NCBI GenBank assembly: GCA_028386065.3
Contig: JAKUCV010004428.1
Coordinates: 59,991 to 123,990 of the forward strand
Direction of reading: 5' to 3'
DNA length: 64,000 nt
Source: Turnera subulata
Lineage: Eukaryota > Streptophyta > Magnoliopsida > Malpighiales > Passifloraceae
Shown: one piece after another, positions 1 through 64,000 of the stretch
Numbering within the stretch: position 1 is the stretch's first letter
Layout of the letters: every line of letters begins with the position of its first letter
Position numbers and translations under genes: made by a program
The notes under the pieces: model-generated
Database searches by the model: none
Seen by the model: the letters and a program-made list of their open reading frames with translations, nothing else
What the model was told of the DNA's origin: nothing

Positions 1-757
1 CTGATTAGCCCAAATCAATTCGCATTTATTGATGGGAGACAAATCCTCGATTGTGCCTTCTCTGCCTCGGAAATTGTGCATCATATCAAGAAGGCTAAAA
101 GGGAAGCAATTCTGTGGAAGATTGACTTCAAAAAAGCTTTTGATATGGTCTCTTGGGATTTTCTAATGGTGATGTTGAAGGCTATGGGGTTTGGGGAATC
201 ATGGCAAAAATGGATAGGGAGCTGCTTAGGATTTCCATCGATGTCTGTTCTGCTAAATAGGAGTCCCTCTAAGGACTTTGTTGCTTGTAGAGGGCTTAAA
301 CAAGGAGATCCTCTCTCCCCTTTCTTGTTTAACATAGTGGTTGAGGGGCTAACTTGTCTCATTGATCAGGCTATCCGGAAGGTTCTTATTCAGGAATTCC
401 GGGTCCACAATGTTCAAGTGTCTCTTCTCCAATTCGCTGATGACACTCTATTCTTCTGCTCGAATGATATGCCTTCCTTGCTGAATTTGAAAAGCTGAGG
501 TGCTTTGAAAACTTATCTGGGCTCAGTATCAACTTTCACAAAAGCAGTGTGGTGGGCTTAAGTCTCCCTGATCAGAGAACGAGCTTCATCGCCGAAATGC
601 TATTGAGTAAGGTTGATTCTCTGCCTTTACCCTATTTAGGGGTCCAGTTGGGTATGAATATGCGTCGAATCAAGGCTTGGGATCCAATAATTTCAAGAAT
701 TAAAGGCAGACTTGCGAATTGGAAAGGAAAATTTTTATGGGGATTGAAGACTTGTTA
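1..757 (+). pseudogene. LINE reverse transcriptase fragment
   Basis: Frame 1 is open from base 1 to a stop at 496-498 and reads LISPNQFAFIDGRQILDCA, a typical plant LINE RT segment. The catalytic motif FADD is at 433-444 and the GLKQGDPLSPFLF motif lies upstream of it. After the stop the protein continues in another frame (549-757: LPYLGVQLG, then RIKGRLANWKGKFL), so one frameshift separates two parts of the same polymerase. The enzyme would nick-prime and copy LINE RNA in the nucleus, but this copy cannot make it. Confidence 0.92.
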
Positions 758-759
758 AT

Positions 760-1735
760 CAAAAACCAATGCTTGCTGTTCAAGTGGTTGTGGAGATATA
801 TAAATCTCAATCCTTACTCCTCTGTTGCTCCGTTGTGGGCACGAATTGTGACTAATGGGTCCAGGGGGATCTCTGGGAATTCGTGGCCTATGTTCAACAA
901 ATCCACAGTGTCTCCTGAGTGGAGGAATGTAATCAGGTCTGATGAGGTCTCTTGTGGAGGGAATACAAGATTAGGAGCGAGACTTCTTGTGAACGTGAAT
1001 GATGGGCAAGCTTGAAAATTTTGGACTGATTGTTGGCTCAGGGATGGGGTCTTATCTGAGCTGCACCCCCGGTTATTCTCAATCACAAACAACAAGTTTG
1101 CTTCTGTATCTGCGATGCTTAATATTGTTGATGGTTGTAATGTATGGGACTTTAATTGGAGAAGGACTCTGTTTGTCTGGGAATTGGAGAAGGTTACAGA
1201 GCTTTTAAATCGATTAGAGAATATAGTTCTTAATCAGGAGGAGGTTGACAGTTGGTCATGGCAGGAGGAAGCGAGTGGAGGCTACTGTGTTAAATCGGGC
1301 CATGAGTTTGTGTGTCGGAATTTGGAGGTTAACAGGCCCAAACCCTATGTATGGCTAGATTGCGCTCCACTTAAAGTGGAGTGCTTCATGTGGTTGGCCC
1401 CAAATAATGGGGTGGCAGTGCGTTCTATTCTCTTACGAAATAATATTATTCCTTTCGATAACGCCTTCTATTCTTTTTGTAACGAAGCGATTGAGAGTAT
1501 GGATCATCTTTTCTGTCATTGTGGATATGTTTGGAGACTGTGGTGTAAGATATATGAGTGGTGGGGGGTGTCTTGGTGCATGCCGAGATCTTTGGAGGAG
1601 TGTTTCTTACAGTGGATGGGATTGGTAGTCTCGGTGCGTGCTCGAGCTCCCTGGATAGTTGTCTTTTATACCACGGTTTGGAACATCTGGCTGGCAAGAA
1701 ATAGACTTGCCTTTGACGCTACTGTAGCGGATTAG
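760..1735 (+). pseudogene. LINE RT C-terminal region with zf-RVT domain
   Basis: The translation resumes as IKNQCLLFKWLWRY, which in intact elements lies about 100 residues after the GRLANWKGKFL segment, so an internal deletion near 757 is likely. A frame change at about 1015 leads to a longer stretch (1115-1735) ending in the LINE zinc-finger-like zf-RVT region, with LKVECFMWLA and then CNEAIESMDHLFCHC. These are family hallmarks of plant LINE C-termini. It is non-functional because of the stops and the deletion. Confidence 0.85.
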
Positions 1736-2061
1736 AGTAGGATGTTTGAGCTTGTGTTATTTAGGTCCTTGCTGTGGTTCAGAGCTACTCATCCAAGTTT
1801 CCCGTATGATCTATCCGCTCTCCTCATTAGGGCGGAGAGTGCCCTCGCTTGGTGTGGTCCTGCGATTAAACCGATGGTAACGTAAGCTGGGTTTGTTGCT
1901 AGGTAGCGTTTATTTTCATTGGGTGCTACAGTGCCAGTTGTATGTATTCTCTATACTGTAGGCTACGACTTATTCTAGGGCCTGTCATCTATCTGATGAC
2001 GGCTTCCTAATTCTTGTATTTACCTGATAACATGCAATAATATCTTCGTTCTATCAAAAAA

Positions 2062-3746
2062 ATAAGTACAAAAAAATTTTATAGAATACCGAAATAAATT
2101 ATTTTGTAGCTTTTTAAAATTTTTTTAATAAACTACTAGAATTATTCATAGAATTTTGGAATAGATTGTCCCGTATTTAAAAAATAAATTACAAAATTTT
2201 ATTAAAATATATCATTCAATAGCATTTTCAGCCACTAGCGGAATAACACTATTGTTGTGCCCAAAGTAGCCTCAGTTCGATCTGGCCTCGGGTCCGTGTG
2301 TTTACCGATGTATTTTAAGAAAAGAATGGCTTTCTAAACTTTTAAAAAATTTCAATGAAATTCTATGAATATAGAATGATTTATCCTATAGCTTTTAAAA
2401 ATTTTAAAAATTTTTGTTTGAGTACTAAAAATATTTACAGAATATTAGAATGAATTATTCTCAACCTTTTAAATTTTTTTATAGTTTTGAAAAGTATTTT
2501 TCACATATTTTATTCTTTTATCTATAATTTTTTATATTTTTATTACATGTACAAAAGTTTATTATAAAAAATTGAATTAATAAGTGTCAAATAAAAAAAA
2601 TACAATCTGTTAACATTTAAAATTGAAAATTATATAAGATATGTGCATAATAGTAAAAGAGAAAGAATATAAGAGGCCAATATATAATATTTCAATAATA
2701 TTAGACTAAACTATAATTAATATTATTATATCTGCTTGTTCCAATAATATTAATCCACATCATCAGGGTTTGGCTTTAGCCAAGGTACAGTAGCAACCCA
2801 AGAATAGATATAGAACATGTCTACAAACACATTTAAAATCTATATACATGATAGAGATATATATATAAAAAAAAACAAACATAACATGAATTACTCTTAA
2901 AATTTTCGAAAATTATATCATTTGGATTTTTTTATTATTCCTTTGCCCAAATTTTTTATTTAAAATAAAAATCCTTATGAAATCATTATGTAACTTGAGA
3001 CTCCTTATAATCATATAAAATAATTTCTATTAGTTCGCGTGAAAAATTGCACCTAACGTATAACAAATATATAAAATTAGTAAAAATTTAACACACATAA
3101 TAACAACACATCATGTGACCGGTGTGTTACACGGGAAAGCGGTCTAGTTTCCTTAAAATGCTTTTGTTATCATTTGAACAATGACAGCAAGGGAGATGCT
3201 TTTAATTTGTTGACAGTTGCTGATGTTATTTATTTGTTATAGCTTTTCCTATCCTGATTTTCTTCTTATTAACGCAAATCTCAATGGATTATGGGTGGAC
3301 ACTTCTGGCCGAAAACAAAAGAGCCCGAGAGATAATTCCTCAGAAAATTGTGAAGCTTTTACATTTTATGTACCCTTGAGTCAATCAATTATCCAGTCAT
3401 GTGTCATCCGCTTTCACCTGCTCATGCTCTCTAATGGTCAACGAGCAGCCAGGCATACCGGGAAAGAACATGAGTGTCACCGATGTGGCAAAGAATGAAT
3501 TTTGATCACTCTTTATAAATCACTAAAATCATTAAAAATTTATAAAATAAAAACTGTGAACAAAATTTTTAGAGTATAGAAACATTTAAAAGTTTCCCGT
3601 TTTGCTGAGTTTGAAACTTTTCATGATATAGAAATTTTTAAAAAATTCTAAACACTATTTTCCGTAGAAAGTGTGAAGCATTGGCATGTTTATGTACCCT
3701 TAAGTCTCTCCTTACAGCAACATTATTTATTTTTTTGAAAATTCAT
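2062..3746. other. AT-rich intergenic sequence
   Basis: About 1.7 kb of AT-rich DNA with many A and T runs. A small less AT-rich island sits at about 2225-2310. An open stretch at 3217-3498 (93 codons, +) matches nothing I recognise and has no supporting context. I see no gene here. Confidence 0.6.
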
Positions 3747-3751
3747 GATTT

Positions 3752-3981
3752 TGTTATAAAACATGTATTATACATGTATGTATGTCATTGTATACATATC
3801 AAATACATACCATATACATACCAAACTTTATTATATATATGTAATCAGAATTGAAAATCGAATGAATAAAAAAACCGGGTTGAAACCCGACCTCACCGGA
3901 AGCTCACCGGCTCCTCACCGGAGCTTGGCCGGAATTTTTCCTTCTCTCAAACTTCTCCTTCACACCTATTTATTTATAACA
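3752..3981 (+). repeat. 5' LTR of the Copia element (230 bp)
   Basis: This starts TGTTATAAAACATG and ends TTATTTATAACA, giving a 9-bp terminal inverted repeat. It contains ATATATATG-rich U3 sequence and a GC-rich block of repeated CACCGG, including the self-complementary pair AAGCTC...GAGCTT and the hairpin CGGGTTGAAACCCG. It aligns along its full length with 9975-10207. Confidence 0.96.
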
Positions 3982-3995
3982 CGTTTTCAGCACGA
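3982..3995 (+). promoter_or_regulatory. Primer-binding site, probably for an internal tRNA-Ile fragment
   Basis: The bases directly after the 5' LTR are CGTTTTCAGCACGA. This is not the usual initiator-Met site. From my recollection of plant tRNA-Ile(AAU), its anticodon arm reads UCGUGCUAAUAACG. The complement fits at 13 of 14 positions if the wobble inosine is read as G. This would resemble Drosophila copia, which is primed by a 5' tRNA fragment ending just after the anticodon. The position is solid; the tRNA identity is inferred. Confidence 0.6.
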
Positions 3996-4082
3996 TCGAT
4001 TCTACCCGTGCAAAACACAAAAACGAGAGCAGAAATGAAAGTAAAATAAAAAAAAAAAGGAGGAAACCGGCATGAACAGTTC

Positions 4083-4592
4083 ATGCACCCAGCTTACCGC
4101 CTCTGTCACTATTCACGACCACGGGTCCCGCGCCGCCTCTCGCGCCACCGCCGCCACTATGGCCTTCCTCTCGCCGTCGCCTTCGTCACGCCGTCTTCTC
4201 CCGTCGTAGCCGCCGCCAGACGCGCCGCCAGGAGAAGAAGACCCGACGGCCACGCCCGACGACCCGTCTTAAACTGTCGGGTTCTCCTCACCTGCTCGCG
4301 CCGTTTGTCCGCCTCTCGCCGCATGCTCCTCCCTTCTTTGCTCGCCTGCACAGCCGCTGCGGTTGCCACCGAGAGGAAGCCACCAGCCGACCGAGCGAGA
4401 CACCTCCTCCACCATGCGAGCTCGTTTCCTGTTGCCGACCATCTCCCACGCCGTCGCCAGCGCCCTGTTTTGCCGTCTTCGCCTGCCGGCCACTCACCGC
4501 CACCAGCCGCTGCTCACCCCCACTGCCGTGCCGCCGTCGATGACGCCTTCAACCAGGGAACGTTTGCTGCAGAATTGTTTTTCACCAGGTAA
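4083..4592 (+). other. GC-rich block in the Copia leader ending in a splice-donor-like site
   Basis: About 500 bp rich in G and C lies between AT-rich stretches of the leader. It is open for 169 codons on the plus strand, but the product is an Arg/Ala/Pro-rich string that matches no family I know, and other frames are open too, as expected for GC-rich DNA. It ends at CACCAG|GTAAAT (4588/4589), a good plant 5' splice site. It could be a captured exon, a leader exon of the element, or simple GC-rich promoter-proximal sequence. Confidence 0.4.
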
Positions 4593-5019
4593 ATTTTAAC
4601 TGGAGTATGGACCCATAAATAAAATAATTAAATGGTCAATGACATATTAAGGATGGTCAATAATTTGAACGATATTATATACATAATATGAATATGATTA
4701 TTACTATAATATGTTTTAAGTAATGATTAAGGCTCTATACTATGCTTTGTTTAATCTTATAACCAAAGTTTAATACTTGAATTATAACCGAATATAATTA
4801 TAGTATTTTTGGCACCTAGAAAATAAAAGGTGAATAATAGATTATAACCCGAGATATTAATCGAGTTAGATTAGAAATTAATTTACGGTAAAGCGTATTA
4901 TTTGTATATCATATTATGTGCATGTTATTATTATATATTCTATATTATTATGCTATTTATTACTGCTGAAAGATTTATCGAGTAAGCATATTTTACATTT
5001 TTTTTATTTAAATTACGAT

Positions 5020-5503
5020 TGGGCTATTAAAAGGCCCATTGCATTTAATCTCTCGTTTAAATTTCATTTATATTTTGTTTTGGGCTTGTACAAGGCCTAT
5101 CAAAGAGTGTTCCTCCGGCGAACCCTGAAGTGTTTTGACCGGAATCCGACGTCTCGGGATTTTACCGGCAAGCCCAGAAGTGTTTGGCCGGAATTAGATA
5201 CCTTGAGAGCCCGGAAGGCCATTGTATTTATTTTATTTACTTTCATTTATATTAAGTTTGGGCTCATATTAGGCCCATTATACTTTAAATATTCTGTTCT
5301 TTACATTTCAATTGGGCTCATATAAGGCCCATTGTACTTAATTTCTCGTTTTAATTTCTTTACGATCTTATTAGGCTCGTATAAGGCCCATCGCATTTAC
5401 TTTACGATCATTAAATTTTTAATTGGGCTAATTTATGTAAGGCCCATTGCTTTTAATTTTTCGGTTATTTAATTCTTCATTGGGCTAATTAACGACAGGC
5501 CCA
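5020..5503 (+). repeat. Seven-unit array of TGGGC...GCCCA hairpins
   Basis: Seven copies start at 5020, 5081, 5259, 5313, 5372, 5424 and 5481. Each has the form TGGGCT-(6 to 10 nt)-AGGCCCA and is often followed by TTGCATTTAATTTCTCG-like text. The loops differ while the arms are kept; the second and fifth copies carry single changes in an arm. A non-repeated stretch (about 5100-5225) separates units 2 and 3. Confidence 0.85.
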
Positions 5504-5565
5504 TGTTTATTTCTTTCATTTAAGTTTTTAATTTTATTTAAATTATGTTATTCGAGACCCTTATA

Positions 5566-6126
5566 ATTTCCAGAAGAAATTTATTATGGGTATCAAATGC
5601 GGACAGGAATTTACATGATAATAGTCTGGAAGACTAAATATAAGAGTCCCGCAGACTCAATAAAAGAAAAATATAACGAAGACTGGAAGTCTTACCGTCC
5701 TGAAGATCCTTTAAAGGAAATCGAAAATAAAAGCTATTACCACCAGAAGATGGAAATTATATAACCACCAAAAGGTGGATAATATACTTGCTTACCCTGA
5801 AGGAGAAATTTATTTTATATTCAATTTATTTTATGTTCAGTTTCAATTATTACGTATTGCAATTTATTTTATTTTCTTTTCAGTACTTTATAATTGTTTC
5901 TAGAATAATGCCTCAAACATTAGTCTCGAAGACAATGCAAAATTGACATCCACAGGGAGAGAATTATATGTGTGGATGTCAATATAACAAATTATGATAA
6001 ATTATGATATCTCGAAACGAGAAAAAGATTAACACGCTCCAGAAGAGCATAATTCCAAATATGTTCCTGAAGAACGCATGTTTTAAATATGATCTAGAAG
6101 ATCGTATATTTACGCTCTGGAAGAGC
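5566..6126 (+). repeat. Array of short hairpins with a common C-NN-GAA-G loop
   Basis: Perfect 4- to 5-bp stems of differing sequence enclose five-base loops usually ending in GAA: ATTTC-CAGAA-GAAAT (5566), TAGTC-TGGAA-GACTA (5622), GAGTC-CCGCA-GACTC (5644), AAGAC-TGGAA-GTCTT (5679), GCTC-CAGAA-GAGC (6036), GTTC-CTGAA-GAAC (6063), GATC-TAGAA-GATC (6091) and GCTC-TGGAA-GAGC (6114). Other hairpins between them include CCACC-AAAA-GGTGG (5765), TCTCG-AAA-CGAGA (6010) and a 12-bp stem, TTGACATCCACA (5943-5954) with its complement (5971-5982). Confidence 0.88.
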
Positions 6127-6366
6127 ATATACTCTTGAAGACTACAGACACCCTCAGTAATAAAATGAATTATTATGAATCCCGATAAATTGACCCTGAT
6201 CTATTCCCTGAAGCGAATAAAACAGTATAATTATTTGTGCCTGTGGGCGTAAATGAGATAATAAATGAAAAGGCTCAAAGCAAACATGCATATTATTATT
6301 GCATAAACGGATACATAACTGGAGAACATTCAAAGAAGAATGGTTCTCATACATATGTTTAAACAG

Positions 6367-7150
6367 TAATCTATCTGTTGGGTTCAACATTAACCCCCGA
6401 ACTCTGAGCCTCACCATTAATGTTGACCCTAACACTGTCGTTCCAGGAGAACCACATACCACCCCTGTTGTTTTCTCCAGGTATGTCAAACCGATTCGTT
6501 GGAGGAAAACGAAGTGGAATCAAACCATGATTCTCTCCTGCTTGCCACAAAGTCTCTGTAATCAGTACCATGTTAGGCTTGTACTGATTCTTCAGATCCC
6601 TTAAGGTACGCACAAAGTCTTGAGACCTTCTTGCTATACCCCTGCAATTCCACAGTAAAAGTTGTACCTTAGGCCATGTAGGTGGTAACCCAGTCACCCT
6701 TGGGATGCTCCGAGCCATCATAGAAACCTGGTAATAACTGCTTTGATTTAAAATTTGACATGAAGGCTCTAGCTGAAAATCCTGTAGTCTATTAGATATG
6801 AAAAACATAATAGAATTAGCCGAGCCATAAAAGGAAGACCTGAGATTGCTTTGGTCCTCTGGAAGAATGTTTCTTCCATAGGAGTTACAAAGAACCTAGA
6901 TGAATATAGTTCATCAACAAACACTAAACGAGAAATTCTCGCCAGATCATTTGGTAATTCCTCTTGCTGCTCATTCACCATGCTATAAGCTAACCTATTT
7001 CTTCTTCCTAGAGAGACACCCTCAACAAAGAAAACAGTAGCTGGGGAAGGCATTTTTCTTGTCTTGTTGATTTTTCTGAGTTTTCTGCATCTTCCTGTCT
7101 CAACCGCCTCTCTTTCTTATAGTCTGAGATTAGACAGCTACGTGTCAGTT
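6367..7150 (-). mobile_element. 5' fragment of a LINE inside the Copia, opposite orientation
   Basis: Two overlapping minus-strand frames (7053-6769 and 6808-6371) give an N-terminal region followed by the start of a LINE endonuclease: LLLWNCRGIARRSQDFVRTL, then PNMVLITET and RGGMWFSWND. This is the Mg-dependent nuclease fold that nicks target DNA. Only this 5' portion is present, and RT is absent. The break into Copia sequence is at about 6366. I could not identify a target-site duplication, so it may be a rearranged copy, not a simple insertion. Confidence 0.75.
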
Positions 7151-7362
7151 TTTCAAATGTGGACCCATTTTCCTGTCTCTGAAAAGATCCAAAAATTTTT
7201 TCGGTAATTAAAACTTTGCATTATTTGTCAGTAAACTCCAAAGTTTTTCAAGCTTCGAGGTTTTGCTTTTGGAAAAGTTTGTCACTACTTTAATTATTGT
7301 CCAATAATTCTGATCTTTTTGACATGAGTGGCAGAAATAAGGCTAAAATTGGCATATATATA

Positions 7363-7541
7363 GCTAGCCTGAAGCTAGCAGTTGAGTAATTGAAACTTAA
7401 CATATCCAGCCAGAAGCTGAAATGCTCTAGCCCGAAGCTAGAAATTTTTAAGTGTTTGAATACACAAGTTTATACAGCCTGAAGCTGGTAAATAATTTTT
7501 CTAAATTATCCAGCATGAAGCTGGCACCAACTTGAAGTCGG
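7363..7541 (+). repeat. Second cluster of C-NN-GAA-G hairpins
   Basis: The same design as 5566-6126 reappears just before the integrase remnant: GCTAGC-CTGAA-GCTAGC (7363), CAGC-CAGAA-GCTG (7407), TCTAGC-CCGAA-GCTAGA (7426), CAGC-CTGAA-GCTG (7475), CCAGC-ATGAA-GCTGG (7510), and a one-mismatch copy CCAAC-TTGAA-GTCGG (7527). Stems here are mostly variants of AGC/GCT, unlike the first cluster. Confidence 0.85.
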
Positions 7542-7554
7542 TACATGGACTTAT

Positions 7555-8060
7555 TGTTTGGCATGACCGGTTAGGCCGTCCCGGGTCAATAATGATGCAC
7601 GAAATTTATTGGATCATTCATTGAAAAACCAGAAGTTTTACAATCAATGAATTTCTAGGAGTTTGTTTGCTGCGAAAGTTATTATACGGCCTTCCTAAGA
7701 TGCAAATGGCCTAGTATCACCAGCAAGTTTGAGAATAGTTCAGGGACAAAAACGCGAACTGATAAATCCGCGGTGTTAACCACCTAGGTAATTTTTATGA
7801 TGCATCGACTAGATGGTCTATTGTGTGACGCAAGTTGGCATTGTGCGCACTAATTTAATAATTAAGCCACTTGCAGGTATATGTCCCTACTTATGTTACT
7901 AAGGCTATATGTCTAGATAATGCTGGTATATTTCTTCAATGGATAATGTATATCATTGGAAATAAACCCAAACAGATCTGGGGGAACATTGACAATTGAT
8001 TGCAGGACTATTGATGAAATATTACTGTTTGAGAAAATGGTATTTTATATGCAGCAACAC
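7555..8060 (+). pseudogene. Copia GAG-pre-integrase and integrase core remnant
   Basis: The sequence HDRLGRPGSIMM (from 7564) is the Copia GAG-pre-integrase signature. It is followed by a degraded zinc-binding segment, ASTRWS (about 7803) and IRLDNAG (about 7908), which carries the second catalytic Asp of the integrase. Stops and frame changes separate these pieces. An intact enzyme would insert the cDNA in the nucleus; this copy cannot. Confidence 0.85.
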
Positions 8061-8119
8061 TTGAGTGCATCAAGCCAACATGATGTTATAAGATCCCCCC
8101 ATTTAATTGATTAATGGTC

Positions 8120-9330
8120 ACATACTTAGTATCTCCCATCTTCGGACCATCGGTTATTTAGTATATTATGCTCCACCACAGGGTTGTGAAATGGTCTCTT
8201 AAAGAAGATTGGGAATCTACGTTGGGTATGAATCTCTATATGTTACAAGAGTAATTGAAACCTATGATAGGAGACTGGAGATTCATTTATTGTAAGATTT
8301 GCTTATTAATTTGATGTTTTACCCAACATTAGGGGGAGGAGATAAGCAGCTGGATCAAGAGATTAGCAGCTGGATCAAGAGATTATTGAAATGATTTATC
8401 AATATCTAGTTTTTTATCTTCGAATAAATTAGTATGAACCTGAAGTTCAAAAGATGATTCATTTGCAGGAAAATTGATATGCAATTGCCAGACACATTTA
8501 AATTAAGTGTGACCATATACCAGCTGCAAATGCTCCTGTTTAGATTGATGTTCCTGAAGAACAATGTAAGTATGCAAATGAATCTATAGATTATACTCGG
8601 TTCCAAAAGAAAACAAAATTCTAGATAGAGAGAATGGAGCAAAAGATATAAGATGGCCCCAGTTAGAAAAGATGGCCTCCAGTAGAGGTTCATATTAAAT
8701 ATCCTCCAGAATAGGTTTTTCTGACACAATTGATAAAGTTCCAGAAGCAACTCAGGTACCTGTAATAAATGAGTATGATGAGATCTCGATTATAGTGTCA
8801 AAAATAAGATGGAACCGACGTGAAATAACCTTCGACGAAATACAATTTTTATTTATTATATAGCGCTAAATAAAATGAGGATCATGAACCTACTAATGAA
8901 AGTAGGCGTTGTATGATTGGCCAAAATATATGAGATATAATTAAAGGCTGTGTTGGACTCGCATGTGAAGCGAGTAATTTTTCGGACATGTAGTTCGTAC
9001 ACCAGATGGCGTAAAATTTAATCGGTCGGTAAATGGGTATTTGTGCGGAAAATATAAATGAGATATAAAGCACGGTTGCACAAGGTTTTATCCGAATGAT
9101 CTTATTTTTAATGAGGAGATACACTCCCCGTGGTGGATGCAATTATTTTGATAAGTCTGGCATTATATGAAAAGAATTAGAAATGCATCTAATGAATGCT
9201 TTTACAGCCTACTATGGATCCATAAGTTGTGAAATATACATGAAGATCCCTGAAAGATCCACGTTGCCTGAACCAACTAATTCCCAGGAAATTACAAAAA
9301 TTGAACTGAGTTTAAATCATTTTGAGTATG
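8120..9330 (+). pseudogene. Copia integrase C-terminus, linker and RT N-terminal remnant
   Basis: Pieces in order: FGPSVI...LKEDWESTLGMN (from about 8140), TLGGEDKQLDQEI (about 8330), LPDTF (about 8480), EISIIVSKIRWNRREIT (about 8780) and WVFVRK...RYKARLHKV...PVVDAI (9030-9150). The same chain is intact on the minus strand at 50282-51079, which confirms the family. There are many in-frame stops. The palm of the RT with its YVDD motif was not found. Confidence 0.85.
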
Positions 9331-9974
9331 GATAAATTTATGTTGATATCTATATGTTTTGTGATTGGAACTCCAGAAGAAGCTTCCAAATACCGTGCTA
9401 TTAGATTGGTCCTGGAGTACCCTATCAAAGTACAATTTACATTGCAAGAAATATAAAACCTGAAGCTTTTGACTTAGGCCTATTGGCATGATATGAATTT
9501 ACTCTTATCTTGGGAGAATAACAAATATGTAATCCTGTAAACCCGAAAGAGAGTAAAGTTGATTTTTGCAGATGTAGATCCCTTATTTAGTCCACACAAA
9601 GCACAGACGGACATCAACTACAACTTTACACATGATATTGCGATATCATCAGGACTACAAAAGCAAGATGGCAAGATACACGTTTCAACAACAAAATCAT
9701 GAAGATAATGCTGCTAACTCTGTCCAATTGAAATAATGATGTACCAAAAGTGATCAGACAAAATATATATCACCAGAAGCTGACAAGGACGATTGGCATG
9801 CAACGACATGAAGCAATCAATGGAGGCCAAAATGAGGGGGAGTAGAATACGCACTGCACTCTTTTTCCCTTCACCAAGTTTTTATCCCACTGAGTTTTTC
9901 TTGGTAAGGTTTTTAATGAGGCAGTATCCCCAAAGCGTATTCTACCCAACAACACAATGACATCCAAGGGGGAG
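9331..9974 (+). other. Copia 3' non-coding tail with two polypurine tracts
   Basis: The region holds short RNase H scraps (ADVDPLFSPHKAQTD at about 9573) and then the non-coding tail. One purine run (AATGAGGGGGAG, 9831-9842) lies about 130 bp before the true polypurine tract CCAAGGGGGAG (9964-9974) that abuts the 3' LTR. Between them is the segment CTCTTTTTCCCTTCACCAAG, shared with the Copia at 48235-52330 (near 48790-48820, minus strand). Confidence 0.8.
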
Positions 9975-10207
9975 TATTATAAAACATGTATTATATATGT
10001 ATATATGTCATTGTATACATACCAAATACATACCATATACATACCAAACTTTATTATATATATGTAATCAGAATTGAAAATCGAATGAATAAAAAAACCG
10101 GGTTGAAACCCGACCTCACCGGAAGCTCACCGGCTCCTCGCCGGAGCTTGGCCGGAATTTTTCCTCCTCCTCTCAAACTTCTCCTTAACACCTATTTATT
10201 TATAACA
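9975..10207 (+). repeat. 3' LTR of the Copia element (233 bp)
   Basis: Starts TATTATAAAACATG (second base changed from the 5' copy) and ends TTATTTATAACA, followed by GATTT. By eye it is about 97% identical to the 5' LTR; the largest difference is a 3-bp insertion in a CTC run. Confidence 0.96.
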
Positions 10208-10212
10208 GATTT

Positions 10213-10928
10213 TTTGTTTTACAGTATAATATGATGCCACAACAACCCATCTGCGTAACTTGCTCAAAATGATAAATTATTCCTAAATCTAAGATAAGGT
10301 TCACAACTAAAATTACTTAGGGAGGGATAAAAATTATAGTTGGAATTAGCCTGTAGTTATAATAATGATGTTAATTAATGTTAATGAGAGCAATGGTGTG
10401 GCAGCCTAATCCACAATCATTGGGGTCCGGTCATAAAAATTCATTGGAATGGTTGTGATGTCGATCTAGAGTATGTTACTCATAAAAAAATAATGGATCT
10501 ACAGAAGATTTTAAATGTCTGTAGCCTCTAAATGTAACCTCAAATTATTAACAGTTTTAACCTTTGATTCAATTTTAAACTGCATGAAGAAAAGTAAAGA
10601 GGTATTTTTCATTTTATAATCTGTGTGTGTGTGGGGGGGGGGAGGTGGGATACAGAAAAAAGGAATAGAGATTCCACTCATAATTGGTGATAACTTGTAT
10701 TTTTCAACGGTTAATCGCACACAAAACCTATTGAAACAAACCATGTGAACGTAAATCTGTGTATAATCTTGAATTCACACTCTTAGCAACAAATCAAAAA
10801 GCAGCAGAAAGCTTAAGATCGACTAACAGCAAACACAATAGTGAGGAAGGAATTGTGGGAAAATAAAACTATCAAGAGTCTTTGATGTGAGGAACTCAAA
10901 AAAAAAAAAGTCATTGGAATGGTATATA
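10213..10928. other. 3' flank of the SPH gene, no gene seen
   Basis: AT-rich sequence with a short TGTG run and an 11-base G run at about 10632-10642. It includes the presumed 3' untranslated region of the minus-strand SPH gene. I see no other gene or recognisable element. Confidence 0.6.
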
Positions 10929-11363
10929 TCATTTCCATGGATAACATAACTGTCGCTTCAAAGGAGCAGAAGAAGTGACCAAGCAAGGCCCAGTTGGAGT
11001 GATATTCCAAGTACAATCACCGCAGTTTTGGTCTCTCTTTGCTTCGTAGATATCAAACCAATGGGATTGGCCACCTCCTCCCCATGCAAAGCTGCAAAAG
11101 AACAGCGTAGTTCCAAGCATATTGGGGCAGAAATGGAAGGAGAAGGAAGCCCTGTAACCCAACACATGACTACCCAGGTCACTGTCCTTGGATTTGCAAC
11201 GAAATGAGAGATTCACCCCTGGGCGACCCACATTATTAATAATGTGAATGCGTGCTTTGCTCTTCAGGAAGCATGCACCTGCACCCATCTCCATGAAGCA
11301 CATTGACAATAGTAATACTCCTACTACTATAAACATGGATTTCTTTGAAGACATGGTAGTCAT
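10929..11363 (-). CDS. S-protein homologue (plant self-incompatibility S1 family), secreted
   Basis: A single-exon gene for 144 residues. Residues about 10-30 form a hydrophobic signal peptide (MFIVVGVLLLSMCFMEMGAG). The mature part has the S1-family layout: HIINNVG, NLSFRCKSKDSDLGSHVL (51-68), a central Phe/Cys-rich strand (FSFHFCP, 74-80; LFFCSFAW, 87-94), and the C-terminal CGDCTW (114-119) and GPC (125-127). Several cysteines suit disulfides in the apoplast. In Papaver the founding S-protein is the pistil ligand that triggers rejection of self pollen; most homologues in other plants have unknown roles, so incompatibility should not be assumed. M1 is the longest start; M4 is an alternative. 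Its neighbours are transposable elements, so the context adds nothing. No disabling change is seen. Confidence 0.92.
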   Translation of the reverse strand: MTTMSSKKSMFIVVGVLLLSMCFMEMGAGACFLKSKARIHIINNVGRPGVNLSFRCKSKDSDLGSHVLGYRASFSFHFCPNMLGTTLFFCSFAWGGGGQSHWFDIYEAKRDQNCGDCTWNITPTGPCLVTSSAPLKRQLCYPWK

Positions 11364-11482
11364 GGTGGCAATTGAAAGACAACAAATTAATAATTAAGAG
11401 ACTTTATCTCTGGTTGTTTGTATGGCTGATAGATCACAAATTAAGTTGAATGGAAATGATACACAGAGCCAATGCCATCCAG

Positions 11483-11490
11483 TTTTTATA
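11483..11490 (-). promoter_or_regulatory. Candidate TATA box of the SPH gene
   Basis: TATAAAAA on the minus strand, about 120 bp upstream of the SPH start codon and in the right orientation. This is placement evidence only. Confidence 0.4.
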
Positions 11491-12136
11491 ACAAGTAGAA
11501 TAAATACATTAACCGTACCTCACTTTTGGAATTCCTTCCACACGGAATGTACGTTGAGTTGGAGCCTTTATTTTCAATCTATACTTTGTATAGAGTCCAA
11601 ATAAAAGCATCAAATTGATTGGAAAAGATAGACATGAACTTGGAAGTGCTGTGGTATTTAAGATCATATTGTAATACTGACAAATGGTAACTTTCCATGG
11701 TAATATTGTCCGCGTTTACGCGTTCCTAAAACGTTTCTTATGATTTTTCATTATCACCGGCCGTTATTATTTCCTCAAGTACAAATTTTTTTCTTAATTA
11801 ATTACTTAGAGTACAAGGCCTTTTGAATCTTGGTATTCGTGGAGTACTCCACTCTTTCACACGAAATTATATACCCATCTATATTATTTTCTCACTTTTA
11901 AAACTTTAAACACACAGAATTTATTAATCATTTCCAGAGAGGGGAATTTTCTCCCGAACCGGGCAATCATTGGAGGTTCTCCAAGCAAAAATCAGCAAAT
12001 TATACTAGCATACATCATATAATGCTGCCAATCCAAGTGGGAGAGAAAGCCCGCAATGCCATCATTCATTTCTATGAGGCTTAATTCTCAAAATCAAAAA
12101 AGAAAAAACTAGCTATATGTGGCTTATAAAAAAAAA
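11491..12136. other. Upstream flank of SPH, no gene seen
   Basis: AT-rich sequence without a recognisable gene or repeat. Open stretches are short and without similarity to any family I know. Confidence 0.55.
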
Positions 12137-14550
12137 ATATTTAAATAGTCCTTGACTGATTTGATAATTTTCATTGGATTAATGACATGTTTGATCCCTG
12201 TGTTGCCCCTGGATTCGAAGATTCAGCCCTGTGTTGCGTTTTCGTTACTTTTGATCCTTGCGTGTGTCTATTTCGATACTTTTGGTCTGAGTTGCCGGAT
12301 TCCAGCAGCTGGAGCTGACGTGGCACGCTTTTCGGTACAACATCAGCATATGTAGGACCCGCGTGTTAGGTCAACCCAAAAAAATCGGAACGGCTCGACC
12401 CGACTGGTTCCCCCACCTAAAAGACCCGTCCAACCAAAACGAAGTGCATAATAATATAAATAAAAAAAGAAATAAAAATTCATTAAAATAATTAAAATAG
12501 ATTTTTAAAAAAAAAACAAAACAGAAATTTATTAAAATAAAAATAATCATTTTTTATTCTTTTCCCCTTTTTCTTTTTCCCATTTTTTATAATCTTTTCT
12601 TTTTTTTCCAAAATTTTATTTTTTTCCAAATCTATTTTTTTATAATCTTTTCCCCAATTTCTTTTTTCCCCTTTTCCTCCTCTTGCGATCTCGCCACTGT
12701 CTGGAAGGGCAATGCCCATGTACGATTGAACCTGAGAATAAATTAAAATCCACGAACTCAAGCTCCTGCTCGCTGTTGTGGTTTGTGTTTGTGTTGTTGC
12801 TTTGAACTATTTTGCAGGTGTCGGTTCATGGTGGTCGGCGTCGGGCGGTGAGGCGACGAGGCAGGGGAGACACGGGCTTCGTGCTCGCATCCTCGCATGG
12901 TGGTTATTGCGCCTGAAGTGGGAGTTGAGGGCGCGCTAGTCGTTGCCATCACCGGCTCTGTTCAACGAGGGCGGCCAATTGAGGATGCGATGGTCAGCGT
13001 CGAAGGCAACATGTGTTGCTGCGTGTGACTTTGACGACATCCCGATCCGCCTGCTCCAGATCTGTTCCGGTGGCGGTGGAGATCGTGGTTGATTGGGCCA
13101 GCGCTTGGGTGCAGGCTGCGTCTTCATCGGCAGTGGCGGCAGCTCCCTTTGAGTCGAGGCGACGATGAACCGAGCAAGACGATGATGAAGACTCGAGGCG
13201 ACTCGCCCCAATCTCCTCGCTCAAAGACCCACGACGACGATGGCGACTCCAAATCGCTTCCTCGTCCACACACGGTAGCAGGCCTCCGCCTCCTCATTGC
13301 AGCTATGGCAGCGATTAGGAGATGAACGCTGGCGGCGATTCGAAGGAGGAAGACGAATCAGGAGGCGATGTTCGTGGTGAGATTATTTTGTTTGAACATG
13401 TTGACGGCAGTATGGTAGTGATGGCAAACATGGTAGTGACTAGGTTTCTGGTGGCTGGGTTTCTGTTGGAAAGGCTCCAGCGAAGAAGGAGGTGGTGGTG
13501 GTGGTGGTCCCGTTTCGGTGGTGGGTGTTTGAAGAGGGAGCTGGTGGTGGTTGTATATAGGGGTAGTTGGGTGGCCTGTGGTTGTCTCGATTTTTTAATT
13601 TTTTTTCTAAGAAAAATGTTCATACGTGAATATTAAAACAAGATTATTTATTTTTTTATTAATTTTATTCTTTTAAATAAAAAATGCTCATTAGACAAGA
13701 TTAAGAAAAGATTATATATTTTTTTATTGTTTTTATTAAGAAAAATGTTCATAAAAAAATTAATAATAGATTAAGGATGAAAGGAAGAAAGGAAAAGCAG
13801 AAAAGAATAAAAAAATTATTTTTTCTATTTTGTTTTTAAAATAAATTTCTATTTTAATTATTTTAATAGATTTCTAATTTTTTTTTTCTTTTAGTTATTT
13901 ATTTTATTGTGCACTTCGGTTTGGTTAGACGGGTCTTTTAGGTGGGGGAACCAATCGGGTCGAGCAGTTCTTATTTTTTTGGTTGACCTGACATGTGAGT
14001 CCCACATGTGCTGATGTGGCGTCGGAAAGCGTGCCACGTCAGCACCAACTGCTGGAATCCGACGACTCAGACCAAAAGTAACGAAAATGGACACACACGG
14101 GGATCAAAAGAAACGAAACCGCAACACAGGGCTGAATCTTCGAATCCAGAGGCAACACAGGATCAATCATTGCATTAATCCAATTTTCATTCTTTTACAC
14201 TAATTTGAATACATTTGACCCTACACTGAGTAATTTTGATAAATTTAGTTTCTAATTTCTCCCAATCTCTTCCGGAAATTGTTGATGTACCACAATTATT
14301 TAGTCCTCAGCTTATTATGGTTATTAAGATAAACAAAATAGGTCGGATAATTAAGGCCCATCTTCGCATAATAATCCCCATAATTTACCAGAACATTTGC
14401 TACGTTAGTGATTGCGAGAAATTGAGTAGTGGGACCAAATTTATGAAAATTGTTGATGTGAAAGGTCACGTACATTCAAATTAGAGTATGGGGACAAAAT
14501 TATCAAATGAGCAAAATACAGGGATGATTTTAAGTATTTGCTAAAACACG
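12137..14550. mobile_element. Small MITE-like element split by a Mutator-type insertion
   Basis: The left flank of the larger element (about 12137-12175 plus sequence continuing after 14191) is the inverted repeat of 14475-14550: GATTTGATAATTTT and CTAATTTGAAT appear on one side and their reverse complements (near 14497 and 14475) on the other. With the insertion at 12176-14181 removed, a roughly 400-bp element with imperfect inverted repeats of about 65 bp remains. The outer ends are approximate, and I found no clear duplication. Confidence 0.6.
12176..14181. mobile_element. Non-autonomous Mutator-like element with long inverted repeats
   Basis: The ends GGATTAATG and CATTAATCC are flanked by a perfect 10-bp duplication AATTTTCATT (12166-12175 and 14182-14191), the size expected of Mutator-like elements. 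The inverted repeats run about 270 bp (12176-12450 and 13905-14181) and include the hairpin-forming pair GCTGACGTGGC/GCCACGTCAGC. The interior (12760-13630) is much richer in G and C than the ends and has open frames on both strands, but none resembles a transposase or a protein I know. It may be a Pack-MULE carrying host fragments. Confidence 0.88.
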
Positions 14551-15540
14551 TAGGTGGCAATAGGATTGGGATAAGGTTTTCAGGGTCCCAAACTTTACCA
14601 TTTTGATCAATCTTATACTCCTATTTTTTGTTGGTCAATCGTACCTCAACTTTCCCTGGGCAGGCCAATCATGATCTCCGAGTCAGGTACCTACTGACGT
14701 AGCAAGTTACCCGGAATTGGGCTTCTTGGGATTCACCAAGACGACGTTGTCTCGTGCCAAAATGATATCATTTGAGTGATACGTAAGATCCACATATCAC
14801 TTTGGGTCTTTCATGCTTTCCACCCGAATTTTGGCCCAACCATTACCAAAAAAACTCAATACTAACCCATAAACCCGATCCGGACCAGAATTGATTTTTT
14901 TAATTAAAAAAATAAAAATTTTATGTGTATTTATTTTTTATAATCTACAATCTATGGGATTAAAATCAAAAGGTAATTGTAAGAATAAATTTGATGGACC
15001 AATAAAAATAAGTTTTTTTATTGTTTATGGGCAAAAAAAAAGTTAAAAGTTTTTCTTTTGGAAAATTTCTATACAAAATCTTATTTTTTCTCCTCAATCA
15101 TCTCCTAAAATCTTTTCTCAATCTTTTCTATTAACCATTTTTTTAAAAAAAGAATAAAACATTAAGTAACAAATGTAGATAATCAAGCCACTACCAATGT
15201 CACTAATAGCACCACCACCACCACCCTCTCCAAACGCCCACTACTCAAAAAAACACTACCATAGACCACCGCCACCCAACAACACCACCACCACACCACC
15301 ACTTTTTCAAACACCGACCACAGAAACACCCATAAAAAGACCCCAAATAGATATCTAACTAGCAGTTCACTTCCACTACATGTGCTTTTCCAACCCAAAC
15401 TCGGCCATGAATCAGCTACCATAATGAATGTCACCATCACCACTTACGTCGCCACCAACACCCACCTTCTACTTCCCAGGATCAAAACAAAAACACATTT
15501 CTTAATTTGGGATAGAATAAAGACTTGTTTCTCTGTTGGA

Positions 15541-16297
15541 CGCTAAAGTTGGAAGTCATCCATGTGTTGGATTTTGCCTTCTTTTTATTCCTCTGCTCCA
15601 TCTAATTGGCCTACTTTGGTCCCTCTAGCTAGAATCCGATGGAAATGCTGATGTGGCAAATTTTCTGGCGCCACATCAGCATATGTAGAACCCACATGTT
15701 AGGTCGAACCAACAAATCAAATTGACTCAACCGATCGGTTTGCCCTCCCAAATCAAACTGGCTCAACCCGACCAGTTTGCCTACCCAAAAAAACCCATTT
15801 TTTATTCTTTTTTGCTTTTTCCCTAAAATTTAATTTCTTTAAAACCTTTTGTTGAGTGAAAAATTCTTTTAAAAACAAAATAATAACTTATACTAACTAA
15901 ATAATAACTTATAATGATTTATTTTTTTTAAAACCTTTCATTATATTAAAAATTATTTCAGAAATAAAATAATAACTTATACTAATTAAATAATAACTTA
16001 TAATATAAGTTATTAATTAATTAATTTAATTTATTATTTTTTAAAAAATTAATTCAATGAAAGATTTTAAAGAAATTAATTTTAGGAAAGAAAAAAGGGT
16101 GAAAATGGACATACCGGTTTTGCAAAATGGGGTTTTTGGGTGGATGAACCGGTTCGATTTGATGATTCGACCTGACATGTGGGTTCCAAATATGTTGACG
16201 TGGCACCGGAAAACTTGCCACGTCAGTATTTTCTATCCAAGATAGAGGGATGAAAAGAAGTCAAAATCCAAGATAGGGATGACTTCCAACTTTAGCG
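15541..16297. mobile_element. MITE-like element nested in the Mutator-like element
   Basis: A perfect 21-bp terminal inverted repeat, beginning CGCTAAAGTTGGAAGTC at 15541-15561 with its complement at 16277-16297. Inside are arms similar to those of 12176-14181 (GCTGATGTGGC and GCCACATCAGCATATGTAG). AT-rich centre, no coding. No matching flanking duplication was found, so the true end may lie a few bases outside. Confidence 0.75.
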
Positions 16298-16319
16298 TAA
16301 CCACTCGGCCATGCCGCCG
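16298..16319 (-). other. tRNA 5'-half-like sequence beside the MITE
   Basis: On the minus strand the bases read GGCGGCATGGCCGAGTGGTTA, resembling the first 20 or so bases of a tRNA with an A box (TGGCCGAGTGG). The remainder of a tRNA is not visible. It could be a plastid or SINE-derived scrap, or chance. Confidence 0.3.
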
Positions 16320-17565
16320 GGGGCGGTCTAAAATAATCGAAAATAGACCAAAAAGTGCGCCCTTTATGTTTTGCAACTCCTTTTTTTTAGACTTTCGATC
16401 TTGAATCTCCTCTTGACTTCCAACACAGGGATGAAATAAGTATTTAATCCGATCCGGGATTCAAACTAACTTTTGAATTGAGCCTTCCATTTTCTAAATC
16501 AGTGCATTTAATTGGAGTGTAAAACATTATCAATAAAATCCAAACACAAAACAATATAAAGAATTCGAGTAGAAATGGGACACTCCAAACCCAGTAAAGC
16601 ACGTATAAGTTCTATAAAATTGTTTAAAGTTTAAATTACTTCTATTGCTATAGAAGATGGAGTCCCCTGCCGAGAAGAAGATGGAGTCCACCTCCCGATC
16701 AAGATCAATTTTCTTTTCTTGATGTCGATCAGTTTTTTATTTTTTTTTTTACGTAATCTCATTTTATATAAAATAAAAGTGGAGTTTTCAAATTTATTGT
16801 GAATAGCCTGATTTTTTGGATTTAATTTAATTAAAATTTTGCAAGTAGTGGGTTTTTTAGAATAAATCATCGTGGGCAGGGCTATCGGGTTACTATTTCT
16901 CATTCTCCCACGGGCTTTTGAATGGTAGGGTCATGGAATCGAACGAAAAGCCAGCGGAGCCTTCAACGACATGTAGATCCTATGTGTCATTGAGACGACG
17001 TCGTTTTGGAACGAGACGACGTCGTTTTGGTGAAACCCAAGAAGCCCAAACCCGGGTAGTCTGACACATCAGCAGGTACCTGAGCCGGGGATCACTATTG
17101 ACCTGCCTCGAGAAAGTTGGATACGTACAATAGCAAAATGATTTGCACTCATATTTGTGTTGTTATATTTATGGATTTTTCTCTCCCTATTTTTACTAGG
17201 ATTCAAAAACTGTGATCTTTAGAGAAAAGACAAAATAAAATCATGGTTTAACTAATACAAGGTTCCTGGCTTGCTTGATTTGATCAAAATTTTCCAAATT
17301 TAGTCTCAGCATGTGTTGGCTATGGTTATTGTGTCTTGACAGTTTTGCGTATTTTACATTCATGACAAATAATTTGATTTTACAGTGAAATTACATAAAG
17401 CTTTTTTGGTTTTTTTTATTAAGCATGTTATTTGGATATTTTGTTGTATTTTGGCATCAATTGTTGATTTTTTTTTTAGAAGCATATGTTTTACCGCTTC
17501 ATTTAACTTTTAGTTCTATCATTTTAGGATACCGTTGTGATTCCTGCCACGGATAAAGAACCAGC

Positions 17566-18047
17566 TGTCACGACCCAGGAGTTCATGGTGCAGGGTGGGT
17601 TGGGTTTGTGCATTAGGCTTGTTAGTTAGGGAGAGTCCTATTATTATTAGGATTAGTTAACCTAATTATATTAGGGTTAGACTTGATGTTCTTCGTCCTA
17701 ACTAATCCAAGACCATAAGGGAAGGGTGAGTGGATAGCAAGCCAAGCTCCTAACTTATAGGAGATAGCGAGCTAGCTTTTAAGTGAGTGCCTTGGGTTTG
17801 TTATAAATAGACATGAAGAGGAGTCTCTGGATGTGTTTATTGTTATTAAGGTTTTCTAATAATAATATTATGAGTACTTTCCCAATTCTTATTCTCTTAG
17901 TTATGCTTTATTCATTGTTGTTTTCTATTATTTTATAATCCTTGCATGTTGTATTGTGTGTGTAGAAGACTTATCAAGGTAGTGTTGCACGCCTCGAGCC
18001 GCATGGGGGTGTATGATCCCACTGCGCCACACTCTTGCCCTGTGACA
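17566..18047 (+). repeat. 5' LTR of the LARD-like element
   Basis: Starts TGTCACGACCCAGGAG and ends CACTCTTGCCCTGTGACA. It shares long blocks with 25710-26196, such as GAGAGTCCTATTATTATTAG and GGGTGAGTGGATAGCAAGCC. A TATAAATAG box at about 17811 is a likely promoter. Confidence 0.9.
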
Positions 18048-18049
18048 AG

Positions 18050-18062
18050 TGGTAGTAGAGCC
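18050..18062 (+). promoter_or_regulatory. Primer-binding site (tRNA-Met type)
   Basis: TGGTAGTAGAGCC, two bases after the LTR; the usual plant initiator-Met site is TGGTATCAGAGCC, so two positions differ. Confidence 0.7.
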
Positions 18063-19007
18063 ATCTAGGAAGAAAACAATTCAAGGCCTAGAGCTTGTGT
18101 TGGGGGTTGCATCATCATCTAAGGGGGTTGTCCTTGGTGTCGACACAAGCTTTGGAGGGTGGACCTGTATTGGATTTTCTTTTCTTGTTGGTGGTTCTTC
18201 AAGTCTCAAGCTTTGGAGAAGACAACTTTCTTCTGTTGAGGAAAGGTCGAGTATTCAATAAGGTTGATTTCTTTCTTTTATTTGGCTTGTTGATTTTGTG
18301 AGGGGGAAAAACCTTGCTGGAAAGTCGAATTTCAAAGGGGTTTGTTTTCTTATTGTTTGGGCTTTGTTGACTTTGGTGGGAGGAAAAGTGTCTTTGCAGG
18401 TTCTTACTTTTCGCTTTGGAGGGAGTTGAATGTGTTTTGACATTCTTGGCTTGATTTTTCTAGTTTTTACTATTTACACACCATTCTTGAAGGATAATAT
18501 CAATACTGTTGTGATTTTTGACAAGTCGACTATTCTGCATGGTGCATAATTCGGACTTTTGTTTGTTGTGGGGCTGCTCGGTGCCCAATTGCGAGCTCTC
18601 TTGGTGTGGTAGTTTGGTGCGGGACTTGCGTTGGCTTGGAGCTGGTTGGGCAGGGTTTGGCTCGCAATTGGTTCGGCTGGAGGCGTATGGAATTGCTGGG
18701 ATCGAACTCGCTAGTGGCCTTGACAAGGCAGTGCGACAAATGTGAGCAGTGCGTAAACAATTATGATTGTGGGCAGTGGGTGCGACTTAGGCTGGAACTC
18801 GGTATAACCTTGCTGCAACTTTGGTGACTTTTCTTGGACAATTTCAGCATTCAAAACTCATCCTAAAACACATATTGCCGTGGATACATCAGGTTAGTAA
18901 TTGGTTTTAATTATTGTGATTTTGGGTCATGGAGGTGTGGACTTTTGGGTAATTGTTTTGCTTGCAGGTGTGGAATTGGAGACTCAATGGACTAAGACAA
19001 TGGGGAA

Positions 19008-22000
19008 TGTGAGGACCCGGGCCAAAAAAATATTGACCTCCTCACCTTATTCTTACACTTCTTCTTAACCAACAATTCAACAATCAAAGTAGTCGCCACC
19101 CTGATTTTATTTCTTGGAAAAATCAAGGAAAAAAAATCTTTAGCATCAATTCTTCCTTCATAGGTAACAACTTAAGGGACCGATCATAATGAACCAGAGA
19201 TTTTTGGATTCGTGGATTCGCCACAGGTGGGAAGGTGTTAGGCACCCACCAATGTTGGGGCGAAATCGTATGCAATAATTGAACCTTTTATGCATGCCTT
19301 GTGAGCGTGTGCATAGTGTGGAAACAAATTACATCGACGAAATCAATAACTGAAGTTGAAAAGAAAGGTGGGAGACAAAAGATTTGGCTTGCATCTCATT
19401 GGCAACTTGAGACTACCTACGTACCCGAGAGACCAGAGTCAAAGCCACATCGTTCTAACAGTTCATCAACACAAATCACATCATCATATCAGCAACAAAC
19501 ATCATAGCATCATCATATCATAGAATCAACAACAATCAATAAGATTCAAGATAAAAAAAAAAAGGGGCTTGTGCACTTACCTGGAATTCTAGATAGAATT
19601 TGTCAGTCAATTTCAATGGGCTTTTAAATAAAGAAACCGACCGATTCTGTCATGCACCCGCCTAAACGCGACCGGCCAGGTACCGTGTGCACCCACATCG
19701 TGCCACAAGGCACCCCAAGGCCTATAACTGTCTCTATAGAAGCTTGTTGCCTCTGCCTCGCGGGTTACCAACCAAAGACATGTGCAGCGTAAACGGAAGC
19801 AAAACTATCAAATGCAAAGGCAACTCAAATACCAAAATGTATCAAAACTCAATATCCACTAAATGTTATAGAATTTGCTACAAGGGGCACTAACTCTTAC
19901 TACACGAGGACATAACTTCTTTTAAATATAAATACAACAAATTAAATAAACCGACTCGGCTATACCCATCTACCCACACTGCCCGTGCTCTCATCCTCGC
20001 ACCTGAAAGACATGGGGAGGAAATGGGGGGTGAGTATAAAACTCAGCAAGTAAACAGGCAATGCAAGAAAGCAACTACAACTGCACACAGAGCTCGGCAT
20101 GAGCAACACACAGTCATGCAGCACACAATAATCACAACACCGGGCACTCACGCCACGGAACAATCCATTGTGTCCCCGACACGTACTGGTCTCACTCCCC
20201 CCCGACCAGCTAGGGTATGATGTGCCCCAAGGCAGCCTATGTAGTTTGGTAGCATATACAGGTGTTACTCCTTAGCCCACAGCCCCACGTACGAGGCATA
20301 ACCGAGAAGTCACGGGAAGTGCGCGTGACTTGCTACCACAACTCACACAGCTCCTGGCGGACATCGTGTCACACCTGTAATAGACCAAGCGGGCAATATC
20401 CTCCGCAAGGTTCAACAACCTGTACAAGGCACCCAGTGCCAATATCTCGTGGCACACAAGTTTACTACAAGTGCCCACCATCTCATGGTACGTGCAAGCC
20501 TCGCAAGCACTACCTCGTGCACCCAGTGCACCTCAACCAACTGGCCAGTGGTACCACAATCACAAGCACAATCACAACAAGGCAATCACATGCCAATCAT
20601 TAGCACAACAAGTGCAATGCAACCAAGCCAACAAAGGCAGCAAGTATGCCACAAGCATACAACACAATCAACATGCACCCACAACTCACAATGCACCGCA
20701 ATTATGCACAATTGACCAACAAAAGCCGATTAGCCATGATTAGGCCTCAATAGATAATTAAACAAAAATAGCCAGCACTGGTCAGCAAGTAAATCACACA
20801 CATAATGACACACAATCAGCATGCATAATGGCCTTCCGCCCAACAAAGGGTGCACTAGCAATCACTACCCGCATAAACCCATTTACTTACCAACACCTAG
20901 GCATCCCTAGGCCAATTCCTCTTCTTTGGAACCATTGGGTTTCTTGGATCATATTCCCTGTAAACACCTACAAATATGCATCTCAATTAATTCACAGCAA
21001 CCATAGCTTATGAAATACAAACAAACCCCACAACACTTAGCTTATCTCAAATCGGGCAGAAACTACCCTGCACCACCAGCAACTTCAACACGAAATCTAG
21101 AGCCCTTAACGGCTGAACCAGGTTCGGGCTTCAACATAAGAGTTGTAGCCCTATGTCTCAGCTTTCCAGAACACCAAAGAACAACCTAATCCGAGCTCTG
21201 TAGCCTCAGATATGCCTTTAATACCAACACTGGGTCAAGCAGCATGACTGCTACTGGACAGTCGCAGCACAGTCAATTTGGAGAGTCCGTAACTCTCTCG
21301 TTTCTACTCCAAAACCTACATAACCGGTTCCATATGAAAGCTACAGATGTTAGCTAATCATAGGCTTTGGTTTGACTCAATTCCAACCGGTAGTTTGGCC
21401 GGAATCCTCCTTTTAGTGGCCAGGGGTCTGTCTGGCCGAGAGCAGAACCCCTAGGCTCACTTTCCTCCTTTCCCCTCTTTTCTCTCCTTCTCTCCCTCTC
21501 TCTATCCTTAGCCACGAATTTGGTCTGATCAAAATGGGAGAGAGAAGCCTGGTTTCACCCCTTAAGTGATGGTAAGTAGGTGACTAAGCTCCTACTTGCC
21601 ACACTTGCCAACTTGGTGCCACTTGCACCAAGTTGCTCTCCACCTCATGCTTACTCTCCACCTCATGCTTACTCTCCTCCTCTCAACCTACTAGCTTGCA
21701 CCAAACACCTTCAGCAGCTTATTCCCAATCCACATGTCGAACCCTGATTGGTCGGTTTGGCAAATTACGCATTTACCCTTATCGTACCCAATTGTGCACC
21801 GACGGGCACACCAATGCCCGGTTGTGCACCATTTCGCACCAAATCGAGCTAACCAACAATCCCCTTGGCCAATTGTGCCTCTAATGCACTAATTATACCT
21901 AATTAATCATTACCAACATAACTCGACCTTTATCAACCGATTATATAGGTCAAGTACTCAGTAACCCTAAACAGGCCAACCGTGCCATCGGGTCACCGCG

Positions 22001-23146
22001 AACCCATTTGTGCACACTAGGCCAAGCCTAAGTGCACCATTATCCTTAATCCGACACTCGCACATGTTACCGAGCTTAGACCCATACCAACATAACCTAC
22101 ACGAGCATCCTCAAAGGAAGAGTAACACCCGACTCCATTCACTTAAGTATCCCTCTAGGCACCTAGGTGTACCTGGGGTATCACAGATTCAGCTTCTGGT
22201 GCCAACAGCAAAGTTGTATATCTCCCTCTTATCTTTCCAAAGAGTCCAAGATCCCAACAATACGATGTCTAGAAAGGAAAATAGGAATTAATTACCGTGA
22301 TTGCACGCATCAGGGACCTCCACTCGGGGTTTCCATGTTTTTTTGACTTCCTGAAGGCCTTTGATTACTTCCTTCTCTTGATCTCCTCTTTCTGGACTCT
22401 TCTTGGTGCTCCTCTCCATGTGGGGGGGGGGGGGGGGGTTTCTATTTTTGGTGCTCAGGGCCTCAAGGGTCGTCCTTTTAATCCTATGAATGAGATTGAA
22501 ACCCAAAATCTGATGGCTGAGAGTTAGAATAAAAAAACATAAAAATAAGAAAAATTGCCAAAATATGTCCGCATGTCTGCCAGGACCTAGCAGTCGTCGC
22601 GACATATCCGCCAGGACCTGTTCACTGTAATTGTTCTTCTCTTTTTTGGCCTTGATTCTCATTAAATCCGACTTAACTTGATTCCCATGCTCATCATTAA
22701 TGCTCTCTGCCAAGGAAACACTCCTAACTTGTAGGCTATTTCCTCATTTTTCCTCTTTATCATTAACACACCAAATTTTGCCTGTTTTTTGCATTTTCTT
22801 ATCATAAAGACACAAAGAACAATAGAGGAAAAATTAACTCTGATTTCCATGAATTCAGAGCTAAATTAAGCTGCAAGTAATGTGTTTTCATGGGCCAATA
22901 TTGTTAGAGGTCCATATGTTATTAATCCAGACTCTAAACCTATTCTTAGCCCAAATTAAATCATCTCAATAATACTGGGTGAAAACAAACTAAAAGTCCA
23001 AAATAATAAAATAAACATATTCTACTAAATTAAACTCTCAACATATTTCTAGCATAAAGATTAAATCATTTCATTAACCTATGGATTAAAACACATAAAA
23101 AGTCTAATCTAATAAAATACCAGTGGGCTAAATTTGGATGTTCATA
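19008..23146 (+). mobile_element. Solo LTR split by a second solo LTR
   Basis: Starts TGTGAGGACCCGGGCC and ends TTGGATGTTCATA. Without the insertion 19648-22190 it is about 1.6 kb and aligns with the solo LTR at 54681-56293, sharing GAAGGTGTTAGGCA, ACCTACGTAC and, near the end, the CTCTGATTT...TCAGAGCTAAAT inverted pair. The flanking bases GGGAA (19003-19007) and GGGAG (23147-23151) fit a decayed 5-bp duplication. A 17-base G run lies at 22422-22438. Confidence 0.8.
19648..22185 (+). mobile_element. Solo LTR (probably Gypsy) nested in the solo LTR above
   Basis: Starts TGTCATGCACCC, ends GGGGTATCACA, and is flanked by a perfect duplication GATTC (19643-19647 and 22186-22190). At about 20030 it has GGGGTGAGTATAAAACTCAGC, a phrase typical of long plant Gypsy LTRs, and the CA-rich stretch that usually follows. 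The many short frames at 20020-20740 are translations of this CA-rich DNA, not genes. No internal region is present, which points to LTR-LTR recombination. Confidence 0.88.
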
Positions 23147-23802
23147 GGGAGCAGAAAGTTCCTTGATTTTTTTTTCAAGGGGTTTGGAGCTTTTACTTGA
23201 GTTTTCTTGGCATTTTTTGTGGCTTGATCACACTTGGTTGTTGGAATTATTGGTTATAGTGTTTGCGTGGGATAGTGCACGGGTAAAAGGCAATTCCAAG
23301 GCAAGTGGATAGACCTTTGGGCGGCGACTTTTGGGTGAGTTCCAACAACAAAAATAGGTTCCTACAGCATGAATTGATGTTGTATAAGAAAGGTTAGTGG
23401 TTGGTTTGGTTGTTGTGTTTTTCTTGCGCAATTGGGTGTTGGATTGGGGCGTTTTTGTGTGCTGAGTGGGAGTTGAAAGCGTCGACCGGAAGAAGGCTGT
23501 TGGTGCGGATTCAAGGCACATTAAAAGGAGAAACTTGGTGGGATTTTAGCTTCAAGAGAAGGATTAGAATCAATTTCAGTTGGCTTGTTTTGGGGTTGAA
23601 ACAAGGGGTCTTCCTTGGTGCTTGGAAACAAAGTGCACGGATTGCTTAGCTTTCTTGGTTCATTGGCCAAATCATGGAGAGTCTTAGGAGTGCACTTGGT
23701 GTGAACTTTGGGCAGCGAGGAGTGTGGCAACTTCATGAGTATCTAAGAAAGAATATTAGCAAGGTTATGCTTGAGGGTGCTGTAGCAAAATTGCGCAGGG
23801 AG

Positions 23803-24695
23803 GTTGATGCAGCAACAACCCTAGAACTCCACTAGGATTACCTCTGCAACTATTTGATCCCAAAACCTTCAATCTCCAATCAAACTAGAGTTTAGTATCC
23901 CTATTCTTCACCTCCTTAACTCAAAGGATTAGGCAACAAACAATTAGGAATACAAGGAATTGATCAATCGCCACAAGTAAATTCCTTGATAAGAGTAATC
24001 AATCCCAAAGAGTAAAGCCAAGAGAATCCCTCCCGTATTTTTGATTGAATCCCTCAATCAAGAAGAACACTAAAAGAAAGCATTTAGCTTCCTTAAAATC
24101 ACTCAAAACATCATGTATGTATTCTGCTTCAAACTTGATACATGGTTGGCTTTTATAGAAGCCAAAAAGTAAAGGATTGAATTAAAAATGCAAAGCACAA
24201 AACAAAATGATTCTTCTTTCTTTTTCTTTTATTTTCTTTAATGCACACCAACAAACAAAATGATGAAAGGACACTCAATCTGGATAGTGGGTATCTCCAG
24301 CTCCAAAGTGGATTTTCCAATCTGAAAATGAACAGTAAACGCCGGAAGTGAATAGTAATTTCCTGCACTAAATAGTAATTTCCGGATTGAACGGTAAAAA
24401 CGACTACTTTTGACTTGACTCCTTCAAAATGCTCACAAACTTAGGAATCTCTTTAAATTCATCTCCAAACATGTCCAACTTATCTTCTTGCAACTCCCGA
24501 TTGACCCAAGCTTGAGCATAATGTAACATGTGATTCTTTATCGTCTTCAATCGAGCCCTCGTGACTGGTCCTTGAGGCAAGCTAATGGCACTATCACGAT
24601 CTTGAGTTCTACTTGGTACTGGCTTGCTTGTATCAGAGGTCCTTAGGAAATTGCGAGTGTGGAGAGCTTCTTTGAGAGTTGCACTTGGCAAGCTT
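23803..24695 (-). mobile_element. 3' end of a Gypsy element: polyprotein tail plus LTR
   Basis: On the minus strand a short frame (24691-24404) contains LPQGPVTRARLKTIK, the basic tail seen at the C-terminus of many plant Gypsy polyproteins. Downstream the sequence reads as an LTR with TATAAAAG (at about 24155-24162) and an end near CTGCATCA. Between them are four roughly 20-bp repeats around GAACAGTAAA/GAATAGTAAT (24327-24402). The exact ends and the family are uncertain. Confidence 0.55.
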
Positions 24696-25709
24696 GGATG
24701 AGTTACATGGAGATTTTATTCGCATACAATGTGACCTGGATTGATGGTAGAACTAACAGCAGGAGAATTGGAGATGTAGAACTGGAAGAGTCGTTGTGAT
24801 GGATTTTATGGGGATTTTGGATGCACACAAATAAAAGTTGATAGGGGAGAATGCAACCCAATCTGGAGATGGTGGATAGGGTGTTGGAATGTTCTGGATG
24901 CAGGATCATATGGCATGATGGAATGGACATTCATGGATTATCCAAGATTGAGGGACCGATGAGGGAGCCAGGTATAGGTTCACAATTGGGGGTCTTGTGA
25001 AGATATATGAAAGTTCTTTCACGGGCTGATTTCGGGATAGAGATCGGGTGCTGCTCATTCACAAAGGACTGTGATGGTTCGGGTGATAGAGACGATTAAA
25101 CAAGTTGTGCATCAACATCATATGGGGAGCAAACAATTGGTGTCATTGAGCTGGATACAAGCTAGGAATGCACGATGTGCACTGTTGGTGGCATGAAGCT
25201 TGAGTTATGATATAGGTTTCTACATCAGGTGAGCGAGTTTCCAAGGAGGTATACACTTGCTAGGGGGAAGCAAGATGACTAGTCCGTGGGAGACTTAGCG
25301 GGCGAGCACGTTTTCGGTATGGAGACGAGTTAGGCGATGTTGCTTGGAGCCATGAGATTGGTACCACTACATGGTGAGCAATGGCATAAAGGTTCAAGGA
25401 TGTTGCTTAAAGTCATAGGGTTACATGGTGAGCGACAGGTTTCACTTGTTCAAGGTTGCAAGGATTGTAACCGAAGTGGCATGCAGATGATTGGGAACCA
25501 AATATGGCTGGGCTCAAGTCATGGTTTGATTATAAGCACGGTTTTTGTTCAACGGTTCAATGGCTTTAGCATTTTATGGAGTGAAAGGATTTTCACAAGG
25601 CGAAGTGGAAGTATGAACATCGGAAGCGACGAATCAAGAGTCGAGTTTTCGGGCATCTCTTGCATCATTTGATTGCAACAAGGGTATTGCAAGATTAGGT
25701 GGTGGAGAA

Positions 25710-26196
25710 TGTCATGACCATAGGAGTCCATGGTGCGGGATGAGTCGGGTTTGCGCATCAGGCTTGTTAGATGGGGAGAGTCCTATTATTATTAGGAGTA
25801 GTTAACCTAATTATATTAGGGCTAGACTTGATGTTCATGGGCCTAACTAGTCCGTGTCCACAAGGAAAGGGTGAGTGGATAGCAAGCCAAACTCCTAACT
25901 TGTAGGAGAAGGCGAGCTAGCTTTTAAGAGAGTACCTTATGTTTATTATAAATAGACATGAGAGGGAGTCTCTGAGCATATGTACTATTGTTAGGGTTTC
26001 CTAATATTAATTTTACTAGTATTCTCCCAATTATTGTTCTCTTGGTTATGCTTTATTCATTATTGTTCTTTATTTTTTTATAATCCTTACTTGTTGTGTT
26101 GAAGTGTGCGTGGAAGGCTTAACAAGGTTGTGTTGTATGCCTTGAGCCTCGCAGGGGTGTGTGATTTCGCGCACCACACTCTTACCCTATGAAACA
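25710..26196 (+). repeat. 3' LTR of the LARD-like element
   Basis: Starts TGTCATGACCATAGGAG and ends CTCTTACCCTATGAAACA. Preceded by the purine-rich run GATTAGGTGGTGGAGAA, the likely polypurine tract. Confidence 0.9.
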
Positions 26197-26794
26197 ATGC
26201 TCCTCCAGAAGTTTTTCAAGAAGCAAAAGTGGAAAAATTCCATAGAACAAACTATGCATTGGTCCACAAGGCAATAGATTCGGGTCTCCAAATATGTGCT
26301 TTGGAGTTTGGTTCATGGGGCCATGACCTAGGTTTTTGTGCTTTTCTCTACCCAATCCTAGGCGATTTCTAAAGAGGCAGTGGCGATCATATATATAATA
26401 TTGTACAATGAAGATTAGATACATATTATTAAACCTCATTTGAAATATCTTGTGGATCTCCATGTGATAATTTTTGTCAATTTATAAAAATTTTATTTTA
26501 TATTATTTATTGTGCCTTGATATTATTATATTTTTTAATCAATTATTATTCAAGTTGCATTTTTTAGATAGTACAATTTTGGTAACTAATCTTCTAAAGA
26601 ACTAATTTTGTCTATATAATCATATATTAGAAGACAAATTTTGTCTAATATCTAAAAGGATTATATTTGTTTAATCTAAAAGGTGTTAGGAACAAAATTT
26701 ATCCACTATATATACTATAGAGGAGGACAGTATTTTCTCCATTAGAATATGCTTTAGGTGACTAACTTCAAATTAGTCCCGTTAGGCTACGGTG
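26197..26794. other. AT-rich intergenic sequence, nothing recognised
   Basis: Strongly AT-rich. A 93-codon minus-strand frame at 26182-26463 overlaps the LTR end and resembles no known protein. Confidence 0.5.
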
Positions 26795-26802
26795 ACAAGA
26801 CT

Positions 26803-27565
26803 CTTTTTTTTTTTTATCAACAACGAAATGTGTTTCCATTAAAAGATAATGAGTACAAGACACCACAGCCACACACAACAAGTGAAGTAAAGAAAACCTA
26901 CATCTATTACAATAGCTTAAAAAACCAACATATACTGGCTGATATTCCTACAACAATGAAGGATGATGAAGACTTGTGACTCTTCCCATAGAACAATATA
27001 CTGCAGCTCCACAAGCCTGAAGTGCTTTCCCTAGATTGCTTCAAACATAAGCCCAAAAATATTTGATTTTTCAAAGAAAATTACAACAGAAAGAAGGTAA
27101 CCTCCACAACCTCCTGAATATGACCATAGTATTCCCTACCAATCAAACTTTGAAGCACAATGAAAGAAACGGGAACAAAGATTTAAGCCCTTTTCCGGAT
27201 ATCTCTTCCATGAAATACCAGCTTACCTGCAAAAATCAGAGAACAAAGATTGCAAACATAGCCGGGATCTGGGAGAGAAGTTAACATGACATCATTTTGT
27301 GTGGATCTTTGAGAAGAAATTCACACAAAAGTCGTCCAAAATGAGTACTCCATCAACGGAGAGGAAGCCATCAATGGAGAGGAAGACCTCATTGAGAGGT
27401 AGAAGACCAAATTCAGACCAAGATCTGAATTGGTAGACTTATTAATCCGATTAAAACAGAAAAAAGGAACTAAAATAGTAAAAGCGAAAGCGGAAGATGG
27501 AGAGGTTGCCCGAAGGCAGCCCCCAGGGAGAACCAAGGCAGCTGTTAGGGTTTTTTTTAGTAAAC
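26803..27565 (-). mobile_element. Short LINE-derived insertion with target-site duplication
   Basis: A T run (26804-26815), which is an A tail on the minus strand preceded by GTTGAT, marks the 3' end. The copy of ACAAGACT on the left (26795-26802) is repeated on the right (27566-27573). On the minus strand the element begins CTAAAAAAAACCCTAACAGC, as many plant LINE leaders do, and has a short open frame (27569-27321) without RT. It is an internally deleted LINE or a LINE-mobilised short element. Confidence 0.65.
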
Positions 27566-27573
27566 ACAAGACT

Positions 27574-28040
27574 TAGATATGATAAATTTGTCTATGTCAA
27601 AATTTGTCTCTAAATGCCTAAAAGGACAATTTTTAACTCAAAATATGACAAAATAAATTATCATATTTTTTAATTAATTTTATCGTGAAATTGATTGAAG
27701 ACTAAATTTCTTTAATTTTTATTCTTATTTTTCCAAGTTTTGATTTCTTTCACAATTATTTTTTAGGAATGTTCTAACGCTTTTTATTATTAGTGTTTCT
27801 AAAGTTGCATTTGTTTTACGATTTTTCTTTGTAGCTTTTCTTTTTGTATAGTTTTTTTGTCGAGTTCTTTTTGTATAGTTGCTTTGTAGTTTAACTATGC
27901 AACACATATTTGATCCACTGGATTGTGTTTTTTTTTTTTTTGAGAAATTCATCCATTGAATAGTTTAGAGCGGAAAAGAAATAACAAAAAAAGGAGAAAG
28001 CAAAACTCGTTGACAAAAAAAAACAATGAAAGAAAAATGA
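27574..28040. other. AT-rich sequence with tRNA 3' flank
   Basis: No gene seen. At 28012-28024 a run of A (T on the minus strand), with a further T run at 28034-28038, provides the RNA polymerase III terminator for the tRNA. Confidence 0.6.
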
Positions 28041-28112
28041 AGGGCCCAACCGGGTTCGAACCGATGACCTATTGATCTGCAGTCAATTGCTCTACCACTG
28101 AGCTATGGACCC
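28041..28112 (-). tRNA. trnC-GCA: tRNA-Cys (GCA)
   Basis: The minus strand folds as a full cloverleaf. The acceptor GGGTCCA pairs with TGGGCCC (one G-U) and is followed by discriminator T, as in Cys tRNAs. The D arm is GCTC...GAGC, the anticodon stem ATTGA/TCAAT encloses CTGCAGA with anticodon GCA, and the T arm is ATCGG-TTCGAAC-CCGGT. Internal A box (TAGCTCAGTGGTAGAG) and B box (GGTTCGAACC) are intact, and T runs follow the 3' end. It delivers cysteine in cytosolic translation. There is no intron. The sequence fits the nuclear type, not the plastid one. A Copia LTR begins 87 bp upstream of its 5' end. Confidence 0.95.
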
Positions 28113-28316
28113 TCGTTGTGTTTTTCAATTCTTTTAAAACGGTTCTTAAATAAAGAACTAAATAAAGGACAAAATCAAAGAAGAAACTGGAATTGATTTT
28201 GTTGATGGATAATTTCGGTTTATTTAGTTTTAATGATGACAAAACTTTAGAGTGCCATATCTTGAATGTTATATTTTTGCAGGTTCGTTCTAGAGAGTTG
28301 TGTAATGGGGGTAGGT

Positions 28317-30408
28317 TCAGTACAACTACAGTACCTAAAGCAGATCTCTGAAGTCTAGCCACCGTCTCTCCCAGATCTCAACATCTAAACACTTCACCTA
28401 CTTAGATCTATTGTTATAGAGTTTTGAAGCTTGTCTCCAGACGAGTTTCTTAGTGTTCCTTTGGAGCACCAAACTGCGAGCTGGTTTCGCCTCTCGTCAG
28501 GGGCATTCATGGCGGCCTCAAGTTCGAAAATGGTGATTGATCTAGGAAGTGGCGATCTGGAGGTGTGTAGGCGGATCTGGCGGTCAGCCTTGGCGTTATA
28601 GTTACCCATATGTACATGGTGGACAAAATCGTGGCTGAAAGGGAGGTCTCTGTAAGCCAAATTCGAAGCCAGATGCAGAGTGCGTGGTATATTACAGGAA
28701 AGTTCTGTATCATACCAAAGCCAGACAACATTTATCTAATCGGGTTCGAGTCGGAGGAGGATAAAAACAAGGTGCTGAAACGCTCGCCACGGTTGGTCTC
28801 CAATTACACTTCAACATGAAGGGATGGTCTCCAATTACCTAATTCTGAGTAAGGTACCCTTTAGACTCACTTATTTTTAGGTGCAAATCCATGATATCCC
28901 CTCATATTTTCTTTTACACCGTAAAATTATGAAAATCGGGGATGAATTCCCAGTTTTCCATTACTATGAACCCTCGCTGGAAGCCATACACGGTTGGCAA
29001 GGATTCATCCAGGCTAGGGCCGAGGTGGAAATCAACAAGCCACTAAGACTAGGGGTTATCTGCACTAACTCAACCCAAAAGCAGATATGGATTAAGTTCC
29101 AGTACGAACGCCTAGGTGAGTTTTTCTACCTTCATAGGTTGTTATCTCATGTTGTTAACAGGTGCACTAAGGCTGTGAGAGTAGATGAGAAGGTAGAAAA
29201 ACTCGATGAGGAAAGCTACGACGCCTGGATGCAGGCAAAAGAAATCTTTGGCAAGCATTACCCGGTAAGAAGGTAGACGGTGCTGGGGGATTAGGAAGAT
29301 GCGGGGGAAACAAATACTACCATCAATCCGATAGACCCCCCCTTAATCATGCTAATATAGAGAAGGCACTAAGGACTCCAGCGACCCCCAATATGAGTAA
29401 ACACAAAGAAGGGGAGGAAACCTTGCTCTCGCCCATACACGAGTCAGCAAGGAAAAACACTCTAGCCTCATGAATACGATGGCAGAGTTAGTTGAGGGGT
29501 TGGATGAAAATACACCCATACATGGTTCATCCACTAAACCTAGTTGGAAAGGGATGGCTCGTTTGGCTAAGGTCAGCTACCATACTTCGGCTGAGGAGTG
29601 GGTCAGGGCTCATGAATTGGAAGAAGAGGCAAGATAATTGACAGAGCAGAGAGGGTATGAAGAATAGGGAGGAATGGTGGAGGACACGACAGGTGTCCCG
29701 ACAGAGAGAACTAGTTTCTACTTTTAGTCAAGTATTCTATCATTAGGGGCAATGCAATACCTAGATTTTTTGTCACGATAGCGAAAAACAACAGCCCTCG
29801 GTCGTTTTGGGTCAAGTTGTTTCGAAACTAATGCTTTACTACTTTTGTAGCTGCAGATTGGAACTCCGGTTATGGGGTGAGGTGAAAGCCTCTAGTGGCT
29901 TAGCAATTGCGGATTGTAGCATCAGTCCATCTTCCCTTGTGTAGAGGCTGATGGAGCTAGGACTAGTGACGATACTTTTTTCCTAAACAATATGTGATCT
30001 CTGGTGAGAGTTTTAAAGTGAATTTGCACTGGAGTGGACGTTATCTAGTCTTCAGAAACTGTGGTGCCACTCATCGCAAGCATGCACCCTAGAGATCGGT
30101 TATCTTTGTTGTGTTGCTCCTATCCTAGCTTTCCATATGTGATATTAGAAGTATGTTTTTTACCTTGTATTAGTCTGTCTAGTGTAGTATGTTAGGATTG
30201 ATGGTTTGTATGCCTTGTGCTATTTGTGTTGCAGTAGAGCAGAGGCCCTAAGTTGATTTGGTAGTCGAGTAGCTGGAAAACAGAGGCTTGAGCTTTTTAA
30301 GTCAATCCTTCTTTTTCCATTTCGAACTTTGACTGGGTATGTCATATGTATGTGTACTATTATTTGCATAGTAATTATCAGTTCCTATGTTTTAGGAAAA
30401 AAAAAAAA
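28317..30408 (+). mobile_element. LINE lacking RT, inserted in the SIRE-like LTR
   Basis: A degraded ORF1 (28509-29276), about 1.1 kb of non-coding sequence and an A run (30397-30408) make up the element. The left flank ATGGGGGTAGGTT (28304-28316) and right flank ATGGGATAGGTT (30409-30420) fit a duplication of about 12 bp with small changes. The endonuclease and RT are absent, so this is an internally deleted copy. Confidence 0.75.
28509..29276 (+). pseudogene. LINE ORF1 (DUF4283-type RNA-binding protein), degraded
   Basis: Likely start at 28509 (MAASSSKMVIDL), shifted frame by about 28600, then AWYITGKFCIIP and VQIHDIPSYFLLHRKI, FIQARAEVEINKPLRLGV and KFQYERLGEFFYLHRLLSHVVNRC. This is the order of plant LINE ORF1: a DUF4283 domain and then a zinc knuckle. 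Two knuckle cysteines expected in the CYLCG position read FYLHR here, so even the best frame has lost metal binding. Stops divide the frame at about 28817. Confidence 0.8.
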
Positions 30409-31904
30409 ATGGGATAGGTTTATGTGCAAAGTGATAGTAGTTATATGTGGCTTTCATGAATTTAGTGGTTTTGATCCTTGTGTTTATCTAACCCCCTCTT
30501 AGGTAGTCATGAAACCTAGTACTCTATGGTGTTTTGAAAGCTCTACAATTTGATTCAAACCTTCTATAACTCTCTCTCAACATTCAAAATAAATCAACAT
30601 GTGAATGTCAACCTAGGACTTCACAAAAAGTTGTTGCATACTAGTGAAGTCTCTTGAGCCAAATCTTAAGAACGATTACTGAGGAATTTGAATGTTAGCA
30701 ATTTGTTGCCTGTCACGCTAAATCTCGATGCATCATTTTGTAGCCATTACTTTTGGAGGCTTCCACCCTTTATGCATCTATATAAAGATGAGTGTTTGTA
30801 GAACACGAGCAAAACTACTCTTTGAGAAATTCTGCCTTGTATGGAGCTTTAGTTCATGTTCACTTGCAGTTCTCAAGTGTGCTTTGAAAGTATAATCATT
30901 TGATAGTATGCTTAATTGCAAATTCATCTTGAGTAAGTAACTCAATGATGAAAGAGTGTCTGGTAGGACAAAGGGATAGCCTTATTGGGTTGTTGTATTG
31001 CAAGGCTTGGGTAAGTCTTGTGGGGAGTGAGAGGTTAAGGCTTAGTCTAGGCAAAAGCTTTTATTAAGGTTTTGATTGATCCTGTCAAAAAACTAAGGTT
31101 AGTAAGGGTTTATAAATCTCAAGGAGGATTCCTTGAGTAGTGGATGCACTCTTCAGTGAGGAATCACTATAAATCTTGTGTCCCAACTTGTGTCTTCTCT
31201 TGCTTAAACTTCTCTTAAGTCTTCCTGTTCTGATGTAAGTGCGATTTGGTAGTAGTGGGAACAAATCTACAATTAAACTAAAAAAGGCTAATTCACCCCC
31301 ACCCCCTCTTAGCCAATTTGGGCCTTCAATTAGTAGCAGAGCAAGATTATCTATCAGTGGACTAACCTCCAAGAGATAAAGAACATGACATTCAAGGAAA
31401 ATAACATCAATAATACCCCTTATTTCAATAGGCTTAACTGTGCTCACTAGAAGTTCTGTATCGAGATTTTTATTGAAGGAAAGGATCCTGAACATCATAA
31501 TAAACTTTTGCAAGAATATAATGACTTAAGAAAACTCGTTGAAAGTCTGAAAAGCATGCTTGAAAAATTCGAGCTTGGTAACAAGGTTTTAAGTAGCTTC
31601 TAGGTCAACAAAGACATGCTCTACAAAAAGTAGGTTCTAGAGCCACCCATAATGTGTTGAACACTCAACAATCTCACACAGACACCCACAACAGGTTGAG
31701 AAGAAAAACATCTCATATGATGAGGTTTGTATAATCATAGTTGGTTGAACCTAGACAAATTACATGTCTTTTTTTTTTTAACACACAAGAGATATTTAGA
31801 AAGATAACTTGTCCAATTAAATGTACGTGGGTACCTAAAGGTACCAAGACTAATCTACAAGGACTCAAACCTGTATGGGTACCTAAAACATTATCTTCCA
31901 ATAG

Positions 31905-33537
31905 GTAAATTGGGAATGAATGGGTCCTTGATAGTGGATGCTACTTACACATAACGGGAGATTTATCAAAATTTTCATCCCTTGATTCAAAGAGCCGAGG
32001 AAATGTCACGTTTGGAGACAAATCAAAAGTAAAAAAAAAAAAAAATACTAGACATAGGTACGTCGGTAAGAATCTTACTATTGAACATGTGTTGTTAGTA
32101 GACAATCTAAATCACAATCTTCTTAGCATCCGTCAATTGTGTGACCGTGAAAGTAAAGCTGTCTTTGAGTCAAATAAATGCTCAGTGACTAGTCTTACTG
32201 ATAATCACAATATTCTTGTTGGGAAGCGGTTAGGAAATTTATATTCTATAAACATAAATGATGTCGTTAGCCTTGAAAATAAGTACTTTAGTGCAAGAAC
32301 AGAAACCCCCGAGCTATGGCACAGAAAGTCAGGTCATGCCAATTTGGAACTTATATCAAACGTACTGAAGATGAAGCTTGTGAGGGGTCTTCCTTAAATG
32401 AAGTTTGAAAAAATAAGATATGCCATGCATGTCAATTAGGCAAACAAGTGAAAAGCTCTTTCAAACCATAGAAGTTCATACCTACCTCTCTACCCTTGGA
32501 GTTGCTACATCTTGATCTCTTCGGACCAATGAAGGTAGTAAGTCTAAAAGGTAAGAGCTACACTTTTGCCATGGTAAATGACTATTCACATTTTACTTGG
32601 GTCACCTTTCCTGCTCAAAATGATCATGCTCTGTATGAGTTTACATCACTTGTTAGAAAGCTACAAAAGAAAAAGGGTACAAAGTTACTAAGATAAGTTG
32701 TGACTTAGAGAAGAATTTGATGATCTTATTTTTAATCACTTTTGTGAACAAAATGACAAACATCACACCTTTTCGACTCCTAAAACTCTCCAATAAAATG
32801 GAGTAGTAGAAAGGAAGAACCGAATCCTGCAAGAGATGGCTAGAGCTATGTTAAATGAACAAGGATTATCTACCTACTTCTAGGCTGAAGTTGTGAACGC
32901 TACATGTTACATTCCAAATCAGGTCTCCATTAGAGCATCATTTCATAAAACCCCTTATGAGATTTGGCATGATAGAAAATTGAACATCACCTTCTTTAAA
33001 GTCTTTGGCTCAAAGTATTTTACTCTTAACACTAAGGATGCTCTTGGAAAATTCGATGCTACGTCAGATGATGGTGTGTTCCTAGGATACTCAATAAAGA
33101 GTAAAACATATCATATTTAAAACACAATAACTCTAGTGGCAAAATAATCTATGCATGTTGTTTTTGATGAATTTGATACTACTAATGAGTCTGATGTTTC
33201 TGAAGATGCGTTTAGTCAAAATTCACAACCTTATAACATAAACAATGAGGAAAAACCAGCAACCCCATTTAGTGGAGTTCAATCATATTTGGAGTTAAAG
33301 GTGACAAAAGGGCACTCAACTAATGTGATCATTGGTGATCCACAAAAGGAGTCATAACCTGCTCATCACTCTACAATCAAATTTCCTCTCACAAATTGAA
33401 CCCAAGAATACTAACGGAGCCATCAATGATGAAAATTAGATCATGGCGATGCAAGAGGAGCTAAATCAATTTGAGAGAAGCAACATGTGCGAGTTGGTTC
33501 CTGGACATAATGATTATACTGTGATTGGAACCAAGTA
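31905..33537 (+). pseudogene. SIRE-like Copia protease/integrase/RT-start remnant
   Basis: The order is: protease (EWVLDSGCYLHITGD, about 31919, with the DSG active site); the segment LLVDNLNHNLLSIRQLCD (32089); GAG-pre-integrase (LWHRKSGHANLELIS, about 32315); the integrase core start (LLHLDLFGPMKVVSLKGKSY, about 32500); FGSKYFTLN and KFDATSDDGVFLGYS (about 33010-33090); then the RT entry (IMAMQEELNQFERS, about 33441). Stops (for example at 32395 and 32694) and frameshifts break it into five or more frames. Confidence 0.88.
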
Positions 33538-33539
33538 GG

Positions 33540-35271
33540 TGTTGAGGACTAATGCTTTATTCGAAGTGAATTGTGGATTTTTCTTAAGTTTTCCCTAATA
33601 AGCAAGGGTGGTGACTCCTTGTCTTTGGACAATTGAGAGAACACTAAAAACAGTGGTGTGCCGTGCATTCCTGTGAGTTTGTCCGGATTTGTGATGATTT
33701 CTTCCTGAGGAAAGACTTGATGTTGTCTATCACCAGAATCATCCAATCGGTTCCATCCACTTGAATCAAGCAAGTTCAAATTCATTTGGGAAGAATAATC
33801 ACAAATCGTAGGCCATCGTAATTTAGACAAGGCCCCGGGCCAATGTTCACGGTGCAACTTTAGGATCCCTTCGGAGTGCGTTCGTCCATTGTCTGATTCC
33901 CCGCCAAGCCAAGGCGCTATGTTCACAACTACATTGACCACAACTTATGATTATCTAAGAAAATAAATTATTAGAGATTATTGGCGATGCCAAATTACGC
34001 TAAAAATAAAGAAATGAAATTGAAAACTTATTCCACTATAAAGTTCTTTCAGTATCTAAGGCAATCTAGGAAATCAGGATTTACTCAATCATTATCTAGG
34101 TTCACAATTAAATTCAACAAGTTATTGGAATTATGATATATGACTATAGACAATTTTCCTAGTGTATTAATTCTCAGCTCTCGCATGCTTAATCAATTAT
34201 TCAGCAGATAACGACCTAGCTCTCGCATAATTTTGCATCTAAACTAAATTCATTAAACACTGAAAATCAATAAAGCCCTAAGAAGCTATGAGCTCTCGCG
34301 TGTTTAGCATCAATTAATATATGTTCTTCTAGGTCTCTTCCTATTAAAAACTCAATCTTCACATTTCACAATCATCGCCATCAATAAGAATGAAATCTAA
34401 AATAGATAAACAATTCAAGCACACATAGATCAAACAATCAACACAGATAAACAAATAAACTCGTCTCAATAATTATAAAACTATAGAAGTAATTGGCTAC
34501 ATCCCAATCCTAGATTAAAGACTTAGTTTCTCATAAAAATGAATAAACAAATCTTGATATCTTGAGAATTTATCAAGTAAACAAAATACCAAAAAGAAAA
34601 ATGAGTAAAAGAGAGAGTGAAAAGTCGACTGGAAATAGAATTCTTTACTTGCACTCCAAGCTGGAACTTTTTCTGTTTTCTAGCCAGATATTTGCACGTG
34701 AATTCCTAACTTGTAGATTGTAGAATTGGACTTTGGGCTCTTCTAGAAAGTACATACTCCTAGATTTCTGAACATACAAAGCACTTCCAGATTAGAGTTA
34801 TGTAGATTAAGTTATGATAAAAACATTGTGCCCGGGTCGGTACAGAAAGCCATAAAATTGAGGTGAAACTAGTTGAAGATCAAGTTATTTATTTACTGCT
34901 CCTTCTAGACGTATCCAAAAACTATAAATTTTATATCCATGGAAAGCTCTGTAAGTCTAGTTTGATCTTCAACTAGTTTCACCTCAATTTGATCATTGGA
35001 TCAACGACAATCATTAAATTATTAAGATGTGCTCACTGCAGAAAGTTTTCTTTTCTGAATTGGTTTCCATACTTGGCTAAAATATTCTCCATTCTTTAAT
35101 AAAAATGAGTAATACCTGATAAAAATACTTAAATAGCAATACTGGAGTACTAAATGATACTATGCATAAAAACACATAATAGTATGACAATTATACACAT
35201 AATTGATCAAGAATATATAATAAAAGCCATTAAAAACTACTATAAAAGATGTGTAAACTGAGAGCACGTCA
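33540..35271 (-). repeat. 3' LTR of the Athila-like element
   Basis: TGTTGAGGAC at the left and CACGTCA at the right give the TG...CA ends. Next to its right end, the minus strand reads TTTGCTTGAGGACAAGCAAA, a phrase found just before the 3' LTR of Athila-like elements. The frame at 33549-33941 is unrecognised and probably not a gene. Confidence 0.7.
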
Positions 35272-36786
35272 AATCTCATCAAGCTTATACTTTGCTTGTC
35301 CTCAAGCAAATAAACAAAACCAAATCAAATGAGGGTTTTGGAAAAATCTCCACCAAATCTCCTACCAATAAGAACTCATATTAAGACTTCCAAGACTATT
35401 ACAAAAAGCTTATGAAAAATATTTAGAATAAATGCCAAGAAAATAGCAAATCTCATGAACAAGTATCCATGTAGTGGTGAGACTTATCCGTACAAGCTTT
35501 CACGTAAATCACCTAGCAAGAATCAACTAACCCATATGCATGTAAGTATGAATTGACGTCAAAGATTTGAAAAACATGTCACATTATAGTCCTTAACTCC
35601 ACTATTATGAATAAACACTCTCAAAAAATTAATAGGACTTTACAAAAGGTTGTAATGGAGTTCTGAGTAAAGGTTAATCAAATAAAAGGATATACAGGGA
35701 TTCACTGGAAAAAAAAAAAATTGTATGAGCATTATCAAGTAAATGTAGAGTATTCTCAAAGTGTAAGTTTTGAAATAACATCAAAATTTTGATCATAAAA
35801 AAAAAATTCATCATTCTTCAGGAACACTTGATTGTGCATTTACTTCTCCTCTTTGTTGGTTTTTCTCCCCTTAATATCAACTTTGTCGATTTTTTCATAT
35901 TTTATTTTTTAACGATTTTTTATGCACTTTGCATTCTATACTATACGTGAACAAGTATAAGTGCAAACATCTCAATGCATGGACCTTCTTGGATGTATTG
36001 AAAGTGAGGTATATTTGCACTCATCATTGAAAAACTCTTGATAGAAACTCAAAACAAAAATCTCTTAAGGAATCTTGAAAAGGGGTATTGGTAAATGAAA
36101 AAAAAATAGATGATAGCCATAAAAGGTTTCAAGGGTTAAATATGGATAAATGTAGGTGAATAAATAAAAATTGGTTATTATGATTTAGGCTCAAAGGGGT
36201 TAAACAAAGGATAATGATAAAAGGGTAGGCTTTTTATTGACTTACTGGTATATACAAAGAATGCCTAAATCATCTCTTTCATTGGGCATTTATGCGAAAA
36301 ATTAGCTTTGAAAAGTTCTGAAAATTCATTCTAGGACATATATATTGATGTAAAGGCTTTGAAAAAGAATGCATAGGGTATCTAAAAAACAGCTAAGCAT
36401 AATATGCTAATACTTGCATGAATTGATCATAACTAAGCATGGATACATGATCAATCAAAAATCAAACTTCTCGCATAAAAAAAAAGATAGATTTGAAAAA
36501 CTCTAAGTAACTCTCTTGGCCATCCATCAAAAAAATTCATCTTGATCATAGATTGGTGGGTTCGAAAAATTTTGAAAAAGAATTTTTTTTTGGATTTTTC
36601 TGAAATTTTTTCCTTTTTTATAATTTTTTAATTTTGAAAAACATTTATTTTATTTTAAAAATAATTTTGAAAATTTTATAATTTTTTACCATGTAACTTA
36701 ATATCTAACATATGCATACTCATCATATTAAGGTCAAAAGTATGCTTTTATTTGACACTAGAAAATAAAGAAAGACAAATTGCTTA
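35272..36786. other. AT-rich untranslated part of the Athila-like element
   Basis: Non-coding AT-rich sequence between the 3' LTR and the Mutator-type insertion, consistent with the long 3' untranslated region of such elements. No frame of note. Confidence 0.55.
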
Positions 36787-36796
36787 GACATTTGTT

Positions 36797-38147
36797 AGAT
36801 TAATACCATGTTTGATCCCTATGTTAGCCCTCAGTTCTTGAATTCAGCCCTATATTGCATTTTCGCTACTTTTGATCCCTCTATTCACTCCTTTTTTTCA
36901 TTTTTTGGTCTAAATCTCCAAAATCCGGTATTTTTGCTGATGTGGCGACTTTTTCGGTTCCACTTCAGCAAAAATGGGGCCCTCTTTTCAGATCCAACCA
37001 AAAAATCCAACACGACCACTCAAGAAGCTACAGAAGACTGCCCGAAGTCGTCCATGTCGAGCCCTGCAGACCCACTGCCCGGGAATCAACATCCGGCCAC
37101 CACATGCATGCGACACCCACCACCAACAATCGACATCAATACCAACAAAACCACCCCGCACTGTCGCATCCACCACGACCAAACCCGGAACCACCATGAC
37201 CCAATTAAATAAAACTCAGCAATTAAATCGACAAAAAAGGAAAAATAAAAGGAGGCAGCACAGCACTCAGTGGCAGTGGTGTTGTCCTCGAACGTTGTTC
37301 GACGACAAGCGCATGTTGGTTTCTCCGCCCTTGAATCCACACTCATCGCGATCTCGGGATGATAGTGAAGGGACAAGAGAATGAGGTGAGTGAGGGCAGC
37401 AATGGGCCGGCTTATGTGCACAACGATGGTGCTCAAATGGCAGTTGTGGCGGTTTGGGAATAAGGGAGTGAGGAGCTGTAGACGTCGTCGTTGTTGAAGA
37501 GTTGGACCAAGCAGCTCGATTTAGGGCGCATTTAGGGGGGTTGGGGCGAGAGTCGATGGACCAGAAGACAGGAAAAGGGCAGGCGAAGGTAGAGGAGGCG
37601 GATTTGAGCTTGATGGGAAGGAGCTGGCGAGGAAGAGGCGGATGGAAGGGAGGCGAGGGAGGGGGAGGTTGAGGGAGAGGAGAAGGGAGGTATAGAAGGC
37701 GAAGGCAGAGAGGAAGTTGAGGAGGAAGGAACGGGTGGGGTAGGTGATGAGGAAGTAGAAGAAGGGGAGGAGAGGAGGAGGAGGAGGCGGAGGTGGACAC
37801 GGAGGCAATAGAGACAAAGAAGAGTGAGGGCCAGTGGTGGTGAGGGGAGGTGAAGTTTACGAGGGCAAGGTTAAGGAAAAGAAGGAGGGCGGCGGGTTTG
37901 AGTGGGTTGGGTATTTTAGATTTGGATGGGTCGAGTTGGATTTTTTAGTAGGATCTGACAAGTAGGCCCCATTTTACTGATGTGGCACTATATAAGTTGC
38001 CACATCAGCAAAATTCACCGGATTACGGGCACGCAGACCAAAAGATGAAAAATGGACACACATAGAAATCAAAAGTAACGAAAGAACAACACAGGGTTGA
38101 ATTCAAGAATCGAGGGCTAACACAGGGATCAAATGTGTCATTAATCT
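36797..38147. mobile_element. Mutator-like element, same family as 12176-14181
   Basis: The ends AGATTAAT and ATTAATCT are flanked by a perfect 10-bp duplication GACATTTGTT (36787-36796 and 38148-38157). Terminal arms of about 200 bp are inverted repeats with the same text as 12176-14181 (TTTGATCCCT and TGTTAGCCC). The interior (37250-37900) is GC/purine-rich on the plus strand with long Pro/Ser-rich frames on the minus strand; no transposase and no recognisable captured gene. Confidence 0.9.
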
Positions 38148-38324
38148 GACATTTGTTACCCCCCTCCTCAAACTTAAATCAGACGGTGCTCTCATTGTCT
38201 GAGAAAAAGAGAAACAAAGGAGAGGAACTCTCCACAACCTTAGATGGAAATATGTACAGCACAAAGCAAAAAATAATCCAAATAAGAGAGAAAGTAAGAT
38301 CCAACCACATTTTATGAAGAAAAT

Positions 38325-39130
38325 TCACTCTTGAACTTGTCGATTGCGATTTGCGAATACAACTGCTAATAACTCATTCTCCGCTGTTACATAATTAAGT
38401 TGTGCTTCAACTAGAGTCTTGCTTGCATAATAAATGGCATGCATTTTTCCTTCTCGGTGTTTTCCAAGAACTGCGCCTATGGCATAGTCGCTTGCATAAC
38501 GCATCATCTCGAACGGAAGTGAATAATCCAGAGGTTGAATGATGGGTGCCGAAATCAGCTCCTTCTTGAGCTTGTTGGATGCTTCCAGAGATTGTTCATA
38601 AAAAATGAAAGGCACATCTTTATTCAAGAGATTAGTATGTGGTTTGGCTACCTTTGAAAAATTCTTAATGAATCATCTACAAAATCAAGCATGTCCAAGA
38701 AAACTATGAATCAGCTTGACTGAATTCGGTGAGGCAGCTTCTCTATCACATCTGTCTTGGCTCTGTCTACTGCAATTCCTTGCTCAGAAACTAAATGTTC
38801 AAGGACAATTCCTTCTTGTACCATAAAATGGCATTTTTTCCAATTAAGTGCCAAATTAGCTTCTTCGCATCGTGTAAGTACCTTTAATAGATGAGAAAAA
38901 AAAAATCTCAAATGTTTTTCCGTAGATGGAAAAATCATCCATGAAAACCTCCATAATCTTCTCAATATAGTCAGAGAAAATTGCCATCATGCATCTCTGA
39001 AATGTAGATGGGGCATTGCATAGCCCAAATGGCATCCGTCGGTAAGCAAAAGTTCCCTAGAGACAAGTGAACATCGTCTTTTTATGATCATTCGAGTGGA
39101 TAGAAATTTTGAAGAAACCCCAATGTCTGT
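38325..39130 (-). pseudogene. Athila-like RT/RNase H fragment
   Basis: Minus-strand frames give FGLCNAPSTFQRCMMAIFS (about 39030-38980), SHLLKVLTRCEEANLALNWK, CHFMVQEGIVLEHLVSEQGI, then NKDVPFIFYEQ, APIIQPLDYSLPFEMM, YASDYAIGAVLG and IYYASKTLVEAQLNY. This is the RT thumb through RNase H of Athila/Tat Gypsy elements, with a gap where SVKAVRSFLGH-type sequence is expected. The fingers and the catalytic YMDD are not preserved. Confidence 0.88.
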
Positions 39131-39294
39131 CTAAATAGCAATAATAAGAATGCTAACACTACTAGTGTGTGTGACCTAGACCCCAAAGAATTTGGCAACA
39201 CTTCGCTCTCTAAACTCGACCTCCTATGAATGTGGACCGTAGGGGTCTATTTATGCGGGTTTTGGTGCTAGAGGTTGTCGAAGCTCTCCTTCTT

Positions 39295-39908
39295 TGAATG
39301 GAACTAGAATTCTTTACTTGCACTCCAAGCTGGAACATTTTCTGTTTTATGGCCAAATACTTGCACGTGAATTCCTGACTTGTAGGTAGTAGAATTAGAC
39401 TTTGAGCTCTTTCAAAAATTTCTAGAGAATCCTTTTAGCTTTCTGCAAATATAAAGCATGTCTAGATTAGACCTCTGTAAGTCGAGTTATGATAAAAAAT
39501 ATTGGGTCTGGGTCGGTACAGAAATTCCTGTGCCTAGGGCTGGATTGATTTATTTACTACGCCTTACAAATACGTCCAAAAATTGTGAATTTTATGTCCC
39601 TGGAATGCTATGGACGTCTAGTTTCATCTCCAACTGGTTTTTGCTCATTTAGATCTCTGGATCTCCCACAATCGTCAAATTAGTGAGCTGCTCACTTCGT
39701 TTTTGGGCTGATTTCCGCACTTGGCTAAGATAATCTCCATTCTATAATAAAAATGATTAAATCTTGATAACAATACTTAATCAGCAATATTAAATAACTA
39801 AATGACAATATATATGAAAACTCACAATAATATAATAATTATACACAGGACTAAGAATACAAGCCATTAAAAACTATTATAAAAGATGTGCAAATTTAGA
39901 GCGCATTA
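39295..39908 (-). repeat. Partial 5' LTR of the Athila-like element
   Basis: Aligns with 34630-35271 up to the end AGAGCGCATTA (compare AGAGCACGTCA). The other end of the LTR is lost at about 39295. The 145 bp between it and the RT fragment are not recognised. Confidence 0.75.
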
Positions 39909-39929
39909 GAAGAATATGGCAATAAAGTC

Positions 39930-41252
39930 TAGTTGCCTAACTGACACGCATGGCAAAAATTTACCACATTATTGGACAAAACTAAAGACGGATGCTGCTT
40001 GAGAAAATGAGACATGAAGGACACTCTAGGATGAGATAAACATTGATGTCAAACAGTAGAAGACACTAGAACAAGTGAAAGTGCCATGAGAGAGGAAGAC
40101 ACTGCTGGTGTAGAAACACAAATGGAATGGAGAGGCCTTGAGTCATTGCAACGTATAAGATGGTGTTTGGAGCGATGACCCTTCAAAGAAAATCCAGTGG
40201 AATAAAAAATGACCAAACAACAATTATCAAGAACAGAACGTTTGACAGAAATCAAGTTTTTGGTTAAAGAAGGAACAACTGAAACATCCTTAAGTTGAAA
40301 TGAAATAGAACCAAAATGAAAATAATTGTGGCCAATATGACTGATTGGTAAAAACTCATCATCACCGACTTGAACTGAATTAGTCTCATTGTAATTAGAA
40401 AAGGAGTCAAGAGATGAAGTAGTGTTTGTAATGTGAAGGACGAGAATGTCAACACTAAGTAGAGGCAGGAAAAGAAGAGGAACAAAGTGGGTACATTGGT
40501 TGAGAGGAACGAGAGGAATTGTGTTGTGGTTTGTCACTAGAATATTGTGGATGAAAATTATTGGAAGAGCGTGGTGAATAAAAGCCACGACCACCACGAT
40601 TATCATGATTACTATGGATACCACGACCCCATGCACTGGCATAAAGAGATTGTGTATTGTCAAAAGACACAACAAAAGAGGAACAAGATTTACCTAAGCA
40701 AAGCTCCCGGATGAGAAACCAAAAAAAAGATTTATCTAAGCAAAATTCATAAGCAAGCAATGTGGAACACAACTGAAAATACGTGCGTAAAGGAGATTTA
40801 GAAGTCAAGAGAATGACGATATCGGAATACTCAACAGGAAGACCATCTAAAACCTGCATCACAACATCATCTTGATTTAATCCCCTACCAATACCATCTC
40901 AGTTATCAATGATACTAGAAACTGATTGAAGAAACTCAGGCATGGATTTATTGTCTTTCCTAGATTGAACAGATACAAAACGATATTCTATGTATCTTGT
41001 TTGAATAATGATCATGAAAAAGTGTTTTGACATATAACCAGACGTATCGCGCAGTAGGAAAAAAACCAGGACAAATAATATAAGGATGTCAGGGCTTATC
41101 GTGGATAAATCCATGAAACAAGAGTACTATCCATCTAAATCCATTGAGAAAAAGCAGGACTAACTCAATTGGTATGTCAGGTGTCGCTGAAGGAATAAAA
41201 GCAGTCAATTTCCATCAACATGTCCAAGAACTTGATGAGATTGAAACAATAT
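39930..41252 (-). pseudogene. Copia gag and protease remnant
   Basis: The minus-strand order is a gag start (LLFLNG), the UBN2-type gag core (SKHFFMIIIQTRYIEY, SMPEFLQSVSSIIDN, MMQVLDGLPVEYSDIVILL), a Ser/Gly/Arg-rich region (GRGIHSNHDNRGGRGFYS) and then protease and pre-integrase sequence (SVQVGDDEFLPISHIG, DVSVVPSLTKNLISVKR, FSLKGHRSKHHLIRC). Stops and shifts occur throughout. It is opposite in strand to the SIRE-like element and a different lineage. The Mutator-type element at 41253 landed in its gag. Confidence 0.85.
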
Positions 41253-43260
41253 GGGTTTTTGGGTTTTTTGGGCCCTTATGTTTAGTGATTTGGCCAATTT
41301 TGTACCCCGACTTTTTTTTTGAACGGTCATGTACCCCCGACTTTGCATGGGCAGGCCAAACGTGATCCCTCGGTCAGGTACCTGCTGATGTGGAGGGCTG
41401 CCCGGATTTGAGTTTTGTGAGGTGTTTCAAAACGACGTCGTCTTATGCCAAAATGACGTCTTTTTTGCGTGTTGGGTGGACAAATCAGATCCACGTGTCT
41501 ATGTAGGTTCCTTATGTTATCAACCTGAGTTTTTGACCCAAGCAACTCAAAACCCAACGGATACCACACGAAACCCTCCCAAAACCCGACTCCAACCAAG
41601 AAAACCCACCCCCAAATGAATTAATTTTTTTCAATTGATTTTTTCTCATCTTTTTCCTCCTCTCCTAGCCACCACTACACCTTCCTTTCTTCTTCAAGCC
41701 ACAACCACCTACATAGCCACCTTTCCCTTCTTCCCTCTCATCCCTCACCTCCACTTCCCCACCCCCTCCTACCCCGGCGTTGAGCATCCAAAATCACAAA
41801 TCCATAAAAAAATACCACCAACAATCCAGCCCCAATACTCACGCCTCCATCATCCCACCAAACACAAAAAAGACACCAAAGAAATAGCAGTTAAACTCCC
41901 CCTCTCACCCGACAAATCGTCTCACGCTCGTCACCGCTTCACGCCACCGTTCCCACCAAGCTCCGACGAGCAAACACGAAGGGGAGAGAGGGATGCTCGT
42001 GGCCTTCCGATCTGGCAATGGTGGCGGCGCTGGTGGATGCAGTACGTCTGTTGGAAGCCCAAATCCAAATGCTCAATTTGTGGGTTCAAATATTTAGGAT
42101 TTCTGTTGGAATTGCATAGATCATATACCAGATGATTGTGGGAAATTAGCCTTGTTCAATTACAAATTCATGCCTGTCGTGGTTAAGTTATATTCCAAAG
42201 TATATATTTGGTTGCATTACTTGATTGTGTTGGATTCTGGAAAGAAATAAAGGAAAGGATGGACAAAACTGGAGGGAACGGTGGCGCATCTCTTTGGGGA
42301 TTTTGGCGGATTTTGGTTGTCGGTGCTCTATTGGGGTGGGTATCAAATTGTCAATCTATTTCTTTTTCTTGTTTTTAATTCTTTGAAGATAAATGTTCAT
42401 AACGAAAGAATAAATGGAGATTAAGTGAAGATATGATCTCTTTTTATCTATTATATATTGGTCTTAATTATTATGATTATAGTTATTATAATAATAGGAA
42501 TAATAATTAATCATTATCATTATTTACTATTAATAATAATATTGTTATCATTTGTTACTATTAATTATTTATTATTATTATCATTATATATAAGTTATTA
42601 TTACTATTATCATTATACATTGTGGGTGTTTCTAAAAATTCTAAACGGTTGCAAGTTTGGTTTCTCGGTGGCTTTTTTTGGTACCCGTCCGGTTTCTATG
42701 GCGGTTCGGCCAAGTAACCAGGTTGGTAGGCTGCAGGGCCCATTGAAAATAGTATTTTAGAAATTAAGATTTTGAAAATAAAATATTAAAAATAAATAAA
42801 TCACTAAGATTTTTAGAAATTAAGATTTACTTATTTTTAAAAAAAATTAGAAATTATGATTTACTTATTTTAAAAGATTTTTAAAAATAAAATTTGATTA
42901 AAGAAATTAAAAATAATTAAATAAATAATCAAATCGGATTAGTAGGTGGTATCCATTGGGTTTCGGCTCGGTTAGGTAAAGAACCTGGGTTGGTAACATG
43001 CGGGAGCCCACAAGGACACGTGGATTTGACGTGTCCATCCAACTAGCTAAAACGACGTCGTTTTGGCCCAAGACGACGTCATTTTGGAGCACCTTTCAGA
43101 CCTCAAATCCGGGCAGCCCTCCACGTCAGCAGGTACCTGACCGGGGGATCACGTTTGGCCTGCCCATGCAAAGTCGGGGTACCTGCCCGGCCAAAAAAAA
43201 TGTCGGGGTACCAAATTGGCCAAATCACTAAATATGGGGGCCCAAAAAACCCAAAAACCC
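41253..43260. mobile_element. Mutator-like element with 9-bp target duplication
   Basis: Perfect duplication AAACAATAT (41244-41252 and 43261-43269). The ends GGGTTTTTGGGTTTTTTGGG and their inverse start inverted arms of about 230 bp containing CAGGTACCTGCTGATGTGG, AACGACGTCGT and ACGTGT. The interior has a 166-codon frame (41635-42135, +) rich in Pro/Thr that I do not recognise, and a TAT/ATT-rich tract at about 42465-42620. No transposase. Confidence 0.93.
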
Positions 43261-43269
43261 AAACAATAT

Positions 43270-44200
43270 AGAGTAAACTTTGCCAAAAAAAAATATTGCA
43301 GAAATCAAGCCTAGTTGGAACATAATTCCTAATATTACTAATACCTAACACAAAATGGACATAAAAAGACAGAGAGGTTGAAATAGTGGAATTTGCATAA
43401 TTCGGAGCACATTAGAAATCGGGTTTCAGATTGAAGAAGCAAAAAGGTTATGCTAAATAAATGAGCACACGGCTTAGCTAGCTAGTAGAAAGTTTTGGAG
43501 CATATACGAATTCAGCTTTCAGATTGCAGAAAACACAAATGTGAAAATAAATTGCGTGCCAAGTATTCTCTTTCTTTTTTTTTTCCTACCAACATCAAAG
43601 AATTTTTTAATTGAATGTATTAAACTATGACTGTTAAACAACTAGCTAATCGATGCCATGGCTCTTAGTCTCTTACACACCGGGAATGATTAATGCACTC
43701 CAAGTTTTAGGAGCAAAATATTCTTGTTCTTAAATGGTCCTATAGAATATTCTTGTTCTTAAATGGTCCTATAGCTTTTTTTAATACATCTTATAAGCAG
43801 AATTTTCTTTTAATACATCTTGTACCCTGACTTTTGTTAATTGTACTAATTATGTCCCTCAAGGCCCTCAAGGCAAGGATGCTACGTGTCGCCACGTGAG
43901 TAGTTGTACCATTCACGTCCCCAGGTACAGATGCAATGTGTCGCCATGCGAATCGCACCATGTAGAATTTTGAGTTTGGGGAAGAAATGTTTTAAAGATG
44001 GAACCCACACCAACATTCCACTTGGCGTCACTCATGTGACGACATGTCGCATCCCTGCCAGGAAAGCTACCGAGATACAAGAATGGTTCTCTACCATATA
44101 CCCACAAATCCCATTTTCGATGTACTTTTCTCAATTTTGTAGAGATGATAATTTATTTTGAATTTTGATCTTTGTTATTCCACTTAATAGGCTTCATCAA
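43270..44200. other. Intergenic, contains a 29-bp tandem duplication
   Basis: AATATTCTTGTTCTTAAATG... (29 bp) is repeated head to tail at 43717-43745 and 43746-43774. From about 43826 the text TTGTACCCTGACTTTTG resembles the sub-terminal part of the neighbouring Mutator-like family. Overlapping frames at 43904-44161 are on both strands and unrecognised. The GPN1 3' untranslated region ends somewhere near 44150-44500. Confidence 0.6.
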
Positions 44201-44539
44201 TGCATGCATAATAGATAAACAAAGAAAGACCCAACTAGCAAATTCCCAGACAGTAAATCCAAAGAAGAGTTCCTTTCATGCAGAAACAATGGTGCTGTGA
44301 AGTTACCCAATAGCTTAACGGCAGCTTACACAGATTGGAAAGGGAGGGATTTGTATTGCCGAAACCAACCAGGCACCATATCTACTACACCAGTTATAAG
44401 TTAATAAGCAGAATAGGAACCGAAACACACCAAAGTGTCCAATTTCAAAATATCAAAACGAAGTCACCAACAATAAAGGTTATACTGTACAGAGCCCTAA
44501 ACACCTAAAAACCCCAAGTGAACTTATTTCATGAAAAGA

Positions 44540-46779
44540 CTAAAAGGAGAAATTAACAATCTCTTCATCCTCATCATCATCCTCATCGTCCTCATCACCT
44601 TCCTCTTCAATAAACCCCTCAAAATCATCTTCTTCCTCTTCTTCCTCATCCATCATGGAAAGATGTTTGCCTTTCTCTTTTAATCCTGTGCTTAAGACCA
44701 CAGTTTCTCCACCAGTTTTCTCCATATCCTTCCTCAACTTCTCCATGTTTTCCCTCCTGCGTTCTTCCTCCAAACGTTCCTTCTCTGCCCTTCTTTTATC
44801 GAGGTCAGCCCTAATTAATCACGCAAGGTGCTATGAATTAGTATAGGCAGTAGAAGTAACAGAAGCTGGACAATGGTAACTCTAAGGAATAACTAGGCAA
44901 AGAAATTTATTACAATAAACAAAAAGATAGAGAAGATATATCAAGTTGAGCCATACTTGTAGTTTTCCATGTACTCCTCAGCACTCGCTTCAATAGCCTT
45001 AAAAAAGGCATCCATTCCAGCCCCAGTGATGGCAGAGACCCCAACAGATCTTAGATTTCTGTAGAACTCGTCAAGGGCCAGAGATAGACTTTGTGACAAA
45101 GAAGAAGTGTATGAATTGTCAGAGCTTGCTGCTGCCTGAAAGGCCTCAAAATCTTCCATCCACTGGATTTCAGAAAAGAGTATGTAACTGAGAACAGAGC
45201 ACATAATACAGCATAAAACAACAAAAGACTCTCATATTGCAAACCCAATAAAGAGAAATTCGAAAACATCATAAATGGAAGAAGGATCCTAAAAATTAAT
45301 TGGTCAAACAAAAGCATCCAAGGAAATAAGTGCATCCTAAAGCTAATACAATGGCAAAACAGAGCCAAGGACCAAAACATTTAAATTTCCAGGACTCCCT
45401 CAATGGTATGACTCTAATATAGTCCCCCTGTAATTGTTGAATATGAAAAGAATTAATAGTGTTTCATGGAGGTAATTATCCAGATAATAAGTGCACTAGG
45501 TGATTATTTATATATTTCCGCAAAAAGCCACTCACATAGAAACTACACCAAACCTGAATCAATTGCTTAAGAAAGTAAACAAAGTGTAATGAATGACAGA
45601 AAGGAAATATACTTCTAGAGCAAACTGGTGCTGAGCTACATCAGTCTTGTTAAATGTCAAAACAAGTGGCAACCGCGTCTTGTAGAGTATGCTACAGGCA
45701 TAAAGCATATTGCTCATGAAAGTAACTGGGCTTGAAGAACGAGGCGTGTCAACTACATATGCAACTACAGTTGGAAAGGTTGACGCAAAAGCTTCTGTAA
45801 TGATAGCTCCAGAAGCAGACCAAGTGAATATCTCAATCTGACCAGGTGTATCAACAAGAACATAATCAAGCTGATCTGCTCGCCTCTCAATGACTGAGAT
45901 GACCTGAAATTAGGTATTAGATAAGTAAATAAACAACACATATGGCACAATGAAAATGTTATTCATTTGAGGTCAAAGATCTGCAGCAGAAACAAAGAGC
46001 ACAATGTAGGATGTCTAATGCGACAAACTAGTAGACTCCACAAGGCAGAAATGACCTTACCTCATCGAACTTTGTAGCAAACAAGTTAAGTGATGTAAGG
46101 ATTCCACCATTGGGTCCAAGATTGAACTGTTTCATAACTTCCTTATACTTAACAGTGTCCCTTATATCAATATTAGCACCAAATGGGAGTGTCATCACAG
46201 CAGGATCAAGGTTAAGCACATAACCACGGATATTTGAAGCCTGGGTGTGGCAGACCAGTCTATGAAGGAAAGTTGTCTTCCCACTCCCTGTGCAAATTTT
46301 GTGAACAATTTTATAACATAAACTCTGAAGATTATGGACGCAAATAACCACAACAGTCATGAAAGCAAAGCACTGCATTACCTGCCATTCCCACGACAAT
46401 AACAATAACTGGTTTCTTCCTGAAATTTACAGATGAACCCACCTGGCCAGGTGCTGGTTGCTCCATTTTTAGCATCCCCATCGCCTGAGTTAATTCCTCT
46501 TTTTCATCAAGAGAACCCTATACGAATATTACCAAGCCAGGGAGCAAACAACTTTCAATAAAACAAAAAAAAAAAAAAACTTGCTTCTCCACTTTATTGA
46601 GAGAGGACAAAAGAATCTCAAGACAGAATTCAGCATTTAAACTGATGGGTTCTTACTTTACACAAGGAAAAGCATTTAATTCAATTCTCAAAAAGCAGTA
46701 CCTTAGAATCTACTTGCATCGATGGCCCCTCATCACCAGACTTGATATTGGAATTGCTGAGACCTGAATCAATATCCAT
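44540..46779 (-). CDS. GPN1: GPN-loop GTPase 1, six coding exons
   Basis: Coding exons: 46779-46702, 46517-46382, 46287-46061, 45903-45613, 45162-44957 and 44810-44540. All introns have GT-AG ends and phases fit, giving 402 residues, near the family size (about 370-400). The P-loop GMAGSGKT is at 69-76, the defining LGPNGG loop at 128-133, DTPGQIE at 165-171, NKTD at 232-235 and SAITGAG at 287-293. A charged helix (about 313-345) and a very acidic tail ending VNFSF follow. Family members act as GTPase dimers needed to assemble RNA polymerase II and bring it into the nucleus; the Arabidopsis counterpart is QQT2, required in embryos. The start is the first ATG in the second transcribed exon. 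All key residues are present, and it is probably functional. It faces away from a Mutator-type MITE. Confidence 0.95.
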
Positions 46780-46788
46780 CCCAGCCAG

Positions 46789-47270
46789 CTGCAACAAATG
46801 CCACAATCACTACCCAAGGAAAGCAAAAACATCATGATTCAATTCAAAAAAGCTTACTAACCAAAATGAGCAGAGCAAATTCTAGCCTACTTAGACTTTA
46901 TGTCACCGATAGATACTTAGGCTGGTCCAAGTCTCAAAGCACTATCTTTTAAACTTTAGAGCAAGAAACCTATGTGGTGTGGACAACATCCAAGTAGACA
47001 GCAAATCAAATGCCGCGAAGAAGAACACTCACTCTAAAACAAACCATTGGTAATAAAATATAGCGAAAAAGCAAAGCGAGCATAATAGAAATGGAGCTCA
47101 AGTCGTAAGCAAAAGTATACAAGCAACCACGGGGGTTACTCCAAACACTAACTCCAGCAACACTACTGTGAAGAAGAACCCACAAAACTTTCAGTAGCTC
47201 AAGAATGAAGCATACCTGGTGGACAGAAACTGAACTAAGAATGAATTGAAAAACAGAGAGAAGAAAAGAC
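46789..47270 (-). other. GPN1 5'-UTR exon and leader intron
   Basis: A non-coding first exon is inferred from about 47270 to 47216, ending CCACCAG|GTATGC. The intron would run 47215-46789 and end TTGTTGCAG, leaving nine untranslated bases before the ATG. Inferred from splice-site sequence; the transcription start is not visible. Confidence 0.6.
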
Positions 47271-47362
47271 TCTGGCCGTTTTGTGCTTTGACCTTTCTTT
47301 TTATTTTCTCCTTTGTATTTATTTTTTCGGGTTTTTTTTTTTGTTAATTACTGTATGTTCAA

Positions 47363-47371
47363 AAACCCTAA
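47363..47371 (-). promoter_or_regulatory. Telo-box and GGAGAA tract upstream of GPN1
   Basis: AAACCCTAA (plus strand) is the plant telo-box, common in promoters of translation and growth genes. Beside it (47380-47409) is a five-fold GGAGAA microsatellite, which on the sense strand gives a CT-rich tract typical of plant leaders. Confidence 0.5.
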
Positions 47372-47681
47372 CACACCCAGAAGGAGAAGGAGAAGGAGAA
47401 GGAGAAGGAAAAACAAGCCTCCCTTCCACGGAGGAAATATATATACATCCACCTGACCTGATGTTGGGCTTTGATCTTTCGACCCTTTTATGGACCCAAC
47501 CATTAGTTCTATTTGGATTGGATTGGATTTCATATATATGCTGTGTGTCCTGTATTTTGTGTTTACCTTTCTATTTTGGGATGTCCCAAAATGTTTATCA
47601 CTCGAAACAATTAAATGCCATTCAAAAATATGCTAATTAAATTAGAGAAATGAGAGAGAATATTGCCTTAGAAAAAATGAA

Positions 47682-48224
47682 GGCTTAATATCTCTTTTGA
47701 CCCCTTAGTTTGGCAACCACTTTGATTTTAGCCACTTAGTTTTTAATTTTTTGATTTTGCACCTTAGTTTGGCAATGATTAGGAATTTTCACCCATCAGC
47801 CCATTCCAATAAGTAAAATTGATGATTTGTAGGTTGCATAACACATGTAACTCCTCTTTTCATAATTTTCTTTCCTACAAAGTCACCTAAACCGAATCGC
47901 CAGAACAAAAACTAATTTATGACCCGATCTAAACCGATTTTGTTTCCTTCTTATATTTGTTTTCGGGTTCTATATCGGGTCATAAATCATTTTTTTAGTT
48001 CGGGCAATTTGGCTTGGGATGATTTTGTAGGAAAGAAAATTACTAAATGAGGAGTTAATATGTGTTAGGCAACCTACATGTCAATAATTTTACCTATTGG
48101 AATGGGTTGGAGGGTGAAAATATCTAATTATTGCCAAAGTAAGGTGCAAAATCAAAAAATTAAAAGCTAGGTGGCTAAAATCAAAATGATTGCCAAACTA
48201 AGGGGCCAAAATAGGTATTAAGCC
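47682..48224. mobile_element. Mutator-type MITE (543 bp)
   Basis: The ends GGCTTAATA and TATTAAGCC begin inverted repeats of about 115 bp (TAGTTTGGCAA, TGATTTTAGCCAC, TTGCACCTTAGTTTGG). Flanks AAAAATGAA (47673-47681) and AAAAATAAA (48225-48233) fit a 9-bp duplication with one change. Non-coding. Confidence 0.88.
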
Positions 48225-48234
48225 AAAAATAAAC

Positions 48235-48688
48235 TGTTATAAAATTGAAAGGTGAAATACAACTTGATGGTATTAATATAAGTTCGATGGTAATAATACA
48301 ACTTTGATTGTAATAATACAACTTTGATGGTAATATTGATAGACAATTAATAGAAACTAAACTAAGATGAAGGGAGCTTAAGGGAGGTGTGTAGGAATAA
48401 GAAGGGAGGAATTTATCTTGGGAGATCAAAGGTGGAATTATGTATGAATAAAGGGATTATTTATAGGTGAAAATGGGAGGATAAAAACAAATAAGTATGA
48501 TTAAAAGATATTAGGTAAAGAAAGATGATATTAAGAATAGGACACATAGAAGTATTGAAAGTAAATAGCTAAAGGGATGATTCCAAGTGGAAGCTAGTTG
48601 TAGGGGTAAAATATTTTATCGGGAGTAAACATGAGTAGAGTAAAAATGATTTGCGGAAAAAATGGCATTCACTTATTTATTCATAACA
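48235..48688 (-). repeat. 3' LTR of the second Copia (454 bp)
   Basis: Minus strand starts TGTTATGAATAAATAAG right after GTGGAG (end of the polypurine tract) and ends TTTTATAACA. It has twice the length of the other copy's LTR but the same TGTTAT...ATAACA ends. The left end lies 10 bp from the MITE. Confidence 0.8.
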
Positions 48689-48926
48689 CTCCACATTGAA
48701 TGTCATTATAGTCTGGATAGAATACGTTCAAGAAGAACATCGTCGTTAAAAACCTTATCAAGAAAAATCGAGTAGGATAAAAACTTGGTGAAGGGAAAAA
48801 GAATGCAGTGCGTATTCTACTCCCTGTCATTTTGACTTCCCTTGATGTCTCGAAGTCGTCGTATGCCATTCTTCTTTATCAACTTTTTAAAAGTTGAGGT
48901 GGAAAGTGATTTCGTAAATAAGTCTG

Positions 48927-49756
48927 TTAGGTTGTCACTTGAGCGAATCTGTTAAACACAAATATCACCATTATTGGTGATATTTGCTTTATCCGATCGC
49001 CTTTGATGTATCCTTCCTTCAATTGGGCAATACAAGCAGCATTATCTTCATAAATGGTTGTTGGAATTTCTTTTCCACTATCCAATCCATATGAATCTCG
49101 AATATGTCGCGTCATTGATCTCAACCAAATACATTCTTGACTAGCTTCATGTATGGCCACAATTTTCTGCAGTATTTGAAGAGGGGGCAGTAATACTTTG
49201 TTTTATGGATTGCCATGATATAGCAGTCCCTCCGTAAGGAAACAAGTAGTCCGTTTGTGACCGAGCCTTATATGGATCAGATAAAAAACTTGCATCTACA
49301 TAACCAATTAAAATAGGTTTCGAAACATATGAATAAAATAATCTCATATCCATTGTACCCCGAAAGCATCGAAAAATATGTTTTATCCCATTCCAATATC
49401 TGCCAGTTGGGGCAGAATTATATCTTCCTAATAAATTAATAGCAAAAAATATATCAAGTCATGTATCACTAGCAAGATACATTAAAGCTCCAATCACGCT
49501 GAGATTACTTTTGGGCTAAGAATTTCCTCATTATTTTCTCGAGGTCAAAAGATATTTTTCTTTGATCAAGTGACCTTACAACTATTGGGGTACTTAATAG
49601 ATGCGCTTTATCCATATAAAATCTTTTCAGTAACTTTTCAGTATAATATGTTTGATGGACAAAGATTCCATTCTCTAAATGTGTAATTTGAAGACTTAGA
49701 CAAAATTTTGTCTTTCTAAGGTTTTTCTTCTCAAATTCTTTCTTCAAAAAATGCAC
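48927..49756 (-). pseudogene. Copia RT C-terminus and RNase H fragments
   Basis: Frames: FCLSLQITHLENGIFVHQTY (RT thumb, about 49690), GYVDASFLSDPYKARSQTDY then GGTAISWQSIKQS (RNase H first Asp region, about 49310), and QECIWLRSMTRHIRDSYGLD with YEDNAACIAQLKEGYIKGDR (about 49140-48990). Stops between them. Confidence 0.88.
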
Positions 49757-50281
49757 AGTTTTGGAGACTTCTTCAAGAGTTCTAATAATATTTAAATCAT
49801 CAACATAAACAACAATAATGATATATTCACATATGGACTTTTAATAAAAACACAAAGACATATGGAATCATTTTTGTATCATTCTTTTACCAAATATTCA
49901 CTATATCGATTATACTGCATACGTCCAGATTGCTTCATCAGGTTATAAAAGGATCTTTTCAATTTGATTGAGTATATATCCTGGAAATCCAACTTGAATC
50001 CTTCAAGAACTCTCATGTATATATCATGGCTTATAGGTCCATTAGACGCATTTCTAATTTTTCATGTACTGCAGACTAATTAGATACCGAAAAATAATTG
50101 CATCCACCACAGAGGAGTATGTCTCCTCATAACCAATACCAGGTCGTTGGGTAAAACCTTGTGTGACAAGCTGTACTTTATATCTTGCTATTTCATTTTC
50201 TTCATTTCTTTTCTGCATAAATACCTATTTATAACCAATCAATTTTACACCTTTAGGTGTTGGGACTATAGGTCCAAAAAC

Positions 50282-51079
50282 TTATCGCTTCATGAGTGAG
50301 TCTAACTCATCCTTAATTACGTCTCTCCATTTTGGCCAATCATTTCTACGCCGACATTTATCAACTGATTTGGGCTCATGATCATCATTTCCTTCTATAA
50401 TATTTAGCGCTATATTATATGCAAAAATTCCGCCAACGATTATTTCACGTCGGTTCCATCTTGTTCCTAACATAGTATAGTTGATTGAGATCTCATCATT
50501 TTGACTTATTTGAGGTACCTGAGTTACTTCTGGAACGTTCTGATTTATGTCAGAAACCTCTTCCAAAGGATTGTCCTCTTCTTGAGGATTTTTAATTTGA
50601 ACATCTGTAGGAGGTTTTATTACCTCGTTGGGGCCATCTTGTATCTGTGCTCCTTTTCTCGGTCGAGAATTTTTATCCTTGGAACCAAGTAGTCTGCCAC
50701 GCTTCTGGTGTGCTTTGGATTCATTTGTATTCTTTAGTTGTCCTTTGAGGACACCAATTCTATCGGGAGCATTTGCAGCTGGAATATGAGATTTGATCAC
50801 TCTATTGACATCAGTAAATGAGTCTGGTAATTGATTTGCTATATTTTGCAAATGAATCATTTTTTGAACTTCTAGTTCACGCTGATTTGTTCGAGGATTA
50901 AGGCTTGATAATGATGTAGCATTCCATTTAATCTCCTTATCCAGCTGCTTGTTTTCTTCTCCTAATGTTGGATAAACATTTTCATCAAAATGATAATTAG
51001 TAGACCTTGTTGTAAATAAATCTCCAGTTGTTGGAATTCTAAATATTTTACGAGATTCATATCTAACATATATTCCCAA
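50282..51079 (-). pseudogene. Copia integrase C-terminus/linker, open for 265 codons
   Basis: Reads GIYVRYESRKIFRIPTTGDL, TRSTNYHFDENVYPTLGEEN, QRELEVQKMIHLQNIANQLP, SHIPAANAP, a basic/acidic linker, then TRWNRREIIVGGIFAYNIAL and RRRNDWPKWRDVIKDELDSL, which is the entry to RT. This is the segment between integrase and RT in plant Copia pol. It is uninterrupted but is only part of a dead polyprotein. Confidence 0.9.
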
Positions 51080-51099
51080 TCTTCTTTATGAACCCATTT

Positions 51100-52300
51100 T
51101 AGTTTGCTGTGGTGGAGTAATTGGCACATACACTGCACAACCAAAAGTCCAAAAAAGAGAGATATTAGATTCGTGATCATGAACCAATTGAATATGAGAG
51201 AGCTTATGATTACTTGTTAGCCTGATGCGCACAAGTGCTGCTGCTTGCAAAATAGCATGTCCTCAAGTAGTAACGAGGAATTTACATCTCATCAATAATG
51301 GTCTAGCAATCAATTGGAGGCGTTTAATCAACAATTCTGCTAGACCGTTTTAGGTATGAACATGAGCTACAGGATGTTCAACTACAATTCCAATTGACGT
51401 ACAATAGTTATTAAATGGCTTAGAGATGAATTAAGCAACATTATCAAGACGTATAGTCTTTATCGTATAATCAGGAAAGTGTGCCAGTAATTTGATCAAT
51501 TGTGACAATAATTCTGCAAACGCCAAATTACGCGAGGACAATAAGCACACATAGGACCATCTAAACCATATATATCTGAATGGTCCACAAGATAGATGTA
51601 TAGGTCCACAAATATCTCCCTAAATTCTTTCCAAAAATGCTGGTGATTCTATACCAACCTTATCATATGAAGGCCAAATAATTAAAGCAACACATGAAAA
51701 TTCATTAGATTGAAAACTTTTTTGGTTTTTCAATGGATGACCAAATGAATTTTCAATAATTATGTGCATCATTATTGATCCGGGATGGCCCAACCAGTCA
51801 TGTCAAATTTTTAATACAATAGTTAGCTTCTGGCAGGGTATAATAACTTTCAATGACTCAAATATATGTGTATTACAATCTAGAGGATAATAAAGGTAAT
51901 TTTTTCACAAGTTATTTGTTACTTGTGGTGGCAACTTTTGTAATGCAAAGATATTCAGCATCTCTTCATTCACTGTCTCAATATGATATCACTTTAAATG
52001 GATCTCCTTAAAACTCAACAAATTTCTTAGAGACTTTGAAGAGAATAAATCATTTTCAACAATTACCCTTGTTCCCTTCTATAGTAAAATTTGAGTTCTT
52101 CCGGAGCCTTCAATTATTTTTGTACTACCAGAGATTGTACTAGCATATACCTTTTCAAATTTAAAAGAAAAAAATATTTTCATTTATTAAATATGGAATG
52201 AGTAGTTGTACTGTCTGCTAGGTAGATATCTGAATTATTGTTCTTGGAACCATATAATTGAATGTCTATATTTTCATGTACAAGAAAATAATACTAAGAA
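51100..52300 (-). pseudogene. Copia protease to integrase core, degraded
   Basis: Minus-strand scraps: SKNNNSDIYLADSTTTHSI (protease), VQSLVVQK...LKAPEE, HDWLGHPGSIMM (about 51800), integrase pieces about 51480-51700 and HSKLKW near 51100. Multiple stops. Confidence 0.75.
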
Positions 52301-53036
52301 AAAAAAAACTCCACTAGGCTAAGCATCACCGTTGATTCCTCTTCTCTACCCCTCCTTTCCTTTCTTGATTTGGTAGCATCCTTTGAAGCTCCCCGACCCG
52401 TATTTACCGGATATAGTAAACACGTGTCGAAACTATTCTTATTGATAGAACAGACAGTACATCGTAGTCAAATACTACACAACAACAAATCCCAAATACA
52501 ACAGAATCACCAGTACATCAACTGTCACCCGCACTCGGGGACCATTATTCAAGCCACACTCTTCAAAGCTCAACAGCAGCAGCAAAATACAGTACAAACA
52601 ACATCATAGGCATAATAGGAAAGCAGCAACACGACAACGCATATAATACAGCAGCGGAAGACTTATATGCACATGCAGCGGAGATATGGATCCGGAGTCA
52701 GGTGGAGAAGAAAGCAGCAGCCGTCGAACGTCGTACCTGAACTACGAACAAACTCAACCTACAGGATGAAACCCCGCAGGCGAGGGGTGAGTCTGAAGTG
52801 CTCACCGGTACATTTAAGCACAATCATGGATAAACAGAGATATGCAGGCAACCATAATACTTTCGAAGAAAATACCAGCAAAAGACAAATCAGAGATTCA
52901 ACAAGATCATGAATGAGCTAAGGCCAAAAGAATATTTATTATTATTACCAATTTTATCTTTCGGGGCCCTGTCACTGGACAAGCTAGGGTTGTACCTGGT
53001 TATCAACTAATTCTGGATGCCAGGCCAAAATATAAC

Positions 53037-53116
53037 CCGGGATCAACATCCCAATAACATAATCAATCCGGGATCAACATCCCAATAACCAAACCAAACC
53101 AGGATCAACATCCCAA
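53037..53116. repeat. 31-bp tandem repeat with GGGATCAACATCCC hairpins
   Basis: Copies at 53039, 53070 and 53101 (first base changed in the third). Each unit has the self-complementary pair GGGAT...ATCCC. Confidence 0.85.
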
Positions 53117-53273
53117 ACCAAGAAACCGGCCATGACACCACAGAACTAGCCTCTAACCATCTAGTCGTACCACTACTTTCCAAGTGACAATAAAATCATC
53201 ATCTCAATTCAATTCCCAACTTCCATTTTCCAATATCCGTTATCCTTTTCTCAATTATCCACAATTAATAGTT

Positions 53274-54333
53274 TGTTAGTAATATGCCCAAAAGCCAATC
53301 ATGGATGATTATTTGTAGTTGTGTATATGCATTAAGGTTATTCCAATAAGTATCGTTTATGAGATAAACGCTTGCACATACTTATAACCCAAGTATATAT
53401 ATATTTGATATGTATATTCTTAAATGTCCCTAGTCGGTTATTATTACGGATGGGTTGTAATAATAAGTTAAGACTAGCGTATGTTGAGAATTGCATATGT
53501 GATATGAATTCTACATACGGGNNNNNNNNNNNNNNNNNNNNNNNNNNNNNNNNNNNNNNNNNNNNNNNNNNNNNNNNNNNNNNNNNNNNNNNNNNNNNNN
53601 NNNNNNNNNNNNNNNNNNNNNNNNNNNNNNNNNNNNNNNNNNNNNNNNNNNNNNNNNNNNNNNNNNNNNNNNNNNNNNNNNNNNNNNNNNNNNNNNNNNN
53701 NNNNNNNNNNNNNNNNNNNNNNNNNNNNNNNNNNNNNNNNNNNNNNNNNNNNNNNNNNNNNNNNNNNNNNNNNNNNNNNNNNNNNNNNNNNNNNNNNNNN
53801 NNNNNNNNNNNNNNNNNNNNNNNNNNNNNNNNNNNNNNNNNNNNNNNNNNNNNNNNNNNNNNNNNNNNNNNNNNNNNNNNNNNNNNNNNNNNNNNNNNNN
53901 NNNNGAAAAATTCAGAGTATTGAGCCTTGAGAAGTGTTCTTGAGAGCTTGAGAAAACACACACTTACCCCTTTCTTTGTGAAAGAAAAAGAACACCAAAA
54001 ACACCACAAACACAAGTTCCCGGTTTTACTCTTGCTAGCACATCAGTCCGGGGAGCTCGTTCTTGGATTCGTGTGACGATTCCGGGAAGGTCACGGTTCG
54101 TGTGGATACCATAGAGGAGCAGGTCTTCTTCTTGCTCTAACTGATTTGTTTCAGCCTTCGTCTTGGTCTAGATGATTCGTTCCAGCAGTTGGGTGAAAGA
54201 CCTCAACCGAACAAGGTATGAAATTTTGTTATACGGTTTATATGCTTCACATGTGGTTCTTGGCTAAGTTTCCTTTGCTTCCGCTGCATCTTTTGCTTGT
54301 ATATGATTGTCATATAGCCTAGGGAAACTTACA
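53274..54333 (+). repeat. Solo LTR, same family as 60841-62402, with assembly gap
   Basis: Starts TGTTAGTAATATGCCC, ends GGGAAACTTACA, and is flanked by a perfect duplication TAGTT (53269-53273 and 54334-54338). About 380 bases inside are unknown. Confidence 0.92.
53522..53904. other. Assembly gap (383 N)
   Basis: Unknown bases inside the solo LTR. Aligning both sides with the copy at 60841 suggests roughly 0.9 kb is missing, more than the gap length. Confidence 0.95.
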
Positions 54334-54680
54334 TAGTTCAACATCAATCTCAACACAATACCCACAGAACCAATAACACAGTCCAACAACAATAACAACA
54401 ATAACCATAGCAGTCAAATAACCAACAATGACCATCTCAGCAGTTCAATCAAACAACAAAATACACAAAGTATTACAGGCACATATCAAGGGTTATCCAT
54501 CCTCACCTTAGCCGATTATCAATTATGGAATTGCCCAACAGATTCCAAGTCCTGTTCCTCAGGTAACTGCTCGTTATCAACTTCTATATCAAACAAATAT
54601 TATGCACACATAAGATGGTATGCAGATGCCAGACTGATATTGTATGCCATAAAATTAAAATACTGAACCGACCCGGTTAC

Positions 54681-56293
54681 TGTGAATACCTGACCCAAAA
54701 TCACTTGGGCCTATTCACCTATTCCTTACACCTTCTTCATAATCGTCATCCAACATCTTTGGGGTCGCCACCCAAGTTTTATTAAAGGACAAAACTCGGG
54801 AAAAATCTTCATATGACTCCGTTTAGGCAACTAGATAGCGAACCAAAGATGCTGGACCCGGGGATTCGTCATGGATGAGAAGGTGTTAGGCATCCGTCCA
54901 TGTTGGGGCAAAACTTTGTACAATTAGAGGATTTTTGTATGCCTTGTGCAAGTGTGCAAGTGTGAGCACCAAAACACATAATAATGGAATATTAAAAAGA
55001 AAGGGGAGAAGAAGAAGATTGGGCTTGAGTTTCTACCACTAGAAACCACCTACGTACTCCGGCGACCGGGTTCAAAGCCCACGTAGTTCTTGACATGGCA
55101 TCACAACAATCACATCATCATCAACATCAACATTTCAACAATAATTGGTCAGATAAATGGGATCAGGATTACCTCTTGTAGCCCTCCTCTAGCTCCTTGG
55201 TTTGGGTTGTGCCTCCCACATAATTTCCTCCCACTCCTCAACTCAATCTTGGAGTTCTTCTTGATTTTTCCCTTTTGCTGCCTACAATGGATGATGCTAC
55301 CTATGAAATTTTGCCAGAGTTTTGCCTATGGAACTATTTCTTAAGCTTGGAGAGGTAGAGTTTCTCCAAGCTCTCAAGCTTTATGAAGAGTATTTGTGTA
55401 ATAGAATGTGTGTCCCTGAAATGTGAGAGAAAGGGTCCTGTTTATAGTGTTCTGGGTAGCCTAGGGGCATGGACCATCTTAATGACCAAGGTAATGGCAA
55501 AAAATTTCGGCCAAAACTGAGTAGAATCAGATTACGGGCGAAAATCGGGGAGAAAACGCGTTTCTGGGGGTGCATGACCGCCATGGCCGGCGGTCATCCT
55601 ATGGATGATAGCCAGGCCAAGCGGTCATGGGTGGAAGACCGCCCAGACCTGGCGGTCATCCCGAGATGACCGCCTGTGCCTACGCGTCTCACCCGTTCTT
55701 TCCTTTTTCGGTCCCGATTCTCCCCTAATTCCTCCCTGATTGATCCTACCGCGTAATTAACCCCTAGAATGCCCAGAATCCTCTGCTTTCTTGATTACTA
55801 CTCCTCTCAATCATCTCCTAATTGAATAATTACACATTGATTCCTCATTTTAAGTCAAAATCATACCAAAAATATTCTTGCTATTAAGGAATGATTTAAC
55901 TCTGATTTTCCACGAAAATCAGAGCTAAATTTGTCTGCAAGCAAGGTGTTAATCGGCTGTGCAACTCTAGAAAAAAATCCATACCTTATTAAATTGGACC
56001 CTTACATTTATCTTCAACCCAAGAATAAATATAATTGGGTGTAATAAATAAACAAGCCCAAATTTAATGAGATAAAATACATTCTAGCAATTTAGTCCTT
56101 AACATATCCTATGATTAAATCGTCTCATTAATCCTAGGCATATAAAAGTCTTAATTACTATAACGTATAAATTCTACTAAAATTAAACCCCATTTATGCT
56201 TCAACCCAAGACTAACTCACCAATCTTATGATTCAAACATGTCTGGAGTCTAATCTCAATGTAATTTTCATGGGTCAAATTTGGGTGTTCACA
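54681..56293 (+). repeat. Solo LTR (1.6 kb), same family as 19008-23146
   Basis: Starts TGTGAATACCTGACCC, ends GGGTGTTCACA, flanked by a perfect duplication GTTAC (54676-54680 and 56294-56298). It shares the phrases GAAGGTGTTAGGCAT and CACCTACGTACTCC with its relative. Confidence 0.93.
55574..55674. repeat. Cluster of alternating GGCGGTCAT/ATGACCGCC words
   Basis: ATGACCGCC (55574) pairs with GGCGGTCAT (55589); GCGGTC (55621) with GACCGC (55637); GGCGGTCATC (55651) with GATGACCGCC (55665). Three successive hairpins with 6- to 10-bp perfect stems. Confidence 0.85.
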
Positions 56294-57719
56294 GTTACTG
56301 CCTCGGGTTATTTTTCCGTTATCATCATCATTCACCATTTATTACCCATGTGTCAAAATATACTTATACTTATTCCCGGTTATTATTCCGATACATACTT
56401 TGATAATACCCTTTCCATATTTACTCTCTCAAAATAATTATTTATTATTTTTTCCCCATATTATATACCATATATTTTTCTAAATATTATTTTCAGAAAA
56501 AATATAACCCTTGTTATTATTTTTTTTCATTTTATTCCCCCTTTTCCAGAATTATTATTTCCATAATTATATTTCCCAAAATTTCTTTTTTTTTTTTAAA
56601 GAAATACGGACTGGGCCAAGGGTTAAGCCTGGCCTGCTACATAAGCTCAAGCCCAGGCTCAGATAGCAGCCCAAGCTCAGGCCCACGTAGCAAACCCGAG
56701 CCAGCCCACAGACACAACCCATAACGCACCAGCCTACAACTCGCAACCCGGTCGAGGTAACGGGTCAACCCGACCCATCCGGGTCGTCTTCATCCCAGAC
56801 TCACCTCGATGAGCTCGACGGCAGCTCGTGACGAGGCGGGAATGAACGGCCTCAGCGACACGACACGGTGAGGAGGCACGAGGGAAAAGGTGCTCGTCTA
56901 CTGGTGGCTGCAGATGGCGGTGCGGTAGGGGCGAGGCTCGTCGGCGGCGGTTGCAGCGAGGAGAAGAAGAGAGGAAGGACGGCGGCCGGTGGGGAGCTGT
57001 GGTCTCAGGTGGCTCACGGGAAAGAAGCGAAGGAAGAGGGGAAGGTGATGGCGGCAGCTGGTGGTGCGAGGTGGTGTGAGGTGGTCTCGGGGCAGTGGTG
57101 GTTTCGGTGGTGGTGTGAAAAGAGGAAGAAGAAGGTGGGTTTTGCCAAAACAATGGCGTGTAGGTGAGTGTGTGTTTTTCTTTTTTTTTCTTTTCTGGTT
57201 TCTTAGGTAGTATTTGTAGTAGGTAGTTTTGCAGGTGAAGTTTTTGCAGAGGAGAGTAAGGTGACTACGGGTTGCAGGCAGGAGGAAGAAAGAAAAGTGG
57301 TGCACTAGGAAGGCAAGAATCACGAGATAAACAGGCAATGCAAACACTGGTAAGGCACGGGTTACACAGGTGTCACAGGAGATGGCGGCGGTAACTCAAT
57401 CATACAGACTGTTGTGTACCGTCCAGACCAAAAAATAACCATTATACCCCCTTGACTTTATTTCTGGTCCATTATCTCGAGGATAAACTTGACTTTTCTG
57501 AAGATTTCTGGACCCAAAAATTCCAACTTCGGTCCGTAAAATCCGCAAAAAAATCTGGATTGCGGAACAGGGCTCGGTTTCGGAATTCGATGCCTGATTT
57601 ACCATGAATTAATTACCCAAGATTAAAATCAATAGTAAATCACTGTAAAACAACTTTACGACACTGGTAAAAATGCAAAAATTACCTGGGCTGTTACAGC
57701 CTACCCACCTTAAAAAACT

Positions 57720-58060
57720 TTCGTCCCCGAAATTCACTCTGATGCTGAAAATAGGTGCGGATACTGAGAACGCATGTGCTCCTCGACTTCCCACGTAGAC
57801 TCATTCGCAGAGTGCTTGCTCCACTTAACCTTTACCATCGGAATAACACGGTTCCTCAACTGTCTGACCTTTCAGGCAAGAATCTGTTCTGGCGTCTCTG
57901 TATACATAAGATCCTCTGCGACCTCAATATCGGTTGTAGTAACCACATGACTCGGATCTGATCTGTACCTCCTCAACATAGAGACATGGAACACATCATG
58001 AATCCGTGACAACTCCTCTGGTAAAGACAATCTGTATGCCAAGGGTCCAACCCTTTCCAC
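57720..58060 (-). pseudogene. Chromovirus pol C-terminus with chromodomain-like end
   Basis: Reads VGPLAYRLSLPEELSRIHDV, FHVSMLRRY, then QLRNRVIPMVKVKWSKHSAN and ESTWEVEEHMRSQYPHLF. The last part is the truncated chromodomain of Tekay-type elements, thought to guide insertion into heterochromatin. A stop interrupts it at about 57870. Confidence 0.85.
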
Positions 58061-58260
58061 GATCTCATGCAGCCCGATGTACTTGGGACTCAGCTTCCCT
58101 ATTTTCCCGATCTGATAACACCCTTCTAAGGCGCAACTCAGAGGAAGACTCTTTCTCCCACCTGGTACTCCATCTCACGTTAATATTTGTCAGCATAACT
58201 CTTATGTCAGTCATGTGCTGCTCTTATACTCTACTTAACTATCTGAATCTTATCAACTAT

Positions 58261-58791
58261 CTAATTAACCAAATCTGGACCCACAATCAAATGGAGACCT
58301 TCTTCATCCCAACATACTGGACTTCGGCACTTCCTTCTGTAAAGAGCTTCAAACGGTGGCATCCCGATGCTGGAATGAAAACTGTTGTTGTAGGCGAACT
58401 CGGCCAAAGGCAAATAATGATCCCAACTCCCACTGAAATTAAGAGCACAAGTCCTTAGTATGTCTTCTAGTGTCTGAATAGTCCTCTCTGACTGTCCGTC
58501 TATCTGAGGATGAAATGCGGTACTGAAACTCAACTTCGTACCCAAAGCTGCTTGTAGACTCTTCCAAAACTGCGATGTGAATCTCTGATCTCTGTCTAAG
58601 ACTATGAACTTAGGGATTCCGTGTAGCCTCACATTCTCTGTAACATACTATTTCGCCAACTTGTCCAGGGTATCTGTCTGTCGGATGGGAAGAAAATGGG
58701 CTGATTTTGTTAGTCGATCGACGATGACCCAGATAGCATCATGTTGTCTCCGAGTCAACGGTAATCCGACCACAAAATCTATAGTGATCAT
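58261..58791 (-). pseudogene. Gypsy integrase core
   Basis: ITIDFVVGLPLTRRQHDAIW (first catalytic Asp), a TAG stop at about 58650, then IPKFIVLDRDQRFTSQFWKS (second Asp) and DGQSERTIQTLEDILRTC (Glu). D-D-E are all present but stops break the frame. Confidence 0.9.
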
Positions 58792-58794
58792 CTC

Positions 58795-59469
58795 TCACTT
58801 CCACTCTCGCACTGTCAAAGATCTCAACTTTCCCGCTGGAGCCTGATGCTCGGCTTTCACTTGCTGGCAGGTAACACACTTAGCCACATACTCAACTACA
58901 TCTTTCTTCATGCGCGGCCACCAGAAATGGCTCTTCAGGTTCTGATACATCTTGGTGCTTCCAGGGTGCATAGCATACGGCGTCATATGTCCTTCTTCCA
59001 GAATCTGACTGCACAGGTCACCAACACTGGGTACACATAAACGTTTTCCCAGCATCAGTGCACTATCCTCGACTATGTGAAACTTGTCTTCTTTTCCACT
59101 GCGGACTGCATCTTTTAGCTTGATCAAGTCAGGATCTCCATCTTGTAGTTCCACAATCCAGCCTCTCAGGTTGGACTTGACTTCTATAAAGGTCAACAAG
59201 GCTCCTGTCTCGTCCACTGACAAATCAACTCCCATCTTCCTTAACTCGATAAGAGAAGATATCGAGTAGGTCGTGAAAGCATCTTCTGGTTGTCTCCGGC
59301 TCAAAGCATCAGCTACAACATTAGCTTTTTCAGGGTGGTACTCAATAGTACAATCATAATCGTTCAGCAACTCAACCCAACGTCTTTGTCGTAGGTTAAG
59401 TTCCTTCTGAGTCATGATGTACTTGAGACTCTTATGATTTGTGAAAATCTGGCATCTCTCTCCGAACAA
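58795..59469 (-). pseudogene. Gypsy RNase H end and integrase zinc finger
   Basis: [20 protein letters not shown] (RNase H), VVADALSRR, then [20 protein letters not shown] and [18 protein letters not shown] (HHCC finger), ending REWK and a stop where REWKWE is usual (TGG to TGA). It is in a different frame from the RT part, so a frameshift lies at about 59460. Confidence 0.92.
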
Positions 59470-60641
59470 GTAATGTCGCCAAATCTTAAAGCAAAGATCA
59501 CTACGGCCATCTCTAGATCATGTGTCGGATAGTTCTTCTCATGTGGCCACAACTGTTTCAAAGCATAAGCAATCACTCGGCCCTCTTGCATCAGAACTGC
59601 TCCCAAATCAAGACCTGAAGCGTCACAAAACAGCACGTACTCCACTCCTGGCTTAGGTACTGTCAAAATCGGCGCGGATATCAACTTCTTTTTTAGTTCG
59701 TCAAAACTCTTCTGGCAGGCTTCACTCCAAACAAAGGCTTGATCTTTCCTCAACAGCTTAGTCATAGGACTGGCTATCAAGGAAAAACCCTCGATGAACC
59801 TCCGGTAATATCCTGCAAGGCCAAGAAAACTTCTGACTTCAGGTACTGTCTTGGGTGGCTCCCACTCTAGAACAACTTTTACTTTGGCAGGGTCGACTTT
59901 AATCCCATCCCCAGATACAACATGTCTGAGGAATGCAACCTCTTCAAGCCAGAACTCGCATTTGCTGAACTTGGCATATAACTGTTTCTCTAGCAGTCTC
60001 TGAAGTACTACCCTCAGGTGCTCTTCATGTTCTTCCCTACTCTTGGAGTATATCAGGATGTCGTCGATGAAGACTACCACAAACTTTTCCAAGAACTCGT
60101 TCAAGACCAAGTGCATCAAGCATATAAAAACTGCAGGTGCATTGGTCAAGCCAAAGGGTACAACTGTGAACTCAAAGTGACTATACCGAGTGTGGAAGGC
60201 TGTCTTCGGTATATCCTTCTCTGCATTCTTGACCTGATGATATCCAGACCTAAGATCAATCTTGGAAAACACGGTAGCTCCCTGTAACTGATCAAAGAGG
60301 TCATCAATCCTGGGAAGCGGGTACTTGTTCTTCACTGTCACTTTGTTCAGCTGCTGGTAGTCCATACACATTCGCAGACTGCCATCTTTCTTCTTAACAA
60401 ACAGCACTGGTGATCCCCAAGGTGATGTACTAGGTCTGATGAAACCTTTCTCTAGTAGCTCATCTAACTGTTTCTTCAACTCCTGAAGTTCTGTTGGTGC
60501 CATCCGGTATGGTGCCATCGAGATAGATATCACTCCCGGCATCAGATCGATGGTGTACTCAACTTCCCTGTTAGGTGGCAATCCTGGTAGATCCTTCGGA
60601 AACACATCTGGAAACTCTCTCACAACTGTGATGTCCCCCAA
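59412..60641 (-). pseudogene. Gypsy reverse transcriptase and RNase H N-terminal part
   Basis: Open for 409 codons: [79 protein letters not shown] (catalytic FIDD), [17 protein letters not shown], then RNase H with [13 protein letters not shown]. Upstream, across a stop at about 60652, is the protease end (YSAMVNCRTKEVLL), which is cut by the LTR at 60841. The RT itself is the best-preserved retroelement frame in the window, but the polyprotein as a whole is dead. Confidence 0.93.
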
Positions 60642-60840
60642 AACTGGTGTCTAAACTTCTTCGCCCTTGACGTGAGACAACAAAGCATCCGAACCATGCG
60701 GCTTCATTCCGAAACCCTGATTAGCAGAGATACTACATGTAGCAGTAGCTCTCCCAATACCTGTCAACAAAACCTGACGCCTACCATCGGAAGTCAGCAG
60801 CACTTCCTTGGTTCGACAGTTTACCATAGCACTGTACCTG

Positions 60841-62402
60841 TGTTAGTAATATGCCCAAAAGCCAATCTATGGATGATTGTATTCATGTATACATTTTTTG
60901 AGGTTATACCTATATATATGATTATGAGATAATCGCTTGCACATATATATAACCCTAGTGTATATGTATTTGATATGTATATTCTTAAAAGTCCCTAGTC
61001 GTTTATTATTATGGTTGGGTTGTAATAATAAAATAAGACTAGCGTATGTTGAGGATTGTATGACTTACGAATTCTACATACGGGTACAAGATGGGGATCT
61101 TGTTGACCGGACCGACCCACATAAGAACGCTACATGGAACGTTTTATGTATGTCGATAGCGTTTTCTTATAGATGTGATTGTCCTCCGACCTGAGATCGT
61201 CAAGGTATCCAACATATGAATCATGTACCTTGATATTATTCCTAGTCATCCGTAACTGGGTGGACATAAGGGTAATCATCGGGTATATGACGAGTATGTA
61301 GTGGGTTTTGATTGATCAAGAGGGGATTCGTCCGACCTATATAACGGGTATATTATCGAGTAGGTTTCTTGATAGAGTTGAACTGTTAAAATGCATGGCC
61401 ATGCTCGGATAGGGTGATATGATGATATCACGGGTATCCGTTTTATACAGTTAACTCGAGGATCAAGAAACCGAGATTAGACATATACGAGATTGACGTT
61501 TCCATGTCTCGGTCTAATCTTGATAATGGGACGATAGGACGATGACATATTCCGAGGCATAGTGAATCAGTTCTGATCTTGTCGTTCGGGTAGCAATGAT
61601 GTGTTGCTAGACGCCGCTCTTTGTTTATGATTGTAAAATGAGATTTTACAATCATTGCCGGACGTTACAAGTGCCTACAGGGTCACACACATAGAACCGA
61701 TGATTCGAGCAGATGGTTGAACCGTGGTTGGACCATGGTTGGACCGGGTGTGGTTGGACCGTGGTTGGACCGTGGTTTGACCAGGGTCGTTTTTGGGATG
61801 GTTTGATTCACTAAGTATCAGATTAGTGGAGTCTTTAATGCAGCCATGTGATGATTATTCCCACTAAGTGTTAGTGGAAACATGTTGGCTATGTTGGCCA
61901 CTTTGTTTTGCCTTTATGAGTTGGCACTCACATGGTTGTGTATGGGCATTATGGATGTGTGGGGATAGGCATTGTGAGCTGATGACTCTAGCTCATTCTC
62001 ACCCCTTCACCACGTTTTTGGCAGCCCCAAAAACTCTCTGAAAACACCTCCTTTGAGTTCTTCTTCTTTGTGAAAGAAGCAAGAGCATTAGCATTCCAAA
62101 ACACCCCAAACACACACACTAGCTCCTACCTTGTTGCTAGCACATCAAGTGGGAGTGCTCGAGGCTTGATTCGTGTGACGACTCGAAGCCGATCACGGTT
62201 CGTGTGGATACCGTAGAGGAGCAGGTCTTCTTCTTGCTCTTACTGATTCGGTTTCCGGCTTAGGTGAAAGATCCTAACACTACAAGTAAGTAAAATTGTT
62301 ATACGGTTTACTAGCTTCACATGTGTTCTTGGTTGTTTCCCTTGTCTTCCGCTGCATATATCCGCTTTTATATGAATGTCATATAGCCTAGGGAAACTTA
62401 CA
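60841..62402 (+). repeat. 5' LTR of an LTR retrotransposon continuing past the window
   Basis: Starts TGTTAGTAATATGCCC and ends GGGAAACTTACA, directly followed by a primer-binding site, so this is a 5' LTR in plus orientation, 1562 bp. It was inserted in the protease region of the Gypsy element. Probably Copia by LTR style; no pol is in the window to confirm. Confidence 0.88.
61714..61785. repeat. GGTTGGACCGT minisatellite in the LTR
   Basis: Six near copies of an 11-bp unit (GGTTGAACCGT, GGTTGGACCAT, GGTTGGACCGG and so on). The unit GGTT.GACC is itself nearly palindromic. Confidence 0.85.
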
Positions 62403-62403
62403 G

Positions 62404-62416
62404 TGGTAGCGGAGCC
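62404..62416 (+). promoter_or_regulatory. Primer-binding site
   Basis: TGGTAGCGGAGCC, one base after the LTR; it differs from the usual Met site TGGTATCAGAGCC at two positions. Confidence 0.7.
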
Positions 62417-62684
62417 TTCTTGTGAAGCTCTAAACCGTATATATGATGCATATGCGATATGATCATCTAAGTATGTGTAGGATTCATTTGTGTATATGAT
62501 ATGCTAGATGAATTGTTTTGTGCATATTGATGTCGTGTTTGTCAAAAGAGTTTTGAAAACAAGTTGTTGATTGATATGAGATGTCAATCAATAAGTTCTA
62601 GGCAGTAGGTCGAAGAGTTCGACTAAGAAAAACCGAGTGTCGGTTTGCGTTTGCAACGATTGTCGTTCATGAGCTGCAAGGCCA

Positions 62685-63501
62685 GGACATCGATGTTCAT
62701 CAGATGGACATCGATGTCCACATGATATTTGCCTTGGCCGAGACCACTGGACATCGATGTTCATCTCATGAACATCGATGTTCTGTGTAGTCTGGCCTTG
62801 GCAGAGAACATTGAACATCGATGTTCATGAGATGAACATCGATGTCCTATGTAGGTTGGCCTTGGCAGATTCACATGAACATCGATGTTCAAGGGTTGAA
62901 CATCGATGTCCAAGCCTTGTGAGAATTGTTTGAGATTCCAGAGACCAAATAACATCGATGTTCACCTTAGGACATCGATGTCCTTGTGTTTGAGAGTCTA
63001 AAACATCGATGTTTAGAGGATAGACATCGATGTTAAAATGCTACTGCCAAGTTTTTGGACCTTCGGAACTTGCCAACATCGATGTCCAAGAGTTGAACAT
63101 CGATGTTCATGAGTTCCAGAGGCCCATGAACCTTTAGAACTTGCCAACATCGATGTCCAAGAGTTGAACATCGATGTTATTGAGCTCTGCCAAATAGTTT
63201 GGACTTCCAGAGCCTCAAGGACATCGATGTTCATGTCAGGACATCGATGTCCTAGAATACCCACATCGATGTTGTGGAGACCAGTAACTTCAACAGCGAA
63301 TTAAAGGTAGATGGAGGCCTAACTGGTGTCTGGCCTGAACAGCAAAGTTGTAGCTCTACTTCTTAGCTTTCCAGGGACACTAAGTTTGTACAAATCCGAG
63401 CTCTACAGCTCTGGATATGGCCAAAATACTAAGTGCTGCCAATTGTTGGCGAGAATCAGATTCTCATAGACATCGATGTTCATTTATGGACATCGATGTT
63501 C
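62685..63501. repeat. Array of 21 perfect ACATCGATGT palindromes, mostly paired
   Basis: Perfect copies start at 62687/62708, 62751/62772, 62815/62836, 62879/62900, 62952/62972, 63003/63024, 63076/63097, 63147/63168, 63221/63241, 63263 (single) and 63470/63490; a degenerate ACATCAATGT is at 63532. Partners lie 20-21 bp apart; the first four pairs repeat every 64 bp, later ones every 51-74 bp. Most copies extend to 14 bp as G(G/A)ACATCGATGT(T/C)C. The spacers in seven pairs are themselves inverted (AT-NNN-AT, AA-NNN-TT or ATTTAT). No long frame crosses the array. Confidence 0.95.
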
Positions 63502-64000
63502 ACTTGCATTTTTGTTTTCCAAATTTGCTTAACATCAATGTATGATTAAATGATTATATGCATGAGATGTATGAACATATGTTGATGAAATATTAAGTTC
63601 TTAGTTGCCTTCCATGATGAGTACTAATCATTGCTTAGATCAACACTAGGTAGGTTTTGCCCTAGCAAGGTGCCTATGTTTGTCCTAGCAAGGTTCGAGA
63701 GGATAATTGTAATATCCCGATTGCTTGTTGTGGGTGTGGACTTAACTAGGTTACCTTAATAGGATTAAGAACCTAGAGGCAAGGGTTGAGAAATGTCTAT
63801 AAGATAGACTTGGACAAGGTGTTGTTCACTCAATTATCCAAGAGTTGCATAGAGATGTAATTGACAAGAGTTGTCTACCTAAATAGCTATGATGTAGGTG
63901 ATCAGCCCTAGCTGACTTATGTTGTAGTGAAATGTGGATCTTGGCCTACTTGTTATCATTTTATTGATTCTTAGTAGGAGCATCATTTAATTAAATTCCT
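63502..64000 (+). other. Leader of the LTR element, no gag reached
   Basis: No coding sequence is recognisable. TGTAATATCCCGA at 63708 resembles the start of some Gypsy LTRs and could mark another nested element, but its other end is not in the window. Confidence 0.4.

Follow-up and report, generated by a model that had tools for sequence, protein, structure and literature searches.

A helically phased palindrome array in Turnera subulata retrotransposons: a candidate platform for a dimeric DNA-binding protein

The 64-kb stretch of Turnera subulata DNA analysed here (the window) raises the question why the leader of a retrotransposon should contain one and the same 10-bp palindrome, ACATCGATGT, in 21 perfect copies, and whether these copies are likely to act as DNA sites, as folded RNA or not at all. 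They lie within 813 bp (62687–63499) and nowhere else in the 64 kb, as compared with 0.04 copies expected from shuffles. The array is arranged as follows:

62687–62717, plus strand: palindrome pair 1 (copies starting at 62687 and 62708)
62751–62781, plus strand: palindrome pair 2
62815–62845, plus strand: palindrome pair 3
62879–62909, plus strand: palindrome pair 4
62952–62981, plus strand: palindrome pair 5
63003–63033, plus strand: palindrome pair 6
63076–63106, plus strand: palindrome pair 7
63147–63177, plus strand: palindrome pair 8
63221–63272, plus strand: palindrome triple (63221, 63241, 63263)
63470–63499, plus strand: palindrome pair 10 (63470, 63490)
63532–63541, plus strand: 22nd copy, ACATCAATGT, with one change

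Counting confirms what the initial annotation had reported, namely 21 perfect palindromes, a partner spacing of 20–21 bp and a 64-bp recurrence of the first four pairs, whose starts are exactly 64 bp apart. Its description as ten pairs plus one single is correct in the number of copies but not in the single, because the apparent single palindrome at 63263 is the third member of a triple spaced by 20+22 bp. Start-to-start spacing is 20–22 bp inside the groups and 43 (three times), 52, 31, 52, 50, 53 and 207 bp between them, and the 22nd copy follows 42 bp past the last perfect one. Unit duplications of 64 and 71 bp are visible in the array. The 21 copies display ten invariant columns, outside of which information drops, so that the site has sharp edges. 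The claim that spacers diverge while palindromes stay perfect is borne out in the first three 64-bp units, where 0 of 20 palindrome columns versus 22 of 44 spacer columns are variable (p = 3e-5). Helical register in the window alone is modest (p 0.0008–0.007 by choice of null).

Some further properties of this region may be recorded here. Between 62685 and 63500 the spacers are very poor in CpG (5 versus 30.6 expected), with 21 of 21 palindromes keeping their central CpG; CpG in the LTR is not depleted (58 versus 67 expected). The block after the 19th palindrome (63329–63432) is 69% like 21124–21227, and part of it is 86% like 22204–22239, outside the element. A coding reading of the array was rejected, as the minus-strand open reading frame (ORF) at 63013–63300 has neither a Pfam match nor a homologue and the mixed 20/21-bp spacing breaks the frame. 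A known RNA family was rejected as well: eight matches to microRNA precursors were all under the gathering score, and a long hairpin may produce such matches.

The element that carries the array is defined by the following features:

60841–62402, plus strand: 5' LTR of the carrier (TGTTAGTAAT...AAACTTACA), with ends as in the solo LTR of the window
62404–62416, plus strand: primer-binding-site-like (PBS-like) word TGGTAGCGGAGCC, the same or nearly the same word being found after the LTRs in families A, B, C and E (see below)
53274–54333, plus strand: solo LTR of the same family, with the target-site duplication TAGTT on both sides; 53522–53904 reads N

The order of LTR, PBS-like word at 62404 and array confirms the proposed location in a retrotransposon leader. 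The carrier is an LTR retrotransposon cut by the contig end at the end of the window, and its genes are supplied by related copies. LTR sequence like that of the carrier is also present in loci L087, L088, L089, L091, L094, L095, L096 and L098. The element itself is embedded in what remains of a Ty3/gypsy pol on the minus strand (RVT_1, RNase H, integrase zinc domain). Plausible 5' splice sites, CTACAA/GTAAGT and ACAAG/GTATGA, are located near the LTR ends (window 62286; solo LTR 53274–54333); if such a site were used, the PBS and the array would fall in a leader intron. The LTR further contains a hairpin with a 13-bp stem (61627–61655, ATGATTGTAAAAT-GAG-ATTTTACAATCAT) and a second short tandem repeat (61714–61787) of about six 11-bp units, TGGTTGGACCG, near one helical turn in length.

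The array is no local oddity of the window and occurs genome-wide. Pairs of ACATCGATGT were counted in the 518.7-Mb Turnera subulata assembly, with spacing measured start to start and the pattern read backwards as control. They are found at 11,499 places with 20-bp spacing (10-base gap; control 5), at 26,222 places with 21-bp spacing (11-base gap; control 19) and at 27,391 places with 51–55-bp spacing (gaps 41–45; control 9). The corresponding numbers are 46 for 24–28 bp (gaps 14–18, all five summed), 880 for 35–39 bp (gaps 25–29) and 1,044 for 57–61 bp (gaps 47–51). Among the matches listed, a 21+18+21 bp variant makes up most of the 35–39 bp places and many of the 57–61 bp places, and some further 57–61 bp places are composed of 20 or 21 plus 40 bp. 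The 18-bp step inside this variant is the main exception to helical register (L087 7019–7079; G000 C23, C55, C68, C80 and others). The perfect palindrome is absent from five 2-kb stretches taken at fixed places, a sample too small to be informative.

Searches in other DNA gave the following. A pattern search of viral contigs returned 0 matches, and blastn of window positions 60841–64000 versus 78 loci gave no match at 1e-5. Prokaryotic assemblies (28 stretches, L001–L028; e.g. L004, L010, L014, L021) contain tandem ACATCGATGT arrays with drifting spacers, mostly with a 21-bp period (L010 has 13 copies, L004 has 11); in four assemblies such arrays are present on three or more contigs, the word having been preselected by the search pattern. 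Two leads were abandoned, namely pairs of GAATCGATTC, found in three contigs with one pair each, and the leader piece AAAGTTGTAGCTCTA, found in 47 contigs of which none resembles the leader.

Register was analysed for 311 perfect sites in 18 fetched 10-kb stretches and window positions 60001–64000, all loci with arrays having been chosen for holding 20- or 21-bp pairs. Gaps between neighbouring sites cluster at 20–22, 30–33, 42–44, 50–55, 62–66 and 72–75 bp, with few in between. Periods of 7–16 bp were scanned over gaps of 25–119 bp after spacers at least 70% alike had been dropped, which left 97 of 142 gaps. The best period is 10.56 bp with a mean cosine of 0.725, as compared with a maximum of 0.27 among 500 null sets. 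By group, the best period is 10.52 bp in family A, 10.62 bp in family B and 10.56 bp in the rest (which includes L087, with A and C arrays). The later-fetched arrays L101–L106 gave 10.58 bp from 30 gaps, with 0 of 100,000 random sets as good. Altogether, the 24 stretches and the window contain 373 sites; of their 333 neighbour gaps below 120 bp, 324 lie within a quarter turn of multiples of 10.56 bp, where half would be expected. Taking all site pairs, the in-phase share is 0.96 at 15–70 bp, then 0.87 and 0.65, and 0.59 at 200–260 bp; because it fades with distance, the register is local. Array spacers are akin across clusters, so that gap lengths are partly inherited and families do not represent independent tests, an effect which the 70% filter reduces and does not remove; in a spacer length-difference test with cheap gaps, nearly everything passed the cut.

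Constraint was estimated from eight diverged pairs of copies (each sequence used once) and seven recent pairs, which we take to be LTR mates or nearly identical copies (the window and L091 are among them). In either set a palindrome site was counted if one partner or both had it perfect. Diverged copies differ at 11 of 664 palindrome sites versus 351 of 1683 spacer sites (p = 5e-41), which is some 12-fold, the eight pairs being not fully independent since mates (e.g. window and L091) enter different pairs. Recent copies differ at 12 of 740 palindrome sites versus 55 of 2337 spacer sites (p = 0.31). All-pairs tallies agree (palindromes 1.7, 1.0 and 0.55% versus spacers 25, 19 and 19%), although here sequences are reused, only query-perfect sites are counted and alignments are possibly anchored on the palindromes. 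Because diverged copies spare the palindromes while recent copies decay alike, maintenance would operate in the copying lineage only: the comparison indicates that sites are kept while elements propagate and decay about neutrally after insertion. The initial annotation was ready to regard the array as a local expansion without function if other copies lacked it or if palindromes mutated like spacers, and the comparison of copies did not bear this out.

Around the arrays the palindrome is perfect in 311 copies, has one mismatch in 53 and two in 7, as compared with 0, 0 and 5 for the reversed control word; the central CpG is lost in 21 of the 53 one-mismatch copies. At the edges, A is found at position -1 in 89% of cases with little information farther out, which extends the site to a 12-bp palindrome, (A)ACATCGATGT(T).

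Judged by their flanks, 29 arrays form six clusters (10, 9, 6, 2, 1 and 1). In family A, to which the window belongs, the array lies in the leader after the PBS-like site and is followed by copia gag, integrase and RVT_2 in L098 and L088; three plus-strand ORFs of at least 120 amino acids between array and 3' LTR of L088 represent gag, integrase and RT pieces. Another family A copy (L087 2494–3068) has its array about 3 bp past the LTR match and seems to lack the PBS and the beginning of the leader. In family B the array occupies the 3' end of the LTR, with some 44 bp left to the PBS in four loci and some 23 bp in L085, and with a TATA-like box upstream of the array in the three LTRs examined; locus L093 contains copia gag and RVT_2. 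The 1703-bp LTR of family C (L092) holds 21 palindromes in its middle (302–1061), and eight more in the interior of L092 form a cluster of their own. Family D consists of L097 and L099, and the array of L099, which adjoins a Transposase_32 ORF, precedes a TATA-like box by about 85 bp. In family E (L100), with LTRs 94% alike, the array lies after the PBS and downstream of a TATA-like box, and the element carries a gypsy-type gag (PF03732), its other three ORFs having no Pfam match. All TATA-like boxes mentioned here are pattern matches, and the pattern is missing from the C LTR, from A_L098 and from the surroundings of the L097 array. The PBS word TGGTAGC.GAG/A occurs within 1.5 kb of the array in loci of A, B, C and E; it was not found within this distance in L087, L090, L097, L098 or six short stretches, L098 having a one-letter variant. 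RT identity among A, B and C is 31–51% (C being the ORF that adjoins the L087 array, assigned by position). Arrays are carried by no fewer than three Copia lineages, by an element whose gag is of the gypsy type and by a locus with Transposase_32.

In 57 of 92 comparisons, spacers of different clusters are more alike than in 30 controls with shuffled spacers; the weaker of these cases are uncertain since shuffling destroys local composition and ancestral half-sites. The best matches across clusters are 126/167 (D versus L092 interior) and 74/96 (D versus E), and the array spacers of A resemble those of C when one of the two is inverted (99/133). The simplest reading would be an exchange of array modules between families; common descent may instead account for the likeness.

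We consider it likely that the array serves as a platform on which a homodimeric protein binds DNA in a sequence-specific manner; this protein would most likely be a host activator (the array being an enhancer) or an anti-silencing anchor. The core site, (A)ACATCGATGT(T), would be occupied by a homodimer. Dimers would be paired two helical turns apart and pairs would follow each other at three to seven turns, mostly four or five, which would place the dimers locally on one face of the DNA and may yield a single cooperative complex. A homodimer binding on one face would explain core symmetry, sharp edges, pairing and register. Elements losing sites would propagate less, so that palindromes would be kept through retrotransposition while spacers drift, and a copy once inserted would decay neutrally. 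Since the site is common to unrelated families, we favour a host factor, although the element itself may encode it. An enhancer or anti-silencing anchor would be suited because arrays occur on either side of TATA-like boxes and in either orientation. The candidate host factor would raise transcription or counter silencing; its binding, its host origin and either of these effects are what we infer from the sequences. The initial annotation had named a dimeric DNA-binding protein as the first half of its reading, which gains support from helix-quantised spacing genome-wide and from the conservation of palindromes, not spacers, between copies.

More tentatively, and with somewhat less than an even chance, unrelated retrotransposon lineages may have multiplied the site of one protein, most likely a host factor, into tens of thousands of pairs in helical phase, passing array modules on among themselves. 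If true, the transposons of this genome would share an activator or anti-silencer commons in the form of a cis module spreading between superfamilies, and the bound complex would need neighbouring dimers on the same DNA face. The arrays, which display clear signs of transposon selection for a spaced array, may be regarded as a heavily replicated natural record of the spacing demanded by a DNA-bound complex. They predict a plant DNA-binding protein obtainable with a 12-bp probe, and offer a direct test of the sharing or exchange of regulatory modules among unrelated transposon families.

Instead of an enhancer, the array may be an insulator or boundary platform similar to the one that Su(Hw) sites form in the Drosophila gypsy element, in its 5' untranslated region; no plant counterpart is known to us. 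The leader position in A and E and the many clustered sites of one protein would be in line with this idea (gypsy as described in the accessible part of PMC2374998). We nevertheless regard it as unlikely, because the arrays of other families are located within the LTR or ahead of a TATA-like box, which is awkward for an insulator between enhancer and promoter.

The second half of the initial reading was a series of RNA hairpins, in which the pairs would fold in the genomic RNA for packaging, dimerisation (palindromic kissing loops) or translation control. On thermodynamic folding, every window pair does fold (-15 to -25 kcal/mol) and 601 nt of the array fold at -309 versus a mean of -169 in 20 shuffles (z = -26), and the arrays of A, B and E are downstream of an LTR or a TATA-like box and so probably transcribed. 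Coordinated change in the spacers, also claimed initially, is weak in the window (p 0.075–0.086; 10 pairs, 4 inner positions). In 129 distinct inner spacers, complementarity is mildly raised at positions 3 and 4, where Watson-Crick pairs are in excess (p 0.015 and 0.017) but not at positions 1 and 2; with G-U allowed, the excess holds for position 4 only (p 0.004). On the other hand, the window arms are invariant. Among the pairs of all loci, three have changes in both arms and none of these is compensated, while single-arm changes break pairing in 32 of 46 cases and leave G-U in 14. Spacing between pairs, that is, between sites which are not partners, is helical too, a property that hairpins do not need, and the C array lies in the LTR middle and the D array upstream of a TATA-like box. 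All this renders a hairpin series improbable. Retroviral leaders hold palindromic dimer signals. Such dimerisation and packaging palindromes lie between PBS and gag, as do the A and E arrays, whereas the B and C arrays are in the LTR, and the compensatory changes that go with a pairing constraint in retroviral-type RNA palindromes are not seen here. BARE2, according to the part of the source available, is said to keep dimerisation and packaging signals (PMC3735527). Since inner complementarity is slightly raised and the RNA fold is strong, the array may have a secondary RNA role beside that of a protein platform.

The array might also give rise to hairpin small RNAs through which the host silences the elements, a role reported for Sirevirus palindromes in maize (in the accessible portion of the summary in PMC10760457). 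The strong fold and the loss of the central CpG in many one-mismatch copies, expected of methylated DNA, would agree with this, yet a silencing target should be lost, not conserved, in propagation and the helical spacing is left unexplained, which makes such a function quite improbable; small-RNA production may be a cost of the array. A neutral minisatellite, i.e. functionless tandem duplication in retrotransposon non-coding DNA like the satellite-seeding Ogre subrepeats, appears highly improbable in spite of the unit duplications and of retrotransposon subrepeats described as becoming satellites (PMC7004042, as far as accessible), given that palindromes change so much less than spacers between diverged, not recent, copies, that helical quantisation extends over 97 dissimilar spacers and that the same word occurs in families with unrelated flanks.

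Among known systems, and judged from literature searches alone, an array such as the one proposed here to bind a dimeric protein appears to be undescribed; for the 10-mer ACATCGATGT, the titles and abstract openings examined revealed no link to retrotransposons. The initial statement that no described element has this design is too strong, as the repeated palindromes of Sireviruses are a relative in kind. These repeated motifs (RMs) are short palindromes present in 8–32 copies per element of plant Ty1/copia and have been proposed to be cis-regulatory (Bousios et al., 2010; PMC2829016, this and the following as far as the text is accessible). The Tnd-1 RM is ACAATCGATTGT in eight copies, the other 12 of 13 RMs have a CGG-CCG core, and RMs lie in the LTR (upper half) and the linker, mostly before env (PMC2829016). 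The array resembles them as a high-copy palindrome in Ty1/copia (21 copies; copia gag and RVT_2 in A loci L088 and L098 and B locus L093, the window copy being cut before gag), by sharing the ATCGAT core with Tnd-1 and, in the C array of L092, by starting 302 bp into the LTR (302–1061 of 1703). It differs from most RMs as described there by having ATCGAT in place of a CGG-CCG core. The Sirevirus junction CA/ATTGG/TATCAGAGC is replaced by CA/GTGGTAGCGGAGCC in A and CA/ATTGGTAGCGGAGC in B and C, the latter two sharing CA/ATTGG with Sireviruses. As to place, the window's family has its array in the leader and others have it in the LTR 3' end and outside Copia. The accessible part of that description mentions neither two-turn pairing nor helical register for RMs, and one identical word common to several families of one genome goes beyond it. 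The Sirevirus RM appears to be the closest described kind, from which the window's family departs in core, junction and place; by analogy, both may work alike.

Other systems share single aspects, each being compared here from the available portion of its source. The gypsy insulator comprises 12 Su(Hw) sites within 340 bp of the 5' untranslated region (PMC2374998), similar to the clustered sites of our array in the leader (62687–63499, after LTR and PBS-like site); unlike the latter, the Su(Hw) site is non-palindromic, and its TGCATA core is absent from the conserved 10-mer. The targets of VANDAL VANC proteins are tandem motifs in fast-evolving non-coding repeats, where the bound sequence-specific protein removes silencing (PMC5735166, PMC10398659). 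Our arrays likewise are tandem short motifs in non-coding transposon DNA, but VANC is element-encoded and its motifs differ between VANDAL groups, whereas here one motif is found in several families and no such gene was recognised among the three L088 ORFs described above. SIRC cassettes of Arabidopsis consist of direct repeats of 10–29 bp, some palindromic, with diverse spacers and enrichment in mobile elements (PMC10342631); they have 2–8 copies, and the portion available mentions neither helical register nor a single shared word. Finally, the heat-responsive LTR site of ONSEN recruits the host factor HSFA2 (PMC3907296). Recruitment of a host factor by a plant retrotransposon is what we propose here as well, while the ONSEN site is a different one, located in the LTR only and in one family, as far as described there.
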